The notes under the pieces were generated by a model that ran no database searches, was not told the DNA's origin, and saw only the letters and a list, made by a program, of their open reading frames with translations. From the NCBI RefSeq assembly GCF_022869165.1, contig NZ_CP094929.1, forward strand, positions 1,426,001 to 1,490,000: 64,000 nt of DNA. Direction: 5' to 3'. Origin of the DNA: Sphaerochaeta associata. GTDB taxonomy: Bacteria > Spirochaetota > Spirochaetia > Sphaerochaetales > Sphaerochaetaceae. The translations under genes and the position numbers were made by a program. Of this stretch, positions 1 through 64,000 are shown one piece after another; positions within the stretch are counted from its first letter, which is position 1, and every line of letters begins with the position of its first letter.

Positions 1-213
1 GGCTCCCTTGGAAAGAGCCCATTGTTTCATCGCACTTGCAACATAGTCGGCCAGCTCGCTGGTTAGTTCGCGTTGTCCACGCTGCACCTCTTTCAGTTCC
101 CTGATGGTAAGGTCACTGAGATATTTACCCATCTCTACTTCTGTAAAGCAGTTGATGCCATAGAAATCGGTAACCGGAGTTTTTGCGTAGTCGATGTCGA
201 ACATAGTGCCCAT
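1..213 (-). CDS. glnN: Glutamine synthetase type III, N-terminal part (runs off the left edge)
   Basis: The minus-strand reading starts MGTMFDIDYAKTPVTDFYGI and continues past the window edge. The stretch with YGINCFTEVEM, then a Leu/Lys-rich helix, then VASAMKQWALSKGA resembles the N-terminal region of type III (GlnN) glutamine synthetases, which make glutamine from glutamate, ammonia and ATP in the cytoplasm. Only about 70 residues are visible, so no active-site residue can be checked. GGAGAGG lies directly before the ATG at 213. An in-frame ATG at 204 sits 9 nt from GAGG and may be the real start. A possible promoter lies upstream at 241-270. The identification rests on recognising this N-terminal pattern and is fairly, not fully, sure. 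Confidence 0.75.
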   Translation of the reverse strand, partial: MGTMFDIDYAKTPVTDFYGINCFTEVEMGKYLSDLTIRELKEVQRGQRELTSELADYVASAMKQWALSKGA

Positions 214-240
214 CCTCTCCTCTGTGGTCGTTTATTCTTG

Positions 241-270
241 ACAATACACACTTTCACGGGAGTTTTGCAA
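241..270 (-). promoter_or_regulatory. Candidate promoter of glnN
   Basis: On the minus strand TTGCAA (270-265) and TATTGT (246-241) are separated by 18 bp, about 28 bp before the glnN start. Both boxes are imperfect, so this is only a candidate. Confidence 0.35.
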
Positions 271-292
271 GGAGAGAAGAGTGCAAGTGGGA

Positions 293-1366
293 CTAGATGG
301 TATCGATTGGGGTGATATTGACGGTGATGGTATCAGAATAGATGCCAGCAGGGGCCATCTCAGCCTTGAAGCTGTCCACTCGTGTCACTTGAATATCCTT
401 GGTGAAAGTTCCTTCGCCCAGCCCTGTCCAACCAATAGGCGATCCGCCCGTTACATCCTGACCGTTGAACCGCAAGGTATAGGGGATTGCATATAAATTG
501 GAAAGTCCATCCAGATGCAAACTGAAGTGAGGACTGTTGGAGCGGTTGCTGAACACCACATGCACCCCGTAGGTGGTGTCGGCAGCTGCATTGGTTATCA
601 CCAATTGGGCGCGGGCCACACGTGCCACGTTCGACCCGTATGCCTGGGATATGGTGAAGCTCTGATTATCGTATATGGAGAGCAGGTAACTGACAGGTGC
701 AGAGGGCTGACCGAACGGGACTGGCTGGGGTGGGGCGGACGTTCCGCTGGACAGAAGCGGAGTTGTCACTTGCGGGTCATTGTTGTTGACCGGCACAAGC
801 GTTTCATTTCCCGGCCAATAGCCGCTTCCGCTATTTGCTACCGCTACTTGAAAGCCTCCAAAGGTTCCACTAGTCAGCGTGTACTGAGCCCCGCTCTTAT
901 ATCGCCACCAATCCTGGTCGCTTACCAGATAGAACTCGGCAGTGAATGTCGAAACGTTGAGATTGCCGTTCTCTGTGCGCAGCGGCTGCGATCCATCACT
1001 TTGCCACAGCGGGTTGGCTTGAGTGACGCCTTTGACGGTGGACACTGCATACAGCGTGAAGTATGTCGCCTGATTCACATAGACTGGAAGACCTGTCTGC
1101 CAATCATTGCTCCAGGTGATCGGGCCGGTGAACTGGAAACTGGTGGAAAGGTTGACATTGAGGATGTTCGGATCAAAGAGCTGATTGCCCACAGGCTTTA
1201 TGGTCAGCGTACCCATATGCGCCACCAGTTTATTAGTATTCAAGGGACTGAATCCCTGCTCAAAATAGAGCGAATCCTTGGGTACCCAGGTCGCAGTAAT
1301 TTGAGCTGACAGCTGAAAGGATATCGCTGAGAGAAATACCAATAAAAGTGTCCGAATTTTTCCCAT
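293..1366 (-). CDS. Secreted beta-rich protein, paralogue A (spore-coat-U/pilin-like C-terminus)
   Basis: About 357 residues with an N-terminal signal peptide (MGKIRTLLLVFLSAISFQLSAQ), so it is exported. The mature protein opens with a motif shared with its three neighbours (ATWVP..LYFE, then HMGTLTI...QLFDP). A Pro-rich linker follows at roughly residues 205-225, then a second beta domain ending AGIYSDTITVNITP. That ending, with IPYTLRF before it, resembles the closing strands of spore-coat-U/Csu pilin domains; this resemblance is inference, and no chaperone or usher gene is visible nearby. The ATG at 1366 is preferred over a TTG at 1372 because it begins a clean signal peptide; neither has a clear ribosome site. 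It lies 61 bp downstream of paralogue B and may be co-transcribed with it. Function unknown; surface or fimbria-like structural protein is the best guess. Confidence 0.75.
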   Translation of the reverse strand: MGKIRTLLLVFLSAISFQLSAQITATWVPKDSLYFEQGFSPLNTNKLVAHMGTLTIKPVGNQLFDPNILNVNLSTSFQFTGPITWSNDWQTGLPVYVNQATYFTLYAVSTVKGVTQANPLWQSDGSQPLRTENGNLNVSTFTAEFYLVSDQDWWRYKSGAQYTLTSGTFGGFQVAVANSGSGYWPGNETLVPVNNNDPQVTTPLLSSGTSAPPQPVPFGQPSAPVSYLLSIYDNQSFTISQAYGSNVARVARAQLVITNAAADTTYGVHVVFSNRSNSPHFSLHLDGLSNLYAIPYTLRFNGQDVTGGSPIGWTGLGEGTFTKDIQVTRVDSFKAEMAPAGIYSDTITVNITPIDTI

Positions 1367-1427
1367 ACGCAAATGCTATAGAAGACTTGATGGTTAGGCA
1401 AGAGTGGTAGCTCAGTGATAAAAAATC

Positions 1428-2522
1428 CTACAGTGGCGTGATGGTTACCGTAATGGTATCGACATAGGTTCCTTCGACCGCCCGTTCGGCGATGGCCTGG
1501 CTGACAGTCGGGATTCGGACGCTGATGTCCTTGGAATTGATATTCACTTTATCCAGATTCAACCAGTCATAGGAAACCGATGGTTGGATGGCAATGCCGC
1601 CGAATACCAGGGAATAGGGGATGAAATATACGAAGGCTGGAGAAGCATCCTTGTGTTGCAGGCGGAAATAGTCCGGGGTATCGTTTGCCCCGGTAAACTT
1701 GACCTGTACCTTGTAGTCATACTTGTCGGGGTCCGTGCCCACCAACTGCAAATTGGCCGTTGCGATGGAAATATTGTTCGTGTATGCATCAGTGAGGATG
1801 AAATCAGGCTTTTTTACAATGGAAAAGTCATACTTGGTATGATAGACAGGCGGACCATAGGGAAGCGGCTCGGGTACAGCAGTCCCCGTAGCAAGGAAGG
1901 GCGCCGGTGCCGCTGGGGGATCGCCGTTCTCCGGGATGACTTGCCCGTTTACGGGAATGAAATCATAGGTGTTTGTATTGGTTGTCTTCTTCGTTTGGAC
2001 GTTGAAACCACCGAAATCGCCGGAAACCCACGTATAGGTTGCGTTGTAGATGTAACGGTTTGCGCTTTGGTCGCTGATCAGATAGATCCGTACTTCGTAC
2101 GTTGTCGAATTGATATTGCCGGAAATATTGGTCAACGGGTTTACATTGTCGCCATGGTCGAGGCGCATCCATTCCTCTTTGTTGTTGTTGCGATAGGCGC
2201 TTGCCAATCGAAAAACCGAGTTTTCCGGTCCGTTGTCCATCGGCCCGTAGAATACAAAATTGACATTGGTGGAGATGTTGATCATTCTTGGGTCGAACAG
2301 CTGCCCATCCGTTGAGTGGAACGTCAAGGTTCCCAGGTGTGCGACAAAGTACGTGGCCGACGTATCATTGGGAGAAGCTTCCATGAAATATGGACCTTGG
2401 CCCTTGCCGCGGTAGAACCGAAGCATCGGTTCAGGAACATAGGTGGCTTCCACCGCCGACCATAATGAGGTGCAGAGAAAGAATATTAAGGAAAACATGA
2501 TAAGATTTCTTTTTAAATTCAT
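1428..2522 (-). CDS. Secreted beta-rich protein, paralogue B
   Basis: 364 residues, with a signal peptide (about 1-23, LIFFLCTSLWSA). The order is as in paralogue A: EATYVPEPMLRF, AHLGTLTFHSTDGQLFDP, a Pro-rich linker near residues 195-225 (GDPPAAPAPF..., VPEPLPYGPP), and a C-terminal beta domain ending EGTYVDTITVTITPL. The shared architecture with the neighbours indicates tandem gene duplication. The C-terminal domain looks like spore-coat-U/pilin type by its last strands (inference). Only a weak GAG precedes the ATG, and a good promoter sits about 10 bp upstream, so the mRNA leader may be only 2-3 nt. Function unknown. Confidence 0.75.
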   Translation of the reverse strand: MNLKRNLIMFSLIFFLCTSLWSAVEATYVPEPMLRFYRGKGQGPYFMEASPNDTSATYFVAHLGTLTFHSTDGQLFDPRMINISTNVNFVFYGPMDNGPENSVFRLASAYRNNNKEEWMRLDHGDNVNPLTNISGNINSTTYEVRIYLISDQSANRYIYNATYTWVSGDFGGFNVQTKKTTNTNTYDFIPVNGQVIPENGDPPAAPAPFLATGTAVPEPLPYGPPVYHTKYDFSIVKKPDFILTDAYTNNISIATANLQLVGTDPDKYDYKVQVKFTGANDTPDYFRLQHKDASPAFVYFIPYSLVFGGIAIQPSVSYDWLNLDKVNINSKDISVRIPTVSQAIAERAVEGTYVDTITVTITPL

Positions 2523-2905
2523 TGCTCATAGATAATAGAGAAATACATAAATGTTTGCAATGTAAATAAAAGAAATTAAATAAATTTATACAAAAAGGAT
2601 AGGGTGTCTAGTGATAATGTTTCTTAATATAGGTTAAATAGGATATCAGAACCATGAATGATGAACTTTATTGGAAGACGTCAGGGTGAGAGCAGCACAA
2701 ATGACAAGTAAAAACGGAGCTCAACCATTTTCCAGCTGCAGGTAAAGAAGCAATGTCTTGGGTTCTGGGAGTGTGCTATTTGGATATATATAAGTATGAT
2801 ATTGAAAATATGTCATAAATATATAATAAATATTTACAATATAATTCAGAAAGCGTGATTGCATACGTTGCAGAACGACATTCGAATGGATGTCCCTCAT
2901 GCCAA
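2523..2905. other. AT-rich intergenic region between paralogues B and C
   Basis: This 383-bp stretch has no convincing gene. Apart from the promoter next to B it contains AT-rich blocks (2521-2640 and 2775-2850) flanking a more mixed centre. No hairpin, tRNA or repeat was recognised. Very AT-rich blocks of this kind often act as upstream activating or nucleoid-protein binding DNA, but nothing here proves that. Confidence 0.5.
2532..2560 (-). promoter_or_regulatory. Candidate promoter of paralogue B
   Basis: TTGCAA (2560-2555) and TATTAT (2537-2532) are spaced by 17 bp. Only 9 nt separate the -10 from the ATG, predicting a leader of 2-3 nt. Confidence 0.5.
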
Positions 2906-3947
2906 TTACAGTGTATCGAGGGGAATGATGATTACCGTTACCGTATCCTGATAAACTCCTTCAGGAGCAGCATCGACCATGTCCACTGCTGATATCAATA
3001 CTGTAACATTCTTTTGGGCACTTGCAACATTGCTTGATTGAGTGAGCAGGTCCCTCCATATGTTCAGTTCGTTGTTATAGATTTCATCATTGCCTAGAAA
3101 CATTCGGTAGGGGATTCCATGTTTGGATAGATCCCCGTCCAAATGAAGGGTGAATCCTAAGGGATTCCTGCTGCTGAAATCAATCTGGACGCCGTACTCC
3201 TCATTGATCTGGGCGTTAAATACTTGCAGTTGCAGTGTTGCAATGGTTGGGCGGATTCCAGCAAGTGCATCGCCGAGGATGAATGAAGCAGGATTCGTCA
3301 CAATGGAGAAGTCAAAATAGTGGTTGAAATCGAAATCTCCTTCATAGGGAATATCGGGTGTGTCTCCTGCTCCACTGCCGATGAACGGAGCGTCCGGTGC
3401 CGGAGGATCCCCATTTACAGAGATGGGGATATCTGCCGGAGGTGTATTTCCACCGCTGTCGGTTGCTTCAAGTTCGAATGTTCCTACATTGCTGCTATCT
3501 GTCAATCTGTACACCGTTCCAGGAACGAAATAGTTCGCTATCGTCGGCTCATTCACCAATATCAGATACACATACAGGTTGTCCGTTCCTCCAAGAACAT
3601 TTCCAGGGTTTTTCCCAAGGGTGAGATGGTTCCCTACAATGATGGCACTTTTAATGACTTTGTTCTTTGCCACACTCACTGCCCGGATATAAACCGGTAT
3701 CTGGGTATTGTATTGGATGGATGTGGAATTTGGTCGTACATATCCTTCAATGGTCAGATTGGTTTCTATCTGCATATCAACCAATGCAGGATCAAAAAGT
3801 TGTCCATCCGATGAAATCGTCAAGGTTCCCATAGGCAAACTGGAGAGGGGATTGTTGAACATAATCGGAGAAAATAGCCGCAAAAAGTTGTACATTCAGT
3901 ATGCAGTGTAACACGAGGAGAAATACTGTATATCGATTTCTTCTCAT
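2906..3947 (-). pseudogene. Secreted beta-rich protein, paralogue C, with N-terminal frameshift/deletion
   Basis: The body of the protein (MGTLTISSDGQLFDP through GVYQDTVTVIIIPLDTL) is open in one frame and can only start at an ATG at 3895 without a signal peptide. A proper signal peptide (MRRNRYTVFLLVLHCILN, then VQLFAA) followed by the family motif SDYVQQSPLQF lies just upstream in the other frame, starting at ATG 3947. The frames switch near 3836, right after LQF. At that point about 17-30 residues present in A, B and D are missing, so a small deletion that is not a multiple of three probably caused the shift. Unmodified translation from 3947 stops after 51 residues. It could be a sequencing error, a phase-variable gene or a decaying copy. 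A strong promoter placed exactly for ATG 3947 supports that as the ancestral start. Confidence 0.7.
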
Positions 3948-3953
3948 AGATAA

Positions 3954-3983
3954 AGTCTAGTTATGACACAACAATTCTGTCAA
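3954..3983 (-). promoter_or_regulatory. Leaderless-type promoter of paralogue C
   Basis: A consensus TTGACA (3983-3978), an 18-bp spacer and TAGACT (3959-3954) end 6 nt before ATG 3947. Transcription would start at or within 1 nt of the start codon. No Shine-Dalgarno sequence is present. Confidence 0.6.
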
Positions 3984-4046
3984 GTGCATTATGTCGATGA
4001 GGAACAGAATGTAAATATTTCGCTGTAATTTGATTGATACTGGGGG

Positions 4047-4077
4047 TTGGACATACAATGGTATGCTAGTGTATAAT
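4047..4077 (+). promoter_or_regulatory. Candidate promoter of paralogue D
   Basis: TTGGAC (4047-4052) and a perfect TATAAT (4072-4077) with a 19-bp spacer. This predicts a leader of about 62 nt, unlike the near-leaderless promoters of B and C. Confidence 0.5.
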
Positions 4078-4145
4078 AGTTTGACCAATGAAGGGATGGT
4101 GAAAGAATTCTTTTACCGTATCTTCTCGAGAAGGAATTAAAACGT

Positions 4146-5300
4146 ATGACATATCATGTGCGTCGTGGCATCCTTACCTTGAGTCTCATGCTGATCTCCG
4201 CTTTTCTTATGGCGGATCCCATCATTACTGCATCCTATACCCCGCAATCTCCGATCTATCTTGAAATATCACCGGGTGTCTTTACCCATCCAACTGTAAT
4301 CGGGGCGAGGCTCGGTCGGTTTGCAATCACATCACCGAACAACAAAATATACACCCCTGCTTTCGTCAACACCGGTGAAGTTGCAGAGAATATCCAGTTG
4401 ACCGGTTTGTACAAGAACTGGGCGGGCGGAGCGTATTATACCAAGACGGATTTGAATTTCAAGGTGATCAGCGTAGCCTACCCTTATGGACTGGGTGGAA
4501 CGCCGTTATTGCAGACCATCTTCGGTGGTCGATGGCCGATAATCAGCTGGGATCCGATAACCATCACTGCCAACCCTTTGTTTGTGGATCTTTATCTTGT
4601 CAACACCAACAGCCTCAACCCAAACAGCTCAGCAAGTTTGAATTCAAACGGTCAGTTCTATCGGCTGGACACTCCTTATACCTTTACGACCAGCTTCAAT
4701 CCGATATTCAGTTTGGCCGTTGCCGATGATCCGAATACAGGTGTAGGCGACTATGCCCCAGGCAATGGTGAAACCATTAACTCATCCGGCTCGTATGTTG
4801 TCACCGAAGGGCAGTCAGGACCCAATATAACCCCGATTCTGGATGCAGGAAGTCTGACATCCCCCGATGGCGATGGTTTTTTCTACGGTGATGCCCCTTT
4901 GGTTCCGACATTCTCGTTTTCATTCTTGGCAAACACGGTGAACTTCGAACTTGCGACCGCATATGGTGTCAATAAAGCAACCATCAACCAAGCACGACTG
5001 GAAGTTATCAACGGTGTGGTAGGACAGACGTACAGCCAATTGCTAACCTTCACCGATGGCGATGTCAGCCCGGGTTTTCTCCTCAAACCAAGTGTGGGCA
5101 CGAGTTCTCCGATCGGGTATCTGCTTTTTATCGATGATGCTCCGATTACGGAAGGTGTTGCGCTGCCCTGGGGGAGCTTGAACCCAGGAATGAATACCAA
5201 GAGTCTGAAAATTGGCGGCATCGTAGAGTCGGAGGTTGCCAATAAAGTGAGCGGTACATATCAAAGCACCATCACGGTGACAATCACAAACCCGAACTAA
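4146..5300 (+). CDS. Secreted beta-rich protein, paralogue D
   Basis: 384 residues with a signal peptide (about 1-23, ...LMLISAFLMA). The mature start PIITASYTPQSPIYLE matches the ATWVP..LYFE block of A. It then has GRFAITSPNNKIYTPAF, a Gly/Pro-rich middle near residue 235, and a last strand SGTYQSTITVTITNPN. It is the most diverged of the four and the only one on the plus strand, divergent from C. AAGGA at 4131 with 10-nt spacing fixes the start. Its stop codon overlaps the stop of the convergent helicase gene by 4 bp. Exported structural or adhesive protein is the likely class; the exact role is unknown. Confidence 0.75.
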   Translation: MTYHVRRGILTLSLMLISAFLMADPIITASYTPQSPIYLEISPGVFTHPTVIGARLGRFAITSPNNKIYTPAFVNTGEVAENIQLTGLYKNWAGGAYYTKTDLNFKVISVAYPYGLGGTPLLQTIFGGRWPIISWDPITITANPLFVDLYLVNTNSLNPNSSASLNSNGQFYRLDTPYTFTTSFNPIFSLAVADDPNTGVGDYAPGNGETINSSGSYVVTEGQSGPNITPILDAGSLTSPDGDGFFYGDAPLVPTFSFSFLANTVNFELATAYGVNKATINQARLEVINGVVGQTYSQLLTFTDGDVSPGFLLKPSVGTSSPIGYLLFIDDAPITEGVALPWGSLNPGMNTKSLKIGGIVESEVANKVSGTYQSTITVTITNPN

Positions 5301-7315
5301 ACGTTGTTTCTGGCAGCAAGTCGTTCCCTCAGGAGCCTGAGTTTATCGACCACCTGCTCGCTGGATAGCTGCTTGGCCGGGTCCTCCTCGTCAAACAGCG
5401 CCTTGGGAATCTCTTCCAGGAAACGCGAGGGTAGGCTGGCCACCTCATCGTGCCCTCTCTTGCGTTTTTCACAGCTGCTGATGATCAGCGACCTTCGGGC
5501 ACGCGTGATCGCCACATAGAAGAGCCTTCGCTCCTCATCGATGTTGGCAGGATTGTCCTCGATCGCCCTCGCATGAGGAATATATTGGTCTTCCACTCCT
5601 GCAAGATAGACAGTATCAAACTCCAGCCCTTTTGAAGCATGGATGGTCATGAGGGCTATCTTGCCTGCACGTTCCTCATCGACGTTCTCCTTGCCTGCAA
5701 GGCTGATACGATTCAAATAGTCGAAAATCGATGCCTTGGAATTCTCCGGATTACGTTCCCAGCGCCCAAGCATATCACAAAGCATGGAGATGCCCTTCAT
5801 CTTAAAGGCGACCACGTTCTCATTATCAGGATGTTCGGCCTCCAGATACGCCTTGTACCCGATCTCACCGATCAAGGTGCGCAGCACCATATTTCGTTGC
5901 GTCCGTGTTTCGAAGAGTTGGTGATGGTAGTTTTCTATCATATCGGCGAAGCGCTTGAGGGTCTTTTGCATTCCTTCCTTGATCTGTCCATCGGTGGCAA
6001 CCGACATCAAGGTCAGGGCGCTGAAAAGCGAGCACTTGTGCTCGTCTGCTACCTTGCGCATTTTCTCAAGGGTAGTACGCCCGATGCCGCGCCTTGGAGT
6101 GTTGATGACTCTAAGCAGATTGATATCATCGTCCTGATTGGCGATGACCTTCAGATAGCTGATGATGTCACGAATCTCCTTCCGGTCGAAAAAGCTCTGG
6201 CCGCCGGTCACCTGCGAAGGAATCCCCCGCTCGGTGAACTTGGTCTCCAAGGTATCGATGAGGCTGTTGGTTCTCACCAATACACCGAAATCGGAGAAGG
6301 GACGGTCCTCCTTTTTGTGCGTCATCAGTATTTCATCGGCAATAACGGCTGCCTCATCATCATCGTTCGCAGGATGAATCAGGCGAATCGAGGATCCCTT
6401 GCCGCTGTCTGTCCAAAGCTTCTTTTCCTTGCGTATCTGGTTGTTGACGATCAACGAGTTCGCCGCTTCCAAAATGGTGCCGGTGGAACGGTAGTTCCGT
6501 TCGAGCTTGACTTCCAGACGTTCGGGGAAATCACGCTCGAACATCACCAGGTTTTCGTAGTTCGCACCCCGCCAGCTGTAGATGCTCTGATCGTCGTCGC
6601 CGACGACACACAGGTTGCGGCTCTCTTGGGCCAAGAGCTCCACCATACGATATTGGGAGAGGGAGGTGTCCTGAAACTCATCTACAAGGATATGGGTATA
6701 ACGCTTTCGCAACGCCTGGAGAACCTCGGGTTTCTTTTCAAACAGGTCAAGCGGTTTCATGATCAGGTCATCGAAGTCCACGGCATTATATGCTTTCAGA
6801 TGCTTCTCGTATTCATTGTAGAGATTGCGGATCTTGTCCGATGCATTAGCTCCGAATACTTTACGCTTGGTCTTGATATCGCTGAAGAGCGTGGAAAGTT
6901 CATAGAGGTCGAAGGTTTCAACCACATAGTCGAGATTCTGGATCACCTCCTTGATCAAGGCCATGCGGTCGTTCGTATCGTAGATGGTGAAGTTGTTCTT
7001 GAACCCGAGATGCTGGATGTACTGTTTCAATACCCCCATCCCAAAGGAGTGAAAGGTGGTGGTTGTCAATTTCTTCAGTGGAAGATTTGTGAGGCTTCGT
7101 ATGCGCTCTCCCATCTCCTTGGCCGCCTTGTTGGTGAACGTCAGGGCGAGAATCGACTCTTCGGCAATGCCGTTTTGCAGCATATTGGCGATGCGATAGG
7201 TGAGCATACGGGTTTTTCCGCTCCCGGCTCCTGCAATGACAAGCAGCGGGCCGTGAAGGGTTGCAGCAGCTGTGCACTGCTGGGTATTGAGTTCCTTGGC
7301 TAAATCGAAATACAT
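5297..7315 (-). CDS. UvrD/Rep/PcrA-family superfamily I DNA helicase
   Basis: 672 residues, the normal length of UvrD/PcrA. It shows the Q motif LNTQQ (9-13), Walker A GAGSGKT (29-35), motif Ia TFTNKAA, the DEFQDT box (212-217), motif III GDDDQSIYSWRGA (239-251), ERNYRS, and the C-terminal motifs LMTIHASKGLEFDTVYL and YVAITRAR. These enzymes unwind DNA 3' to 5' during nucleotide-excision and mismatch repair and clear stalled forks. Rep, UvrD and PcrA cannot be told apart here. GAGG 5 nt before the ATG supports the start, and it lies just behind the small exporter gene with a few bases between, so the two are probably co-transcribed. Confidence 0.93.
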   Translation of the reverse strand: MYFDLAKELNTQQCTAAATLHGPLLVIAGAGSGKTRMLTYRIANMLQNGIAEESILALTFTNKAAKEMGERIRSLTNLPLKKLTTTTFHSFGMGVLKQYIQHLGFKNNFTIYDTNDRMALIKEVIQNLDYVVETFDLYELSTLFSDIKTKRKVFGANASDKIRNLYNEYEKHLKAYNAVDFDDLIMKPLDLFEKKPEVLQALRKRYTHILVDEFQDTSLSQYRMVELLAQESRNLCVVGDDDQSIYSWRGANYENLVMFERDFPERLEVKLERNYRSTGTILEAANSLIVNNQIRKEKKLWTDSGKGSSIRLIHPANDDDEAAVIADEILMTHKKEDRPFSDFGVLVRTNSLIDTLETKFTERGIPSQVTGGQSFFDRKEIRDIISYLKVIANQDDDINLLRVINTPRRGIGRTTLEKMRKVADEHKCSLFSALTLMSVATDGQIKEGMQKTLKRFADMIENYHHQLFETRTQRNMVLRTLIGEIGYKAYLEAEHPDNENVVAFKMKGISMLCDMLGRWERNPENSKASIFDYLNRISLAGKENVDEERAGKIALMTIHASKGLEFDTVYLAGVEDQYIPHARAIEDNPANIDEERRLFYVAITRARRSLIISSCEKRKRGHDEVASLPSRFLEEIPKALFDEEDPAKQLSSEQVVDKLRLLRERLAARNNV

Positions 7316-7321
7316 GCTACC

Positions 7322-7804
7322 TCAGATTCGTTTGATGAACACCGAATCGATTCCTACCCCAAGGGCTACCAGTGAGGTGACAATCAGACCGGAGACGATG
7401 ACTCCGCCGAATACTGCCATCATGGTCTTTCGCTTGTCAAGACCTAAAATCCAGGATCCCAAGGTCCCGGTCCACGCCCCGGTTATCGGAAGAGGGACCG
7501 CCACAAAAAGCAAAATCCCCCAATAGCCGTACTTATCCACTTTCGGGCTCACCCTCTGTTGGGCCCTGGCGACAAAGCGATCGAAAAAGGAAGCATACCA
7601 GTGCCAATGTGCATGAAAAATCGTATGGAAGGTGGCCAGGAAAGTATAGGCGATCGGAGCCACCATTGCATTGACGAGAATGCAAAGCGGGGCGGCGATA
7701 AACAAGGATACGCCATTGAAATAGGCATAGGGAATCGCTCCGCGGAGCTCACTGATGGGCAGCAGGGAGAGCAGGATGGTGACAAACAATGTGTATGGTT
7801 CCAT
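7322..7804 (-). CDS. Small multidrug export family membrane protein (COG2426 type)
   Basis: 160 residues with about four hydrophobic segments. It contains the N-terminal LLPISELRGAIPYAYF and the later GYWGILLFVAVPLPITGAWTG typical of the family annotated as small multi-drug export proteins (Pfam Sm_multidrug_ex). The transport substrate is not established for most members. Start ATG 7804 is supported by AAAGGA with 7-8 nt spacing. It sits 11 nt downstream of the DUF362 ferredoxin gene and just before the helicase, in a minus-strand run of closely spaced genes. Confidence 0.85.
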   Translation of the reverse strand: MEPYTLFVTILLSLLPISELRGAIPYAYFNGVSLFIAAPLCILVNAMVAPIAYTFLATFHTIFHAHWHWYASFFDRFVARAQQRVSPKVDKYGYWGILLFVAVPLPITGAWTGTLGSWILGLDKRKTMMAVFGGVIVSGLIVTSLVALGVGIDSVFIKRI

Positions 7805-7815
7805 ATGGCAATCCT

Positions 7816-8934
7816 TTAGGAGTTTATTTCTTCATCGACAGCGATGGCCGAAGCCGGACAGACTTCGTGGCAGCAGTAACAACGGATACAGACGCTTGGG
7901 TCGATGATGATGCGTTTATGTTGCATCGTCAAGGCATTTGCCGGGCAAATATCGATGCATTTACGGCACAGGATGCAAGGATCGGAAAGAAAGACGGGGG
8001 CTTTGCGCTCTCTCTTGACCTTCCAGCGGATGTATCTGCTCAGCACAAAGGGGATGATCAGGGAGTGGAAAAACCGGGTCTGCTTTTGCATCTCGATGCG
8101 CAAGAAATCGTGTTGGACCAGGTCCCCGGCATTCAGCTTGGGGTACAGGGTGGGGGCGGACCCCAAGCTCCTCCTCAAACCTTCGGCGATGATGGGGATG
8201 CTCTTGGGCTCGTATCCCATGATCTGCGCCTGCGCATAATCGAGGGCGAGGGCGTCGCAGCTTGCAAGCAGCAGACCCATATGTCTGGGCCTTCCGTTGG
8301 CAGGTCCCGGACCTTCCATCCCTATGATGCCGTCCATCAGGCTGAAGGAAGGTTTCACTACTGCGGCTATTCCCACCATCAAGGATGCAAACTGTTCACG
8401 GCTGGGAAATTGGACATGACAAGGGCTCTTGTAGAGGTTGGGAACCAGACCGAAGAGATTCTTCACAGCTCCTGTGGTATACATGAGCTGATGGGTCTTG
8501 AACTTTGGAAGGGAAAACACCATATCCACTTCACCCAGGATGGAGGCCAGAGGAAGTTTTTTGCCCCGCGTATAAGGGATGGTCGTCAGAGTCGGTTGCT
8601 TGGTAAAATCAACCCAGTCGACACCCTCTTCCAAGCATACGCGATGAATACCGCTTGCCTTGGGGAGGAAAGAGGGTTTTTGCAGGCCTGGAGAGTCTCC
8701 TATGAGAATCCGCTTTGCGCCCTTGCCCTTGAGCAGCCTGACCACCGAGCGCACCACCTGTGAATGGGTGGTTATGCATCGGTCTTCCTTGGCATCGGAG
8801 AGGATGTTGGGCTTGAGCAGGATGCTCTTGCCCGTTACTTCGGGCATGCCTCCAAGCAGGCACGCTTCCTCGACGGCGGCATCGACCAATGCTTGGTCAT
8901 AGCTTTCACAATGTACAATGGCGACACAGCTCAT
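7816..8934 (-). CDS. DUF362 domain protein with two C-terminal [4Fe-4S] clusters
   Basis: 372 residues. The N-terminal DUF362 domain includes KSILLKPNILSDAKEDRCITTH, then KRILIGDSPGLQ and DGIIGMEGPGPANGRPR. The C-terminus carries two ferredoxin motifs, CILCRKCIDICP and CIRCYCCHEVCP, each suited to a [4Fe-4S] cluster. The family is a likely redox or electron-transfer protein; its reaction is not established. Although the frame is open to 8955, the start at 8934 is preferred: AGGAGG sits 5 nt upstream, and the ATG overlaps the TGA of the methyltransferase gene as ATGA, indicating translational coupling. Confidence 0.88.
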   Translation of the reverse strand: MSCVAIVHCESYDQALVDAAVEEACLLGGMPEVTGKSILLKPNILSDAKEDRCITTHSQVVRSVVRLLKGKGAKRILIGDSPGLQKPSFLPKASGIHRVCLEEGVDWVDFTKQPTLTTIPYTRGKKLPLASILGEVDMVFSLPKFKTHQLMYTTGAVKNLFGLVPNLYKSPCHVQFPSREQFASLMVGIAAVVKPSFSLMDGIIGMEGPGPANGRPRHMGLLLASCDALALDYAQAQIMGYEPKSIPIIAEGLRRSLGSAPTLYPKLNAGDLVQHDFLRIEMQKQTRFFHSLIIPFVLSRYIRWKVKRERKAPVFLSDPCILCRKCIDICPANALTMQHKRIIIDPSVCIRCYCCHEVCPASAIAVDEEINS

Positions 8935-9719
8935 GCTGTCCTCCTGATCAGACAAAAATAGAGAGGGCCCCGTCCCGAAGCAGTATCGGGCAGGATGATG
9001 GAGCCGTGACGGCGGCTTTCACTGAAGGGATCTGCAACAGGTTCGATGACAAAGCGACCATCACGTTTGTCGAAGAGCTTGTCGATGACCATCTCATTCT
9101 CCATGGGATTGATGGAACAGGTACTATAGAGGATGCATCCGCCTACCTTCGCAGCCTCCAAGGCGGAAGCGAGCATGGCAAACTGCTGGATGGCTAAATG
9201 CTTCGGCCTTGCTGCCGTCCAGACGGCTAAAGCCTTCGGGTCGGAAAGGACGTGCCTTTCGCTGGAACAGGGAGCATCGAGCAGGATGCGGTCGTACGTA
9301 TTCTGCTCGTACAGCGACCAACGCGTTGCATCGTGGCCGGTAACGGTAATGCGGCTGTACACATCATCGCAAAGATGGCCCTTCAACACCAGCTTCAAGC
9401 GACCCCTGCGTGTAGCCGAACGGTCATTGGCAACCAGCGTCCCGCTTGTTTTCAAAGAGGATGCAAGGACCAGCGATTTACCTCCGGGGGCTGCACACAT
9501 GTCTAGTACACAATCGCCCTCCTGCACACCCAAGAGTTTCGCTGCAATAATGGAGGCCTCATCCAGGTAGTACGTCTGTTTCAATGCATCGCTGAAGGCA
9601 ACCGGTTTACGGTCGACCAGCAATGCCTCTTTCAGGGCAATCCACCGCCCTTGATAGATTTGTGCATAGTAGGACTCGAACGCGTCGCCGCCTTGCTGTT
9701 TACCCTTGTGTTTGGCCAT
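8931..9719 (-). CDS. RsmB/NSUN-type RNA (cytosine-C5) methyltransferase, short form
   Basis: 262 residues. The SAM-binding motif LDMCAAPGGKS and the two catalytic-cysteine motifs LDAPCSSERH and YSTCSINPMENE place it in the NOL1/NOP2/Sun family. These enzymes methylate C5 of cytosines in rRNA or tRNA using one cysteine as nucleophile and the other for release. It is far shorter than E. coli RsmB (about 430 aa): it lacks the N-terminal NusB-like domain and a C-terminal PUA domain, so the target is uncertain. There is no Shine-Dalgarno sequence; a promoter with its -10 only 6 nt from the ATG predicts a leaderless mRNA. Confidence 0.88.
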   Translation of the reverse strand: MAKHKGKQQGGDAFESYYAQIYQGRWIALKEALLVDRKPVAFSDALKQTYYLDEASIIAAKLLGVQEGDCVLDMCAAPGGKSLVLASSLKTSGTLVANDRSATRRGRLKLVLKGHLCDDVYSRITVTGHDATRWSLYEQNTYDRILLDAPCSSERHVLSDPKALAVWTAARPKHLAIQQFAMLASALEAAKVGGCILYSTCSINPMENEMVIDKLFDKRDGRFVIEPVADPFSESRRHGSIILPDTASGRGPLYFCLIRRTA

Positions 9720-9725
9720 GGACTG

Positions 9726-9754
9726 ACTGTACCAAGTTTTAGGCCTCTTGTGAA
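9726..9754 (-). promoter_or_regulatory. Leaderless-type promoter of the RNA methyltransferase gene
   Basis: TTCACA (9754-9749), 17-bp spacer and TACAGT (9731-9726), with 6 nt to ATG 9719. The -35 overlaps the -35 of the divergent ccdA promoter. Confidence 0.6.
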
Positions 9755-9776
9755 CCTTTTTGACCTATGCTATGCT
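9748..9776 (+). promoter_or_regulatory. Leaderless-type promoter of ccdA
   Basis: TTGTGA (9748-9753), 17-bp spacer and TATGCT (9771-9776), with 5 nt to ATG 9782. It shares five -35 bases with the divergent promoter, so the two probably compete for polymerase. Confidence 0.55.
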
Positions 9777-9781
9777 CAGCC

Positions 9782-10453
9782 ATGGCATATTTCACCGCCT
9801 TCCTGGAAGGAATCATCAGTTTCATCAGTCCCTGCATTCTTCCCATCCTGCCGCTCTACTTTTCGTATCTGGCAGGCGGGGTGGCCCAGAAGGATGAGCA
9901 GAGGAATGTGTTGTTGAAAAACAGCATCGCCTTTGTCATCGGTTTTACCATACTGTTCGTCGTTCTCGGTGCCGCTTCAACCTCAATAGGAAAGTACTTG
10001 AGCGCGAATTTAGCCCTTCTGAACCGCATCGGAGGGGTGCTGGTCATTCTTTTCGCCCTCAACAACCTGGGCTTCGTTCTCATACCGGCTCTCAACGACA
10101 ACCACAAGTTCCAGATGAAGAGCCTGAAGAACATGAACATTCCCAAATCGATGTTGTTTGGTTTGGTGTTTGCAATCGGCTGGACGCCCTGCGTCGGTCC
10201 GCTTTTAGGCTCGGCGCTCATGATGGCTGCCAATGCCGAGCTGGTGCATAAGGGCATGCTCACCCTTTTCTTTTACGCGATGGGACTGGCCATCCCGTTC
10301 CTCTTTTCAGCCTTGCTGCTCGATCAGGTACAAGGGGTGTTTACGACAATCAAGAAGCACTCAAAGCTCATCACCATCATCAGCGGCCTGTTCTTGTTGG
10401 TCTTCGGCGTTGCCCTGACCCTCGGATTCAATCCGGCTGCACTTTTCCTGTAG
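9782..10453 (+). CDS. ccdA: CcdA-family thiol-disulfide transmembrane protein
   Basis: 223 residues with about six membrane segments. Two conserved cysteines sit in ISFISPCILPILP (Cys18) and IGWTPCVGPLLG, the hallmark of CcdA/DsbD-beta proteins that carry reducing electrons across the cytoplasmic membrane to extracytoplasmic thioredoxin-like proteins. The next gene, 9 nt downstream, encodes such a partner. An upstream in-frame ATG (9767) lies inside the predicted -10 region, so ATG 9782 is chosen; it has no Shine-Dalgarno site. Whether the pair serves cytochrome c maturation or general disulfide reduction cannot be told, as no cytochrome gene is nearby. Confidence 0.88.
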   Translation: MAYFTAFLEGIISFISPCILPILPLYFSYLAGGVAQKDEQRNVLLKNSIAFVIGFTILFVVLGAASTSIGKYLSANLALLNRIGGVLVILFALNNLGFVLIPALNDNHKFQMKSLKNMNIPKSMLFGLVFAIGWTPCVGPLLGSALMMAANAELVHKGMLTLFFYAMGLAIPFLFSALLLDQVQGVFTTIKKHSKLITIISGLFLLVFGVALTLGFNPAALFL

Positions 10454-10462
10454 GAGTTCCCC

Positions 10463-11137
10463 ATGCAAAAGAAATCTCGAAATCTCATCATATTGGTTCT
10501 CTCGTTTGTTGTCCTGATTGTTGTTGCCACTGTAGCCTATAATGCCCTTCGCGACAGCACTCCTGCTGTTTCCTTTGTTCCTCAGATTGAGGCTCTTCCT
10601 CAAACGGAAGCGAAGAAGCAGGTGCAAACCAGCATCGAACCCGCTGCAGTGCAGGAGGCATCAGAGCCCGAGCCTGCAGTCCCCGCCGTCGAGGAGGAGC
10701 TTGAAGAGGGCGCCCCCAGAATGCCGAACATTCCTCTTTTCAATCTCGATGGCAGCGAGACGAGTTTTGAGGATGTCAGGCTGGGCAAACCCGCTGTCAT
10801 CAACTACTTCGCCTCATGGTGTCCTCCCTGCAAGCAGGAGCTTCCCCATTTCCAGAAAGCCTATGATACCTATAAGGACCAGATCAGTTTCATCTTCCTC
10901 GATGCTCTGGACGGCCAGCGTGAAACCTTGGAGACGGTGAAAGCCTTCATCCGCGATTTCCCGTTCACCGGTCCGGTCTACTACGACGAAGGCCTGTTTG
11001 CCTACATTTTCCAGACAACCAGCCTTCCCACCACGGTGTTCATCAACGCCGACGGGACCTTGGCAAACGGGTATTTGGGCTATGTGAGTGAGAGTGTCCT
11101 GCAACAAAATCTGGATATGCTTCTTACAAGAGAGTAA
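10463..11137 (+). CDS. TlpA/ResA-like membrane-anchored thioredoxin
   Basis: 224 residues. It has an N-terminal membrane anchor (about 8-27), an acidic, Pro/Glu-rich linker (about 40-85), then a thioredoxin fold with the active site WCPPC (Cys120, Cys123) and the cis-proline segment TTSLPTTVFIN. CPPC is usual for TlpA/ResA-type reductases that act outside the membrane and receive electrons from CcdA. AGGAG 6-7 nt before the ATG, 9 nt after ccdA, makes a two-gene operon. Its end overlaps the convergent hemolysin III gene by 14 bp. Confidence 0.9.
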   Translation: MQKKSRNLIILVLSFVVLIVVATVAYNALRDSTPAVSFVPQIEALPQTEAKKQVQTSIEPAAVQEASEPEPAVPAVEEELEEGAPRMPNIPLFNLDGSETSFEDVRLGKPAVINYFASWCPPCKQELPHFQKAYDTYKDQISFIFLDALDGQRETLETVKAFIRDFPFTGPVYYDEGLFAYIFQTTSLPTTVFINADGTLANGYLGYVSESVLQQNLDMLLTRE

Positions 11138-11789
11138 TCATGTAGCCGAAAAAGAAGAGTGCGCTTCCTCCGATGCAGAACAGATGCCAAATGGCATGAT
11201 AGTGGGGGATGCGCTTGCTTGCATAGAAGATGACCCCGATGCTGTAGGTCAGTCCTGCAGCAATCACCCAGCCAAGAAGTCCTTCAGGCAGGAAGGGAAC
11301 GATGTCCTTCCAGAAGAAGACGATCAGCCATCCCATCGCCAGGTAGAGCAGAACATGCAAGGCCTTCAGTTTCCCCCAGAAAACAAGGGTGAAGATGATT
11401 CCCAGCAGGGCGATCGCCCACACGATACCGACAAGCATATGAGCAGTTCCCGTACCGATTGAGAGCATCAAGGGTGTGTAGGTTCCGGCGATCAGGAAAT
11501 AGATGTTGCTGTGATCGAGAATCCGGCAGATGCGCTTGGCATTGCCGTAAGGCAGGCTGTGATAGAGAGCCGACGCCCCGTAGAGCATGATCATGGTGAG
11601 GGCCCAGATGACCATGCCCACCTTCAGCGAAGCAGACTCAATGGAGGGGAGTTTCAGCAGAATTGCCACAAAGGCAACCACGGCCAAGGCGACTCCCACT
11701 ACATGGGTAACTGAGTTTTCCCGTTCCGCTCTTGGGTCGTCATAGGTATGCAATGTGATATGGTTTTCAAGCCATTGAGTGAATTTCAT
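11124..11789 (-). CDS. Hemolysin III / PAQR-family membrane protein
   Basis: 221 residues with seven predicted membrane segments. The family-typical polar motifs are present: RENSVTHVVG near the N-terminus, LYHSLPY, RILDHSNIYFLIAGTYTPL, and HYHAIWHLF near the C-terminus; His and Asp residues in these positions bind metal in PAQR proteins. The bacterial members' function is unsettled, and hemolytic activity should not be assumed. The frame opens at 11807, but GAGGAG stands 10 nt before the ATG at 11789, which is therefore preferred. Confidence 0.88.
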   Translation of the reverse strand: MKFTQWLENHITLHTYDDPRAERENSVTHVVGVALAVVAFVAILLKLPSIESASLKVGMVIWALTMIMLYGASALYHSLPYGNAKRICRILDHSNIYFLIAGTYTPLMLSIGTGTAHMLVGIVWAIALLGIIFTLVFWGKLKALHVLLYLAMGWLIVFFWKDIVPFLPEGLLGWVIAAGLTYSIGVIFYASKRIPHYHAIWHLFCIGGSALFFFGYMITLL

Positions 11790-11891
11790 GGTGCACAATC
11801 TCCTCATACAAGCAGACGATAGTATCCAGTGCTGTTTGGTTCAATGGTAGATTTGCACTGTTTCTTCACTAGTAGAAATCTATCAGGTGTG

Positions 11892-11913
11892 AAAAAAGGG
11901 CCTTGCGGCCCTT
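11892..11913 (-). terminator. Rho-independent terminator of the amino-acid ABC transporter genes
   Basis: On the minus strand the stem AAGGGCC/GGCCCTT (7 bp, GCAA tetraloop) is followed by a run of T. It begins 3 nt after the stop of the ATPase gene. Confidence 0.9.
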
Positions 11914-11916
11914 CAA

Positions 11917-12660
11917 TCAGAGGATATGCTCCAAAAAGAGTTTGGTACGTTCATTTTGTGGATTGCTGAACATCTGATCAGGCGTGCCGACTTCAACGAT
12001 GTTTCCTTCATCCATGAATACAACCTTGTCCGCCGCCGCTTTGGCGAATCCCATCTCGTGGGTCACCAGAAGCATGGTCATGCCGCTTTTGGCCAGCTTG
12101 AGCATGACATCCAGTACTTCCTTGATCATTTCAGGATCAAGGGCGCTGGTCGGTTCATCGAAAAGCATCACTTTCGGTTGCATGGCCAGTGCCCTTGCAA
12201 TGGCTACGCGTTGCTGCTGGCCTCCGGAGAGTTGGGGAGGGTACACCATAGCCTTCTCCTCAAGTCCCACCATCTTCAACAACTCCATGGCCTTCTTGTC
12301 AGCCTCTTTCTTCGAGAGCTTCTTGACCTTCAGCGGGGCGAGGGTGATGTTGTCCATCACCGAAAGATGCGGGAAGAGATTGAAGGATTGGAATACCATG
12401 CCGACTTCCTCGCGAATCTTTCTGAGGTCTACTTTCGGATCGGTCACTTCATCGTCATCGATGAAAATATGTCCCCCGCTGGGGTGTTCAAGCTTGTTTA
12501 CACTGCGAAGCAATGTCGACTTGCCGCTGCCCGAGGGGCCGATGATCACCACGACCTCCCCGTGCTCGACCGTCAGATTGGCATGTTTGACGGCCTGTAC
12601 CGTTGTATGGTTGGTGGTTATATAGTCTTTTGAAAGATCTTCTATGCGTATTCTAGCCAT
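11917..12660 (-). CDS. Polar amino-acid ABC transporter, ATP-binding protein (GlnQ/ArtP type)
   Basis: 247 residues. Walker [10 protein letters not shown] (41-49), signature LSGGQQQR, Walker [13 protein letters not shown] and the switch His in [10 protein letters not shown] are all intact. The sequence is of the PAAT class (GlnQ, HisP, ArtP) and energises amino-acid uptake together with the permease whose gene it overlaps by 8 bp. The two binding-protein genes lie just upstream. ARG-box-like operators at the permease promoter suggest arginine, ornithine or lysine as substrate; this is inference from regulation. Confidence 0.92.
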
Positions 12661-13513
12661 TTTCGTGCAACCTTTCCTCCAGGATGCCTACCAGACGGGA
12701 GAGCAGGAGGGTGATGATGAGATAAATGAGGGCGACAACCAACATGGTTTCCAGTGAAAGGAACGTCCGTGAGATGTACTCCCTTCCTTTGCGCAGGATA
12801 TCACTCAGTGCAATGGTGGATACGAGCGACGAGTCCTTGAGCATGGAGATGAACTCATTGCCGATTGCAGGCAAGACAACCTTGATGGTTTGCGGGAGGA
12901 TGACGTAACGGAACGCCTGAGAGCGGGAGAGACCCAGCGCGATGGCGGCCTCCATCTGTCCCTTGGGGATGGCCTGGATGCCGGCGCGCACGATTTCGCC
13001 CATGTAGGCTCCAAAACAAATGGAGAGGGCTACCACCGCTGCAATCATGCCTTCAATCTTGAAGAACCTTCCCATTGCATAGTAGATGAAAATCAATTGA
13101 ACGAGCAGGGGAATGCCCCTGATGAGCTCTACGTAGACGCCGCTTACCACGTTTATCCAGCGTCGTTTGCTCACCGACCCAAGACCGGTGACCGTGCCGA
13201 TGACCATCGCGCCCAAAATGGCAAAGATGGTTGCCTGGAAGGTGACGGGCGTGCCTTTGATGGTCACTAGAAAGATATCCCTGTAAGGCTTGGGTTGGAA
13301 GATTACCAATGATGCCAACAGGGCGATGGCACTGAAGAACGTAATTCTCCAAGAATTAAGGATGTGCCCGTCATCCTTGCGCGGAATGAGCACACCGTCG
13401 GTCATTTGGATGGTGATAGGTTTCTTTTTCTGTGCATTCGGGTCGACGGAAACAACTTTTTTTCGAACTGCCTGCAGTTTGTATTCGTCAATATCAGTAG
13501 GTGTATGTTCCAT
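12653..13513 (-). CDS. Polar amino-acid ABC transporter, permease (HisMQ family)
   Basis: 286 residues. The permease core begins near residue 80 with [16 protein letters not shown] and includes the EAA loop [22 protein letters not shown] that contacts the ATPase. Ahead of it lie an unusual charged cytoplasmic region of about 50 residues ([12 protein letters not shown]...) and an extra membrane span, so it is longer than the usual 220-residue HisM/GlnP. It is a single permease, presumably forming a homodimer. It has its own promoter at 13550-13578, overlaid by two ARG-box-like sites, in addition to any read-through from the binding-protein gene upstream. Confidence 0.9.
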
Positions 13514-13549
13514 ATATACTCACAGGAGAAAATTTTTCGATACAGGGTA

Positions 13550-13578
13550 GTACTACATAATTATACAGCTAAAGTCAA
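13550..13578 (-). promoter_or_regulatory. Promoter of the amino-acid permease gene
   Basis: TTGACT (13578-13573), 17-bp spacer and TAGTAC (13555-13550), about 37 nt before the ATG. An ARG-box-like element fills the spacer. Confidence 0.6.
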
Positions 13579-13599
13579 GCTACGATGCATAATTATTCA
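13554..13599. promoter_or_regulatory. ArgR-type operator pair (ARG boxes), permease promoter
   Basis: Two 14-bp elements, TACATAATTATACA (13554-13567) and TGCATAATTATTCA (13586-13599), fit the ARG-box pattern TGnATnnnnATnCA and are separated by exactly 18 bp. One box lies between -35 and -10, the other just upstream of -35. Arginine repressor binding is inferred; no argR gene is in the window. Confidence 0.65.
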
Positions 13600-13631
13600 G
13601 ACAATCCCAAGATTCTTTGCTTCATCATGCA

Positions 13632-13655
13632 ACAAGCCGCCCAATGGCGGCTTGT
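13632..13655. terminator. Strong hairpin after binding-protein gene 1 (attenuator or mRNA-stabilising)
   Basis: A perfect 10-bp stem, ACAAGCCGCC/GGCGGCTTGT with a 4-nt loop, lies between the first binding-protein gene and the permease promoter. It is not followed by a good T-run on the minus strand, so partial termination or protection of the binding-protein mRNA end is more likely than full termination. Confidence 0.55.
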
Positions 13656-13680
13656 GCTTGAAACAATTGCAATCAAACAA

Positions 13681-14463
13681 TTACAGAATGTTCCACTTCT
13701 TCTTCAACTCAGCCATCTTGCCGCTCGCTTCTATTTGCTTCAGGCCGTTGTTCACAAGGTCGAGCACTTCCGTGTTGCCCTTGAGCATGGCAATCGCAAT
13801 CGGTTCCGGGTCGCCGAGGTCGCTTGCGCTCCCTGCAACCTTGAGTTTGCTTGCATAGTTGGGATTGGACAGGACGAAGTCACTGGCGATTACACTGTCG
13901 GTCACCACAGCCTGAAGGTTGCCGTTGAGCATGTCCTCGATGGCAAAACCGATCTCGTCATATGCCTTGATGGTGGCCTTGAAGGAGGGATTCTTCTTCA
14001 TGAAGTCATCAAGGAAGATATGGCCGGTGGTTCCCAGCTGAACACCTACCACCTTGCCGTTGAGGCTTGCCGTGTTGGAGAGTGAAGTATCGGCGATCGG
14101 AGCCAGGATAGCCTGGGTGATAATCATGATCGGAGTGGAGAAATCCATGGTGGCCTTGCGTTCTTCGGTTACCGAGACGCCGCTGGCAACAGCGTCGTAT
14201 GCGCCGTTTGCAAGACCTGCGAAAATGCCTTCCCATGCCACGTTGCGGATGGTGATCTGTACATTGTTCACCTTTGCAATTTCATTGACCAAATCGATTT
14301 CAAAACCGACGATGTCCCCATTCTCATCGACGAATTCGAGCGGAGGCCACGCACAGTTGGCTGCAAAGACATACGATTTTGAGCTCTCTTTCTGCCCTTG
14401 GGCGAAGAGAAGTGCCGAGGCTGCGAGCAACATGACCAGAACAAGGGTTCCAAGCTTTTTCAT
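13681..14463 (-). CDS. Amino-acid ABC transporter substrate-binding protein 1
   Basis: 260 residues. The signal peptide (about 1-21, LVLVMLLAASALLFAQ) has no lipobox cysteine. The family-3 binding-protein features follow: WPPLEFVDENGDIVGFEIDL near the start, GAYDAVASGVSVTEERKATMDFSTPI, and VGVQLGTTGHIF. The protein captures a polar amino acid outside the membrane and hands it to the permease. It is clearly related to binding protein 2 next door (same motifs in the same order), so the two arose by duplication and may differ in substrate. AAGGAG 8 nt from the ATG fixes the start. Confidence 0.9.
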   Translation of the reverse strand: MKKLGTLVLVMLLAASALLFAQGQKESSKSYVFAANCAWPPLEFVDENGDIVGFEIDLVNEIAKVNNVQITIRNVAWEGIFAGLANGAYDAVASGVSVTEERKATMDFSTPIMIITQAILAPIADTSLSNTASLNGKVVGVQLGTTGHIFLDDFMKKNPSFKATIKAYDEIGFAIEDMLNGNLQAVVTDSVIASDFVLSNPNYASKLKVAGSASDLGDPEPIAIAMLKGNTEVLDLVNNGLKQIEASGKMAELKKKWNIL

Positions 14464-14492
14464 ACTATATCTCCTTCTTTATGGATATGCGT

Positions 14493-14521
14493 ATAATGAA
14501 TACTTATACATTGATTGTCAA
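14493..14521 (-). promoter_or_regulatory. Promoter of binding-protein gene 1
   Basis: Consensus TTGACA (14521-14516), 17-bp spacer and CATTAT (14498-14493), about 29 nt before the ATG. Confidence 0.65.
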
Positions 14522-14542
14522 TCATTAAAGAATAAATATACA
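14497..14542. promoter_or_regulatory. ArgR-type operator pair (ARG boxes), binding-protein 1 promoter
   Basis: TGAATACTTATACA (14497-14510) and AGAATAAATATACA (14529-14542) are separated by 18 bp. The first lies mainly within the -35/-10 spacer. Geometry is identical to the other two transporter promoters. Confidence 0.65.
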
Positions 14543-14595
14543 GAAAAAAGTGAATTATTTGAATAATCTTTCATGCCCAAGGGAACTATATGCAG

Positions 14596-14620
14596 AAAAA
14601 AGGGGAGCCGAAGCCCCCCC
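14596..14620 (-). terminator. Rho-independent terminator of binding-protein gene 2
   Basis: Minus-strand stem GGGGGGC/GCTCCCC with a TTCG tetraloop, followed by six T, 18 nt after the stop codon. Confidence 0.85.
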
Positions 14621-14638
14621 AATGGACGTGAAGTCTGC

Positions 14639-15388
14639 TTACAGCAAATTCCACTTCTTCTTCAGTGCATCGAAGCTGCCATCAGCCTTTGCAAGTTCAA
14701 GACCCTTGTTGATCAAGTCAAGCAATGTCTTGTTACCCTTCTGCACGGCAATGGCGATATCCTCTTCAGTGAAGGGAGCGCCGGCAACCACCAAGCGATT
14801 CTTGTAGTTATCGTTGGCAAGCACAAAGTCGCTGGCGATGAGGGAGTCGCATACTGCTGCATCAACGTTGCCGTTCAAGAGGTCCTCGATGGCAAGGCCG
14901 ATGTCGTCATAGGCTTTTCTCTGGACCGGATAGTTTTCCAGGGCGAAGTCACCGGTAGTGCCGATCTGCACTCCGATTTTCTTGCCTGAAAGATCGCCGA
15001 TTCCCTTGACCTTGCTGCTGTCGCTGCTTCGGATGATCACCACTTGGCCTGCAGTAAGGATGGGAGTTGAGAAATCCATGGTTGCCTTGCGTTCTTCGGT
15101 GACGGTGACACCGCTTGCAACACCGTCGTACGCTCCATTGGCGAGACCTGCAAAAATGGTGTCCCAGGGAATATTCTTTACACTCATCTGTACGCCCACT
15201 TTCTCCCCGATGAGCGGCATCAGCTCAACCTCAAAACCGGTAAGCTGTCCGTTTTCAACGAACTCGAGGGGAGGCCAGGTGGCATCGGATGCAAAAATAT
15301 ATCCGCTTTTTTCTTCTTTTTTACCCTGAGCAAAGGCCAAGGAGGCCGCGAGGGCGATGATGAGAATGGTGAGTATGGTTTTTTTCAT
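14639..15388 (-). CDS. Amino-acid ABC transporter substrate-binding protein 2
   Basis: 249 residues. The signal peptide is MKKTILTILIIALAASLAFA, again without a lipobox cysteine. It has WPPLEFVENGQLTGFEVELM, GAYDGVASGVTVTEERKATMDFSTPI and KIGVQIGTTGDFALENYP, the same layout as binding protein 1. The frame is open to 15472, but the start at 15388 begins the signal peptide and has AAGGAG 7 nt upstream. It is transcribed alone: its own ARG-box promoter lies upstream and a good terminator downstream. It probably shares the single permease/ATPase pair with binding protein 1. Confidence 0.9.
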   Translation of the reverse strand: MKKTILTILIIALAASLAFAQGKKEEKSGYIFASDATWPPLEFVENGQLTGFEVELMPLIGEKVGVQMSVKNIPWDTIFAGLANGAYDGVASGVTVTEERKATMDFSTPILTAGQVVIIRSSDSSKVKGIGDLSGKKIGVQIGTTGDFALENYPVQRKAYDDIGLAIEDLLNGNVDAAVCDSLIASDFVLANDNYKNRLVVAGAPFTEEDIAIAVQKGNKTLLDLINKGLELAKADGSFDALKKKWNLL

Positions 15389-15421
15389 GAAAAAACTCCT
15401 TGTAGTGCTGGTATACAAGGC

Positions 15422-15450
15422 ATCATGCATACATATGCAACGAAAGTCAA
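15422..15450 (-). promoter_or_regulatory. Promoter of binding-protein gene 2
   Basis: TTGACT (15450-15445), 17-bp spacer and CATGAT (15427-15422), about 33 nt before the ATG. Confidence 0.65.
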
Positions 15451-15471
15451 GCAAAGGTGAATAACTATGCA
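15426..15471. promoter_or_regulatory. ArgR-type operator pair (ARG boxes), binding-protein 2 promoter
   Basis: TGCATACATATGCA (15426-15439) and TGAATAACTATGCA (15458-15471), separated by 18 bp, with the -35 box lying between them. Confidence 0.65.
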
Positions 15472-15481
15472 AGAAACGAAG

Positions 15482-15946
15482 CTAAAGTCCAACGATGGAG
15501 TTTGTCACCAACAAACCCACGACAAGTCCAAGAACGACTCCCCCGAGCACTTGGCTGAAGGAGTGACCCAGCATGGTCTTCAGATTTTCCGGGGTGAACT
15601 GACCTTCACGGTGGATATCGCTGAGAATTCGACTCCACTCGTTGATGACCTCGGCCTGCTTGCCCGCCGCCCGCCTGATGCCCATGGCATCGTGGATGAC
15701 TACCGCTGCAAAGGTGGCGGCTATGGCGAAGTATACAGTCCCGATGCCTTGGGTGAAGCCGATGCTGGTCACCAATGCAATGACTCCGGCGGTATGGCTT
15801 GAAGGCATTCCACCGGTGCTGACGAGCAAATGCCACGCAAAACGACGCTCGAACAAGGCATTGACGAACGGCTTGAGCAGTTGCGCAAGGAAAAATGAAA
15901 GGGCTGCCGATAAGAAGGGGGCATTGCCAAACAAGTCGTTGTTCAT
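15482..15946 (-). CDS. Divergent PAP2-family membrane protein (DUF212)
   Basis: 154 residues with about four membrane segments. The motifs GGMPSSHTAGVIAL and VIHDAMGIRRAAGKQA are those of the DUF212/divergent PAP2 family, which keeps a phosphatase-like PSSH core. The substrate is unknown; lipid phosphates are a guess from the PAP2 fold. There is no Shine-Dalgarno sequence: the -10 (TACTGT) is only 5 nt before the ATG, predicting a leaderless mRNA. Its promoter shares TTGCGCAA with that of the divergent MFS gene. Confidence 0.88.
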   Translation of the reverse strand: MNNDLFGNAPFLSAALSFFLAQLLKPFVNALFERRFAWHLLVSTGGMPSSHTAGVIALVTSIGFTQGIGTVYFAIAATFAAVVIHDAMGIRRAAGKQAEVINEWSRILSDIHREGQFTPENLKTMLGHSFSQVLGGVVLGLVVGLLVTNSIVGL

Positions 15947-15951
15947 ACCCT

Positions 15952-15980
15952 ACAGTAGCCGTTTTTCCCTGCTTGCGCAA
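15952..15980 (-). promoter_or_regulatory. Leaderless-type promoter of the PAP2-like gene
   Basis: TTGCGC (15980-15975), 17-bp spacer, TACTGT (15957-15952), then 5 nt to ATG 15946. Confidence 0.5.
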
Positions 15981-16000
15981 GAATCACTGTTCGCTATACA
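15973..16000 (+). promoter_or_regulatory. Candidate promoter of the MFS transporter gene
   Basis: TTGCGC (15973-15978), 16-bp spacer, TATACA (15995-16000). The palindrome TTGCGCAA (15973-15980) supplies the -35 for both directions. Confidence 0.45.
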
Positions 16001-16028
16001 GTGCACACATCACCTTCTGGAGCCAATC

Positions 16029-17216
16029 ATGCATCTTTCCCCGCAAAAAACGGACACCATTCAATTCTGGGTCCTGAACGTCGCTTCATTTCTTGCACAG
16101 TTGACCATTGCCATGGTCAACCTCGCCCTGGTCTATCACCTCAGGCGGGTGTTTGCACTCGGGGCGGACGGGATCGGGCTGGCTGCCTCGATCGGTCCCG
16201 CCACCTATCTGGTATTCTGCATTCTTCTCGCGCCATACACCATCCATTACCGACCGCGTCATCTGGTCCAGCTGTCGTTGGCGGGGATGGGCTTTTCCGT
16301 GTTCCTGTTCGTCTCCACCCATACCTTGGTCGTTGCCTATATCGCCCTTGCACTCTACGGAGCCTTCATGAGCCTGCTGTGGCCGCAGATTGAAGGCTGG
16401 TTCTCCCGGGGAAAAGAGGGGGCGGGGCTCAATCGGGTGGCGAATGCTTTTAATTTCTCATGGTCGTTCGGGGTGGGAGTAAGTTCCTATATAGCAGGGC
16501 TGTTGGTCGAGCTGTCCACCACCATGCCGTTCTATGTATCGTTGCTGCTTTTCGCCGTAGTGTATCTCATCATATTCATCAGCAGCGCTTTGGTGCCCGG
16601 CATACGGGCTGTACAGAGCGAGCACTCCGACAACAAGGCAAACGCCAAGGTTGACCAAAGCACGCCGCTCAGGTTCTATGCCTGGGCCGGCATCATCGCC
16701 TTATACAGCGGCATGAGCGTCATCCTCACCATATTCCCTTTGTATGCGCAGGATGAGCTGGGAATCAGTGAAAGCCAGACGGGTCTCTTATTGCTCATCC
16801 GAGGAGTGGCAACCTGTCTCTCTTTCCTGGCGTTGGGCAGGCTTGAGTTCTGGCACTTCAAGAAACGCTACATTTTTCTCGTCCAGATACTGTTTGCCTT
16901 GTTCTGCCTTCTGGCTGCAGGCTTCACTTCCCCGATTCCCTATGCCTTTTTCTTTTTGGTCTTCGGCTTTCTCTTTGCATTCGCGTACGACCAGAGCATG
17001 TTCCATGGGGCGAGCGGCAGCATCAACCGTTCCCATCGGATGATCATCCATGAAGTATTGCTGACCATCGGCACCATCCTAGGAGCCGTCGGGGGAGGGT
17101 ACATCTATGAAAAGCTCTCCTTTTCGAGGCTTCTTTTGGTTGTTGCGTCTTCTGCCCTTGTCCTGGTGAGCATCGAGATGGCGATTGCATGTGTATGGCG
17201 TCAAAGAAAGCAATAG
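16029..17216 (+). CDS. Major facilitator superfamily transporter
   Basis: 395 residues with about twelve hydrophobic segments and a central cytoplasmic loop near residues 195-215 (QSEHSDNKANAKVDQS). The pattern WPQIEGWFSRGKEGAGLNRVANAFNFSWSFG between the fourth and fifth spans suits the MFS fold, but no substrate-specific motif was recognised. The open frame extends upstream to 15642 through the antisense of the PAP2 gene. ATG 16029 with TGGAG 6 nt ahead and a promoter just upstream is the sensible start. Substrate unknown. Confidence 0.85.
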   Translation: MHLSPQKTDTIQFWVLNVASFLAQLTIAMVNLALVYHLRRVFALGADGIGLAASIGPATYLVFCILLAPYTIHYRPRHLVQLSLAGMGFSVFLFVSTHTLVVAYIALALYGAFMSLLWPQIEGWFSRGKEGAGLNRVANAFNFSWSFGVGVSSYIAGLLVELSTTMPFYVSLLLFAVVYLIIFISSALVPGIRAVQSEHSDNKANAKVDQSTPLRFYAWAGIIALYSGMSVILTIFPLYAQDELGISESQTGLLLLIRGVATCLSFLALGRLEFWHFKKRYIFLVQILFALFCLLAAGFTSPIPYAFFFLVFGFLFAFAYDQSMFHGASGSINRSHRMIIHEVLLTIGTILGAVGGGYIYEKLSFSRLLLVVASSALVLVSIEMAIACVWRQRKQ

Positions 17217-17218
17217 GT

Positions 17219-17248
17219 TTTACACAAGGCCTCCGATTCGTATACAAT
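17219..17248 (+). promoter_or_regulatory. Promoter of the aconitase-isocitrate dehydrogenase operon
   Basis: TTTACA (17219-17224), 18-bp spacer and TACAAT (17243-17248), about 31 nt before the aconitase ATG. Confidence 0.5.
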
Positions 17249-17279
17249 AGGGTAATCATCTGCACAAGGAGTTGGATAT

Positions 17280-19217
17280 ATGGGCAAGACACTGACAGAA
17301 AAGATACTGCTTTCACATCTGAAGGAAGGAACGCTTGAGACGGGAAAGCCGATCGGCATCCTCATCGATCAGACACTGACCCAGGACGCCACAGGCACCA
17401 TGGCCTATCTCCAGTTTGAAGCGATGGGATTGAAGCGGGTGCAGAACGAGCTTGCAGTGAGCTATGTCGATCACAACACGATCCAGGTCGGCTTCGAAAA
17501 TGCCGACGACCATCGCTATCTGCAGACCGTCGCTGCCGCCAAGGGTGTCATTTTCTCCCGGCCGGGCAATGGAATCTGCCATCAGGTGCACCTTGAGCGC
17601 TTTGGAAAGCCGGGCAAAACGTTGCTGGGCAGCGACAGCCATACCCCGACCGGGGGTGGCATCGGCATGATCGCCATCGGAGCCGGCGGGCTGGATGTGG
17701 CTGTTGCCATGGCAGGAGGCCCTTTCCATCTCATCAGTCCCAAGGTGATTGAGATCAGGCTCACCGGTAAACTCAGACCCTGGGTTGCCGCAAAGGATGT
17801 AATTTTGGCCGTCCTTGAACGCTACGGGGTGAAGGGAAATGTTAATTGCATTTTCGAGTATACCGGAGACGGGGTTGCAACCCTTGAGGTCCCCGAGCGT
17901 TCGACCATATGCAATATGGGGGCGGAGTGCGGTGTCACCACCAGTATTTTCCCTTCCGATGAGAAGACCCGATCCTTCCTCAAGGCCCAAGGCAGGGAAG
18001 AGGACTGGACTGCCTTGTCTGCAGATGAGGGCGCTGTCTACGACGGTCTTTTTGAGATCGACCTTTCCACTCTCCAGCCAAAAATGGCGTGTCCTCACTC
18101 TCCTGGAAATATCGAAAACGTCTCCAAGCTTGCCGGCAAGCGGGTTGAGCAGGTGCTCATCGGTTCCTGCACCAATTCCAGCTATGCAGATATGAAGAAG
18201 GTCGCCGATATACTGGACGGGCACACTGTCGCCGAGCATGTGAGCCTTGGCATTGCACCGGGAAGCCGCGAGGTATTTCTGATGCTCAGCCAGGATGGTT
18301 CACTGGGCAAGTTCATCCAAAGCGGAGCACGCATTCTGGAAAGCGCCTGTGGATTTTGCATCGGCAACCACCAGAGTCCGGGAACGGACGGGGTGAGCTT
18401 GAGGACCAGCAATCGCAACTTCGAAGGCCGCAGCGGCACGAAAAGCGGACAGGTCTACCTGGTCAGCCCCGAGACCGCCGCTTTGGCCGCCATTACCGGA
18501 GTGTTCACCGACCCACTCTCAGATCATGGTATCAGCTATCCCCAGGTGGTGCATCCGACGCAGTTTCTGATTGATGATTCAATGTTCGTGTTTCCTCCCG
18601 AGGATGGTTCGAATATTGAGATTTTCCGAGGTCCCAATATTGGGGATCCCCCGAAAAATACAGCCCTCAAGGATAACCTGGAGGGGTATGTCACCATCAA
18701 GGTGGGGGATAAGATTACCACCGACCATATCATGCCGGCTGGAAGCCGCCTCAAGTACCGCTCGAACATACCGGTGTATTCCAAGTATGTCTTTGAGCCT
18801 GTCGACGAGCACTTCAGCCAGCGATGCACCGAGAATCAGGATAGGGGAAAGGACAACTTCATCGTTGCCGGCGCCTCCTACGGGCAGGGATCCAGCCGCG
18901 AACATGCTGCAATTTGTCCGATGTACCTCGGCGTCAAGGCTGTCATTGCCGTTTCCATCGAGCGCATCCACCAGAACAATCTCTGCAATTTCGGCATCAT
19001 TCCGTTGACCTTCGTCAACGAGGAGGACTATGCAAAGTTCGATTCCAACGATGAGCTGTTGCTGGAGAATGTGAAGGAGCAGATCAAGGGTGGTGAGGTG
19101 GTGCTCAAGAACAGGACCAAGAGCACCGAGATCGTCCTGCGATGCGACATCACCGACGAGCAGCGAAGCATGCTCATCAGCGGCGGTTTGCTCAATATAC
19201 TGAAGGAGAGGAATTGA
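17280..19217 (+). CDS. acnA: Aconitate hydratase
   Basis: 645 residues, typical of the shorter single-chain bacterial aconitases. The three cluster-ligating cysteines are present at 297 (IGSCTNSS) and 357/360 ([10 protein letters not shown]). [13 protein letters not shown] near 118 and the C-terminal swivel-domain motif [14 protein letters not shown] are also intact. It isomerises citrate to isocitrate through a [4Fe-4S] cluster in the cytoplasm. AAGGAG 8 nt from the ATG supports the start. Its TGA overlaps the ATG of the isocitrate dehydrogenase gene, so the two consecutive steps are made from one mRNA. Which acn subfamily symbol applies is uncertain. Confidence 0.93.
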
Positions 19218-20446
19218 TGGATACGGCGATCAGCATTGAAAACGGCAGGCTTTCGGTACCCGATCGGGTCACCATTCCCTTCATCGAGGGCGATGGCGTA
19301 GGTCCGGAAATTACCGCTGTAATGAAAAGCGTGGTCTCAAAGGCCGTCCAAAAAGCCTATCAGGGTAAACGTTCCATAGACTTTCTTGAGGTGCTGGCTG
19401 GCCAGAAAGCCAAGGATAGGGTGGGAACCTACCTCCCTGATGAAACCTTGGAAGCAGTCAACACCTACAAGGTTGCCATCAAGGGACCGCTTACCACACC
19501 CGTCGGCAAGGGCATCAGGTCGTTGAATGTAACGCTTCGCCAGACTCTGGACCTCTACGTCTGTCTCAGGCCGGTTGAGTACTTCAGGGGAGTTCCTTCC
19601 CCTGTAAAACATCCTGAGAACGTGGACATGGTGGTGTTTCGTGAGAATACCGAGGACATCTATGCCGGCATTGAGTGGGAAGCGGGAAGCAGCGATGTGC
19701 AGAAAGTATTGGATTTCCTCGCATCGGAGATGAAGGTGAAGAATATCCGCTTTCCCCAAAGCAGCGCACTCGGCGTCAAACCGGTGAGCCGCGAGGGAAG
19801 CGAGCGTCTGATCAGGGCCGCAATCACCTATGCTCTTGAGCATAATCGACGCAGTGTTACACTGGTGCATAAGGGAAACATCATGAAGTTCACCGAGGGC
19901 GGGTTCAATGCCTGGGGCTACGAACTTGCCAAACGAGAGTTCGGTGCCAGCTTGGATGAGAAGAAGCGTACTTTCATTGTGCGCAAGGACGGCAAGCCAT
20001 TATACATCCAGGATTGCATCTGTGATGCCTTTTTGCAGAACATCCTGCTCAAGCCGGAATCCTACGATGTGATAGCCACGCTGAACCTCAACGGCGACTA
20101 TGTCTCTGATGCCTTGGCTGCAGAAGTCGGTGGTATCGGCATCGCCCCGGGTGCCAATATCAATTACGAAACCGGCTATGCCATTTTTGAAGCCACTCAT
20201 GGCACCGCACCTGATATTGCCGGTAAGGATATGGTCAATCCGCTCTCATTGGTATTATCGGCTGTGATGATGCTTGAGTATCTGGGATGGGGCGAAGCTG
20301 CCGCGATGATCAAGAAAGCGGTCAGTAAGGCGATCGAGCAAGGCAGCGTCACTTCCGATTTCCATCAGGCGATGGTCAAGGAAGGAAGACCCTGCACCGC
20401 TGTAGGGACGGAAGCCTTCGGACGGCAACTGGCAGCTCTACTGTAG
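19217..20446 (+). CDS. icd: Isocitrate dehydrogenase, predicted NAD+-dependent
   Basis: 409 residues of the bacterial Icd family. The isocitrate-binding segment RSLNVTLRQ (101-109), with Ser102 at the site phosphorylated in E. coli Icd, is present, as is [14 protein letters not shown]. At the coenzyme site the E. coli NADP+ residues Lys344/Tyr345 (APKYAG) are replaced by Asp-Ile (HGTAPDIAG), and the Tyr391/Arg395 region reads VTSDFHQAM, so both of those residues are also lost. This is the pattern of NAD+-using enzymes; the cofactor call is inference from known determinants. The start is the ATG inside the aconitase TGATG overlap. It converts isocitrate to 2-oxoglutarate, the carbon skeleton for glutamate. 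Confidence 0.93.
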
Positions 20447-21103
20447 TTTTACCTGGGAAAATTCGTCGATCAAGCCATGGACACCCTCCATGGCTTGCAT
20501 TGTCTCTCGGTCGCTGCCGGGGCTTGCAACCGCCCAAATGGTTCCAATTCCTGCCGATTTCGCCGAAAGTATACCCGCTTTAGTATCCTCGAAGACGGTG
20601 CATAGCGCCGGTTCGATCCCCAATGCCTTGCATGCATCGAGGTAGATGTCTGGTTCGGGTTTGCTTTTACGCACACCGTTGTCGTAGATGATCAGGTCCT
20701 CTGCTATGAGATTGCATAAATCGAACCATTTTTTGTATTGTTCGATATTTGACTTGCCCGCACTGGTGGCAATGGCCATCGGAATGTTGAGCTGTTTTGC
20801 ACGGGCGGCCAGGTCCAGAAAGCCGGGGGCGAGCCTCAGCGGTCGATTGCGTATACAAATTGTTCGATAGAGCAGCTCTTTCTCCTCGCCCAGGCGTTCC
20901 AGTTCCTTTTTCTCGGGCATGTATCCCAATATATAGGCGATGGTTTCTGCGTTGGTCCTTCCGTTCAGATAATAGCTTTCTGAAAGTGAAAGGGGTTTAC
21001 CCCGATACAATACGGAAACGCTGCTCCAAGCCTCACGATGGTAGTCGGAGTCCCAGAACAGCGTACCGTTGAAATCGAAAATCAAGGCCTTATCGGTCCT
21101 CAA
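20438..21103 (-). CDS. HAD-superfamily phosphatase (phosphoglucomutase-like subfamily)
   Basis: About 221 residues. HAD motif I is DFNGTLF, so the second Asp, the usual acid/base, is Asn. Motif II is IATSAGKS, motif III Lys lies in [15 protein letters not shown], and motif IV is [15 protein letters not shown]. The cap inserted after motif I is the helical type of beta-phosphoglucomutase and related phosphatases. The Asp-to-Asn change would be expected to slow or alter hydrolysis, though DFNGT occurs in other HAD proteins. A TTG at 21103 with AAGGTG 7 nt upstream is preferred to the ATG at 21124, which has no ribosome site. It overlaps both citrate synthase upstream and icd (convergent, 9 bp). 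Substrate unknown. Confidence 0.82.
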
Positions 21104-22385
21104 GCGGTACCACCTTGCGTACATGGGGTCCCGAGTATACTTGTCTCGGCCGGCCGATCTTCTGATACGGATCGTGCCTCCATTCCAACCAGTGTGCTAT
21201 CCAGCCGGGGAGCCTGCCCATGGCGAACAACACGGTGAACATCGATTCGGGAATTCCCATGGCGTGGAAGATGATGCCGGTATAAAAGTCAACGTTCGGA
21301 TAGAGATTGCGCTCGATGAAATACGGGTCCTTCAGGGCAGCCTGTTCAAGCTCCATGGCTATCTGCAACAAGGGGTCGGTCTGGCTGTCGGCTCTCAGGA
21401 TCTGCTGACACAGTTTCTTGGCGATCTTGGCCCTGGGGTCGTAGGTCTTGTACACCCGGTGTCCGAATCCATAGAGCAGGAAAGAGGAGTCTTTGCTCTT
21501 GGCAAGTTCCAGCACCTTCTCAATACTCAGCCCCTCGGAGTAAATCTGGTTGAGCATCTGCATGACCGCCTGGTTGGCTCCTCCGTGCTTGCTACCCCAC
21601 AGGGCGCAGCAACCGGCAGCCACCGATGCATACAGGTTGGCCTCGCTGCTGGCCACCAAACGTACCGCACTGGTGGAACAGTTCTGTTCGTGGTCTGCAT
21701 GGAGGATCAAGAGGATGTTCAATGCCTTGACGTGCAATGGATCGGGTATATATGCGTTGACCGGGGTGTGAAACAGCATGTTGAGGAAGTTCTCGCAGTA
21801 GGAGAACTTGTATGAAGGATCGACGAAATCCAAACCATTCATCTGCCGATAACTGAAGGCCGCAATTGTTCTCATTTTGGAGAGCAATCGGCTGACGGTC
21901 AGGTCGACGTTTTCCTCAGGGTCGGCATCCTCGAGTTCGGGGTAGAATGCCGAAAGAGAGGCGACCATGGCCGAAAGAATCGACATCGGATGAGATTCCT
22001 GCGGGTAATCCCGGAAGAAGTTGCGCATATCCACATGCAGCAGTGAGTGGCGGTTGAGCATTTCTGCATAGGTGTGCCGTTGGGCAAGCGTGGGAAGCTC
22101 GCCTTTGATCAGCAGGTGTGCAACCTCAACGAAGTCGCAATGTTCCACCAAGTCCTCGATATCGTATCCTCGATAGCGGAGGATGCCGCGTTCTCCATCG
22201 ACAAAGCAGATGGAGCTCATGCAGGATCCTGTGTTCACAAAGCCGGGGTCATACGTTATGAAACCGGTCTGCTTGCGCAGGGAGGTTATATCAATCGATT
22301 TGCCTCCCATATTGTCCGTGATGACGGTTAAGTCCACTTCCTTGTCGCCAAGTACAAGCTTGGCAGCTTCTTTCTGGATTTCCAT
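21090..22385 (-). CDS. gltA: Citrate synthase
   Basis: 431 residues, standard for bacterial citrate synthase. Visible features are GFVNTGSCMSSICFVDG..ILRYRGY near the start, the active-site His segment LHADHEQNCSTS, the second His in WGSKHGGANQAV, and GFGHRVYKTYDPRA. It condenses acetyl-CoA and oxaloacetate to citrate. AAGGAGG 7 nt before the ATG marks the start. With acnA-icd just downstream on the opposite strand, the window holds the whole oxidative branch from oxaloacetate to 2-oxoglutarate. No 2-oxoglutarate dehydrogenase is nearby, in keeping with a biosynthetic role (inference). Confidence 0.95.
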   Translation of the reverse strand: MEIQKEAAKLVLGDKEVDLTVITDNMGGKSIDITSLRKQTGFITYDPGFVNTGSCMSSICFVDGERGILRYRGYDIEDLVEHCDFVEVAHLLIKGELPTLAQRHTYAEMLNRHSLLHVDMRNFFRDYPQESHPMSILSAMVASLSAFYPELEDADPEENVDLTVSRLLSKMRTIAAFSYRQMNGLDFVDPSYKFSYCENFLNMLFHTPVNAYIPDPLHVKALNILLILHADHEQNCSTSAVRLVASSEANLYASVAAGCCALWGSKHGGANQAVMQMLNQIYSEGLSIEKVLELAKSKDSSFLLYGFGHRVYKTYDPRAKIAKKLCQQILRADSQTDPLLQIAMELEQAALKDPYFIERNLYPNVDFYTGIIFHAMGIPESMFTVLFAMGRLPGWIAHWLEWRHDPYQKIGRPRQVYSGPHVRKVVPLEDR

Positions 22386-22523
22386 ATACGTGCCTCCTTA
22401 AGGGGGTCTGATGCATATAATTTCGAAAACAGCGAGAACCGTCTGCCTTCGATTACGGACAATATGACAAAAATGTATCGTATATTCCCCTTTTTGGAAA
22501 TACAGCGACACAGAAACCTTTAC

Positions 22524-22552
22524 TTTTCATTTCACTTTGCGCACTATATACT
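22524..22552 (+). promoter_or_regulatory. Leaderless-type promoter of the ArsR-family gene
   Basis: TTTTCA (22524-22529), 17-bp spacer and TATACT (22547-22552), then 6 nt to ATG 22559. Confidence 0.5.
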
Positions 22553-22558
22553 ATTACC

Positions 22559-22885
22559 ATGCGTAGCCCAGACAACCGCTCGGAAGAGATAGTTCTCCCC
22601 TTGGAAGAGGAAATCGTCGATATTGCCGATTTCTTCAAAGTTTTCGGCGATCCCACCCGCCTAAAAATCCTCTTCCTTCTCGAACAAGGAGAGAGGGGAG
22701 TGAATGCAATCAGTGAAGAACTGGGCATGCAGCAGAGCACCATCAGTCAGCAACTCAAACTGCTGAGAGCATGTCGTTTGGTACGATTCCGCAAGGACGG
22801 CCGCAATGTGCTCTACCGACTGAACGATGAGCATATCCACGACATCCTTGCGTTGGGTATCGAGCACTATCAGGAGTTGCAGTAA
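22559..22885 (+). CDS. ArsR/SmtB-family repressor with a zinc-type alpha-5 site
   Basis: 108 residues. The winged helix-turn-helix runs from ADFFKVFGDPTRLKILFLL through GMQQSTISQQLKLLRACRLV to the wing RKDGRNVLYRL. The last helix carries Asp90, His92, His103 and Glu106, which is exactly the D-x-H-x10-H-x2-E spacing of the Zn(II)-sensing alpha-5 site of SmtB. The ELCVCDL arsenic motif is absent. It should release DNA when zinc binds. No zinc exporter gene lies beside it, so its target is elsewhere or is not metal export. There is no Shine-Dalgarno site, and the promoter predicts a leaderless message. Confidence 0.88.
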   Translation: MRSPDNRSEEIVLPLEEEIVDIADFFKVFGDPTRLKILFLLEQGERGVNAISEELGMQQSTISQQLKLLRACRLVRFRKDGRNVLYRLNDEHIHDILALGIEHYQELQ

Positions 22886-22889
22886 CGTT

Positions 22890-23360
22890 TCAATACAGCT
22901 CCTTGTCCATTGCCTGGTACTCCTCGAAGAGAGGAAGGCAGGCCGATCGATCGCTCTGATGCAGGGAGAGAACCGAGGCATCACTGCATCCTCTGTTGAT
23001 GTACCGATAGATGAAATCATCGCGGAAGCCAATCGCCTGGGCATCCTGCGGTGTGCATCCATAGTATACCTGCTTGATGTTTGCCCAGATGCAGGCTGAC
23101 AGGCACATGGGACAGGGATAGCAGGTAGTATAGAGGACGCTGCCGCTCAGGTCATGAGTCCCTTTTTCCTTGCAGGCTTGTCTGATGACATTCACTTCAG
23201 CGTGGGCGGTCGGATCGTGACTTCCGAGGACAGTGTTCGATGCAATAAACACCTCTCCTTGATCATCCACCAGCAGGGCTCCAAAGGGACCACCCAGATT
23301 TTCTTGCATTGTCTTACGCGCCTTCTCTACTGCTTGCAGCAAGTATGCTCGATCATCCAT
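22890..23360 (-). CDS. Guanine deaminase-like nucleoside/base deaminase
   Basis: 156 residues of the cytidine-deaminase fold. The zinc ligands are in DPTAHAEVNVIRQA (His and catalytic Glu) and TCYPCPMCLSA (two Cys). The segments IWANIKQVYYG and IGFRDDFIYRYI closely follow Bacillus GuaD, pointing to guanine to xanthine conversion rather than tRNA adenosine deamination. GAGGAG 5 nt before the ATG at 23360 is preferred to the GTG two codons earlier. Tail-to-tail with the ArsR gene. Confidence 0.83.
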   Translation of the reverse strand: MDDRAYLLQAVEKARKTMQENLGGPFGALLVDDQGEVFIASNTVLGSHDPTAHAEVNVIRQACKEKGTHDLSGSVLYTTCYPCPMCLSACIWANIKQVYYGCTPQDAQAIGFRDDFIYRYINRGCSDASVLSLHQSDRSACLPLFEEYQAMDKELY

Positions 23361-23410
23361 AACCACTCCTCACCAGCATAGTGTAGCATAGAAAATCTCT
23401 ATGGACCTTG

Positions 23411-23437
23411 AAAAAAACCGCCTCCATCGGAGGCGGT
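23411..23437 (-). terminator. Rho-independent terminator of argG
   Basis: Minus-strand stem ACCGCCTCC/GGAGGCGGT followed by a run of seven T, just after the argG stop codon. Confidence 0.92.
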
Positions 23438-23444
23438 CGGCTGC

Positions 23445-24668
23445 CTAGTTGGTATCCCGTTTGGCGCTTGCCATGAGTCGGATGGCATTGATATTGATGA
23501 ATCCCTTGCAGTCCACCGGCTGATAGCCCCCGGCCTTGTCCATGGAGCCCAGCGCCTCATTGTAAAGCGAGACCGGACTCGAGACTCCTGCGAAGATTAC
23601 ATTGCCCTTGTAGAGGACCACTTTGCTTGTACCGCTGACATTCTTTTGGCTCTGTTCAAAGGCGGCTGTAAGCATTTCGAATTCAGGGGCTCCCCAGTAC
23701 CCGTTGTAAATGAGCTGGGCATACTTGGGCATCAGCGAGTCACGCAGGTGCATCACTTCCTTGTCCATGGTGATGCCTTCCAGATTGTGATGTGCCTTCC
23801 AAAGGATCTCACAACCAGGGGTTTCATACACACCGCGGCTCTTGATGCCGATATAGCGGTTCTCCACCATGTCCACACGGCCGATGGCATTGTCGTGACC
23901 AAGCTTGTTCAGATAGAGAATCATCTGCAAAGGATCGGTGACGACCGTCTTGTCCTCTTCATTGGTAACAGAAACCGGAAGGCCGTTCTTGAACTCGAAG
24001 GTCAGAAGCGTCTCCTTGTCCGCAGCCATCCTGGGGCTGAGCGTCAGGCTGAACACATCTTCTTCGCACCGCTTGGAGGGGTCTTCCAGGATGCCCGCCT
24101 CGTGGCTGATGTGGATAAGATTCTCATCCTCGCTGTACGGTTTCTTGGTGGAAGCCTTGATGGGAATGCCGTACTTTTGGGCGTAGGCTATCATATCGCT
24201 TCTTCCTTCGAATTGCGTCAGCCACTCGGGGTCCTTCCATGGGCTGATGATTTTCACCTGTGGCATGTGCATGTAATAACCGAATTCAAAGCGGACCTGG
24301 TCGTTTCCCTTTCCTGTTGCACCGTGGGCAACATAAACCGTTCCTTCCTTGCGGGCGATTTCAATCTGGCGTTTGGCGATGATGGGCCTGGCCAGTGATG
24401 TTCCCAGCATGTAGGTGCCTTCATAGATGGTATTCGCCTTCAGCGCAGGGAAAATATAGTCGGTAACCAATTCCTTGCGCAGGTCTTCGACATAGACCTT
24501 GGAGGCACCGGTAGCCAGTGCTTTCTTCTCGATGGCGGCAAAATCCTCGTTCTGACCGACGTTCGCAACATAGGCGATGACGTCAAAGCCCTTGTTTGCC
24601 AGCCACTTGAGGATTACAGAGGTATCGAGACCTCCACTATAGGCAAGAATGATTTTTTCCTTATTCAT
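23445..24668 (-). CDS. argG: Argininosuccinate synthase
   Basis: 407 residues, the usual length. The ATP-pyrophosphatase loop AYSGGLDTS (about 9-17) starts the protein. [24 protein letters not shown] and the citrulline/aspartate-binding region are present. It joins citrulline and aspartate using ATP, the penultimate step of arginine synthesis. GGGAG about 8 nt ahead of the ATG supports the start. It is a single-gene unit with a strong terminator. Upstream lie a near-perfect ARG box and a second weaker one overlapping the probable promoter, so repression by arginine through ArgR is likely. Confidence 0.96.
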
Positions 24669-24741
24669 ATTGCTTCTCCCTGCTCGGTATGTTCAATCTG
24701 GATGCAGTGTAGTGAACGTACACAGGAATGACAAGAGGTTT

Positions 24742-24755
24742 TGTATAAATATTCT
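24742..24755. promoter_or_regulatory. ARG-box-like operator at the argG promoter
   Basis: TGTATAAATATTCT matches the ARG-box pattern at all but the last base. It overlaps the probable -10 of argG (TAGAAT or AATATT on the minus strand near 24748-24756). Confidence 0.55.
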
Positions 24756-24804
24756 ATAAAATACTGAAATATGCAAGAAAAGAGTGAGTTTGGTCCAAAT
24801 ATGG

Positions 24805-24818
24805 TGAATTAATATTCA
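24805..24818. promoter_or_regulatory. ARG box upstream of argG
   Basis: TGAATTAATATTCA fits the ARG-box consensus at every constrained base and is a near-perfect inverted repeat. Its centre is 63 bp (about six helical turns) from the promoter-proximal box. Confidence 0.7.
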
Positions 24819-24851
24819 TAAAAACTAATTCGAAAAATATCGAAATAGAAC

Positions 24852-24880
24852 TTGTCAAATTTCTTGTTCCCTCGTATACT
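24852..24880 (+). promoter_or_regulatory. Leaderless-type promoter of the ABC exporter operon
   Basis: TTGTCA (24852-24857), 17-bp spacer and TATACT (24875-24880), then 6 nt to ATG 24887. Confidence 0.65.
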
Positions 24881-24886
24881 GCAACT

Positions 24887-25627
24887 ATGTTGGAATGTAA
24901 ACACCTCTATAAACGGTACGGAAATCAGAAGAAAAATGCGGTCGACGACCTTTCACTCACTATTGAAAGCGGCCGGATTTTCGGCTTCCTCGGCCCCAAC
25001 GGAGCCGGCAAGAGCACCACGATCAAAATGCTGGTCGGCCTTTTGAAACCCGACCAAGGAACCATTCAATTTGACGGTAAGAACAGTAAAACCGACGCAC
25101 TCTCGTATAAGCAGAGCATCGGGTATGTTCCTGATGAGCCGGTTTTCTATGAACGGATGACCGCTTTGGAGCATCTTACCTTCATTGCAGATATCTATGA
25201 GGTGGAACAGAAGGTGCGCAAGGCACGCATCGATGAGCTGTCCAAGACACTGTTGCTCTCAGATGCCCTTTCCGATCAGATTTCCAGCTATTCGCACGGG
25301 ATGAAGCAAAAGCTGTCGGTCATCGCCGCGTTGCTTCCATCCCCCAAGCTCCTGATACTCGATGAGCCGATGGTGGGTCTGGATCCCAAGGCCTCATACA
25401 TCCTCAAGCAGTTGCTCAAGTCGTACGCTCAGGCTGGAAATACCGTGTTCTTTTCCACCCATGTGTTGGAGGTCGCCCAGCAACTTTGTGATACGCTGGG
25501 CATTATCAAGGAGGGCAGGCTGCTGTACTGCGGAACGTTCGAGCAGCTGCAGGCCGATGCAGGGGAGGGGACGGAGAATCTGGAACAGCTTTTCCTGGAG
25601 TTGACCGATGAGGGAACACCCTCATGA
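24887..25627 (+). CDS. ABC-type exporter, ATP-binding protein
   Basis: 246 residues. Walker A GPNGAGKST, signature YSHGMKQKLSV, Walker B LLILDEPMVGLDPKA and switch His FFSTHVLEVA are intact. The sequence belongs to the exporter (DrrA/CcmA-like) class rather than the uptake class. It overlaps the permease gene by 4 bp (ATGA). There is no ribosome site, and the promoter's -10 ends 6 nt before the ATG, so a leaderless mRNA is expected. Substrate unknown. Confidence 0.9.
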   Translation: MLECKHLYKRYGNQKKNAVDDLSLTIESGRIFGFLGPNGAGKSTTIKMLVGLLKPDQGTIQFDGKNSKTDALSYKQSIGYVPDEPVFYERMTALEHLTFIADIYEVEQKVRKARIDELSKTLLLSDALSDQISSYSHGMKQKLSVIAALLPSPKLLILDEPMVGLDPKASYILKQLLKSYAQAGNTVFFSTHVLEVAQQLCDTLGIIKEGRLLYCGTFEQLQADAGEGTENLEQLFLELTDEGTPS

Positions 25628-27279
25628 GCTGGAGAACCATATACCTGTTGGTCAAGGCCTACTGGCTGGGCAACAAGCCGATCGCCAGCGCTCTTGAGCG
25701 TTTGAGTTTTCAGAGGAAGGGAAGCAGGTCCTCTCTGCTTTCGGTCGTGATTGGCTTGATGCTTCTGGTGATGTTCGTCTACTTCTCCCTGTTGCTGGGC
25801 CTGAACTACTATAGCTATCAAATGCTGGGAGTTTTGATCGATCAGCCGCTGATGGGGTTGTTCATTGCATCGGCCTTATCCTTTTTCGGCTTGCTTTTGT
25901 TCAGTTTCACCTCCATCCACGATTTTCTCTACACCGCCAAGGACATCCTCATGGTGCGTACGCTCAAAGTAGGGGACGCCTCCGCTTCTCTGAGCCGCTT
26001 GATTCTCCTCTATCTGCACTATGCACCACTGTATTGGTTTTTAACCCTCCCGGCTCTTGTGGTGGGCTCGTTCATCCAAGGTGTTTCAATTTCCTATGTA
26101 CTGTATTCTCTTCTTTACCTGCTGTTCGGACCGATCCTCCCGCTCTGCTGCTCCGTCCTTGTCGCCCTTATACTCATCGGTGCCAGCAGAGGAAAAAGAT
26201 TTCGGTTCCTTGAAGAGATTGCACCCATGATTCTTTTGGTCCTGTTCATTGTAGGAATTAGTGCATCCTTTACCAGGAATCTCGGCGAGGATTCATTGCT
26301 GGACTTCCAATACGAGGCGATGCTGGCCACTGTTGCACCGCTGCTCACCTCCTTATTGGAAAAACTGCCGCTGTTCACCCTTCAGGCAAAGCAGATGTTC
26401 TCGTTTTCCTCTTCCCTTCTGATGGTGGCTATAAACGGTATTTTTGTACTGCTGACGAGCATTGCTGTTGTACGCACGTATCAAGCAAATTTTTCCAAAT
26501 TGTTGAGCAATCAGAGTACACGAAGCAGACGCAAAAGAGCGTATGAATTCAAGGCGAACAGCCAAGTATCTGCCCTGTTGAAGCGTGAGTTGGTGGTTAT
26601 ACGGTCCAATTCAAGTTTTCTTTTCGAGTTGGTGGGTGAGCTTTTCATCCCCGTCATCCTGATAGTTGTCTATATGCTTACCGGGGTGATGGATGAGATG
26701 GCCGTTTTGGCAGATACCCTCAAGGATTTCCCCTTCTTTGAGCAGATCCTGTTCTTAATCATGCTGTTGGTTGCGAATCTGGGGATGCTCAGCTCCACCA
26801 GCGTCTCCAGACAGGGACGTATGTTCGTCTACGACAGGCTCTATCCTGTATCCGCTGCAGTCTATGTACAGGCGAAGCTGCTTTTGCACATGTGTCTGGT
26901 GGGTTTTCCCAATATAATCTATCTGAGCTTGTCTCTGATGTTTTTCGGTCTGAATCCGTACCACCTCCTATGGATGGTCCCCCTCTCCCTCACCCTTATC
27001 CTGCTTAGTGCAACCCTGCATCTCTGCATCGATTACCATAATCCGAAGCTCGATTGGACCTTGGCGCAACAGGCTATGAAAAGCAACCCCAACGGCTTGA
27101 TAGGTTTGGCTCTTTCGTTTGTCCTTGAAGTGGTGGTTGCCGCCTTTCTGGTGCTACCCGTCCTGTTGGGCCTTCCGTTCATCTACTTTGCAGCAATCCT
27201 CTGTGCTCTTGCACTCCTGTCGTTGAGGTATACCTATCGGTTGGTCGTAACCCAGGCTTCTCAAGCGCTTGCAAGGTAG
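25624..27279 (+). CDS. ABC exporter membrane protein
   Basis: 551 residues with roughly ten to twelve hydrophobic segments distributed along the chain and a charged cytoplasmic stretch near residues 295-320 (STRSRRKRAYEFKANSQ). It is translationally coupled to the ATPase gene, which makes it that protein's membrane partner. The sequence does not match a well-known exporter permease by eye; it resembles the large Firmicute-like ABC-2-type permeases. The last 19 bp overlap the convergent HAD gene. What is exported is unknown. Confidence 0.8.
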   Translation: MSWRTIYLLVKAYWLGNKPIASALERLSFQRKGSRSSLLSVVIGLMLLVMFVYFSLLLGLNYYSYQMLGVLIDQPLMGLFIASALSFFGLLLFSFTSIHDFLYTAKDILMVRTLKVGDASASLSRLILLYLHYAPLYWFLTLPALVVGSFIQGVSISYVLYSLLYLLFGPILPLCCSVLVALILIGASRGKRFRFLEEIAPMILLVLFIVGISASFTRNLGEDSLLDFQYEAMLATVAPLLTSLLEKLPLFTLQAKQMFSFSSSLLMVAINGIFVLLTSIAVVRTYQANFSKLLSNQSTRSRRKRAYEFKANSQVSALLKRELVVIRSNSSFLFELVGELFIPVILIVVYMLTGVMDEMAVLADTLKDFPFFEQILFLIMLLVANLGMLSSTSVSRQGRMFVYDRLYPVSAAVYVQAKLLLHMCLVGFPNIIYLSLSLMFFGLNPYHLLWMVPLSLTLILLSATLHLCIDYHNPKLDWTLAQQAMKSNPNGLIGLALSFVLEVVVAAFLVLPVLLGLPFIYFAAILCALALLSLRYTYRLVVTQASQALAR

Positions 27280-27932
27280 GATGCCAGGCGGGAGCAAACA
27301 TCGGCAAGACTGGTGTGCGTCTCAAATGGGTAGGCTCTCTGCGACTGGTTCCAGTTGATGACCAAGCCCAGGTCAGCGGCCTTCAGCATGGGAATGTCGG
27401 TAGGCCCATCGCCGACCGCCAGAATTGTAGGGTAGTCACGCCTCAGCTGCTCCAAGGCCTTTGCCTTTGCCTGCGGCTCGTTGATATCGACAACCATACG
27501 GGCTCTTCCTGCCTCATCCCAAACCAAGCGCTTGCCACGAATGAGAAAGAAGTGCTGTTTCAGTCCGATCTGCTGCAGAAAAGACTCGACGAGGTTCTCC
27601 GTACCACAGGTCAATACGGCAAGGTCTGCAATATTACCAAGGGAAGCCAATGCATGGATGTCTTCAGTAGAGAGAAACAAGGAAATGTCACGGGCAACCT
27701 CGTCGATCATACCTGCATTTGCCGTTCGTACCAAATCGGCATATCGCTTGTGGAATGCATCACCGATCAAAGTCCCTTTCTGGTCTTGCAGGATGAGGCG
27801 TTTGGCCCTCTGTTTGAAAAGCGTTCCTTTGGTGGAGGCGACCTTTCGTATCAAGCGCTGTTCGCTGTCGTATGGGGCAATGGGGTAGAGTGTTCCATCA
27901 AAATCAAAGGTTATGCATGCTCTCTTGCTCAT
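27261..27932 (-). CDS. HAD-IB phosphatase, phosphoserine-phosphatase-like
   Basis: 223 residues. Motif I TFDFDGTLYP, motif II LTCGTEN, and motif IV AVGDGPTDIPMLKAAD are those of SerB-type HAD phosphatases. The helical cap lies between motifs I and II. Phosphoserine phosphatase is possible, but the cap is diverged, so the substrate is open. The frame runs upstream to 28115, across the hflC terminator. ATG 27932 directly before MSKRACITFDFDG is the credible start, preceded by an extended -10 (TGCTACACT) and only 7 nt, so a leaderless message is predicted. Confidence 0.82.
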   Translation of the reverse strand: MSKRACITFDFDGTLYPIAPYDSEQRLIRKVASTKGTLFKQRAKRLILQDQKGTLIGDAFHKRYADLVRTANAGMIDEVARDISLFLSTEDIHALASLGNIADLAVLTCGTENLVESFLQQIGLKQHFFLIRGKRLVWDEAGRARMVVDINEPQAKAKALEQLRRDYPTILAVGDGPTDIPMLKAADLGLVINWNQSQRAYPFETHTSLADVCSRLASYLASA

Positions 27933-27939
27933 ACAAGAG

Positions 27940-27948
27940 AGTGTAGCA
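27940..27948 (-). promoter_or_regulatory. Extended -10 promoter of the HAD-IB phosphatase gene
   Basis: TGC-TACACT ends 7 nt before ATG 27932. No good -35 is seen, as is common for extended -10 promoters. Confidence 0.4.
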
Positions 27949-27957
27949 GGAGAGTAT

Positions 27958-27986
27958 AAAAAGAGGAAGGGATACCCTCCCTTCCT
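27958..27986 (-). terminator. Rho-independent terminator of hflK-hflC
   Basis: Minus-strand stem AGGAAGGG/CCCTTCCT with a 7-nt loop, followed by CTTTTTAT, 24 nt after the hflC stop. Confidence 0.85.
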
Positions 27987-28009
27987 CCAAATTCTGGGAA
28001 TGAGATATG

Positions 28010-29014
28010 CTAGATGAACTCTTTTCCATAGAGCATATCGAAATACTGCATATCCGTGCTCAGAATCTTGTTCAAAGCCGGAATGGTCTTTCGATAGGAC
28101 TCCAAGGTTCTCCACAGTTCGAAGAACTCCGGATCTGCTTCATACGCCTTGGCATAAATCTCTGCTGCACGGGCATCGGCGATACCCTTGGTCTTCTCAC
28201 TGGTCGCATAGGCGGCGGAGAGGATCTGACGCTGTTCGCTCTCGGTCTTGCCTTGCCACTGGGCGAGCTGGCCTCGTCCGTAGGAGCGGTAAGCTTCGGC
28301 AATCTGGTTTCGTTCCTTGATCATCCTCTGGTACACGCTTTCAGTCAGATCATCGCTGTAGCGGATCTGACGGACCACGATATCAATCAATTCGATGCCG
28401 AATCCATCAGTGAACTGCTTGGCTTGGTTGAACATTCTGGTCGACAGTCCATCACGACCAATGAGGATGGTCTCCTGCCTGGACTGGGTGACTGTCAGGT
28501 TTCTCAGCGTTTCGGCATCCTCATTGCTCTCCACTTCCAGGTTTTGAGTCTGCTCCTCAACTTTTATTGAGTTGATCTGGTTGGTGTTCCGAACGGCCTC
28601 ATTGAGATAGTTCTCGCTGATGATGGTGCGGATCGAGGAGTCCAGGATGTCGTTGAGCCTGGAAATACCATTGTTTACGGTGTTGACCGTTTCATAGTAC
28701 TTGGCAGGATCGGAGATTCTCCAACGAGCGGTGGTATCGACCCAGATGAACTGATTCTCCTTGGTGGGGATGCGCTGTGCCGCACCATCCCAGCTGAGGA
28801 TCTTTTTCGGGTAGATGATTACGTTGTCGATGAGCGGCATCTTGAACTTCAGGCCGGACTCTTGTTCTGCATTGACAATCGCTCCGAAGCGGGTGATCAC
28901 CGCCTGTTGCCCTTCGTACAGGATGTAGAAAGGTCCGAGCAGGATGAATACCACCAAGAATACGACTACAACCACCAAGGTGGTAATGAGTTTCCTATTG
29001 GTTTTCGCCTTCAT
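28010..29014 (-). CDS. hflC: HflC, membrane-bound SPFH-domain protein
   Basis: 334 residues. An N-terminal membrane span (about 9-29) is followed by an SPFH/band-7 domain (YEGQQAVITRFGAIVN..., FIWVDTTARWRISDPAKYY). A helical region comes next (SVYQRMIKERNQIAEAYRSYGRGQ, with repeated Ala/Glu) and then HflC's typical ADPEFFELWRTLESYRK end. With HflK it forms a complex that surrounds and restrains the FtsH protease. Its ATG overlaps the hflK stop by 4 bp and has AAGGAGG 7 nt upstream. Confidence 0.94.
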   Translation of the reverse strand: MKAKTNRKLITTLVVVVVFLVVFILLGPFYILYEGQQAVITRFGAIVNAEQESGLKFKMPLIDNVIIYPKKILSWDGAAQRIPTKENQFIWVDTTARWRISDPAKYYETVNTVNNGISRLNDILDSSIRTIISENYLNEAVRNTNQINSIKVEEQTQNLEVESNEDAETLRNLTVTQSRQETILIGRDGLSTRMFNQAKQFTDGFGIELIDIVVRQIRYSDDLTESVYQRMIKERNQIAEAYRSYGRGQLAQWQGKTESEQRQILSAAYATSEKTKGIADARAAEIYAKAYEADPEFFELWRTLESYRKTIPALNKILSTDMQYFDMLYGKEFI

Positions 29015-29994
29015 TTCGTACCTCCTTCAAGCATTTGTATCGGAAGGAAGTTTGCCAGGTTCTTGTCAACCAAGGTCACCGAACCTTCGCTGGTCGGGTT
29101 GATGATCGACTCCATGGCTTCAATATAGAGGCGGGTTCGTGTAATGTTCTTGCTCTTCTCGTAGACTTCCCGCACGCTGTTGAAGCGGGCTACGTCGCCG
29201 GTTGCCTGGTTGACACGCTCGCTTGCATAGCCTTCGGCGACCTGGATGATCTGGTTTGCTTCACCACGGGCCGAGGGGATGATTCTGTTGTAGTTCTGCT
29301 TCCCTTCGTTGATCAGACGGTTCATGTCCTGGATGGCCTTGTTGACATCCTCGAAGGCATCCTGCACCTGACCGACCGGGGGTACGATGTTTTGCAGCTT
29401 GACGGTGACCACCCTCACGCCCAAACCGAATGCGTCGAACAGTTTTTGCATATTGTCCTGGGCCTCGACCTCGATGCGGGTTCTTTGACTGGTCATGACT
29501 GCAAGGATGGGAAGGTCTCCGACCAATTTATTCATGACGCTCTGACTGATGTCACGAATGGTGGTCTCCCTCGATTCAACGTTGAACATCCATTTCACAG
29601 GATCCTCGATCTTGTATTGGACGATCCACTGCACATCGATGATATTCAAGTCCCCGGTTAGCATCAGCGACTCATTCGTGTAGTCGGTGTTGCCGAACAA
29701 TGGTGAGGTGCTGTTGTTCTGGCGATACCCGAAGGTCATGGTTTGGACGACCTGTGTGGGTACATTGTAACTAGCCTCGATTCCCAGGGGAATCTTGGTC
29801 TGAAGGCCAGGGCCTACGGTGCGGTTGTACTTGCCGAGGCGAAGCACGACTGCCTGTTCAGTCTGGTCGACGACAAAGAAACTGCTGAGAACCAACATGA
29901 CAAGCACGATTGCGACAATAATCCAGATTACAAGCTTCGGACTGATATTGTTCACTTTTCGCGCAGGCCTCGGTGGTTGCTGCATGGTATCCAT
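29011..29994 (-). CDS. hflK: HflK, membrane-bound SPFH-domain protein
   Basis: 327 residues. After a short Pro-rich, basic N-terminus comes one membrane span (about 19-42), then the SPFH domain with VDQTEQAVVLRLGKYNRTVGPGL, DLNIIDVQWIVQYKI and VQDAFEDVNKAIQDMNRLINEG, all typical of HflK. It partners HflC in the FtsH-regulating complex. AGGAG stands 6 nt before the ATG, and a good promoter lies about 35 nt further up. ftsH is not in this window. Confidence 0.94.
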   Translation of the reverse strand: MDTMQQPPRPARKVNNISPKLVIWIIVAIVLVMLVLSSFFVVDQTEQAVVLRLGKYNRTVGPGLQTKIPLGIEASYNVPTQVVQTMTFGYRQNNSTSPLFGNTDYTNESLMLTGDLNIIDVQWIVQYKIEDPVKWMFNVESRETTIRDISQSVMNKLVGDLPILAVMTSQRTRIEVEAQDNMQKLFDAFGLGVRVVTVKLQNIVPPVGQVQDAFEDVNKAIQDMNRLINEGKQNYNRIIPSARGEANQIIQVAEGYASERVNQATGDVARFNSVREVYEKSKNITRTRLYIEAMESIINPTSEGSVTLVDKNLANFLPIQMLEGGTK

Positions 29995-30026
29995 AATAAC
30001 TCCTGTTGGTGCCGTAGCACTCTATC

Positions 30027-30055
30027 AATGTACCCACACAGAGTGGTATCGTCAA
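30027..30055 (-). promoter_or_regulatory. Promoter of hflK-hflC
   Basis: TTGACG (30055-30050), 17-bp spacer and TACATT (30032-30027), giving a leader of about 26 nt with a Shine-Dalgarno site. Confidence 0.6.
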
Positions 30056-30089
30056 GCTCGCAATCTTGGCAACAATGTCCGGTTTGCCA

Positions 30090-30118
30090 TTGAAATAAAC
30101 GCTTTTGAGGGCTATGAT
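30090..30118 (+). promoter_or_regulatory. Leaderless-type promoter of metG
   Basis: TTGAAA (30090-30095), 17-bp spacer and TATGAT (30113-30118), then 7 nt to ATG 30126. Confidence 0.6.
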
Positions 30119-30125
30119 GTCCCCT

Positions 30126-32345
30126 ATGAAAAAGAGACTTGTAACCAGTGCACTCCCCTATGTAAATAATATTCCGCATCTGGGTAATTTGACCCAAGTG
30201 CTCTCAGCCGATGTTTTTGCCCGTTTCTGCCGCTCCAAAGGGTATGAGACCCTCTACATCTGTGGTACTGATGAATACGGTACGGCTACCGAGACCCGCG
30301 CCTTGAAAGAAGGGCTGAGCCCCCGGGAACTTTGTGACCGCTATCATGCGATTCATCGGGATATTTATGCCTGGTTCAATATTGCTTTTGATTACTTCGG
30401 CAGAACCAGCACGGAAATGCAGACGGCGATAGTGCAGGACATTTTTACCAAAGTCGACGCAGCCGGGTATATCAGCGAGCATGAGCTTGAGCAGCTCTAC
30501 TGTCCTTCGTGCCAGCGTTTTCTTGCTGACCGTTTTGTCGAAGGCACCTGTCCCCACTGCCATTCAGAAGGTGCAAGAGGGGATCAGTGCGACAGCTGTC
30601 AGACCCTCCTTGATCCTGTTGAGCTGATCAACCCCCGCTGCGGGGTGTGCGGCACCAGGCCCGTTCCGAAGAAAACCAAGCATCTGTACATCGACCTTCC
30701 CAAGGCTCTGCCTTTGCTTGAACAGTGGATGGAGCAGGCGAGCAAAGAGGGTTTCTGGGCAAACAACGCCATTCAGGTGACCAAATCCTGGATTCGCGAC
30801 GGTTTGAAGGAGCGCTGCATCACCCGCGACTTGAAATGGGGCATTCCGGTACCCAAGCCCGGCTATGAGGACAAGGTCTTCTATGTCTGGTTCGATGCCC
30901 CGATCGGCTACGTTTCCATAAGTGCCAACGCGACCAAGGATTGGAAAAAATGGTGGCAGGAACCCAAGAACACCGAGCTGTTCCAGTTCATCGGAAAAGA
31001 CAATATTCCCTTCCACACCGTGATTTTCCCCTCATGCCAGTTGGCCAGCGGCGAGGACTGGACGATGCTGCATCATATGAGCAGCACCGAGTACCTGAAC
31101 TATGAGGGGGGAAAGTTCAGCAAGAGCCTCGGCATCGGTATTTTCGGCAACGATGTACAGGACACCGGCATCCCGGCCGATGTCTGGCGCTTCTATATGT
31201 TTTACAACCGTCCGGAAAAAAGCGATGTCACTTTTACCTGGACCGATTTTCAGGAGAAGGTGAATGGAGAGCTGATCGGCAATCTTTCAAACCTCGTGAA
31301 CCGCACACTCACCTTTGTGAAGCGCTTCTATCCCGAGGACGCCTCGTTGCTCGATGCTTGTATCGATGAAGAACTTTGGAAACAAGTCTTGGAAAAGGAA
31401 GCGGAAATCGACGCCCTTCTCGAGCGTGCTGAGGAACGGGATGGCCTTCGCCAGATTCTCGCCCTCTCTTCCGTAGGAAATAAAGCATTCCAGGACGGGG
31501 AGCCTTGGAAGCTCAAGAACACCGATCCCGAGAAAGCGAAGAGCCTGCTCAAGACGCTGATGTATCTCATCAGGGATCTGGGTATTATGGTTGAACCGTA
31601 CATGCCCACCACAAGCGCTCGGATTCTCGCTTTCCTGGGTTCTGAAAATGCCCGTTGGACGGATTTGGGGAAGACGGAAGGCATCGAGCATCTCAATCAA
31701 CCTGAATTGCTGTTCTCCAAGCTGGAGGATGTAACCATCGACAGCCTGAGGACTCGTTTCAGCGGTTCTCAGGAAGAGCGTAAACTCAAGGAACAAACCA
31801 TCAAGATGGAGAAGGAAATGGAACATACAGAAGACCAGGTCGGCCTGGCAGAGCAGTTTGCAAAGAGAGTCATTCTCAAGGTTGGAAAGATTACTACCGT
31901 TGAAAAGCACCCTCAGGGTGATAAGTTGTACATCCTCACCCTCGATATGAAGGAAGAGGAGAGCAGGACCATCGTCAGCTCGATTGTTCCCTACTATACA
32001 GCCGAACAGTTGCAGGATCAGCACATTGTGGTGGTGAGCAACCTGAAGCCGGCAAATTTCCGTGGCGTTAAGAGTTATGGAATGTTGCTTGCCGCAAGTG
32101 ATCCGAAAGCCGAGGAGCATACCACCTGTGAGGTGTTGTTTGCACCACAGTTCGAAGTGGGCACCATGCTCACTCCCGAAGGGTATGAAGCCCCGGTAGA
32201 AGCCCTTCCCTATGTGAAGGCGGATCATTTCTTCTCCATGCCCATCGTAACTGAAGGGGGAGTGGTGAAGATCGACGGCAAGCCGGTCGGCAGGGATGGG
32301 GTGTATCTTACCTCCAAGCAGTATCTGGATGGTCCGGTGGGTTGA
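30126..32345 (+). CDS. metG: Methionyl-tRNA synthetase with C-terminal tRNA-binding domain
   Basis: 739 residues. The class I signature is PYVNNIPHLGNL (HIGH equivalent, HLGN) and the KMSKS equivalent is KFSKS in GGKFSKSLGIGIF. Two zinc knuckles lie near 130-180 (CPSCQR..CPHCHS and CDSCQ..CGVCG). The C-terminus (about 575-680) is an EMAP/Trbp111-like tRNA-binding domain with KVGKITTVEKHPQGDKLYI and NLKPANFRGVKSYGMLLA. It charges tRNA-Met. ATG 30126 starts MKKRLVTSALPYVN; earlier in-frame starts fall inside the promoter. No ribosome site is present, and the message is predicted leaderless. Confidence 0.96.
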   Translation: MKKRLVTSALPYVNNIPHLGNLTQVLSADVFARFCRSKGYETLYICGTDEYGTATETRALKEGLSPRELCDRYHAIHRDIYAWFNIAFDYFGRTSTEMQTAIVQDIFTKVDAAGYISEHELEQLYCPSCQRFLADRFVEGTCPHCHSEGARGDQCDSCQTLLDPVELINPRCGVCGTRPVPKKTKHLYIDLPKALPLLEQWMEQASKEGFWANNAIQVTKSWIRDGLKERCITRDLKWGIPVPKPGYEDKVFYVWFDAPIGYVSISANATKDWKKWWQEPKNTELFQFIGKDNIPFHTVIFPSCQLASGEDWTMLHHMSSTEYLNYEGGKFSKSLGIGIFGNDVQDTGIPADVWRFYMFYNRPEKSDVTFTWTDFQEKVNGELIGNLSNLVNRTLTFVKRFYPEDASLLDACIDEELWKQVLEKEAEIDALLERAEERDGLRQILALSSVGNKAFQDGEPWKLKNTDPEKAKSLLKTLMYLIRDLGIMVEPYMPTTSARILAFLGSENARWTDLGKTEGIEHLNQPELLFSKLEDVTIDSLRTRFSGSQEERKLKEQTIKMEKEMEHTEDQVGLAEQFAKRVILKVGKITTVEKHPQGDKLYILTLDMKEEESRTIVSSIVPYYTAEQLQDQHIVVVSNLKPANFRGVKSYGMLLAASDPKAEEHTTCEVLFAPQFEVGTMLTPEGYEAPVEALPYVKADHFFSMPIVTEGGVVKIDGKPVGRDGVYLTSKQYLDGPVG

Positions 32346-32371
32346 TCGCCTGCCAGGTGTTCATAGATTGC

Positions 32372-32400
32372 AAGGGGGCCGTGGGGGCCCCCGTTGTTTC
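32372..32400 (+). terminator. Possible terminator after metG
   Basis: Stem GGGGGCC/GGCCCCC (7 bp, 5-nt loop) followed by a weak T-run (GTTGTTTC). Confidence 0.6.
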
Positions 32401-32417
32401 ATAAAGGGAAGGTGGGA

Positions 32418-33455
32418 ATGATGGTTGTCCGGTCGATTGATTACAAAAAATTCGTATGTACCGGATCGGTGATGCAAAGCAGCTACTGGGCTGCAGTCAA
32501 GCATGGGACCGGCTGGAAACCGTATGCCTTTGAAGTCGAGGATGACCAAAGGCGTTTTTCCGTATTGGTGCTCGTCAAGCAGGTCCTCCCGTTGTGGCAG
32601 CTTGCCTATATACCGTTCGGTCCCCCTCTCTCCTCCCAGGTGGGTGAGTTCCTCAGGCAACTGGCGAAAGAGCTGCGTAAAAAGCTTCCGTCCTCTGTCT
32701 TCGCCCTGCGATACGATCTTCCTTTCGATGAAGTCAATGATCAAAATGTAATGGTTATCAACGCCCCCCGCTTCAGAACCTGCAAGGAGAGCGTGCAACC
32801 TGAAGGTACCGTGAGAATCGACTTGCACTGGGGCTATCATGCGGTGACACTTGGCTACCGTGACAGGGCTAAACGTGCACTTCGCAAAGCAAGCCAAACT
32901 TTTGAAGCGGGCCTTTGGAGCGGTGATGACGCTTCGTTCAAGCGATGGTATGAGATTTATCTGGAAACCGCAAAGCGTGATGGTTTCTCCCCGCGCTCGG
33001 CTAAATATTTGAAAGCCCTTTTGACTCTCGACGGCAAGGTTGCCGGCGATGTGGAGTGTAAACTGCTGCTGGCCACGGAAAAACGCAAGATTGTCGGGGG
33101 GATCATTGTTCTATTCTCCAAAACCGAGGCTGTATACCTTTATGGTGCTTCCATGCGCTTCGATTCACTTTCCTGTTCCCATGTGTTGCAGGACTATGCA
33201 ATCAGGATGGCTTGTGAGAAAGGGTGTGCCATCTACGACTTGTACGGGATCTCGGGACCGAAAGGAAGGGGGAGTCACTTGGCGGGGCTGGAGGTATTCA
33301 AACTCTCATTCGGCGGGCAGGCGTACTACCGCAGTCCTTCGACCGACTACGTCTATTCCTTCATTCCGTGGAAAATCTATGCGATTACCGAGTACATTCG
33401 ATATCGATTGAAACGAAGAATCAAGCCTCAAGAAGGAGTCCAACCAAATTCTTGA
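32418..33455 (+). CDS. FemAB-family aminoacyltransferase (peptidoglycan cross-bridge type)
   Basis: About 345 residues with the twin GNAT-like fold of FemA/FemB/FmhB. Visible marks are SYWAAVKHGTGWKPYAFEVED near the start, RYDLPFDE, GYRDRAKRALRKASQ, and near the end YDLYGISGPKGRGSHLAGLEVFKLSFGG, which is highly characteristic of the family. These enzymes add amino acids from tRNA to the stem peptide of lipid II. The following convergent gene is murD, consistent with a cell-wall role. ATG 32418 with AAGG 5 nt upstream is chosen; ATG 32421 or a TTG at 32394 are alternatives. Confidence 0.87.
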   Translation: MMVVRSIDYKKFVCTGSVMQSSYWAAVKHGTGWKPYAFEVEDDQRRFSVLVLVKQVLPLWQLAYIPFGPPLSSQVGEFLRQLAKELRKKLPSSVFALRYDLPFDEVNDQNVMVINAPRFRTCKESVQPEGTVRIDLHWGYHAVTLGYRDRAKRALRKASQTFEAGLWSGDDASFKRWYEIYLETAKRDGFSPRSAKYLKALLTLDGKVAGDVECKLLLATEKRKIVGGIIVLFSKTEAVYLYGASMRFDSLSCSHVLQDYAIRMACEKGCAIYDLYGISGPKGRGSHLAGLEVFKLSFGGQAYYRSPSTDYVYSFIPWKIYAITEYIRYRLKRRIKPQEGVQPNS

Positions 33456-34746
33456 ATTGATTGCCTCGGTCGAATTCATTGGCAAAAAGTTCAAACGATG
33501 CGCTTCCCGGTGAGAGCAGGATGGCCTGTGGAAGATCCGGAAGGTCTTGTTGTTTCGCCTGGGCTGCGTCGAAACTTGCCTGCAAGGCATCACCCATGGA
33601 CTTGAAGGGCCCCATGTATGAAATGGAATTCGCCTTAAGCAGCGGCAACAGCTTGTTCTGAGTGAAACTACCGTCCAACAACGAGATGCTGCTCGCATGT
33701 CTCACTTCCTCCAGCATGGCATCGGCTTTCAGGTTCTTGTCGGTCCCCCCGCAAATCAAGTGTACAGCCATGGACCGGAATTTCGCATAGGAGAAATGGA
33801 CAGCCTCGGGGATGGTTGCGGCACTGTCATTGACGAACAGGATGGAACCGAGTGTTCCCACCTGCTCGATACGGTGAGGCACACCCTGAAAACTTTCCAG
33901 CGCCTTGAGGATGCTCTTGTATTTGAGTCCCAAGGCCAACAGGATTGCATAGGCGCTCTGCAGGTGCGGTTGTTGCTCCAGCTCCTTCGGGCAGGAACGG
34001 TCGATACCCCTGATGTGCCGGCGGTCGAGTTTTGTCTGTTTCTGAATTCTTTTCATCATGACGTCGGGTACAACGGCGGTATGTATGCTTGGGGTGAACA
34101 ACTCCAGTTTGTCCTCGAGATACTGCTCGATGGACTGGTAGGAGTTGAGGTGGTCGGGATAAAAATTCGTGAGGGCGCATACCTCCATTATCGGCAGTTG
34201 CCCATGCAGGGATTGAACTGAATCCCTGATCTGCCAGGAGGAGAATTCAACCACCAAATAGTCGGGGAGCCTTCGTCCTTGCTCATGCCTCCGTTCCCAC
34301 TCCTTGAGAACGGTGAAGGCGCTGATGCCCATGTTGCCGCACTGCATCGCTTCATATCCGAGGTGGGTTAATACGTGTGCAACCGCAGCGCTGGTGGTGG
34401 TTTTCCCCTTTGTTCCCGTTATACCGATGATTTTCACTTGCTCGCACCAAGGGGAGGAGAAGAGCCAGGCGAAGTCGTTGACCACCATGCGGGCATGGGA
34501 GAGCATTGGATGATTGGGGGGAATAGCGGGATTCTTGACGACGATGTCGGCCCACAGAAAATCTTCGCTTCGGTGTGTTCCCGATATACACAAGGCACCT
34601 CGAAGTGTAAGGGATTCCATCTCGGAGCCCAAGTCACACGCACCCTTGAGATCGGTTATCCTCACTTCATCGCCATGGTCGAGAAAATAGGACGCAGCCG
34701 CATAGCCTCCACCGTGCATCCCCAATCCGAAGATGAGAACCTTCAT
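33421..34746 (-). CDS. murD: UDP-N-acetylmuramoylalanine--D-glutamate ligase
   Basis: 441 residues. The N-terminal domain starts KVLIFGLGMHGGG. The ATP-binding loop ITGTKGKTTTSAA lies near 115-125, with CGNMGIS and VVEFSSWQI next. Later segments include NFYPDHLNSY and GGTDKNL. It adds D-glutamate to UDP-MurNAc-L-Ala in peptidoglycan synthesis. The open frame continues upstream to 34857, but GGGGAGG 4-5 nt before ATG 34746 and the start of the nucleotide-binding domain fix the start. Its end overlaps the FemAB gene by 35 bp. Confidence 0.93.
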   Translation of the reverse strand: MKVLIFGLGMHGGGYAAASYFLDHGDEVRITDLKGACDLGSEMESLTLRGALCISGTHRSEDFLWADIVVKNPAIPPNHPMLSHARMVVNDFAWLFSSPWCEQVKIIGITGTKGKTTTSAAVAHVLTHLGYEAMQCGNMGISAFTVLKEWERRHEQGRRLPDYLVVEFSSWQIRDSVQSLHGQLPIMEVCALTNFYPDHLNSYQSIEQYLEDKLELFTPSIHTAVVPDVMMKRIQKQTKLDRRHIRGIDRSCPKELEQQPHLQSAYAILLALGLKYKSILKALESFQGVPHRIEQVGTLGSILFVNDSAATIPEAVHFSYAKFRSMAVHLICGGTDKNLKADAMLEEVRHASSISLLDGSFTQNKLLPLLKANSISYMGPFKSMGDALQASFDAAQAKQQDLPDLPQAILLSPGSASFELFANEFDRGNQFKNLVGLLLEA

Positions 34747-34765
34747 ACTACCTCCCCTTGGCTCT

Positions 34766-34794
34766 ATAGTAGGAAGAAAGTGCAAACAGGGCAA
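34766..34794 (-). promoter_or_regulatory. Candidate promoter of murD
   Basis: TTGCCC (34794-34789), 17-bp spacer and TACTAT (34771-34766), about 19 nt before the ATG. Confidence 0.45.
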
Positions 34795-34862
34795 GACGAA
34801 TCGGTGCGATTTACGAGGGAAATCGTGTTCAGAAATAGCAATGTTTTTTCTACTCATCCCCC

Positions 34863-34891
34863 TTGACCTTGGTTTGGTATACTCGCATAAT
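34863..34891 (+). promoter_or_regulatory. Promoter of the bS22/COX24-like small gene
   Basis: TTGACC (34863-34868), 17-bp spacer and CATAAT (34886-34891). It predicts a leader of about 65 nt. Confidence 0.6.
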
Positions 34892-34963
34892 GGTACGGTA
34901 ATTACAAAACCGCCCGGATTCGGCCAACACCGAAAAAAAAGCCGGTAGGTAAGGAGCTCTACA

Positions 34964-35053
34964 GTGCCTTGTGGAAGAAAAAGAAAAAAGCATAAGATTG
35001 CTACTCATAAGAGAAAGAAAAAGCTCAGAAAAAATAGACATAAGAATAAATAG
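34964..35053 (+). CDS. Small basic ribosome-associated protein (bS22/AURKAIP1-COX24 domain)
   Basis: 29 residues beginning MPCGRKRKKHKIATHKR, more than half Lys, Arg or His. The pattern KRKKHK..THKRKKKLRKNRHK matches the COX24/AURKAIP1 C-terminal domain known from the mitochondrial small-subunit protein mS38 and bacterial bS22-like proteins that sit in the 30S subunit. The GTG start at 34964 has AAGGAG 7 nt upstream. It has its own promoter and an excellent terminator, so it is a single-gene unit. It lies just ahead of the S6 operon, supporting a ribosomal role. The family match is by eye; the short length leaves some doubt. Confidence 0.75.
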   Translation: MPCGRKRKKHKIATHKRKKKLRKNRHKNK

Positions 35054-35090
35054 TTTTTTCTGCTAATCTTACGCTTGGTGCCAAAGCAAG

Positions 35091-35119
35091 AAAACCGTCG
35101 GTCGCTCCGGCGGTTTTTT
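35091..35119 (+). terminator. Rho-independent terminator of the bS22-like gene
   Basis: An 11-bp stem (AAAACCGTCGG/CCGGCGGTTTT with one G-T pair, 5-nt loop) continuing into TTTTTT. Confidence 0.93.
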
Positions 35120-35163
35120 CTATCCAAGCTCTTATGGCATTGTAGGATATGCTGTCCGTTTTG

Positions 35164-35193
35164 TTGACCTTGTTGTACAAAGTATGGTATTCT
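35164..35193 (+). promoter_or_regulatory. Promoter of the rpsF-ssb-rpsR operon
   Basis: TTGACC (35164-35169), 18-bp spacer and TATTCT (35188-35193). The start of transcription would be near 35200. Confidence 0.6.
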
Positions 35194-35208
35194 ACTGAGA
35201 ACCTCTTT

Positions 35209-35228
35209 ATCCGCTCTTGAGGGCGGAT
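35209..35228 (+). ncRNA. Leader hairpin upstream of rpsF
   Basis: ATCCGC/GCGGAT stem with an 8-nt loop in the predicted 5' leader, about 12 nt before the AAGGAGG site. S6:S18 is known to bind a CCG-containing leader motif of its own mRNA in several bacteria; whether this hairpin is that element is a guess. Confidence 0.35.
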
Positions 35229-35251
35229 CATTTAGTCCGTAAGGAGGAACC

Positions 35252-35533
35252 ATGAGAAATTATGAGTTCACCGTTATCTTCAATGCAAATGAAGAAAACA
35301 CAACCGCTGGCCTGGAGTATGTGACCAGCACCTTCGCAACTGCCGGGGTAGAGATTACCAAGCAGGAAGACATGGGCGTCAAGTATCTGGCCTATGACAT
35401 TAAGAAACAGGAAAAAGGGCACTATGTCTACTTCGAACTGAAGGCAGATCCGAGCAACATCCTCGAATTCGAACGGGGATTTCTCTTGAACGCCAACATT
35501 TTGAAGTATCTGTTTGTAAACACTGAGAAATAA
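35252..35533 (+). CDS. rpsF: Ribosomal protein bS6
   Basis: 93 residues, normal for S6. It starts MRNYEFTVIFNANEE and has VKYLAYDIKKQEKGHYVYFEL, the conserved core strand that contacts S18, and NILKYLFV near the end. It belongs to the central domain of the 30S subunit. AAGGAGG 5 nt before the ATG. First gene of rpsF-ssb-rpsR, the order common in bacteria. Confidence 0.96.
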   Translation: MRNYEFTVIFNANEENTTAGLEYVTSTFATAGVEITKQEDMGVKYLAYDIKKQEKGHYVYFELKADPSNILEFERGFLLNANILKYLFVNTEK

Positions 35534-35556
35534 TCTTAAAGAAATGGAGCAAAAGA

Positions 35557-36045
35557 ATGGCAAATGACTTGAATGTAGTCGCGTTGGTGGGTCGGCTTAC
35601 GAGGGAGAGCGAACTTCGTTATTCCAATGGAGGCATGGCCATCTGTCGTTTTTCCATTGCTGTCAACCGTAGAAAGAGGACGGCTGATAATCGATGGGAG
35701 GATGAGGCCAACTTTTTTGACTGCACGATGTTTGGTAAGAGCGCTGAGTCCATCAACCAGTATTTGGAGAAGGGCAGGCAGGTCTCCATCATCGGAGAAC
35801 TGAGGCAGAGTCGCTGGGAACAGGACGGACAAAGCCGAAGCAGGGTTGAGATTGCCGTTAATTCTTTACAGCTCCTTTCAAGTCCCGCTTCTACCGATGG
35901 TAGAAACGAGAGAAGCTACGGCGAACAGCCTGTAGCGAGAAATCAGGGGTCGTACAACCCTCGTCCAAGTGCAAGGCCGGAACAGGTTCCTGTTATGGAT
36001 ATGTCCGGTCCCGAGCAGTTTGACGACGACCAGATCCCATTCTAA
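35557..36045 (+). CDS. ssb: Single-stranded DNA-binding protein
   Basis: 162 residues. The OB fold spans about 1-110 (LNVVALVGRLTRESELRYSNGG, ...FFDCTMFGKSAESINQYLEKGRQVSIIGELRQ). A flexible linker rich in Asn/Arg/Pro follows, and the acidic partner-binding tail is FDDDQIPF. It coats single-stranded DNA in replication and repair and recruits enzymes through the tail. GGAG 7 nt upstream of the ATG; 23 nt after rpsF. Confidence 0.96.
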   Translation: MANDLNVVALVGRLTRESELRYSNGGMAICRFSIAVNRRKRTADNRWEDEANFFDCTMFGKSAESINQYLEKGRQVSIIGELRQSRWEQDGQSRSRVEIAVNSLQLLSSPASTDGRNERSYGEQPVARNQGSYNPRPSARPEQVPVMDMSGPEQFDDDQIPF

Positions 36046-36087
36046 AACGCTGCCCGAGGGCAGCCGATGTTGCAAGGAGAAATATGC

Positions 36088-36378
36088 ATGCGTGATGACG
36101 ATAATGATTCCATGATGAATGATATGGATGGAAAGGGTGGAAGAGACAGACGGATGGGGGGCCGCAAGCCTGCTTTCCGTAAGAAGGTTTGCAAATTCTG
36201 CACCCAAAACCTTACTCCCGACTACAAGAATCCTGAGATGCTCCGGCGCTATATCACCGAGCGTGGAAAGATTCTTCCTGCCCGCATCACTGGTTGCTGT
36301 GCAAAGCACCAGAGAGCAGTTACCAACGAGATCAAGAAGGCCCGCGTACTCGCGTACCTTCCGTTTGAGAAGAAGTAA
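36088..36378 (+). CDS. rpsR: Ribosomal protein bS18 (cysteine-containing form)
   Basis: 96 residues. The usual S18 core ([46 protein letters not shown]) follows an N-terminal extension that is acidic then Arg/Gly-rich. Four cysteines (VCKFC and GCC, with a nearby His) mark the zinc-binding type. It pairs with S6 on the 30S platform. ATG 36088 has AAGGAG 8 nt upstream; the earlier in-frame ATG at 36067 has none. Confidence 0.95.
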
Positions 36379-36393
36379 TCTGTGTTGGGCAGC

Positions 36394-37362
36394 ATGAACC
36401 AGAAGAATCGTGAAGCAGTAAAGTACTTGTTGATTGCAGTGGGTGTTAGTTTTGTGCTCTCCCGCTTGATGGTCGGCAATTTTCTCTTCACCATTCCCTT
36501 GATGGTTCTTGCCCCAAAGTTTTCCGATCGTAAAGGAGAACTGCTTCCTGTCATATTGGTAGGTGCATTGATTCTGCTTACCGAGTTGATTCGCTCGAGG
36601 AATGCCTTGAGCAGTGAGGAAGGAAGAATTCTGCTTGTGATTGGATTGTTCATCCCCTCTGTGTTGCTGGTTGCTTCTGCGGTATGGATCGCATCGGTTA
36701 ATCAACGGACAGTGTACCGCTATCTGGCCTCATGCCTCTTTGGGGTGGTTGCCTCTTTTGCGGTGGTTATCTGGTTTTCAAAGCCGACCGAGCCGTTGAT
36801 GCGGGTGAACTCAGTAATGTATGAGACATTCCGCCTTATTCTCGGACAGGCTTCCGGTACGACGGATTCAGTCCTTCCGATGGCCGAGGATGCCATCAAG
36901 GGAGTGTATCATATGTCGGTATTGATGATAGGAGCTGTACTTGCTCCGCTGTGTATGGCATTGGTGGGATTTGCCAGTTTTCTGGCGATGAGCTACCAGG
37001 CACGGTTTGATGGCGGCTTCTCCGTCCGGGTTTCGAAATGGAAGGTCCCCGATCACTTGATTTGGATTTTCCTGGGCTCCTGGACAGTGGTATTGCTGCT
37101 GATTCTTGCCAAGGCAGGGTATTTGGCAAGGGCTTTGTCCCTGCAGGTTGCCCTGGGCAGTGCCGTGTTGTATGCTGTGCAAGGTATGGCCATCGTAACA
37201 CATTTCATGTTGCGAAAAGGCATCGCCGTCAATACTGGAAGGTTGGTTACCACCACGTTCCTGCTGGCTTTTTTGATTCCCGGGGTGAACCTGCTGGTTG
37301 TCTTTGTACTGCCTTTGTTGGGTGTTACGGAGACTTGGATTGTGTATAGACGTAATGAGTAA
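36394..37362 (+). CDS. Multi-pass membrane protein between rpsR and rplI (DUF2232-like)
   Basis: About 322 residues with seven to eight hydrophobic segments. Its place between rpsR and rplI and its overall pattern, with a paired hydrophobic C-terminal end (LLAFLIPGVNLLVVFVLPLLGVTETW), recall the DUF2232/YybS membrane proteins found at this position in many bacteria. That family has no proven function; an energy-coupling transporter-like fold has been suggested for relatives. The ATG at 36394 is used, but its ribosome site is weak; a TTG at 36382 is an alternative. It is probably expressed with the ribosomal genes. Confidence 0.75.
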   Translation: MNQKNREAVKYLLIAVGVSFVLSRLMVGNFLFTIPLMVLAPKFSDRKGELLPVILVGALILLTELIRSRNALSSEEGRILLVIGLFIPSVLLVASAVWIASVNQRTVYRYLASCLFGVVASFAVVIWFSKPTEPLMRVNSVMYETFRLILGQASGTTDSVLPMAEDAIKGVYHMSVLMIGAVLAPLCMALVGFASFLAMSYQARFDGGFSVRVSKWKVPDHLIWIFLGSWTVVLLLILAKAGYLARALSLQVALGSAVLYAVQGMAIVTHFMLRKGIAVNTGRLVTTTFLLAFLIPGVNLLVVFVLPLLGVTETWIVYRRNE

Positions 37363-37374
37363 GGAGTTTTCCCT

Positions 37375-37947
37375 ATGAAAATCATTCTCAATCAGGATGT
37401 CGTCAACCTCGGTGAAGAGGGAGACGTTGTAGTTGTAAAGGACGGGTATGCCCGTAACTATCTGCTTCCTACCGGCATGGCTGTGATGTTCAATAAGACC
37501 AATCAAGCCATTTTTGCTTCCCGTACCGCTGCCATCGAGAAGCGTAAGATCGAGAAGCGCAGTGCCAGTGCAAGCATGAGGGAGAAACTGAACAAGGTTG
37601 TCCTCACCATGGTTGTGTCTGCTGGTGAAAGCGGCAAGCTTTTCGGTTCGGTCACCTCCTCCATGGTTCAGGATGCCCTTGCAAAGCAGGGTATCGAGGT
37701 CGAGCGCAAGAAAATCGAGGTTCCCACCCATGCAATCAAGATGGTCGGCAATTACTCGGTTCGCGTACGCCTCTATGAGGACGAGAGTGCCGAGGTGAAG
37801 TTGGTCGTCGAGAGCGAGGCTTCAGTGAAGGCTCGTCAGGCTGCCGAGGCCAAGGCTGCCGCCGAAGCTGCAAAAGCCGCCGCCAAGGCTGAAGCTGAAG
37901 CTGCCAAGGCTGCTGCCCAAGAGGCACAGGCCGAAGCCAACGAGTAA
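37375..37947 (+). CDS. rplI: Ribosomal protein bL9 with Ala-rich C-terminal extension
   Basis: 190 residues, about 40 more than usual. The N-domain MKIILNQDVVNLGEEGDVVVVKDGYARNYLLP, the connecting helix and the C-domain (GKLFGSVTSSMVQDAL..., HAIKMVGNYSVRVRLYEDESAEVKLVVE) are standard. After residue 150 comes a tail made almost entirely of Ala, Lys, Glu and Gln, expected to form a long helix. bL9 sits at the L1 side of the 50S subunit. AAGGAG precedes the ATG. Confidence 0.96.
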   Translation: MKIILNQDVVNLGEEGDVVVVKDGYARNYLLPTGMAVMFNKTNQAIFASRTAAIEKRKIEKRSASASMREKLNKVVLTMVVSAGESGKLFGSVTSSMVQDALAKQGIEVERKKIEVPTHAIKMVGNYSVRVRLYEDESAEVKLVVESEASVKARQAAEAKAAAEAAKAAAKAEAEAAKAAAQEAQAEANE

Positions 37948-37951
37948 GTAG

Positions 37952-39337
37952 ATGGCATCGAATAGCATGCTGGGGCGCGTTCCCCCTCAGAATGAAGAGG
38001 CAGAACGCGCTGTATTGGGCGCAATTCTGCTCAATGAGAAGGTCCTTGTAGAAGTGACCGACTTTTTGGGCAAGGATGACTTCTATAAAGTCGCCCATCA
38101 GCACCTGTTCGGGGCCATTGTTGCATTCAGGCAGGAGAGTTCGGAAACCCTCGACCTTATTACACTCAGTGCCTATCTGAAGCGTAAAAGTCTTGTCGAG
38201 CAGTGCGGCGGACTCTCCTACATTTCCACCCTCACCAGCGACGTTCCCACTACGACGAACGCCGCGTATTATGCTAAGATCCTGAAAGCCTTGAGCCAGA
38301 GGCGCAAGCTGTTGTTGTTTGCCTCCAAACTCAAGGACAATGCTTTTGATGAGTCGCAGGATATCCAGAAAGTCATTGATGAAGGCGAACAGTCTCTGTC
38401 AACCTTGAGCAATGAGACCGCAGGCAGCGACAACTACTACTCGATCAAGGATCTGATCACCAATACCATCAGTGATATCGAGATGCGCAGCACCAGCGGC
38501 ATCAAGAATGGTTTTGAGACGGGCTATCTTCCTCTGGACTCCATCACCGGCGGGTTCAAGAAGCAGGAGTTCATCATCGTAGGGGCGCGTCCTTCCATCG
38601 GTAAGACAGCCTTCGCCCTCTCCTTGACGTTGAACATGATCGTCAAGAAAAAGTATCGAGTCGGGTTTTTCTCGCTTGAAATGAGTGCAGCCAGTCTCAT
38701 GGAACGACTACTGACCGGTCACAGCCGCGTCGATTTCTCACATATCCGCAAGGCAACCCTGAAGAACAGTGAAATGAGCGCCATCATTGATGCCTCCGGA
38801 GCCTTGTATGAAGCTGAGCTCTACATCCAGGATACTCCCAACATGAAGTTGATGGAGCTCAGGGCGCAGGCCCGAAGGATGAAGCTTGAGCATGACATCC
38901 AGGTGATATACATCGACTATATCGGATTGATCGATGCCGAAGCCGATGCCCGCATTCCCCGTCATGAACAGATTTCCATCATCAGCCGTTCGCTCAAGCA
39001 ACTCGCCCGTGAACTCGATCTGCCGGTGGTCTGTCTTTGTCAGGTCGGTCGTCAGGCGGACGGTGTCGAGCCCAAGCTCAGCGATTTGCGTGACAGTGGT
39101 TCCATCGAACAGGACGCAGACGTTGTCATTCTGCTCCACCGCGATGTCGGCAAGAACCGTACCGATGATGAGTCTGAGCGTGAAAAGAACAATATCCAGG
39201 AAACCAAGATCATCATGGCCAAGAACCGAAACGGTGAAACCGGTGTATTCTCCCTTGCTTTTGTCAGCAACATTGTTCGCTTTGAGGAGATGGAGTTCAG
39301 CCGCAAATATGTGGCCGGTAATAATCCTAATGCCTGA
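37952..39337 (+). CDS. dnaB: Replicative DNA helicase DnaB
   Basis: 461 residues. The N-terminal domain begins RVPPQNEEAERAVLGAILLN. The RecA-like domain has Walker A GARPSIGKTAFAL, EMSAASLMERLL, the Walker B region VIYIDYIGLI, KQLARELDLPVVCLCQV, and LRDSGSIEQDADVVILLHRD. It unwinds DNA ahead of the replication fork as a hexamer. The ATG lies 4 nt after the rplI stop, without a strong ribosome site, suggesting coupling. Its 3' end overlaps the convergent rseP by 11 bp. Confidence 0.96.
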   Translation: MASNSMLGRVPPQNEEAERAVLGAILLNEKVLVEVTDFLGKDDFYKVAHQHLFGAIVAFRQESSETLDLITLSAYLKRKSLVEQCGGLSYISTLTSDVPTTTNAAYYAKILKALSQRRKLLLFASKLKDNAFDESQDIQKVIDEGEQSLSTLSNETAGSDNYYSIKDLITNTISDIEMRSTSGIKNGFETGYLPLDSITGGFKKQEFIIVGARPSIGKTAFALSLTLNMIVKKKYRVGFFSLEMSAASLMERLLTGHSRVDFSHIRKATLKNSEMSAIIDASGALYEAELYIQDTPNMKLMELRAQARRMKLEHDIQVIYIDYIGLIDAEADARIPRHEQISIISRSLKQLARELDLPVVCLCQVGRQADGVEPKLSDLRDSGSIEQDADVVILLHRDVGKNRTDDESEREKNNIQETKIIMAKNRNGETGVFSLAFVSNIVRFEEMEFSRKYVAGNNPNA

Positions 39338-40712
39338 TTGCCAGTAGATGGCGAACATCAACAACGGTCAAGAGCAGGAAAATCCCAATAATACAGACAA
39401 CACCCAGCAACTGAAGCACGTAGTACGTCTTCGGCCGTATCTGTTTTTTCCTCACCCATTCACCCAAGGCTATGAGAACCTGTCCCCCATCGAACGCCGG
39501 CAGGGGAATGAGGTTCGCTATCGCGAGGGAAATGGAGACTCCTCCCATCAAGTAGAAGAGTGCATACAGGCCGCTGTGTGTATTCTGCTCAAGCCCCAGG
39601 GTGGTGATATCACCGATGAGCAAGGCCGAACGGGCCATCCCGGTAACCGAGCTGCGAAGATTCTCCTCATCACGCGAGAATAAACCTGCTATCATTGCGA
39701 AAGTCTGTTCTACGATGAGCTTGGTGCGGTTGTAGCCTTCCAGCAGGCTGAAGGGCTTGCCGCCTCGCTTCACCGTCCGCGCGGCGATGGAGAATTGGAA
39801 GTCCTTCATGCCTCGTTCATCATGTCCGGGAGTAAAACGGATGAGGACTTCAGTGGTACCGCGAAGGACAGTCAACTGAAGAGAGGGCCCGGCGGCATTG
39901 ATCAGCTCCAGTAGTTCCAGATGATTGGAGACCGGTACGTCATCAACGGCAATAATCAAATCGCCATTTCTCATGCCTGCGCGATACTCCTCGGAGTCGG
40001 GTCTGACACTTCCTACCAGCGCCTGCTGGAGTGCCGTCAGCCCATACCGAAATGAGCAGTCCTGGGTTTCTTGGCCTGCAACGGTGAACTCCAATTCGGT
40101 ATCCCCGCGCATGACCGTGAAAACTTCAACGCCCGACGATTCCCTGAGCATGGACTCCAAATCCTCCCAATCGGCAACATCCACACCATTGAGTTTGACT
40201 ACAAGATCTCCGCTTTGTATTCCCGCCTCGGAAGCAGGGCTGGAAGCATCGGCGAATAAGGTTGGATAGTCGTCCACCGTTGCAACGATGGATGGCGTCG
40301 ACACCACCTGCATAGGAAGAGTGGCTAGAGAGGCGTAAAGGAGAATGGCGAACAAAAGGTTTGCCAAGGGTCCTGCAAGGTAGGTGACCACCCGTTTGGA
40401 AGGATGGACGGAGAACAACGAACCTTCTTCGGTGTGGGTGAATGTGCGCTGTCCATCGATGAGGGCTTGACTGAGGTCGTCCGATCCTTTGAGACGGCAG
40501 TAGCCGCCCATGGGAAACATGCTGATGCGGTATTCGGTTCCCTTATACAGCTTGCCCAACAGCTTCGGTCCAAGACCGAAGGAGAAAACCTCAACTTCTA
40601 TCCCGTGGATTTTTGCAGCTGCCAAGTGCCCGATTTCATGGATGACCACCACAATGGTAATCCCCATCAAGCCGATGAGGTACTTCACCAGAAGGGAGGT
40701 GAATTCACTCAT
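39327..40712 (-). CDS. rseP: RseP-type site-2 membrane metalloprotease
   Basis: 461 residues. The zinc-binding HEIGH motif lies in the first membrane span (about 25-29), and the third ligand region reads NLIPLPAFDGGQ in a later span. FPMGGYCRLKG is the conserved loop after span one. Two PDZ domains lie between (GIQSGDLVVKLNGVDV near 165 and GMRNGDLIIAVDDVPV near 245). It cleaves transmembrane segments, classically of anti-sigma factors. It ends the rpsB-to-rseP run and overlaps dxr by 4 bp. Confidence 0.93.
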   Translation of the reverse strand: MSEFTSLLVKYLIGLMGITIVVVIHEIGHLAAAKIHGIEVEVFSFGLGPKLLGKLYKGTEYRISMFPMGGYCRLKGSDDLSQALIDGQRTFTHTEEGSLFSVHPSKRVVTYLAGPLANLLFAILLYASLATLPMQVVSTPSIVATVDDYPTLFADASSPASEAGIQSGDLVVKLNGVDVADWEDLESMLRESSGVEVFTVMRGDTELEFTVAGQETQDCSFRYGLTALQQALVGSVRPDSEEYRAGMRNGDLIIAVDDVPVSNHLELLELINAAGPSLQLTVLRGTTEVLIRFTPGHDERGMKDFQFSIAARTVKRGGKPFSLLEGYNRTKLIVEQTFAMIAGLFSRDEENLRSSVTGMARSALLIGDITTLGLEQNTHSGLYALFYLMGGVSISLAIANLIPLPAFDGGQVLIALGEWVRKKQIRPKTYYVLQLLGVVCIIGIFLLLTVVDVRHLLAIRH

Positions 40713-41824
40713 AAAAGACTGCTTGCAATCTGTCTGGCTTTCGCATCCAGAGCCAGGATCTGAGAAAAGGAGGAAACCTCTTCATCCCACCGCTGGTCGA
40801 GCGTTCGCAGGACCACTTCAATCAATTTAGGGTAGGAGATTCTTTGCTGCATGAAGGCATGCACCGCCACTTCATCGGCTGCATTGAAAGCCAGGGCGCT
40901 CGAGCCTTTGCGTCTGAGAATTTCGAATGCGAGACCGAGCAGGGGAAAGCGCTTGAAATCAGGTTGTTCAAAGCTGAGGGACAAACTGGTGAAATCCAGC
41001 GGCCTGACCAGCGAGGTCGCTCCCTCGCACAGTGCATTGATGATGGGCAAGGTCATGTCGGGATTGCCAAGCTGGGCATAAACGGCACCATCGAAGGTAC
41101 GGATCATTGAATGGACGATCGATTGGGGATGAATGACCACTTCGATGTGATCGGCATCAAATCCGAAGAGATGGGAGGCTTCAATGACTTCCAAAGCCTT
41201 GTTCGCAAGGGTTGCACTGTCGATGCTGATTTTCTTTCCCATATTCCAGGTTGGATGGGCCAGTGCCTGTTCCACGGTTATCCCAGCAAATCGTGAGGCA
41301 TCGAGTGTCCTGAAAGGCCCACCGCTGGCTGTGATGATGAGTGACTGTACCTGCTTGCGGTCATGGCCCTTGAGCAGTTCAGCCAAGGCCGAATGTTCGC
41401 TGTCCACCGGAATAATCGAGGCATTATGTTCCTTGGCAACCTCAAAGAGGTAGGAACCGGCACATACGACGCTTTCCTTGTTGGCAAGCGCGAGGTCGAA
41501 ACCACAAGAGAGGGCTGCAAGGGATGCGCGAAGCCCATCGAATCCGGATATTGCATTAAGAACGATATCGGCATCCAGAGAATGTAGCATCTGCTCAAGC
41601 CCCGTAAAATTTGAGTATGTCCTCAAACCGGAAACCGATTCGATCGCCATACCGGTAAGGCATATCGCTTCAGATGAGAACTCACGGGCCAACGCAACCA
41701 ATTGCGGTGCATTGGAGTTGGCTGACAACCCAACTACCGTAAGGTCGAGATGCTTCGTTCTGATAGCCTCGAGTGCGGTGCTGCCTATGCTTCCCGTACA
41801 CCCGAGGATGATGACCCGTTTCAT
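40709..41824 (-). CDS. dxr: 1-deoxy-D-xylulose 5-phosphate reductoisomerase
   Basis: 371 residues. The NADPH site is ILGCTGSIGSTALEAI, the metal/substrate motifs include ALANKESVVCAG, IIPVDSEHSAL, LIITASGGPFR and KISIDSATLANKALEVIEA, and the C-terminal helical domain is complete. It makes 2-C-methylerythritol 4-phosphate, committing carbon to isoprenoids by the non-mevalonate route. uppS, two genes upstream, uses the end product. AGGAG 4 nt from the ATG. Confidence 0.96.
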   Translation of the reverse strand: MKRVIILGCTGSIGSTALEAIRTKHLDLTVVGLSANSNAPQLVALAREFSSEAICLTGMAIESVSGLRTYSNFTGLEQMLHSLDADIVLNAISGFDGLRASLAALSCGFDLALANKESVVCAGSYLFEVAKEHNASIIPVDSEHSALAELLKGHDRKQVQSLIITASGGPFRTLDASRFAGITVEQALAHPTWNMGKKISIDSATLANKALEVIEASHLFGFDADHIEVVIHPQSIVHSMIRTFDGAVYAQLGNPDMTLPIINALCEGATSLVRPLDFTSLSLSFEQPDFKRFPLLGLAFEILRRKGSSALAFNAADEVAVHAFMQQRISYPKLIEVVLRTLDQRWDEEVSSFSQILALDAKARQIASSLL

Positions 41825-41831
41825 ACAACTC

Positions 41832-42671
41832 CTAGAAGAACGAAAGCAGAATCCAGAAAATCGGAGCGCTGGCCAACATTGAGTCGATGGAATCCAATAA
41901 GCCGCCGCGGCCGGGGACCAACGTCCCGCTGTCCTTCATATGGGCGGAACGTTTGAACGCGCTCTCGATCAAATCACCGATATTTGATGCAGTACTGGTT
42001 GCCAGACCGAGAAGAATTGCCTGAGACAAGGAGACCTGATCCTTGATGCCGGGTACGAATGCACAGAAGAGCACCGACAGGAGTACTGTTGTTGCGGTTC
42101 CTCCCACGAAGCCGGCCATGCTTTTGTTCGGACTGACTTTAACAAAACCCTTGTTGTTTTTCCCAAAGGACATGCCGAAGACAAAGGCAAAGATGTCGTT
42201 GCCGAATACAAGCAGAAAGAAAAGCAAAAATGATTGCGTCGGGTAAGCGAGCAATGAGATTCGTTGGATGAAGGTGATCAAGAGGCCGGGGTAGAGCAGA
42301 AGCAGGCTCTGAGCGGCGATGCGAGAGAGTGACTTCTGAAACGAGTCCTTGACCCCATAATACAATTCATTGGAAAACAGACCCAAAGCCATCAGTACGA
42401 CAGCCAAGTCAACCAAGGGAAGATTGGGGTAATAAGCCATCTCAAGCCACTGTGCAAGCGGAAGCAATCCTACTACATACGAGGGGAGATGGACTTTGAC
42501 GTTTTCACTTTTTTGATAGAGATCTTTCAACTCCTTTGCTCCCCAGCCTGCCGTAAGCATTGCGAGAAAGGAGAGGGCCATATAAGAGTTGTGCGGAAGA
42601 AAAAGAATAATGCAGAATAAGGTTGGAAGTGTAACTACGGTGGTAAGAACCCGCTTCGCCATTGATGTCAT
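41832..42671 (-). CDS. cdsA: Phosphatidate cytidylyltransferase
   Basis: 279 residues with about eight membrane spans. The C-terminal signature reads SAFKRSAHMKDSGTLVPGRGGLLDSIDSMLASAP. Compared with the common form PGHGGxxDRxDS it has Arg for His and DS for DR; the metal-binding Asps are kept. It makes CDP-diacylglycerol for phospholipids. Its ATG overlaps the uppS TGA (ATGA) and has GGGAG 4-5 nt upstream. Confidence 0.93.
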   Translation of the reverse strand: MTSMAKRVLTTVVTLPTLFCIILFLPHNSYMALSFLAMLTAGWGAKELKDLYQKSENVKVHLPSYVVGLLPLAQWLEMAYYPNLPLVDLAVVLMALGLFSNELYYGVKDSFQKSLSRIAAQSLLLLYPGLLITFIQRISLLAYPTQSFLLFFLLVFGNDIFAFVFGMSFGKNNKGFVKVSPNKSMAGFVGGTATTVLLSVLFCAFVPGIKDQVSLSQAILLGLATSTASNIGDLIESAFKRSAHMKDSGTLVPGRGGLLDSIDSMLASAPIFWILLSFF

Positions 42672-43366
42672 TCTACTCCCCCAAATTTCCTTACCCTCTG
42701 GCTATAATCGTGGCAGACTTTTCGGATATCTTCTTCGTTCCAGTCAGGCCAAAATTTTTCATAGAAAGCAAGCTCAGCATATGCGCTGTCCCACAAGAGA
42801 AAATTGCTCAGTCTCTTCTCATTTGCGCTTCTCACTATCATATCGACAGGAGGCACCTGAGGCAAGTCCAAATTATCAGCGATGGCGGTCTCTGTAATGC
42901 CCTGTCCTGGATTCTTGGAGAGGAATTTGTTTACAGCGCGACAAATTTCATCCCTTCCCCCATAGTTTATAGCGACTATGGCGGTAATGGTAGTGTTGTT
43001 ACTGGTTTCAAGAACGGTTTGCTCTATTGCATGCCGAACCTCTTCGGGCAAGCCATTGAGATCGCCTCGAGCGAGGATGCGGATACCATGCTTGTTGTAG
43101 AAAGCGAGTTCGCCGTGAATCTTGGAAACGAAGAGATGCATCAAGTACTTTACTTCCTGCTCGCTTCGTTTCCAATTCTCGGTGGAGAAGGTATAGAAGG
43201 TGACATACCCGATGCCCTGCCTTGCTGCTTCGCATATCACTCGCTTGAGGGCCTTCAAGCCTTCAGCATGTCCGGCAGTGCGAGGAAGCGACCGCTTCTT
43301 CGCCCATCGGCCGTTTCCATCCATGATGATGCCAAGATGGGCAGGGACAACGGGTTTATCTTCCAT
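42668..43366 (-). CDS. uppS: Isoprenyl transferase (undecaprenyl diphosphate synthase type)
   Basis: 232 residues. HLGIIMDGNGRWAKKR contains the catalytic Asp and P-loop, then GHAEGLKAL and YTFSTENWKR. The motif normally RTSGExRLSNFxLWQ here reads RSANEKRLSNFLLWD, keeping both Args and the Ser that bind the isopentenyl diphosphate. It builds the lipid carrier for cell-wall synthesis. ATG 43366 with GGAG 8 nt upstream is preferred to the longer frame (43399), which would overlap frr. Confidence 0.94.
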   Translation of the reverse strand: MEDKPVVPAHLGIIMDGNGRWAKKRSLPRTAGHAEGLKALKRVICEAARQGIGYVTFYTFSTENWKRSEQEVKYLMHLFVSKIHGELAFYNKHGIRILARGDLNGLPEEVRHAIEQTVLETSNNTTITAIVAINYGGRDEICRAVNKFLSKNPGQGITETAIADNLDLPQVPPVDMIVRSANEKRLSNFLLWDSAYAELAFYEKFWPDWNEEDIRKVCHDYSQRVRKFGGVE

Positions 43367-43367
43367 C

Positions 43368-43922
43368 CTAAATCTCCATGATTTCCTTCTCCTTCTCATC
43401 AGAGAGGGAGTTGACTTGGGCGATGTAGGAATCAGTCATCTTCTGGATCTTGCTTTCTGCATCCTTGAGCTCATCTTCGCTGATGTCTCCGTTTTTCTGC
43501 ATTTTCTTCAGCTCGTCCATAGCCTCGCGCCTGATGTTACGCATAGCCACTCTGCTCTGCTCCGAAGTCGCCTTTGCCGTCTTCACCAGCTGCTTGCGGC
43601 GGTCCTCGTTCAATGGGGGGAAGTTGAGACGAATCAGCTTGCCGTCATTGTTCGGTGGGAGACCCAGGTCGCTCTTCAGGATAGCCTTCTCAATAGCGCT
43701 CAATACGCTTTTGTCCCAAGGCTGGATGACGATCATCCTTGCCTCCGGCACGCTGACGGTCGCGACTTGGTTGATGGGTGTCTCAGATCCATAGTAGTCG
43801 ACACGAATCTTGTCCAGAAGGGAAGCCGAAGCTCTACCGGTTCTAAGGCCGGAAAAATCCTTGGAAAGACTCTCAAGACTCTTAAGCATCTTGCTTTCGC
43901 ACGTATCAAGTACCTGTTGCAT
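43368..43922 (-). CDS. frr: Ribosome recycling factor
   Basis: 184 residues, the standard length. It shows KDFSGLRTGRASASLLDKIRVDYYG, ETPINQVATVSVPEARMIVIQPWDKS and LIRLNFPPLNEDRRKQLVK, all diagnostic. It splits post-termination ribosomes with EF-G. ATG 43922 has GGAG 6 nt upstream. The tsf terminator hairpin lies immediately in front of it. In many bacteria pyrH sits between tsf and frr, and it is missing here. Confidence 0.96.
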   Translation of the reverse strand: MQQVLDTCESKMLKSLESLSKDFSGLRTGRASASLLDKIRVDYYGSETPINQVATVSVPEARMIVIQPWDKSVLSAIEKAILKSDLGLPPNNDGKLIRLNFPPLNEDRRKQLVKTAKATSEQSRVAMRNIRREAMDELKKMQKNGDISEDELKDAESKIQKMTDSYIAQVNSLSDEKEKEIMEI

Positions 43923-43934
43923 AGATATCTCCAA

Positions 43935-43963
43935 TAAAACTACCGCTCACAGGGGTGAGCGGT
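43935..43963 (-). terminator. Hairpin terminator/attenuator between tsf and frr
   Basis: Minus-strand stem ACCGCTCAC/GTGAGCGGT (9 bp) followed by AGTTTTATT. It ends only 12 nt before the frr ATG, so it may limit frr expression as an attenuator rather than end the operon completely. Confidence 0.75.
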
Positions 43964-43982
43964 GGGTATAGAACGATTGCAG

Positions 43983-44834
43983 TTAGTTACTGCAGGAGGC
44001 GACGCCGGCTCGAAGGAAGGAGAAGTTGACGATCTCGAGCTTGCCGCCCGCACTCTTTCCAACTTCAGCGACCTTCTTCTCAACACTCATGGAGTCGTCC
44101 TTCACGAACGGCTGCTGCAGGAAACAAATTTCTGCGAGGTGCTTGCTCAGCTTGCCCTTGACAATGCCTTCCAGAACCTTGGCGGGCTTGTCGAGTTTTG
44201 CAGCCTGAACGGTGAAGATCTCGGTCTGCTCCTTGATATAAGTCTCATCAACGGTGGAGATGTTGAGATAGGAGGGAGTGAAGGCAGCGACGTGCAGTGC
44301 ACAATCGTTGGTCAACTCCTTGACCAGCTCGTTCTCGAACAACTCGGCCTTGTCGGCCTTGAACATGACCAACACGCCCAAGGAACCGTTGCCGTGGATG
44401 TAGCTGGAAGCATATTCATTCGCACCAAGGTCAAAGACGCACAGGTTCTTGAGACCCATGTTTTCCTTGATGATGGCGATCAAGTCATTGACCATGCCGG
44501 TCAACTCATCGTTTATTTCGGTATAGCCCTTTGCAAGAGCGACGTCACAAATCTTGTTTCCAAGCTCGGCGAACTGTTCGTTGGTGGCAACAAAGTCGGT
44601 CTCGCAGGAAAGCTCGGCCATTACAGCCTTGTTCTTCTCTACTTTAACAAATACACGACCGTTGTCGGTTGCCCGGTCCTGGCGCTTTGCAATTGCAGCA
44701 AGCCCCATCTCCTTGAGTAATCTTTCAGCAGCGGCGAAATCGCCGTTTGCCTGGGTCAATGCCTTCTTGCAATCCATCATCCCTGCGCCGGTAATCTCAC
44801 GCAGCTTCTTTACTTCATCAGCAGTAATTGCCAT
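43983..44834 (-). CDS. tsf: Translation elongation factor Ts
   Basis: 283 residues. The N-terminal domain VKKLREITGAGMMDCKKALTQANGD and the TDFVATNEQF loop that invades EF-Tu are present. Residues to about 275 cover both core domains. It exchanges GDP on EF-Tu. AAGGAGG 6 nt before the ATG; 11 nt after rpsB, the usual operon order. Confidence 0.96.
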   Translation of the reverse strand: MAITADEVKKLREITGAGMMDCKKALTQANGDFAAAERLLKEMGLAAIAKRQDRATDNGRVFVKVEKNKAVMAELSCETDFVATNEQFAELGNKICDVALAKGYTEINDELTGMVNDLIAIIKENMGLKNLCVFDLGANEYASSYIHGNGSLGVLVMFKADKAELFENELVKELTNDCALHVAAFTPSYLNISTVDETYIKEQTEIFTVQAAKLDKPAKVLEGIVKGKLSKHLAEICFLQQPFVKDDSMSVEKKVAEVGKSAGGKLEIVNFSFLRAGVASCSN

Positions 44835-44845
44835 GCTAGTCCTCC

Positions 44846-45736
44846 TTAGTCTTTGTACAGTGTCTCTTCATCAACGAGAAGGTCCTCTTCTTCGCCGTCC
44901 TCTTCATCCTTCTTCTCTACATCCTTCTCCTCGAACTTGGAAAAATCTGCATTCTCGTCGGTGGAGAAGACAATGGCTTCCTCTTCCTCATCCTTTTTTG
45001 CTACTTCTTCGCTCTCATCCTCGTTGCCCAGAGTCTCGATGATCTGGATGCCGGCTTCATTGTCAGCGTCAACCACTGCGTTGGCGATGATCTCGACGAA
45101 GAGGCTGATGGCACGAATTGCATCATCGTTGCCCGGAATGGGGTAGGTGATATCGGAAGGGTCGCAGTTGGTGTCGACGACGGCAATGACAGGAATACCA
45201 AGACGCTTTGCCTCAGTAACGGCAATGGCTTCCTTCTTGGTATCGATGATGAACAGGGCTCCGGGGAGATCCTTCATGTCCTTGATGCCGCCAAGGTTCT
45301 TCTCCAGCTTGATCTTCTGCTTGGTAAGCAGGGAAACTTCCTTCTTGGTAAGGGAATCGAAAGTTCCATCGATTTCCATCTTCTCAATCTTTTTCAGGGT
45401 TGCAATGGACTTCTTGATGGTGGTGAAGTTGGTCAACATACCACCGAGCCAACGATTGTTGATGTACGGCATGCCGCATCTCTTGGCTTCTGTTTCAATA
45501 GCCTGCTGGGCCTGCTTCTTGGTTCCGACGAACAGAACCGTCTTGCCCTGCTTGACGACTGCACGAACAGCGTCGTAGGCTTCAACGATGCAAGCAGAGG
45601 TCTTCTGCAGATCGATAATGTGAATTCCGTTTCTCTGGCTGAAAATGAAACGGGCCATCTTGGGGTTCCACCTCTTGGTCTGGTGGCCGAAATGCACGCC
45701 TGACTCAAGCAGGCTCTTCATGGTAACTACGGACAT
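44846..45736 (-). CDS. rpsB: Ribosomal protein uS2 with long acidic tail
   Basis: 296 residues. [52 protein letters not shown] and [19 protein letters not shown] are typical. After about residue 235 a tail rich in Asp and Glu follows ([15 protein letters not shown]... to [10 protein letters not shown]), which standard uS2 lacks. AGGAGG stands close (3 nt) to ATG 45736. The frame is open further upstream, but that part is the structured leader. Confidence 0.95.
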
Positions 45737-45748
45737 AATCCTCCTGTC

Positions 45749-45792
45749 TGACGACACACCTCTCCCAACGGGACAGGTTTGACTGTGCGTCA
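45749..45792 (-). ncRNA. Structured leader of rpsB mRNA
   Basis: On the minus strand TGACGCACA pairs with TGTGTCGTCA (one bulged base). The enclosed part adds CCT/AGG and CCC/GGG helices separated by a small internal loop. The structure ends about 4 nt before the Shine-Dalgarno sequence, so it is well placed for translational feedback by S2. Function is inferred from position. Confidence 0.5.
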
Positions 45793-45858
45793 CCCTTCTA
45801 CTCTTACTCACCCCTGGGGGCGGAGATTCCGTTCTGCATACGCAGACCGGTATCGATA

Positions 45859-45887
45859 AGTATTTCAGAAATTAAAAAGTATGACAA
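45859..45887 (-). promoter_or_regulatory. Promoter of the rpsB-tsf operon
   Basis: TTGTCA (45887-45882), 17-bp spacer and AATACT (45864-45859), giving a leader of about 117 nt. The leader also contains a small TCTGC-GTAT-GCAGA hairpin near the 5' end. Confidence 0.55.
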
Positions 45888-45914
45888 GTATCATGGAAGC
45901 CGTAGCTGCAACTG

Positions 45915-46496
45915 TCAGGCTTTTTCTCCTAGAATTCGTTGTATTTGTTCCACAGGCAAGCCGATGACCGTCCCCCTGTCTCCTTCGATGTGGTCGATCA
46001 ATTGTTTTCCCAAACCCTGAATCCGGTAGGAGCCTGCAGCTCCTTCCCATTCTCGGGTATCCAAGTACGTCTCGACATCTTGCTCATCCAATTGCTTGAA
46101 CCATACCAAGGCCTTGTCAGCATCGCAGAATATCTTATTCCCATACCACAACGCCCAGCCCGAGTATACCTGCTGCGCCTTTCCGCTGAAGTCGAGCAGC
46201 TGGCTTTTTGCCTGTGTTCGATCCTCGCTCTTGCCGATGAGCCTGTCCTCGAAGAAGATGAGCGTATCGCAGCAGAGCACCGGCAGGGTATAGGCCGGAT
46301 GCTCCTTGCGGTACGCTTCCAGTTTTCGCCTGGCAAGCATGGCCACCACCTCTGCAGGATGGGAGAGCTCGAAAGACTCATCACTGTGGGTGGGGCAGGT
46401 GGTGACTTCAATTCCCAACTCCTGCAGAAGAGCCCTGCGTGCCACCGACTGGCTGGCAAGGATGAGACGGGGAAGCATGTACGCTAAATCAGGCAA
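45915..46496 (-). CDS. maf: Maf/YhdE-type nucleotide pyrophosphatase
   Basis: 193 residues. It begins ILASQSVARRALLQELGIEV, then has HSDESFEL, VVAMLARRKLEAY, CDTLIFFEDRLIGKSEDRTQA and GAAGSYRIQGLGKQLIDHIEGDRGTVIGLP, the Maf pattern. These enzymes hydrolyse non-canonical or modified NTPs and are linked to division control. The TTG at 46496 has GGAGG 6 nt upstream and overlaps the preceding stop by 8 bp; an ATG six codons later has no ribosome site. Confidence 0.92.
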   Translation of the reverse strand: MPDLAYMLPRLILASQSVARRALLQELGIEVTTCPTHSDESFELSHPAEVVAMLARRKLEAYRKEHPAYTLPVLCCDTLIFFEDRLIGKSEDRTQAKSQLLDFSGKAQQVYSGWALWYGNKIFCDADKALVWFKQLDEQDVETYLDTREWEGAAGSYRIQGLGKQLIDHIEGDRGTVIGLPVEQIQRILGEKA

Positions 46497-48438
46497 GTTC
46501 GTCCTCCAATTCCTCGATTTCCATCGTCAAGGAGAGCCAAGCCTCTTCCTGCTGCTCCATCGTCGTGTGCAGTTGCTCCTTTTTCTGGACCAAGGCGGTT
46601 ATCTTTTCGGCATCGCTGTAGTTTTCCACAAGCGCCATCTGCTGCTCGGTATGCTGAATTTTCTCCATCAGAAGCCGATGGGTCTTCAACAACTCCTCGC
46701 TCTGTCTGCGTAGGCTGCCAAGCCGGTTCTTTTTACGGTTTGCTTCCTTGTAGGAGAGGGCGGCTTTCGCTGCAACAGGTTGTGAAGCGACGGATGTAGA
46801 GCCTTTCTTGGGATCTTCGACCTTCTCCTTCTGCTCAAGCTTGTAAATGAAATATTCATAATCCCCATCAAACAGCTCAGGGGGATTGTCTTCGGTCAGA
46901 TAGAGAATCTTCGTGGCGATATGTTCGATGAAATAGGAGTCATGGCTGACAAAAACCATCGTTCCGTCATACTGTTTCAAAGCCTTGAGCAACATCTCCT
47001 TGGCGTTGATGTCCAAGTGGTTGGTCGGTTCATCGAGGATGAGCAGATTCACCGGATGCAGCAGGATCTTGAGCAGGGCGAGCCTGCTGCGCTCTCCACC
47101 GCTGAGCACCGACACCGGTTTGAATACATCATCACCGCTGAAAAGGAATGAGCCGAGGTAGTTGCGCAGCTTCGGAAGATCTGCAGTAGCGGCAATGCCG
47201 GAGACCTCCTCCAGCACCGAATTATCTGGATTGAGTGTTTTCTCGGTATCCTGGGCGAAGTATCCGACACTGACATTGCTTCCCAGCCGTACGACTCCAC
47301 CGTAGTCGGAATCCTGTCCGCTCAGGATTCTCAGCAACGTCGATTTACCGGCCCCGTTCTTTCCGGTGACAGCTAGCCTTTCGCCTTTATTGATCAGCAG
47401 GGAGAAATCTGAAAAAATCTCCAAGGCGGGGTAGCGTTTGACAAGGTGCTCGATGATCAGCACATCGTTGCCGCTGTGGGGTGCGGGGGGGAAACTGAAG
47501 GAAAGTTGCTTCAGGTGCGACGGAACTTCAACGATTTCAAGTTTTTCGAGCATTTTGATTCGGCTTTGCACCTGCTTGCTCTTGGTTGCCTTATACCTGA
47601 ACTTCTCGATGAACTGCTCGGTCTTCTCCAGCTGGTCCTGCTGCAGCTTGTAGGCAGCCTCGAGTTGGGCGATTTCCAACTCCCTCTGTTTCACATATTG
47701 GGAGTAGTTGCCGCTGTAGCGGTGCAATTTTCCTTGGAACAGTTCGTAAACCTCGTTGACCGTCTCATCGAGGAACCCTTGGTCGTGGCTGACGATCATC
47801 ACACCGCCTTCGAAGACTTTCAGATAGTTCTTCAACCAGTAACGAGCCTCGATGTCGAGGTAGTTGGTCGGTTCGTCCAAGAGCATGATCGTAGGGTTTT
47901 CCACCAGAATTTTTGCCAAGGCAATGCGCATCTGCCAGCCGCCGGAGAACTCCTTCGACGGGCGGTCCATATCGGTATTTGAGAATCCCAGTCCGAACAG
48001 CACTTGCTGGATGAACTCCTTCCGGCTGTAGTACCCGTCGTTGAGCAACACCTCCTGGATCTCATGCAATCGGAGCAGATGCGATTCGGTCTTATCCTCC
48101 TCGCTTGCGCTGGAGAGTTTTATTTCCAGATCGTGCAACTCAAGCAGCATCTCATCAAAACGTGCATAGGCCTTCTCGACCTCTTCGTAAACAGTACCAT
48201 CCTCAAAGACTATATCGCTCTGCGGCAGGTAACTGATTCTCATGCCCTTGGTAGCCGAGTATGCAAAGTCATCTGCACTCATGTGGCCGCTGATCACCTT
48301 CAGCAGGGTGGACTTGCCGCTCCCATTGCCTCCGGCAAGCGCACTACGGCTTTTTTCCGACAAGGTAAAGGAGATATCGGATAAGATATCCCTATCGGCA
48401 AAAGCTAATTGGACCCGTTGTACCTGCAAGGTTGCCAC
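46489..48438 (-). CDS. ABC-F family ribosome-associated ATPase
   Basis: 649 residues with two ATPase domains and no membrane spans. Walker A motifs are GGNGSGKST (about 36-44) and GKNGAGKST (about 355-363). The signatures are EFSGGWQMR and LSGGERSR, each followed by LLDEPTNYLD or ILDEPTNHLD. Between them lies the P-site-tRNA-interacting linker (YSQYVKQRELEIAQLEAAY...). A coiled coil of about 90 residues forms the C-terminus, as in Uup and some YdiF types. Translation or stalled-ribosome factor; the exact subfamily is not settled. GTG start with AAGGGG 8 nt upstream. Confidence 0.92.
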   Translation of the reverse strand: MATLQVQRVQLAFADRDILSDISFTLSEKSRSALAGGNGSGKSTLLKVISGHMSADDFAYSATKGMRISYLPQSDIVFEDGTVYEEVEKAYARFDEMLLELHDLEIKLSSASEEDKTESHLLRLHEIQEVLLNDGYYSRKEFIQQVLFGLGFSNTDMDRPSKEFSGGWQMRIALAKILVENPTIMLLDEPTNYLDIEARYWLKNYLKVFEGGVMIVSHDQGFLDETVNEVYELFQGKLHRYSGNYSQYVKQRELEIAQLEAAYKLQQDQLEKTEQFIEKFRYKATKSKQVQSRIKMLEKLEIVEVPSHLKQLSFSFPPAPHSGNDVLIIEHLVKRYPALEIFSDFSLLINKGERLAVTGKNGAGKSTLLRILSGQDSDYGGVVRLGSNVSVGYFAQDTEKTLNPDNSVLEEVSGIAATADLPKLRNYLGSFLFSGDDVFKPVSVLSGGERSRLALLKILLHPVNLLILDEPTNHLDINAKEMLLKALKQYDGTMVFVSHDSYFIEHIATKILYLTEDNPPELFDGDYEYFIYKLEQKEKVEDPKKGSTSVASQPVAAKAALSYKEANRKKNRLGSLRRQSEELLKTHRLLMEKIQHTEQQMALVENYSDAEKITALVQKKEQLHTTMEQQEEAWLSLTMEIEELEDELA

Positions 48439-48550
48439 ACTCGTTCCCCTTTCTCCAAACGGGTGTTGAAAAGCCCGTTGAATGACGTTATGATTACCTT
48501 AGCACAAGCGTGTATTCGGTGACAATCCACCCCAAGTCAGGAGGTCTTCA

Positions 48551-50035
48551 GTGCTTTGCCTTACACTTACCGGCTCAACCTTGGAGGAGAACCGGGCATT
48601 AGTTGAACGCAACCGCAAATGGATCTCCATTGCAGAGCTTCGTCTCGATTATCTGCATCCGGATGAGCAGAAGATTGCATCCTCTTTCCCTTCAACCGTA
48701 GACCTGCCGGTGATTCTGACCTTGCGGCGCAGCAGCGACGGGGGCATGTGCATGCTTGCGGAAAAACAGCGGCTGCAACTGTTGTATGAAGCGGCCAAAG
48801 GCGACTTTGCCTATGTCGACATTGAAGAAGATGTCAAGAAAACCGACCTTAAGTTCAAGGACCCATTGTTCGAGCAGAAGGTGGACCTTGAGCAGAGCCT
48901 GAGACAACGCACTATAAAAATCATTCGGTCATACCACAATTTTGAGTGTGTTCCCGCCGATATCTATGGAAGAATCAGCAAGCTGGCGGCGAGAGGCGAC
49001 ATCCCCAAGGTGGCTGTTACTCCTACAAGCATGATGGATGTCATCACCCTGTTCAGAGTGGAGCAGGAACTGGGAAACATCAAGGAGAAGATTGTCATCG
49101 GAATGGGCGATTACGGTGTATGCACCCGCATCTTGTATAAAAAATGCGGGTCCATGTTGAGCTTCTGCTCCGACAGCCAAGCCGCTCCCGGGCACCTCGG
49201 GGCCCAGACGATGAGCGAATTATACCGAGCGGACAAGCTTGACGGGAACACCCATATATTCGGTATCATCGGCAACCCCGTCTATCATACGGCGAGTCCG
49301 AAAATCCACAACCCCGGTTTCGAAGCAATCCGGTACAATGCCGTCTATGTTCCCTTCCTTGTCGATTCGGTGCGTGCCTTCTTCAAGCTGGCTGAGATGC
49401 TTCAGATTCACGGCTTCTCGGTGACGGTCCCCCACAAGCGCAGTGTACAACCGTACCTCGGAAGAATCACCCGCGAGGTAAAACAAATCGGATCTTGCAA
49501 TACCGTAGTGCGCATACAGAACATGTGGAAGGGGATCAACACTGATTACTATGGGTTTTTGGCCCCGATTTCCGAGCCGCTTGGCAAGGGGGAGATCAAG
49601 AACGCCCTCGTCGTAGGAGCCGGAGGTGCTGCAAGGGCTGTGGTGTGGGCTCTTCACAACCATGGAGTGAAGGTCACCATCCTCAATCGAAGTCTCGAAC
49701 ATGCCAGAACGCTTGCTTCGGAGACGATGAGCTCGTTTGACACCTTGGAGAACGCCCACCTGTACAACGGCGGTTTTGAGTTGGTCGTGCAGACGACAAG
49801 TGTCGGTATGGGAAACAACGGGAACGAGGAGAGCATCCCTTCATTCAGTTTCAGCGGAAGGGAAATCGCCTACGATTTGGTGTACAACCCCAGGGAGACC
49901 CGCTTCCTGAAACGGGCCATGGAAGCCGGTTGTACCATAATCGGGGGATCACAAATGCTGATGGAGCAGGGAAAACTTCAGTTTGAAGCCTTTACAGGCT
50001 ACCACTATCCCCACTGGATCCAGGCGGACATCTGA
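48551..50035 (+). CDS. aroDE: Bifunctional 3-dehydroquinate dehydratase (type I)/shikimate dehydrogenase fusion
   Basis: 494 residues. The AroD part (1 to about 220) has AELRLDYL, the catalytic His in IIRSYHNFE and the Schiff-base Lys in IPKVAVTPTS. The AroE part (about 235-494) has IIGNPVYHTASPKIHN, catalytic Lys in VTVPHKRSV, NTDYYGF, the NADP loop VGAGGAARAV followed by LNRS, and YDLVYNP. It performs steps three and four of the shikimate pathway. The GTG start has AGGAGG 6 nt upstream. aroC and aroK lie nearby on the other strand. Confidence 0.95.
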   Translation: MLCLTLTGSTLEENRALVERNRKWISIAELRLDYLHPDEQKIASSFPSTVDLPVILTLRRSSDGGMCMLAEKQRLQLLYEAAKGDFAYVDIEEDVKKTDLKFKDPLFEQKVDLEQSLRQRTIKIIRSYHNFECVPADIYGRISKLAARGDIPKVAVTPTSMMDVITLFRVEQELGNIKEKIVIGMGDYGVCTRILYKKCGSMLSFCSDSQAAPGHLGAQTMSELYRADKLDGNTHIFGIIGNPVYHTASPKIHNPGFEAIRYNAVYVPFLVDSVRAFFKLAEMLQIHGFSVTVPHKRSVQPYLGRITREVKQIGSCNTVVRIQNMWKGINTDYYGFLAPISEPLGKGEIKNALVVGAGGAARAVVWALHNHGVKVTILNRSLEHARTLASETMSSFDTLENAHLYNGGFELVVQTTSVGMGNNGNEESIPSFSFSGREIAYDLVYNPRETRFLKRAMEAGCTIIGGSQMLMEQGKLQFEAFTGYHYPHWIQADI

Positions 50036-50036
50036 T

Positions 50037-51938
50037 TCACGAGACATGAAAGCGAACCAAACGTATAAGGAAGATTTTGCTGATAGGCAGGATCTTCACT
50101 TCCATGGTGGGCATCACTGCAACTTTCAGCAGGGCCTCCCGTTGGACCGTGTAGGCTACCTCGAGTGCTTGGACGACCAACTCCTGGTCTGTGAGCTGCA
50201 ATTGCAACGCAACATCCTTGCGGCCGGCCGCCTGACGGGCCAGACTGACCTTGCCTTGGTAATCGAAGCCACCGGCCTCAATGGCCGTATTGATCACCTG
50301 AGCTACAATCTGGCTTGACGAGAGAATCAATTTGGCTTGGAAGCGGTGAAGCAAATCCTGCTTCTGTGCACTGGTGAACGGAGCCAGCTCAATTTCCTGT
50401 TTCAAGGCCTCATCGGGAGACACCTGGGGCTTTTGTCCGTTCACCTTGGGTAAATCACAGCGTCGACACCGCTCGGAGCCTTGCAGCAGCAAGGAGAACG
50501 AGAGAGCCTCCTTACGTTTCTGCACCTCGATTTTCTCATACGACCGGGTCGCCCCCACCAGCAATCCTGCAGAAACCAGTATTTGACGCCATGTCTCTTC
50601 GCTCTCGCGTCGCATGAGAAACAGGGTGGGGCTGATGTTCTTGTACCGATGCTCGGCAAGCGAAGGGAGATTCTGCACGACATGCGCGGTTCTCTCGTCG
50701 CAGTTGAGCAGCAGCGCATCATACACGGTGATGGCCTGGTATCGTTCATTGAGCATTCCCAGTTGCTTGAGCAGCAATGAGTGCATGGCAGAGCTGCTGT
50801 TCTCCTGCAGGTACTGCTCTATTTCCGTGTAGGAAAGGCCTGAGTCCAACGCCCAAAGAAAACTTTCCTTCGTTATATGGTACCGCTTCTGACGGTCCAA
50901 TACTTCTACGAAGCTGAATCGATAAAGAATATCGTCCTTGGGGCGGCTTCCCTGGTAGCTGATCGTCTGGTCGCTGTCAATCAACAAGGCATTGGACGGC
51001 TGTTCGGTTGCAACATCGGCAACCTTCCATACCCCGTCTAGAGAGATCACACCCCAGGTGGACAGATTGGTCAATACCTCGCTGTCATAGGCGATGCCGT
51101 GCTTGAGTGAAAGAGCGCGGATCAGGAGCTTGAGCGAGTTTGTGTCCACCTGGGTGAGCGCCTTGAGGTAGGAGAGCAGGTCCGAACAAAACGAGAACGT
51201 ATTCTCTTTCATCGCCGCACTCGACTGAGAGCAGAGCAACAGGCACAAGAGCTGATGGTCGTCCAACCGCAAGAGAGCGTGGGCTTTGTTGTAGTCGATC
51301 GAAACTTTCTTCTCCACAGTGAGAATGAGGTTTTGTGTCAACACCTGGGTGAGTGCATTGAAGAGCTGCTCCAATCGTTCCGGCTCAAAGCTGGGGAACA
51401 GACGGGTGTACTCGTCACGGTATGTCGCCTTGGACTCCTTGGCGACAAGCGAGAGGTAGGCCCGTATAAATTCAGTACCGCAATACGGGGAGTCGGATAG
51501 TTGTTGCTCACCCTCACCGAACAGGGGCCTGAGGCTGCAGCGCGCAGCGAGTTCATCGCTGAGAATCGGATTGAATATGAGATTGCCTTCATCGGTGAGC
51601 AGCACCAGGCGCTCCTGTAGATTGGCAACCCGTCTGAGAACCGTACCATAGCTGTAAGATCCCTTGAGCAGGTCCATGACAGCTTCGGAGGCAAGGGGAC
51701 CGGTGACCGAAAGCAGGCTGAGAATGACCAAATCCAACTCATCCAGCATTTCGAGCATACGGTTCCGGTGCGCCTTCTGGCTGAAGAACTGTGAGAGCCT
51801 TGCAGTCAACTGGGGTTTGTGAAACGGAGTCGTAACGATACCGAGGTAATTCCGCACCAAATAGAAATAGGTGTCCTCGCTGTATCGGCTGAGTATTTTC
51901 ATGAATTGCTGTTGTGCATGATCAGTCAATTGGTCCAT
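50037..51938 (-). CDS. XPB-partner protein with helicase-associated (XPB N-terminal-like) domain
   Basis: 633 residues with no helicase motifs of its own. The region around 300-430 (ALLIDSDQTISYQGSRPKDDILYRFSFVEVL...YHITKESFLWALDSGLSYTEIEQYLQEN) resembles the Helicase_C_3/XPB N-terminal-like domain of proteins encoded next to bacterial XPB, such as the gene beside mycobacterial XPB. A Cys-rich spot (RCRRCDLP) occurs near 505. Its first 13 bp overlap the XPB gene end, so the two are made together. Likely regulates or loads XPB; the biochemical role is unknown. Confidence 0.75.
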   Translation of the reverse strand: MDQLTDHAQQQFMKILSRYSEDTYFYLVRNYLGIVTTPFHKPQLTARLSQFFSQKAHRNRMLEMLDELDLVILSLLSVTGPLASEAVMDLLKGSYSYGTVLRRVANLQERLVLLTDEGNLIFNPILSDELAARCSLRPLFGEGEQQLSDSPYCGTEFIRAYLSLVAKESKATYRDEYTRLFPSFEPERLEQLFNALTQVLTQNLILTVEKKVSIDYNKAHALLRLDDHQLLCLLLCSQSSAAMKENTFSFCSDLLSYLKALTQVDTNSLKLLIRALSLKHGIAYDSEVLTNLSTWGVISLDGVWKVADVATEQPSNALLIDSDQTISYQGSRPKDDILYRFSFVEVLDRQKRYHITKESFLWALDSGLSYTEIEQYLQENSSSAMHSLLLKQLGMLNERYQAITVYDALLLNCDERTAHVVQNLPSLAEHRYKNISPTLFLMRRESEETWRQILVSAGLLVGATRSYEKIEVQKRKEALSFSLLLQGSERCRRCDLPKVNGQKPQVSPDEALKQEIELAPFTSAQKQDLLHRFQAKLILSSSQIVAQVINTAIEAGGFDYQGKVSLARQAAGRKDVALQLQLTDQELVVQALEVAYTVQREALLKVAVMPTMEVKILPISKIFLIRLVRFHVS

Positions 51939-53587
51939 ACCTCTATCTCATAGGAATAGCCTTGCTCGGCAAGAAATTTCTGCCTGTTTGCAGCGAACTC
52001 CTCCTCATTGGAGTAACGGGTCACCACCGAGTAAAAGAAACTGGAACGATTTTTCGGTCTGAGGATTCTCCCCAGCCGCTGAGCCTCCTCGCTGCGGCTT
52101 CCGAAGGTCCCGGAAACCTGGATGGCCACCGAAGCATCAGGCAGGTCGATGGCGAAGTTGGCCACCTTGCTGACGACCAGGATCCTGCAATCTCCTTCCT
52201 TGAAGGCCTTGTACAGCTCTTCGCGTTTTGCGTTCGGGGTGCTGCCGGTAATGATGGGAAGGCCGAACGCATCGGCGATCATCTTCAGTTGGTCCAGATA
52301 TTGGCCGATAATCAAGATGAAATCATCCGGATGCCGGCTTACCAAGTCCTTTACCACTTCAAGCTTCATGGGATTCTCACTGGCCATGCGGTATTTCTCC
52401 CGCTTGCTGCCCAGCGCATAGGGAATCTCAAGCTCCTTGGGAAGATCGAGGCGGATTTCGTGGCAGTATGCTTCGGCGATGAAGCCCTGCTGCTGCAGTT
52501 CATTCCAGGGTACGTCGAAGCGTTTGGGACCAACGAGACTGAATACCTCGTCCTCCCTTCCATCCTCCCGGACCAGCGTGGCGGTCAATCCGACACGATA
52601 GACGGCCTGCAGCTCCGCAGTAACCTTGAATACAGGTGCGGGAAGCATATGCACCTCATCATAGATGATCAGGCCCCACTCGCCCTTGGTAAGGAGTTCA
52701 AGATGGGGAAACGGCCCTTCCTTGTCGGGTCGGTAGGTAAGCACCTGGTAGGTGCAAACGGTCACATCCTTGGGTTCCTTGCGCTCGCCGGTATACTCGC
52801 CGATCTGCTCTTTCGCAAGGGTGGTCTTGTCCTGGATTTCCTGCATCCACTGGTGCACCGCCGCCACATTGGTGGTTACCACCAATGTTCGGGTGCACAG
52901 GCGTTGCATGATCTGCATCCCTACCACGGTCTTTCCCGAACCGCAGGGAAGCACAATCGTGCCGAATCCGCAGCCAGGTCCCAAATCCCCGAGCAGGGCA
53001 TCGGAGGCCATCTGCTGGTAGGGTCTGACGGAGAAAGGTTTGCCGCCGACTGTTTCAGTCCTCAGGGCGATTTGGACATCCGGACCCTTTTTGAGCGGAA
53101 CCTGGTCATCGACTGGATAGCCTATTTTGATCAATTGCAGCTTGACTTCACCACGGGCGTATGTTTCCAGCAGAAAGGAGTGCTCATCCTTGACCACCAA
53201 AAGCTTGGAAAGCACCTTGCGTTGCATCAGCTCCGTTTTGATTCTTTGGCTCTCAACATGCAACTGATAATAACGGGGGTCGTCGCTTTCGCTAAGGCGC
53301 ACTTTTCCCCATCGAGATGCAATGTCCTTTACATAGAACAGGATGCTTTCCGGTACCGCAAACCGTGACCATGCCTTGAGACGATCGACGACCGACTCAA
53401 CCTTGAAGCCGGAAGATGCAGCATTCCAGAGCGAAATTGGGGAGAGTGCGTAGGTATGCATGTGCTCCGGGCTCTTGATCAACTCACAGAATCGTACCAA
53501 ATCGGCACGACAAGCTTCACTGTCCTTGTGGTGGACATCCAAAAGCAGGGTCTTGTCACTTTGTACAATCAGCGGGGTATCTTGCAT
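51926..53587 (-). CDS. XPB/Rad25-family superfamily II DNA helicase
   Basis: 553 residues. An N-terminal damage-recognition-like region (1 to about 190) precedes the helicase core: PYQQMASDALLG, Walker A LPCGSGKTVV, the DEVH box (IIYDEVHMLPA), GLTATLVREDGRE containing the XPB-type RED motif, then IIGQYLDQL, SKVANFAIDLPDASVAIQVSG and QRLGRILRPK. Bacterial and archaeal XPB are thought to act in nucleotide excision repair. It starts one base inside the aroC stop (TAATG) and is followed by its partner gene. Confidence 0.93.
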   Translation of the reverse strand: MQDTPLIVQSDKTLLLDVHHKDSEACRADLVRFCELIKSPEHMHTYALSPISLWNAASSGFKVESVVDRLKAWSRFAVPESILFYVKDIASRWGKVRLSESDDPRYYQLHVESQRIKTELMQRKVLSKLLVVKDEHSFLLETYARGEVKLQLIKIGYPVDDQVPLKKGPDVQIALRTETVGGKPFSVRPYQQMASDALLGDLGPGCGFGTIVLPCGSGKTVVGMQIMQRLCTRTLVVTTNVAAVHQWMQEIQDKTTLAKEQIGEYTGERKEPKDVTVCTYQVLTYRPDKEGPFPHLELLTKGEWGLIIYDEVHMLPAPVFKVTAELQAVYRVGLTATLVREDGREDEVFSLVGPKRFDVPWNELQQQGFIAEAYCHEIRLDLPKELEIPYALGSKREKYRMASENPMKLEVVKDLVSRHPDDFILIIGQYLDQLKMIADAFGLPIITGSTPNAKREELYKAFKEGDCRILVVSKVANFAIDLPDASVAIQVSGTFGSRSEEAQRLGRILRPKNRSSFFYSVVTRYSNEEEFAANRQKFLAEQGYSYEIEVWTN

Positions 53588-54636
53588 TATGTTCTTCCAA
53601 ATGCGGTGTAATAGAGGTCAAGCAGGGTTATGGCCACCATCGATTCAACCACTACGACAGCCCGGGGGCAGATGCAGGGATCGTGCCTGCCTTCCACCAC
53701 CAAGGTTGTCGTCTCATTGTTTTTATTTATCGTCTGCTGAGCTCTGGAGATTGAGGAGGTGGGTTTGATCGCCGCCTGCAGCACAATCTCCTGTCCGCTG
53801 GATATGCCGCCGAGTATGCCTCCTGCATGGTTTGAGAGAAAACCATTGCTGGTTCTCTGGTCGTTGCACTCGCTGCCGCGCATAAAGGCAGAAGCGAATC
53901 CCGAGCCGAATTGAATGCCTTTCACTGCTCCGATGCTCATCACCGCATGGCTGAGCAGGGCCTGCAGCTTGCCGAAGACCGGCTCGCCGAGACCGGCGGG
54001 CACACCGTTGACCCTGCATTCAATGATGCCTCCGATGCTGTCGTTCTCCACCCTGACCTGTTCGATCAAGTCCACCATTTGCTGTGCAGCAACCCGATCG
54101 GGACAACGCATGACATTGTCAGCTTCATCCCAATTTCGCGCCCGGGCGATAATCGGGCCGACCTGCACCGTCCCTCCTTGGATGGAGATTCCCCGTTTGG
54201 CAAGCAATTGCATGGCTAAAGCTCCTGCAGCAACCCGTGCACTTGTCTCCCTGCCACTGGATCTGCCTCCACCGCGAATGTCGCGGATGCCGTACTTCTT
54301 GTAGAAGGTCCAGTCGGCATGACCGGGGCGGAATACATCCTTCAGATGTTCGTAATCAGCGGATTTTTGGTTGGTGCTATACAGGATCATGGCAATCGGG
54401 GTCCCGGTGGTATACCCTTCGTACACTCCGGAGAGAATCGAGAGCTCGTCGATTTCGTTGCGCTTTGTTCCGGTAGGATTTCCTCCGGGACGGCGACGGT
54501 TCATCTGAGCCTGCAAGCCTTCCATATCGATTTTGAAGCCGCTTTCCACCCCGTCTATGATCACACCGAGGGCTGGTCCGTGGGACTCGCCGAACGTGGT
54601 GACGGTAAAGGCATTTCCAAAGCTGTTGTGACCCAT
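53587..54636 (-). CDS. aroC: Chorismate synthase
   Basis: 349 residues. It begins GNAFTVTTFGESHGPALG, followed by RRRPGGNPTGTKRNE, RPGHADWTFYKKYGIRDIRGGGRSSGRETSARVAAGA and HAGGILGGISSGQEI, all hallmark motifs for the flavin-dependent enzyme that closes the shikimate pathway. The frame is open to 54831, but GAGG 6 nt before ATG 54636 and the normal N-terminus decide. It follows aroK directly. Confidence 0.96.
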   Translation of the reverse strand: MGHNSFGNAFTVTTFGESHGPALGVIIDGVESGFKIDMEGLQAQMNRRRPGGNPTGTKRNEIDELSILSGVYEGYTTGTPIAMILYSTNQKSADYEHLKDVFRPGHADWTFYKKYGIRDIRGGGRSSGRETSARVAAGALAMQLLAKRGISIQGGTVQVGPIIARARNWDEADNVMRCPDRVAAQQMVDLIEQVRVENDSIGGIIECRVNGVPAGLGEPVFGKLQALLSHAVMSIGAVKGIQFGSGFASAFMRGSECNDQRTSNGFLSNHAGGILGGISSGQEIVLQAAIKPTSSISRAQQTINKNNETTTLVVEGRHDPCICPRAVVVVESMVAITLLDLYYTAFGRT

Positions 54637-54637
54637 T

Positions 54638-55171
54638 TCATACCTCGCTCTTGAGTGTTTTGACAAGGAAGCTCGCTGTATCGCGGATATCGGGATAATT
54701 GGGTAATTGTACCAAAACATCACAGATGTTTCCATAGATTGCATGTCTTCTTGCATACAGGGCGTGGAATGAGCCCTTCGGGTCCGTCTCGTCCAGGAAG
54801 GGAGGAACCCCGCCGTTGAGGATCCTGGCAAGGAGCACCGATTCCTCGACCATCAGGTAGATGAGCTTTCCGTGGGTTTTTGCAAGGTTCAGCAAGGCTT
54901 CGTTATCCGAGGCGCCGCCTCCAAGACTTATCACCGTTCTCTGCGTTTGTAGAGAGAGGAAGGTTCTCAGTGCGGCGACTTCCTGCGCTTGGAATGCCTC
55001 CTGCCCCTGCTCTTTGTAATACGAACGTATGCTGGGGTAGGGAGTGATGGCCTCAAGAATCAAATCATCCAAGTCTATCCAACAAAGCTTGTTCGCTTTG
55101 GCATACAAGCGGCCGAGCGTGGATTTCCCGCTGTGCTTGATGCCGCAAAAAAAGAAGTGGTCCATACTCAT
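54638..55171 (-). CDS. aroK: Shikimate kinase
   Basis: 177 residues. P-loop CGIKHSGKSTLGR, the shikimate-binding CWIDLDDLI, and VISLGGGASDN match shikimate kinases, and DETDPKGSFHALYARRHAIYG supplies the lid and adenine contacts. It phosphorylates shikimate. The ATG at 55171 overlaps the stop of the upstream membrane-protein gene (ATGA), so it relies on coupled translation; an ATG two codons later is possible. Confidence 0.9.
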   Translation of the reverse strand: MSMDHFFFCGIKHSGKSTLGRLYAKANKLCWIDLDDLILEAITPYPSIRSYYKEQGQEAFQAQEVAALRTFLSLQTQRTVISLGGGASDNEALLNLAKTHGKLIYLMVEESVLLARILNGGVPPFLDETDPKGSFHALYARRHAIYGNICDVLVQLPNYPDIRDTASFLVKTLKSEV

Positions 55172-55641
55172 CGCTGGTCGAACAGTTCTGTCCACTGCTC
55201 ATCATAAGCACCGATTGAAGGAACCGTAGCCGCTGTCTTGGTAACGTACTGTTTCCTGCGTCGCTCCTTCTGCTGATGGATGAGGGTGTCGACAGCCATC
55301 TGGTATCTTGCCTCATGCAGGTTCTTGCGCACTTGCTCCTCGTAGTGATTGATGCGGACCGTTTTTTTCAGGGCGAAGTGAAAGGTGACGATCATCGCAT
55401 ACCAGAACAGCGAGAGCAGAAGCGGTTGCAGATCGAAATATGTGTAGGGCAACGTAACTGATGCAGGGTTGCTTGCAACACGGTAGAGCGTGAGGGCGTT
55501 CGGCCAGAGGATGAACATGGTCAGCAAAAGCGGGACGATCCAGTACAGGCCCTGTCTGGAAAAGAGAAAGCGCAGGCAGGCGGCGAAGGCGAGAAAGTTC
55601 AAGAGCAGGCATACCAAGGGCAGTGCATATAATTCAACCAT
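55168..55641 (-). CDS. Hypothetical membrane protein upstream of aroK
   Basis: 157 residues. Three hydrophobic segments fill the first 100 residues (LPLVCLLLNFLAFAACLRFLF, YWIVPLLLTMFILW and PLLLSLFWYAMIVTFHFAL). A basic, Gln-rich cytoplasmic tail follows (HQQKERRRKQYVTKTA). I do not recognise a family. GGAGG 4-5 nt before ATG 55641 fixes the start. Translationally coupled to aroK, but no shikimate-pathway role is evident. Confidence 0.75.
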   Translation of the reverse strand: MVELYALPLVCLLLNFLAFAACLRFLFSRQGLYWIVPLLLTMFILWPNALTLYRVASNPASVTLPYTYFDLQPLLLSLFWYAMIVTFHFALKKTVRINHYEEQVRKNLHEARYQMAVDTLIHQQKERRRKQYVTKTAATVPSIGAYDEQWTELFDQR

Positions 55642-55669
55642 GGAACCTCCGCTATCCAAAGAGTCTTTT

Positions 55670-55685
55670 CCTATGATACCATAGG
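55670..55685. repeat. Inverted repeat between divergent genes
   Basis: CCTATG-ATAC-CATAGG, a perfect 6-bp palindrome with 4-bp centre, lies between the aroK-operon start and the dNTP hydrolase gene. It could be a small operator. Confidence 0.4.
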
Positions 55686-55706
55686 CCAACAATTTGGGGA
55701 ATAACT

Positions 55707-56858
55707 ATGAAATTGCAGAATCAAATCTCCGATCAGTTGCTGAAGCAGCGAAAAACCGAAAAACAGGAGGATGTGCGCGGCCCTTATTACCGCGACACCA
55801 CAGCCATCATCCACTCTTCGGCTTTCAGGCGCCTGAAGCATAAGACACAGGTCTTCTTCGCCCCGAGCAATGATCATATCTGCACCCGAATGGAGCACTG
55901 CCTGCATGTAGCCTCGATTGCATCAACCATCTGCAGGGGGCTGGGGCTGGATTCGGAGTTGGCCTGGGCAATCGGCATGGGGCATGACCTGGGGCACACG
56001 CCTTTCGGCCATACCGGGGAGAAGATCCTCTCTTCCAAAATGCAGCAGGCGGGCTTTGGGGCTTTCGAGCATGAGATAAACAGCCTGCGGGTTGTCGATT
56101 TTCTCTCCAACCAAGGAAAAGGCCTCAATCTGACCTATGCGGTACGGGATGGAATCGTCTGCCATAACGGCGAGAAACTGGTGAAGTCCATCAAGCCGAC
56201 CTTTACTGTCAGGGATTTGGATGTTGTGCATGAGCGCAAGGGCCTGCTGCCGGCAACCTATGAGGCTGCCGTCGTTCGGCTGTGTGATACCATCGCCTAT
56301 CTAGGCCGCGATTTTGAGGATGCCTGCCGCTTGGGGCTCATATCCAAAAAGGATCTCCCCGGGGATGTGGAGAAGCTTTTGGGCAACCGCAACGCCCAGA
56401 TCATAGACACGCTGGTAGTTGATGTCATCGAGCATTCAAACAGCGAGGAGGGCATCAGTTTCAGTGACGAGCTGTTCCCTGCCGTCCAAAAAATGATTGC
56501 GTTCAACTATGAATATATTTATAAGAGTCCCATGCTTGAGGGCTATGAACGGTACTTCACCCGTTTGTTCTCCCTTATTCTGGACTATCTGGGAAATCTA
56601 TTGAGAACCTATGAATTCACAGAAGCGTTGTATACCCAGGAAAAAAACATGCTAGCAATGGGTTTTTATCATCACTTGATGGATATGAAGGATGCGTATC
56701 TGCAAAAGGACGGAAACCTTGACCGCCTGATCTTCGACTACATCGGGGGGATGAGCGATACCTTTTGCCTCGATTGTGCCAATGAGATACTCAAGCCCGA
56801 GCACCTCAACGACAGCATCGAACATTCGCTTACCGGCAAATGGTTTGACGTCCGCTAG
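55707..56858 (+). CDS. dgt: Deoxyguanosinetriphosphate triphosphohydrolase-like protein
   Basis: 383 residues of the HD superfamily. FRRLKHKTQVF, the HD ligands in RMEHCLHVASIA and GMGHDLGHTPFGHTGE, and DTIAYLGRDFEDA are typical of dGTPase-like proteins. The length fits the shorter dGTPase-like type rather than E. coli Dgt (505 aa). It splits dNTPs into nucleoside and triphosphate. No strong ribosome site. The end overlaps the convergent nrdR by 4 bp; both act on the dNTP supply. Confidence 0.87.
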   Translation: MKLQNQISDQLLKQRKTEKQEDVRGPYYRDTTAIIHSSAFRRLKHKTQVFFAPSNDHICTRMEHCLHVASIASTICRGLGLDSELAWAIGMGHDLGHTPFGHTGEKILSSKMQQAGFGAFEHEINSLRVVDFLSNQGKGLNLTYAVRDGIVCHNGEKLVKSIKPTFTVRDLDVVHERKGLLPATYEAAVVRLCDTIAYLGRDFEDACRLGLISKKDLPGDVEKLLGNRNAQIIDTLVVDVIEHSNSEEGISFSDELFPAVQKMIAFNYEYIYKSPMLEGYERYFTRLFSLILDYLGNLLRTYEFTEALYTQEKNMLAMGFYHHLMDMKDAYLQKDGNLDRLIFDYIGGMSDTFCLDCANEILKPEHLNDSIEHSLTGKWFDVR

Positions 56859-57319
56859 GCAAGTTCCTTGCCCAGCTTCTGGATTTCAGCAATGAATTGT
56901 CCGAGGTCGTTGAAGGCCTTGTAGACTGCAGCAAAGCGTACATAGGCAACCAAATCCACCTCTCTCAGCTGCTTCAGCGCCTCATCGCCGATATCGGAAG
57001 AGGCGATTTCCCGCTTGCTTCCCACCTTGAGCATTATGGCATCCTCAATACTTTGCAGGAGGGTGTCAATCTGACTCTCGCTGATTTTCAATTTCTCGGT
57101 GCACGAACGAATTCCTCGTCCCAGCTTGTTCAAGTCGAAGGGCTCGCGCCTGCCGTCACGCTTGATGACCATCAACGGCTTGTCCTCGATTCGCTCGTAA
57201 CTGGTGAAGCGATATCCGCAGGAGTTGCACTCCCTTCTTCGCCTGATCGACGAACCGCTGGAATTCTGCCTCGATTCCAAAACCTTGTCGTCCATTTGAG
57301 AGCAGTGGGGACATCTCAT
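56855..57319 (-). CDS. nrdR: Transcriptional repressor NrdR of ribonucleotide reductase genes
   Basis: 154 residues. The zinc ribbon MRCPHCSQMDDKVLESR...RRRECNSCGYRFTSYE is complete (four Cys), followed by an ATP-cone domain beginning PLMVIKRDGRREPFDLNKLGRGI. It senses ATP/dATP and represses nrd genes. GAGGAG 8 nt before the ATG. Two direct AAAATAGTG repeats upstream (57373 and 57395) may be part of its own control, but their 22-bp spacing is not the known NrdR-box spacing. Confidence 0.96.
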   Translation of the reverse strand: MRCPHCSQMDDKVLESRQNSSGSSIRRRRECNSCGYRFTSYERIEDKPLMVIKRDGRREPFDLNKLGRGIRSCTEKLKISESQIDTLLQSIEDAIMLKVGSKREIASSDIGDEALKQLREVDLVAYVRFAAVYKAFNDLGQFIAEIQKLGKELA

Positions 57320-57438
57320 GCAGCTTTCTCCTCAAGAAAACAGTATACACACTGCTGGTAGCGTTCTCAACAAAAATAGTGCCGATAAAGTTCCAAAATA
57401 GTGTCACAATGGTGATATTCTCAATGCAATTTCCCAGA

Positions 57439-57466
57439 CCCTGCACTAGATGTGGATAGTGCAGGG
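57439..57466. repeat. Strong inverted repeat between nrdR and the ACT-domain gene
   Basis: CCCTGCACTA and TAGTGCAGGG, a perfect 10-bp pairing around an 8-bp centre. No T-run follows in either direction, so it is not an ordinary terminator. Lying more than 80 bp from the nearest promoter of the plus-strand gene and 120 bp from nrdR, it could be a distal operator or an RNA hairpin. Confidence 0.6.
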
Positions 57467-57521
57467 CAAAACCATGCGATTTTATATATGTACGATTTTC
57501 CAACAATGGTACCTATATTTG

Positions 57522-57550
57522 TTGTAAAAAATTGCCTCTTGTGATAATAA
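57522..57550 (+). promoter_or_regulatory. Promoter of the ACT-domain gene operon
   Basis: TTGTAA (57522-57527), 17-bp spacer and TAATAA (57545-57550). Leader of about 12 nt carrying CGGAGG. Confidence 0.55.
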
Positions 57551-57568
57551 TAACACAACGGAGGCTCT

Positions 57569-58228
57569 ATGGCTGATTCAGTGAGTAGTTGTGTAAAACG
57601 GATTGTGGATAAATCACCCTTTATCCACGAGATGCTGATCAATGGGATTCTCTCGTTCAGCAATTACGCATCCTCGATCCAAGGCGAAGTTCAGAAAGCA
57701 TACGGCAAGGAAGTGAAGGCAAGCGCCATCGTCATGGCGCTGCGGCGCTATGCAGAAGAGTTGCGTAAAGGCAGTCACAAGAAGAGTGTGGGCAATGTGG
57801 AATACGGCATTGTCATGAAGACCAATATTTTCGACCTCAATCTGGTACGTCGCGACAGTTTCATCAGCAAGCTGGGAGCCCTGTATGGTCAGATTTCCAC
57901 TGAAAAAGGTGATTTTTTGAACATCACCCTGGGCAGCCATGAGGTTTCACTGGCCGTCAGTGAGAAGTATCGCTCCTTGGTAAGCGAGCTTGCCAAGGAT
58001 GAGGAAGTGCTGCACCAAATGGATGATCTGGTCGCCCTCTCCTTGGTGTTTACCGGTGACTTCCTCCAAACCCCGGGCATAGTCTATGAGGCGGTGAGGC
58101 ACTTGGCTTGGGAGCAGATCAATGTGATAGAAATCGTTTCGACGATGAATGAGCTAACCTTTGTCATCAAGCGTGAGGATTCCATGAAAGCGTTTGATGT
58201 GTTGCAGGGCTTTTTGAGTGCAACCTAG
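57569..58228 (+). CDS. ACT-domain-like protein of unknown function
   Basis: 219 residues. The first third is helical, with a possible DNA- or helix-packing segment (KASAIVMALRRYAEELRKG). The C-terminal third (FLQTPGIVYEAVRHLAWEQINVIEIVSTMNELTFVIKRED) has the pattern of an ACT regulatory domain as in aspartate kinases, where it binds amino acids. No catalytic domain is seen. GGAGG 4-5 nt before the ATG. It leads an operon with an NTPase and a YhhQ-type transporter. A ligand sensor is plausible, but its target is unknown. Confidence 0.7.
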   Translation: MADSVSSCVKRIVDKSPFIHEMLINGILSFSNYASSIQGEVQKAYGKEVKASAIVMALRRYAEELRKGSHKKSVGNVEYGIVMKTNIFDLNLVRRDSFISKLGALYGQISTEKGDFLNITLGSHEVSLAVSEKYRSLVSELAKDEEVLHQMDDLVALSLVFTGDFLQTPGIVYEAVRHLAWEQINVIEIVSTMNELTFVIKREDSMKAFDVLQGFLSAT

Positions 58229-58718
58229 GCTGACCCTGGTGGTCGCTCCACTGAACGGGGGAAAGACCACCCACTTGGCGAAACTGATTGATGCCGCAGA
58301 ACGAGACGGCCTTGTGGTAAGCGGGGTGCTTGCCCTTGCAAATCCTGAAAAAACTTGGTATAGACTCAAAGACCTGTCAACTACAGAATCCAGGCTTGCC
58401 CTCAGCGAAAAGCAGGAATTGGGAAAGGGTCGCATCGGCCGCTTCTTTATTGATGATGAAGCGTTTGCCTGGGCGAACGCACTGATCGAACGATCGTTGG
58501 CGACTGCCGATGTTGTCGTCTTTGATGAGATCGGGAAGCTGGAGATGGAGGAGCACGGATTGGCTCCTTCGTTTCATAAAGCGCTCGCTCAGGACAGGGC
58601 GATCATCCTTGCCGCAGTACGGGATGCTCATGTCGAGGTTGTGATGAATCACTTTGGTCTTGAAGCATCCGCTCTGACTCTGGTGCAGGTGAAGAAGGAA
58701 GATGGAACGAATGAATGA
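58218..58718 (+). CDS. THEP1-like nucleoside-triphosphatase
   Basis: 166 residues. The Walker A segment reads VVAPLNGGKTTHLAKL, Ala replacing the usual first Gly of GxxxxGK. Walker B is VVVFDEIGKLEM, the hallmark of the NTPase_1/THEP1 family, which hydrolyses NTPs; cellular roles are poorly known. The likely start is GTG 58218, overlapping the ACT-domain gene by 11 bp without a good ribosome site, which implies coupled translation. Confidence 0.8.
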   Translation: MQPRLTLVVAPLNGGKTTHLAKLIDAAERDGLVVSGVLALANPEKTWYRLKDLSTTESRLALSEKQELGKGRIGRFFIDDEAFAWANALIERSLATADVVVFDEIGKLEMEEHGLAPSFHKALAQDRAIILAAVRDAHVEVVMNHFGLEASALTLVQVKKEDGTNE

Positions 58719-59406
58719 ACTCTTTTGGTTTGTAATGCTGCTATGTAATTTCACCTTGATCATGTTCGCTTTCCGGCGATGGGGAAAGCTCGGGCTTTTC
58801 ATCTGGGTTCCCATCAGCGTAATCGTGGCGAATATTCAGGTTACCAAGAATGTCATGCTCTTCGGTTTGGAAGCGACGCTGGGGAATATCGTCTATGCCA
58901 CCGGCTTCCTGGCAACCGATATCCTCACTGAATTCTATGGAAAGAAAGAGTCGGCAAAAGCGGTGGCCATCGGGTTTTTCAGTCTGCTCACCATGACGGT
59001 CCTGATGCAGGTGGCCCTTTTCTTTGAGCCTGCTACCTCGGATATCGCCCAACCTTCCCTGTCAGTGATTTTCGGTTTGATGCCCCGCATAGCCTTCGGT
59101 TCGTTGGTGGCGTATGTGATCAGCAACCTGCACGACATCTGGGCCTTCGATTTCTGGAAACGGAAGAGGCCCGGACGCAATACGCTGTGGCTTCGCAACA
59201 ATCTCAGTACGTTTGCAAGCCAGCTGATCGACACCTTGGTGTTCACCCTTATCGCGTTTTGGGGTGTGTACCCGACCGCTGTCCTGATCCAAATCATGCT
59301 CTCGACCTATCTGCTGAAATGGGTGGTTGCCATGCTGGATACTCCATTCATGTACCTTGCCAGGCACTGGTACGAAAACGGAAAGCTGCCTGCTAGCCCT
59401 ATTTAG
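58711..59406 (+). CDS. YhhQ/VUT-family queuosine precursor transporter
   Basis: 231 residues with about six membrane spans. The segments PISVIVANIQVTKNVMLFGLEATLGNIVYATGFLATDILTEFYG and LSTFASQLIDTLVFTLIAFWG are diagnostic of the family, whose E. coli member imports queuosine precursors. An in-frame ATG at 58702 is too close to AAGGA, so ATG 58711 is preferred. It overlaps the NTPase gene end. No queuosine synthesis gene is visible, so salvage rather than synthesis would fit. Confidence 0.88.
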   Translation: MNELFWFVMLLCNFTLIMFAFRRWGKLGLFIWVPISVIVANIQVTKNVMLFGLEATLGNIVYATGFLATDILTEFYGKKESAKAVAIGFFSLLTMTVLMQVALFFEPATSDIAQPSLSVIFGLMPRIAFGSLVAYVISNLHDIWAFDFWKRKRPGRNTLWLRNNLSTFASQLIDTLVFTLIAFWGVYPTAVLIQIMLSTYLLKWVVAMLDTPFMYLARHWYENGKLPASPI

Positions 59407-60205
59407 CAGGCAGAACGTCCCTCAACGCCTTGATACAAGTCTTTGTACCTGCATAAAAGGAAGGGGAGAAGGGTTTTCGTTCCAAAAGGAATGCATCATC
59501 ATAGATGAAAGGTGTCCCGTCGACATACTCGATATCCATGCCCACGCTGAGCAGTGCGGCATGAGCGGCAGCAATATCCCACACATAGCAGCTCTGGTTC
59601 ACACACCCTTGGATGTGGTCATAGAGCATTGGGCTGAGCATGTGCAGTATCGAGGAGCCGAATATTCGGATTTTTCCTTCAAAACGGGAGAAATCCATCA
59701 GCCGCTGGCCGCTTGAGCCCATGGTGATCTGGTGGGGGAAATCCTTGTCGGTGGAAGGGGAGAACCTCCTGCCGTTGATGGTCAGCTCCTTGCCCGGATC
59801 CAGACGCAAAAACAGCTCCTCCTCGCCGATTCCCCAGCGCGGTGCGCTGATCATGGCCCCGACAGGCTTTCTGTTCCTGTCCAGGATGCCCAGGGCGACA
59901 GCCCAGGAAGGCAGGCCTTGCGAGTAGACATCGGTCCCGTCGATCGGATCCAGGACAAAGGTGTACGGGGCATCCTCCCTGAAGGGGGTGAGCGTCTCTT
60001 CGCTGATGATGTTCACATCCTCAAAGAGATCGGCTACCACGCCTAGAATCCGACGCGATATGGCCAAGTCCGTTTCAGTGATGACCGTTCCATCGTTCTT
60101 GTAGGAACGATGAATGAACATCTGTTGCTGTTTTGCTTGTCTGCCGGCGTCCTGTACAGCGGCAGCCAGTGCATCCAATGCCTTTTGGTCGAGTACTGTA
60201 TTCAT
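59399..60205 (-). CDS. Inositol monophosphatase/3'(2'),5'-bisphosphate nucleotidase family phosphatase
   Basis: 268 residues. Metal-binding motifs are complete: NDGTVITETDLAIS, ISEE, DPIDGTDVYSQGLPSWAV and YVWDIAAAHALL-like VWDIAAAHAALL. The family covers inositol phosphatases, CysQ-type PAP phosphatases and fructose-1,6-bisphosphatases; the sequence does not decide among them. Only a distant AAGG precedes the ATG. Its start codon overlaps the -35 region of the divergent mfd promoter. Confidence 0.85.
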   Translation of the reverse strand: MNTVLDQKALDALAAAVQDAGRQAKQQQMFIHRSYKNDGTVITETDLAISRRILGVVADLFEDVNIISEETLTPFREDAPYTFVLDPIDGTDVYSQGLPSWAVALGILDRNRKPVGAMISAPRWGIGEEELFLRLDPGKELTINGRRFSPSTDKDFPHQITMGSSGQRLMDFSRFEGKIRIFGSSILHMLSPMLYDHIQGCVNQSCYVWDIAAAHAALLSVGMDIEYVDGTPFIYDDAFLLERKPFSPSFYAGTKTCIKALRDVLPAK

Positions 60206-60233
60206 TGTCTTGCATAACCTTCTTGCTCATGAT
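60205..60233 (+). promoter_or_regulatory. Leaderless-type promoter of mfd
   Basis: TTGTCT (60205-60210), 17-bp spacer and CATGAT (60228-60233), then 6 nt to ATG 60240. Confidence 0.55.
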
Positions 60234-60239
60234 AGGGTA

Positions 60240-63200
60240 ATGGCGCTTATGCAAACGCCAATTTCCACCCTCGTCCAATCGTATATCAAAACCAGCAGTG
60301 CATACAAGGCATATGGAGTACAGACCAGACACATCCATATCCAAGGTCTTGAAGGCTATCCCTTGGCCCAGTTTCTCAGGTTGCTCAGCCGCAAGCAGAA
60401 GGGCAGGGTGTGGGCGGTCTGTCCAACCGAGGAGAGTGCGCAACAACTGCTCAAGGACAGCGGGTTTGCCGTTAACGGAGGGGAAGTCATGCAGACACCC
60501 CTTTCCAAGGATGAAACCAGAATCGTGTATCTGAGCGGCAACGGGCGAACATTGTACACCCCTTTCAGTGCCGATAATGTAGAGTATGACCAGCTTAATC
60601 GGCTGATGCAGATTCAGGAGATGAAGGAGGGGATGGTCATCACCCACCTCAGGCCGTTTGTCTCCCCGCTCGTAAGTCCGGCGACGCTGAAGAATGCCTC
60701 GCTTACCATCAAGGTTGGCTCCACTTTCGATAGTGCCTCATTTTCCCGGCTTCTCACCAATGCAGGGTATGTGCATACGGTTTCAACCTCAACGATGGGA
60801 GAGTACTCGCTGCGCGGAGAAGTACTGGATATATTCCCCTATGAGAGCGAGTATCCCTATCGAATATATGCAGACTGGGATACGGTGGGCAAGATCGCCC
60901 GATACAATCCCATCACCCAGGAGAGCCTCAGCACAACAGGCAAGCTCACCCTCTCCTTGGTGGATGCTTCCAGCAATCTGGAAACCTGCTCGATCGGGGA
61001 GTATTTGAGTGAAGACGACCTGTTTTGCTTCGTCGGTGACCAGAGGCTTGCCACCAGTTTTCACAGTCTCCAAGTGGAAGCAAAAGCCCTTTACAGACAG
61101 GCATTTCTCCAAGACCGTGAGGCCGTCAAGCCCGATGCTCTGCTCTTTGATTTCCCTTCCTTTCAGAAAGAGTGCTCAAGCAGCATGACCATACATGACA
61201 TTGCAGGACAAAACCCGGAGGCTTTTCGGTTCGATATCGAAGGCCCCCGTTCGTATTTCGGAAACTTCACCTTACTCAAGGAGGACCTGAAGAGTCTTCA
61301 CAAGCAGGGCTGGAGTGTTGTGGTTTTTACCGAAAACCAGCTGCAGAAACAGCGCCTGATGCAGATGCTCGGCGCCTTTCCGTTCCTCGGTTGGGAGGAC
61401 AGGGCCATCAGCGGCGGGTTTGGAATCCCCTCGCTGAAAGTGGTTGCCATTTGTGAGCACGAGATTTTCGGACGCAGGCGTCAGGTCGTCAAAACGCTGC
61501 AGCATACCCAGACCTCTCCGCTCGACTCCTTCGTGGATCTTAATGAAGGCGACTATGTTGTGCACGTCAACTATGGAGTCGGCCAATTTGTGAAAATCGA
61601 CCGTGTTTCCAGCTTCGACCGTGAGCGTGACTTCATCAAGATAGCCTATGCCGACAACGAGATGTTGTACGTCCCCATCGAGCAGGCCAACTTGGTTCAG
61701 CGCTACATCGGCAGCGACACCGGTCTTCCGAAAAAGGACAAGCTCGGCGGCCAAGGATGGGAGAACAAGAAAGCCAAGGCCCGCAAGAACGCCGAGGACC
61801 TGGCCAAACATCTGATATCCCTCTATGCAAAGCGAAAAAACAGCGTCGGATTTGCCTTTCCCAAGGACACCGACTGGCAATTGCAGTTCGAAGCCTCCTT
61901 TCCCTTTGATGAGACGGCGGACCAACTCACCTGTATCGAGGACATCAAGGACGATATGGAAAAACCCATCGTCATGGACCGTCTGGTTTGCGGTGATGTG
62001 GGGTATGGAAAAACTGAAATTGCATTCCGCGCTGTTTTCAAAGCAGTGATGGGCGGCAAGCAGGTGGCCTTTCTTGCTCCCACCACCATTTTGGCGGAGC
62101 AGCACTACCAGAACTTTCTCAAGCGATTGGGAACCTTTCCGGTACGCTGTGCGCAGTTATCGCGCATTGTAGCGAAGAAAGAGCAGAAGCAGACACTCCT
62201 TGGTGTTGCAGAAGGCAAGGTCGATGTTTTGTTTGGAACCCATAGGATTTTACAGAAGGACATCATCTACCGTGACCTGGGCCTGTTGGTTGTGGATGAG
62301 GAGCAGCGCTTCGGAGTCAAGGACAAGGAGCGGATCAAGACTCTGAGAGCCAGCATCGATTCGCTGTCGCTGAGCGCAACCCCGATTCCCCGAACCCTGT
62401 ATATGTCGCTGCTCAAGATCCGTGATATGTCCCTGCTTGCCACTCCTCCCATCGCACGAAGGCCCATTCAGACGTATATCGGCGAGTATGACGAGCAGAC
62501 CATTGTGCGGGCCATCCGTGACGAAGTCGAACGGGGTGGACAGGTTTTCTTCCTCCACAATCGCATCGAGAGTCAGGACGAGGTGGTTTTCCAACTGACC
62601 AAATTATTGCCCGATGTCATTATCGAGAGCGCTCATGGGCAGATGGACAGCACCAAGCTCGAGGATACGATGCGCAGGTTCATCCATGAGGGAATCCAGG
62701 TGCTTGTTTCCACTACCATCATTGAGAACGGCATCGACATTCCCAATGTCAACACCATCATCATCGATCGTGCCGACCGTTACGGACTGAGCCAGTTGTA
62801 CCAGTTGCGCGGTAGAGTGGGGCGAAACGACAGCCAAGCGTATGCTTACCTCTTCTATCCTCAAGGCAGCGCTCTCAGTGAGATCGCTTTGAAACGGCTG
62901 AAGATCATCAGCGAGCACACCGAGCTCGGCAGCGGGTTCAAGGTGGCTATGAAGGACATGGAGCTCAGGGGGACTGGAAACCTGCTCGGCCGTGAGCAGA
63001 GCGGGCACCTGGCTTCGGTCGGTCTTGACATGTATATCCGCATCCTCGATGAGGCGATCAGGGACCTGCAGGCAGAAGGCGTCAGGGAAGAGGACAAGGA
63101 AGTGTTTCTGGAGCTTGACTATACAGGCTTTATTCCCGATACCTACATCAAGGCTCCCTCGGTTAAGTTTGACATCTATCGCAAGATTTCCTCCATTGTC

Positions 63201-63536
63201 AACGATGAACAGCTGCAGGGCCTTGCGAGTGAACTGTCCGACCGCTTCGGACCTCCTCCGGTCGAGGTTGCAAACCTGCTCTATATAGCCGAGATAAAAA
63301 TCATCTGCCGCAAGCTCTCCATCATCCATCTTTCCGACCGCAAGGGTGTGGTTTCCGTAGAGTTCGGCAAGGTAGCGGATTTGAATGTGAACAAGGTCAT
63401 GAATCTCATCGCCCTGAGCAACAAGAGCGTATGGCTTGATATGAGGCGCATGAATGTCATGTATTTGAAAACCGATGCGGTTTCACTCAAGGACAAGGCG
63501 TTGTTCCTGATGGAGAAGCTGCAAAGGTTGCTATAG
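60240..63536 (+). CDS. mfd: Transcription-repair coupling factor Mfd
   Basis: 1098 residues. An N-terminal UvrB-like region with GEYSLRGEVLDIFPYESEYPYRI is followed by the RNA-polymerase-interaction domain (about 420-520: LNEGDYVVHVNYGVGQFVKI). The RecG-like translocase has Walker A CGDVGYGKTEIA, the DEEQ box (VVDEEQRFGVKDKERIK), LSATPIPRTLYMSLLKIRDMS and the C-terminal motifs DIPNVNTIIIDRADRYGLSQLYQLRGRVGR. It removes stalled RNA polymerase and recruits UvrA. The frame is open from 60114, but those codons lie in the promoter and in the opposite gene; ATG 60240 (or 60249) is preferred. Confidence 0.96.
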   Translation: MALMQTPISTLVQSYIKTSSAYKAYGVQTRHIHIQGLEGYPLAQFLRLLSRKQKGRVWAVCPTEESAQQLLKDSGFAVNGGEVMQTPLSKDETRIVYLSGNGRTLYTPFSADNVEYDQLNRLMQIQEMKEGMVITHLRPFVSPLVSPATLKNASLTIKVGSTFDSASFSRLLTNAGYVHTVSTSTMGEYSLRGEVLDIFPYESEYPYRIYADWDTVGKIARYNPITQESLSTTGKLTLSLVDASSNLETCSIGEYLSEDDLFCFVGDQRLATSFHSLQVEAKALYRQAFLQDREAVKPDALLFDFPSFQKECSSSMTIHDIAGQNPEAFRFDIEGPRSYFGNFTLLKEDLKSLHKQGWSVVVFTENQLQKQRLMQMLGAFPFLGWEDRAISGGFGIPSLKVVAICEHEIFGRRRQVVKTLQHTQTSPLDSFVDLNEGDYVVHVNYGVGQFVKIDRVSSFDRERDFIKIAYADNEMLYVPIEQANLVQRYIGSDTGLPKKDKLGGQGWENKKAKARKNAEDLAKHLISLYAKRKNSVGFAFPKDTDWQLQFEASFPFDETADQLTCIEDIKDDMEKPIVMDRLVCGDVGYGKTEIAFRAVFKAVMGGKQVAFLAPTTILAEQHYQNFLKRLGTFPVRCAQLSRIVAKKEQKQTLLGVAEGKVDVLFGTHRILQKDIIYRDLGLLVVDEEQRFGVKDKERIKTLRASIDSLSLSATPIPRTLYMSLLKIRDMSLLATPPIARRPIQTYIGEYDEQTIVRAIRDEVERGGQVFFLHNRIESQDEVVFQLTKLLPDVIIESAHGQMDSTKLEDTMRRFIHEGIQVLVSTTIIENGIDIPNVNTIIIDRADRYGLSQLYQLRGRVGRNDSQAYAYLFYPQGSALSEIALKRLKIISEHTELGSGFKVAMKDMELRGTGNLLGREQSGHLASVGLDMYIRILDEAIRDLQAEGVREEDKEVFLELDYTGFIPDTYIKAPSVKFDIYRKISSIVNDEQLQGLASELSDRFGPPPVEVANLLYIAEIKIICRKLSIIHLSDRKGVVSVEFGKVADLNVNKVMNLIALSNKSVWLDMRRMNVMYLKTDAVSLKDKALFLMEKLQRLL

Positions 63537-63544
63537 GAGTAATG

Positions 63545-64000
63545 ATGCAGGAAAACCAAGGAACGATTTTCCATGATATCCCGGAGTTGGAGTGGGTGGA
63601 AACCAAGGAGGAAGGGAAGGCGAGACCCATCAAGAGCTATGTGCTCAGGGGGGCCTACCTTCGTACCTACCAGACGGAGGCCATCCGTCGCTACTATACC
63701 ACCTACGGCATCCCCTTCAAGCCGGGCCTGCTCGATTGGAAGCAGGTTTTCGGGAACGACAAACCCGTTGTAATCGAGATCGGCTTTGGGATGGGAACGG
63801 CGACCGCACGGATTGCGAAAGAGCGCAACCAGTACAACTATCTCGGCTTGGAGGTGTTTCTATCGGGGTTCGCCAAGCTGCTCCATGCCGTGGGAGAAGG
63901 AAAACTGGATAATGTAAGATTGATGCGTTTTGATGCCGTAGAGGTGCTGACCAACATGGTTGAAGACGCAAGTGTTGCAGGGTTTCATATATTCTTCCCA
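63545..64000 (+). CDS. trmB: tRNA (guanine-N7-)-methyltransferase, N-terminal part (cut by right edge)
   Basis: 152 residues are visible. The SAM-binding segment VVIEIGFGMGTATARIAKERNQ followed by YLGLEVF and, at the very end, FHIFFP (the start of the family motif IxFPDPWxKxxH) identify TrmB, which makes m7G46 in tRNA. ATG 63545 has AGGAG 5 nt upstream and lies 8 nt after mfd, so it is the next gene of that operon. The N-terminal 60 residues before the methyltransferase fold are longer than in many homologues. Confidence 0.9.
   Translation, partial: MQENQGTIFHDIPELEWVETKEEGKARPIKSYVLRGAYLRTYQTEAIRRYYTTYGIPFKPGLLDWKQVFGNDKPVVIEIGFGMGTATARIAKERNQYNYLGLEVFLSGFAKLLHAVGEGKLDNVRLMRFDAVEVLTNMVEDASVAGFHIFFP

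Follow-up and report, generated by a model that had tools for sequence, protein, structure and literature searches.

Three promoters at a transporter locus of Sphaerochaeta associata probably act as ArgR-repressed, arginine-responsive units of a single polar amino-acid ABC importer, controlled through an operator that is interleaved with the promoter and locked to it in helical phase; judged from sequence, we place the probability of this reading at roughly 0.88. The locus lies in a 64,000-nucleotide stretch (the window) of a 3.55-Mb, single-contig genome, and all three promoters and their boxes are on the minus strand (Table 1). The promoters of binding protein 1 (BP1), binding protein 2 (BP2) and the permease-ATPase unit each combine TTGAC(A/T) with a 17-bp spacer, a box of the form TGNATNNNNATNCA filling that spacer and, 18 bp further upstream, another such box, as the preliminary description of this DNA had reported. 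The six main boxes differ from the palindrome TGNATNNNNATNCA at no or one position, and the members of each pair are 32 bp apart from start to start, equivalent to an 18-bp gap between 14-bp cores; within it, the -35 is separated by 7 bp from the distal box and by 5 bp from the proximal one. A promoter consensus scan of the window, in which the number of matches was not above chance, recovered the BP2 and BP1 promoters and missed that of the permease.

Table 1 Positions of promoter elements, ARG boxes, genes and hairpins in the window
Feature	Position	Strand	Evidence or remark
Proximal ARG box, permease promoter	13554..13567	-	TGTATAATTATGTA, 1 mismatch; fills -35/-10 spacer, ends in first two bases of -10
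-35 TTGACT, permease promoter	13573..13578	-	sequence, composite pattern
-10 TAGTAC, permease promoter	13550-13555	-	weak; 17-bp spacer
Distal ARG box, permease promoter	13586..13599	-	pattern scan; conserved in genus
Possible third ARG box, permease promoter	13618..13631	-	1 mismatch; further 32 bp upstream
Proximal ARG box, BP2 promoter	14497..14510	-	pattern and composite scans
-35 TTGACA, BP2 promoter	14516..14521	-	promoter consensus scan
-10 CATTAT, BP2 promoter	14493-14498	-	promoter consensus scan; 17-bp spacer
Distal ARG box, BP2 promoter	14529..14542	-	1 mismatch
Possible third ARG box, BP2 promoter	14560..14573	-	1 mismatch; further 31 bp upstream
Proximal ARG box, BP1 promoter	15426..15439	-	no mismatch
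-35 TTGACT, BP1 promoter	15445..15450	-	promoter consensus scan
-10 CATGAT, BP1 promoter	15422-15427	-	promoter consensus scan; 17-bp spacer
Distal ARG box, BP1 promoter	15458..15471	-	no mismatch
BP1, substrate-binding protein 1	14639..15388	-	cystine model E 2e-43, Lys/Arg/Orn-binding model E 1e-41, both below cut-off
Intrinsic terminator 3' of BP1, between BP1 and BP2 units	14601..14620	-	consensus scan; z -2.7
BP2, substrate-binding protein 2	13681..14463	-	best model TIGR01096 (Lys/Arg/Orn-binding subfamily), E 1e-45, below cut-off
Stable hairpin 3' of BP2	13633..13658	-	terminator-like, poor T tail; z -4.2 for surrounding 68 nt; not called as terminator by consensus scan
Permease subunit, HEQRo 3TM family	12653..13513	-	TIGR01726 above cut-off
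ATP-binding subunit, GlnQ-like, polar amino-acid ABC importer	11917..12660	-	NCBIfam GlnQ E 2e-96, below cut-off
argG, argininosuccinate synthase by sequence	23445..24668	-	likely further ArgR target in window
Proximal ARG box of argG	24742..24755	-	1 mismatch
Distal ARG box of argG	24805..24818	-	no mismatch; 63 bp upstream of proximal box

A family-3 binding protein, a HEQRo permease and a GlnQ-type ATPase occur together at the locus, as in PAAT importers, and the system is a polar amino-acid ABC importer, probably for a cationic substrate. BP1 and BP2 are paralogues; relatives of BP1 in the PDB include AncQR and ArtJ, and among named organisms the permease has its closest relatives in Sphaerochaeta, including S. 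halotolerans. Arginine, ornithine or lysine is a plausible substrate, and because the substrate-specific family models (Lys/Arg/Orn, cystine, Gln and Arg) all scored below their cut-offs, it may instead be another polar amino acid. The permease and ATPase genes overlap by 8 bp and therefore form one transcription unit, and the terminator after BP1 and the hairpin after BP2 indicate that the locus probably comprises three units, each with its own promoter.

Pairs of boxes at the 32-bp distance are rare. With at most one mismatch per box, four pairs were found in the window, compared with none in 100 dinucleotide shuffles of it, and across the 3.55-Mb genome such pairs are confined to the transporter locus rather than scattered over random sites. 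Allowing up to two mismatches in all added two unrelated 2-mismatch sites to those at the transporter, with no match to a reversed-pattern control. The composite TTGAC-N6-TGNATNNNNATNYA has exactly four matches in the genome, three at the transporter promoters and one at argF, all oriented like the gene that follows (reversed control, 0). The shuffles and genome-wide scans together rule out a chance or low-complexity origin of the paired boxes. The strict single box is not diagnostic by itself, with 33 sites in the genome, several of them within genes; one inside argD was not counted as an ArgR target. Among other perfect boxes, TGCATATTTATGCA is 80 bp ahead of a gene for a sodium/solute (proline-type) symporter, which may be an additional ArgR target (G000:C1:2079555, L081), and TGCATACTTATACA is 20 bp ahead of a purE-like gene (G000:C1:2566527, L087). 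Conservation in relatives, also proposed as a check, was borne out, the 32-bp pair being present at least once in 25 of 26 genomes of the genus, where nearly all composite matches are at the transporter or argF; the fragmentary genomes G010, G022 and G023, whose only pair matches have no -35 in the gap, were not counted as support.

The regulator expected elsewhere in the genome was found as a single ArgR gene, so that a genome without ArgR can be rejected. Its product is homologous over both domains to AhrC/ArgR of solved structure and carries the motifs TQATLSRD and AGDDT. Matching boxes occur upstream of argF, argG, carA and argR itself (genes named by sequence similarity), a positive outcome for the proposed check on whether boxes precede arg genes. 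The argF boxes of the source genome are 31 and 31 bp apart, counting one 2-mismatch box, and argF promoters of relatives have two to three boxes at 30-32 bp, the proximal two flanking a TTGACA. Several relatives also have, immediately upstream of argF and in its orientation, a gene for a MetQ-like, methionine-type ABC binding protein (L026:460-2445). The argG pair, at 63 bp (six turns), is kept in most genomes of the genus, as are the carA boxes, 22 bp apart. Between the argG boxes (window 24742-24818) there is a half-box-like TGCATA motif.

The argR gene is preceded by a two-box operator, TGTATCTTTATTCG-N7-CGCATAAATATTCC (L001:1200-1234; G000:C1, about 3346403-3346437), with the 21-bp spacing known from E. 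coli; this spacing is kept in 21 of the 21 genus genomes checked, in which the single boxes have one or two mismatches. Elsewhere in the class, several families likewise have canonical 21-bp pairs directly upstream of argR (G070, G065, G089, G157, G179, G037 and G038 are examples). These positions tie the box to ArgR without leaning on the ARG-box consensus alone. Contigs C15, C50, C149 and C166 of G037 carry four near-identical copies of TGAATCAATATGCACAATTAGTGAGTAATTATTCA, which points to a repeated element resembling a canonical ARG pair. ArgR was present in 12 of 12 family genomes checked, and its presence therefore cannot separate members with the 18-bp pair from those without. Overall, a palindromic box, an ArgR with an SR motif for DNA binding and a GDD motif at the C-terminal end, boxes at arg genes and argR, and overlap with the promoter are all found, as in ArgR/AhrC operators in the broad sense.

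Judging from sequence comparison, what the family Sphaerochaetaceae conserves is helical phase and not the 18-bp gap as such. The gap had been described as invariant, which is true of the window promoters and most of the genus, whereas the family has gaps of 17-19 or about 27-29 bp. Across 78 permease loci, 73 box pairs upstream of the permease are spaced at 31-33 bp (40 after removal of near-identical sequences), with smaller peaks at 22-23 bp, partly because TGACT in the -35 resembles the beginning of a box, and at 40-43 bp; virtually no pairs were seen in downstream control sequence, and shuffled sequence yielded 0.04 per spacing. In gaps that contain TTGAC, the start of the proximal box is almost always exactly 5 bp after TTGACN, and its final two positions coincide with positions 1 and 2 of the -10 (CATTAT, CATAAT, TAAATT or TAGTAC). 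In the permease and argF promoters, TA takes the place of CA at the end of the box, as a better -10 might demand. Among promoters found with the composite, 55 have their best upstream box 6-8 bp before the -35 and 12 have it 16-18 bp before, with none at another distance; the two boxes are then 31-33 or 41-43 bp apart. Upstream of the -35, the boxes of 77 non-redundant composites show peaks near 7, 17, 27 and 37 bp; not all of these peaks are independent, since half-sites may be shared by adjacent boxes offset by 10 bp. Of the two weak third boxes, at the permease and BP2 promoters, the former parallels boxes found family-wide 36-39 bp before the -35. Composite promoters were lacking at 24 of 74 family loci, many of which are short contigs or distant relatives.

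These distances bear on the possibility that ArgR binds but that the fixed 18-bp gap is a mere relic of the duplication of one promoter, without functional meaning. BP1 and BP2 being paralogues and the BP1 and permease promoters having CTTGACTTT in common would fit such a history. We consider it very unlikely, however, because diverged promoters shift the distance by a whole turn yet keep the phase (6-8 or 16-18 bp before the -35), and unrelated argF promoters have the same phasing, which together point to selection on helical phase.

The proximal ARG box is built into the core promoter, starting exactly 5 bp after TTGACN and lending its last two bases to the -10, and the distal box lies on the same face of the DNA three turns upstream. 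By analogy with E. coli, we infer a mechanism in which hexameric ArgR, with arginine as its corepressor, grips both boxes and encloses the -35 between them. It would most likely cover the spacer, the flank of the -35 and the beginning of the -10, excluding RNA polymerase when arginine is plentiful. The opposite sign of control, in which bound ArgR activates the importer for arginine catabolism as at some catabolic operons, appears very unlikely. A catabolic role is possible for ornithine carbamoyltransferase. ArgR is also known to activate Bacillus catabolic genes and the E. coli ast operon (PMC3293853). Against this, a proximal box overlapping the spacer and -10 and a distal box abutting the -35 should occlude polymerase, and boxes are also present at argG and carA, both of them biosynthetic. 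That some other transcription factor with a similar palindrome controls the transporter is extremely unlikely: although the palindrome is AT-rich and simple and the assignment to ArgR is itself made from sequence, the composite is common only to the transporter and argF, the box recurs at argR itself across the class, and the genome has a single ArgR gene.

Beyond repression by ArgR at these three promoters, a more tentative proposal, to which we give somewhat less than an even chance, is that in this family one ArgR reads boxes two, three, four or six whole turns apart (21, 31-33, 41-43 and 63 bp), with phase fixed and distance free. The proximal box would be part of the core promoter, and additional boxes would keep the register. 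If so, ArgR might wrap or loop the promoter DNA to connect the boxes, something that lies outside the classical adjacent-box model. With operators of 21, 22, 31, 32 and 63 bp in one genome, S. associata offers a natural series on the tolerance of hexameric ArgR to box spacing. Across Sphaerochaetaceae, the findings also connect an otherwise unassigned importer of polar amino acids with arginine metabolism, and they sketch a small ArgR regulon for a spirochaete.

Because argF, a gene of arginine biosynthesis, has this layout too, the system looks like a common kind of arginine switch whose strictly helix-phased spacing is unusual. Importers under ArgR control are already known, as is wide box spacing, for which B. 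subtilis argC is a precedent; the literature searched, with partial coverage, yielded no description of a promoter-interleaved whole-turn series in one genome or of a spirochaete ArgR regulon. The argR operator of the same genus and class has the same box type and presumably the same regulator as the transporter promoters, but its boxes are 21 bp (two turns) apart with no -35 between them. The AhrC operator at B. subtilis argC has two widely spaced boxes with 11 bp between them, so that their centres would be about 29 bp apart for a box length of 18 bp, and it includes an additional box (PMC3293853); it serves a biosynthetic gene and its extra box is inside the coding region, whereas the Sphaerochaeta boxes are 30-33 bp apart and fixed relative to the -35 and -10 at several promoters. 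The preliminary view of the wide gap as lineage-specific is thus only partly upheld: the genus conserves it, but B. subtilis has a precedent and the 32-bp layout is not strictly confined to Sphaerochaetaceae, since it was found in G065. In that genome, from another family, the layout has TTGACA in the gap and lies near a permease relative (G065:C2:94337-94382, L093), which suggests ancient origin or transfer; the sequence recurs in L202, 787 bp before its permease relative, and offsets in G065 are slightly different.

A close parallel comes from the E. coli transport genes artJ and artP (arginine/ornithine) and hisJ (histidine), which are regulated by ArgR through two palindromic boxes 3 bp apart at or near a sigma70 promoter (PMC6640053); at E. 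coli carAB P2, occupancy by ArgR and by polymerase is mutually exclusive (PMC6245113). The gap had been contrasted with 2-3 bp in E. coli; the transporter pairs, at 32 bp, do depart from the E. coli type, but 18 bp is measured between 14-bp cores, for which the like-for-like E. coli value is 7 bp. E. coli-type pairs (20-21 bp centre to centre) with 1 mismatch were absent from the genome, which has a weaker 21-bp pair at argR. The E. coli 18-bp boxes are 21 bp apart centre to centre, whereas those of Sphaerochaeta are 32 bp apart, with the -35 between them and one box filling the promoter spacer.
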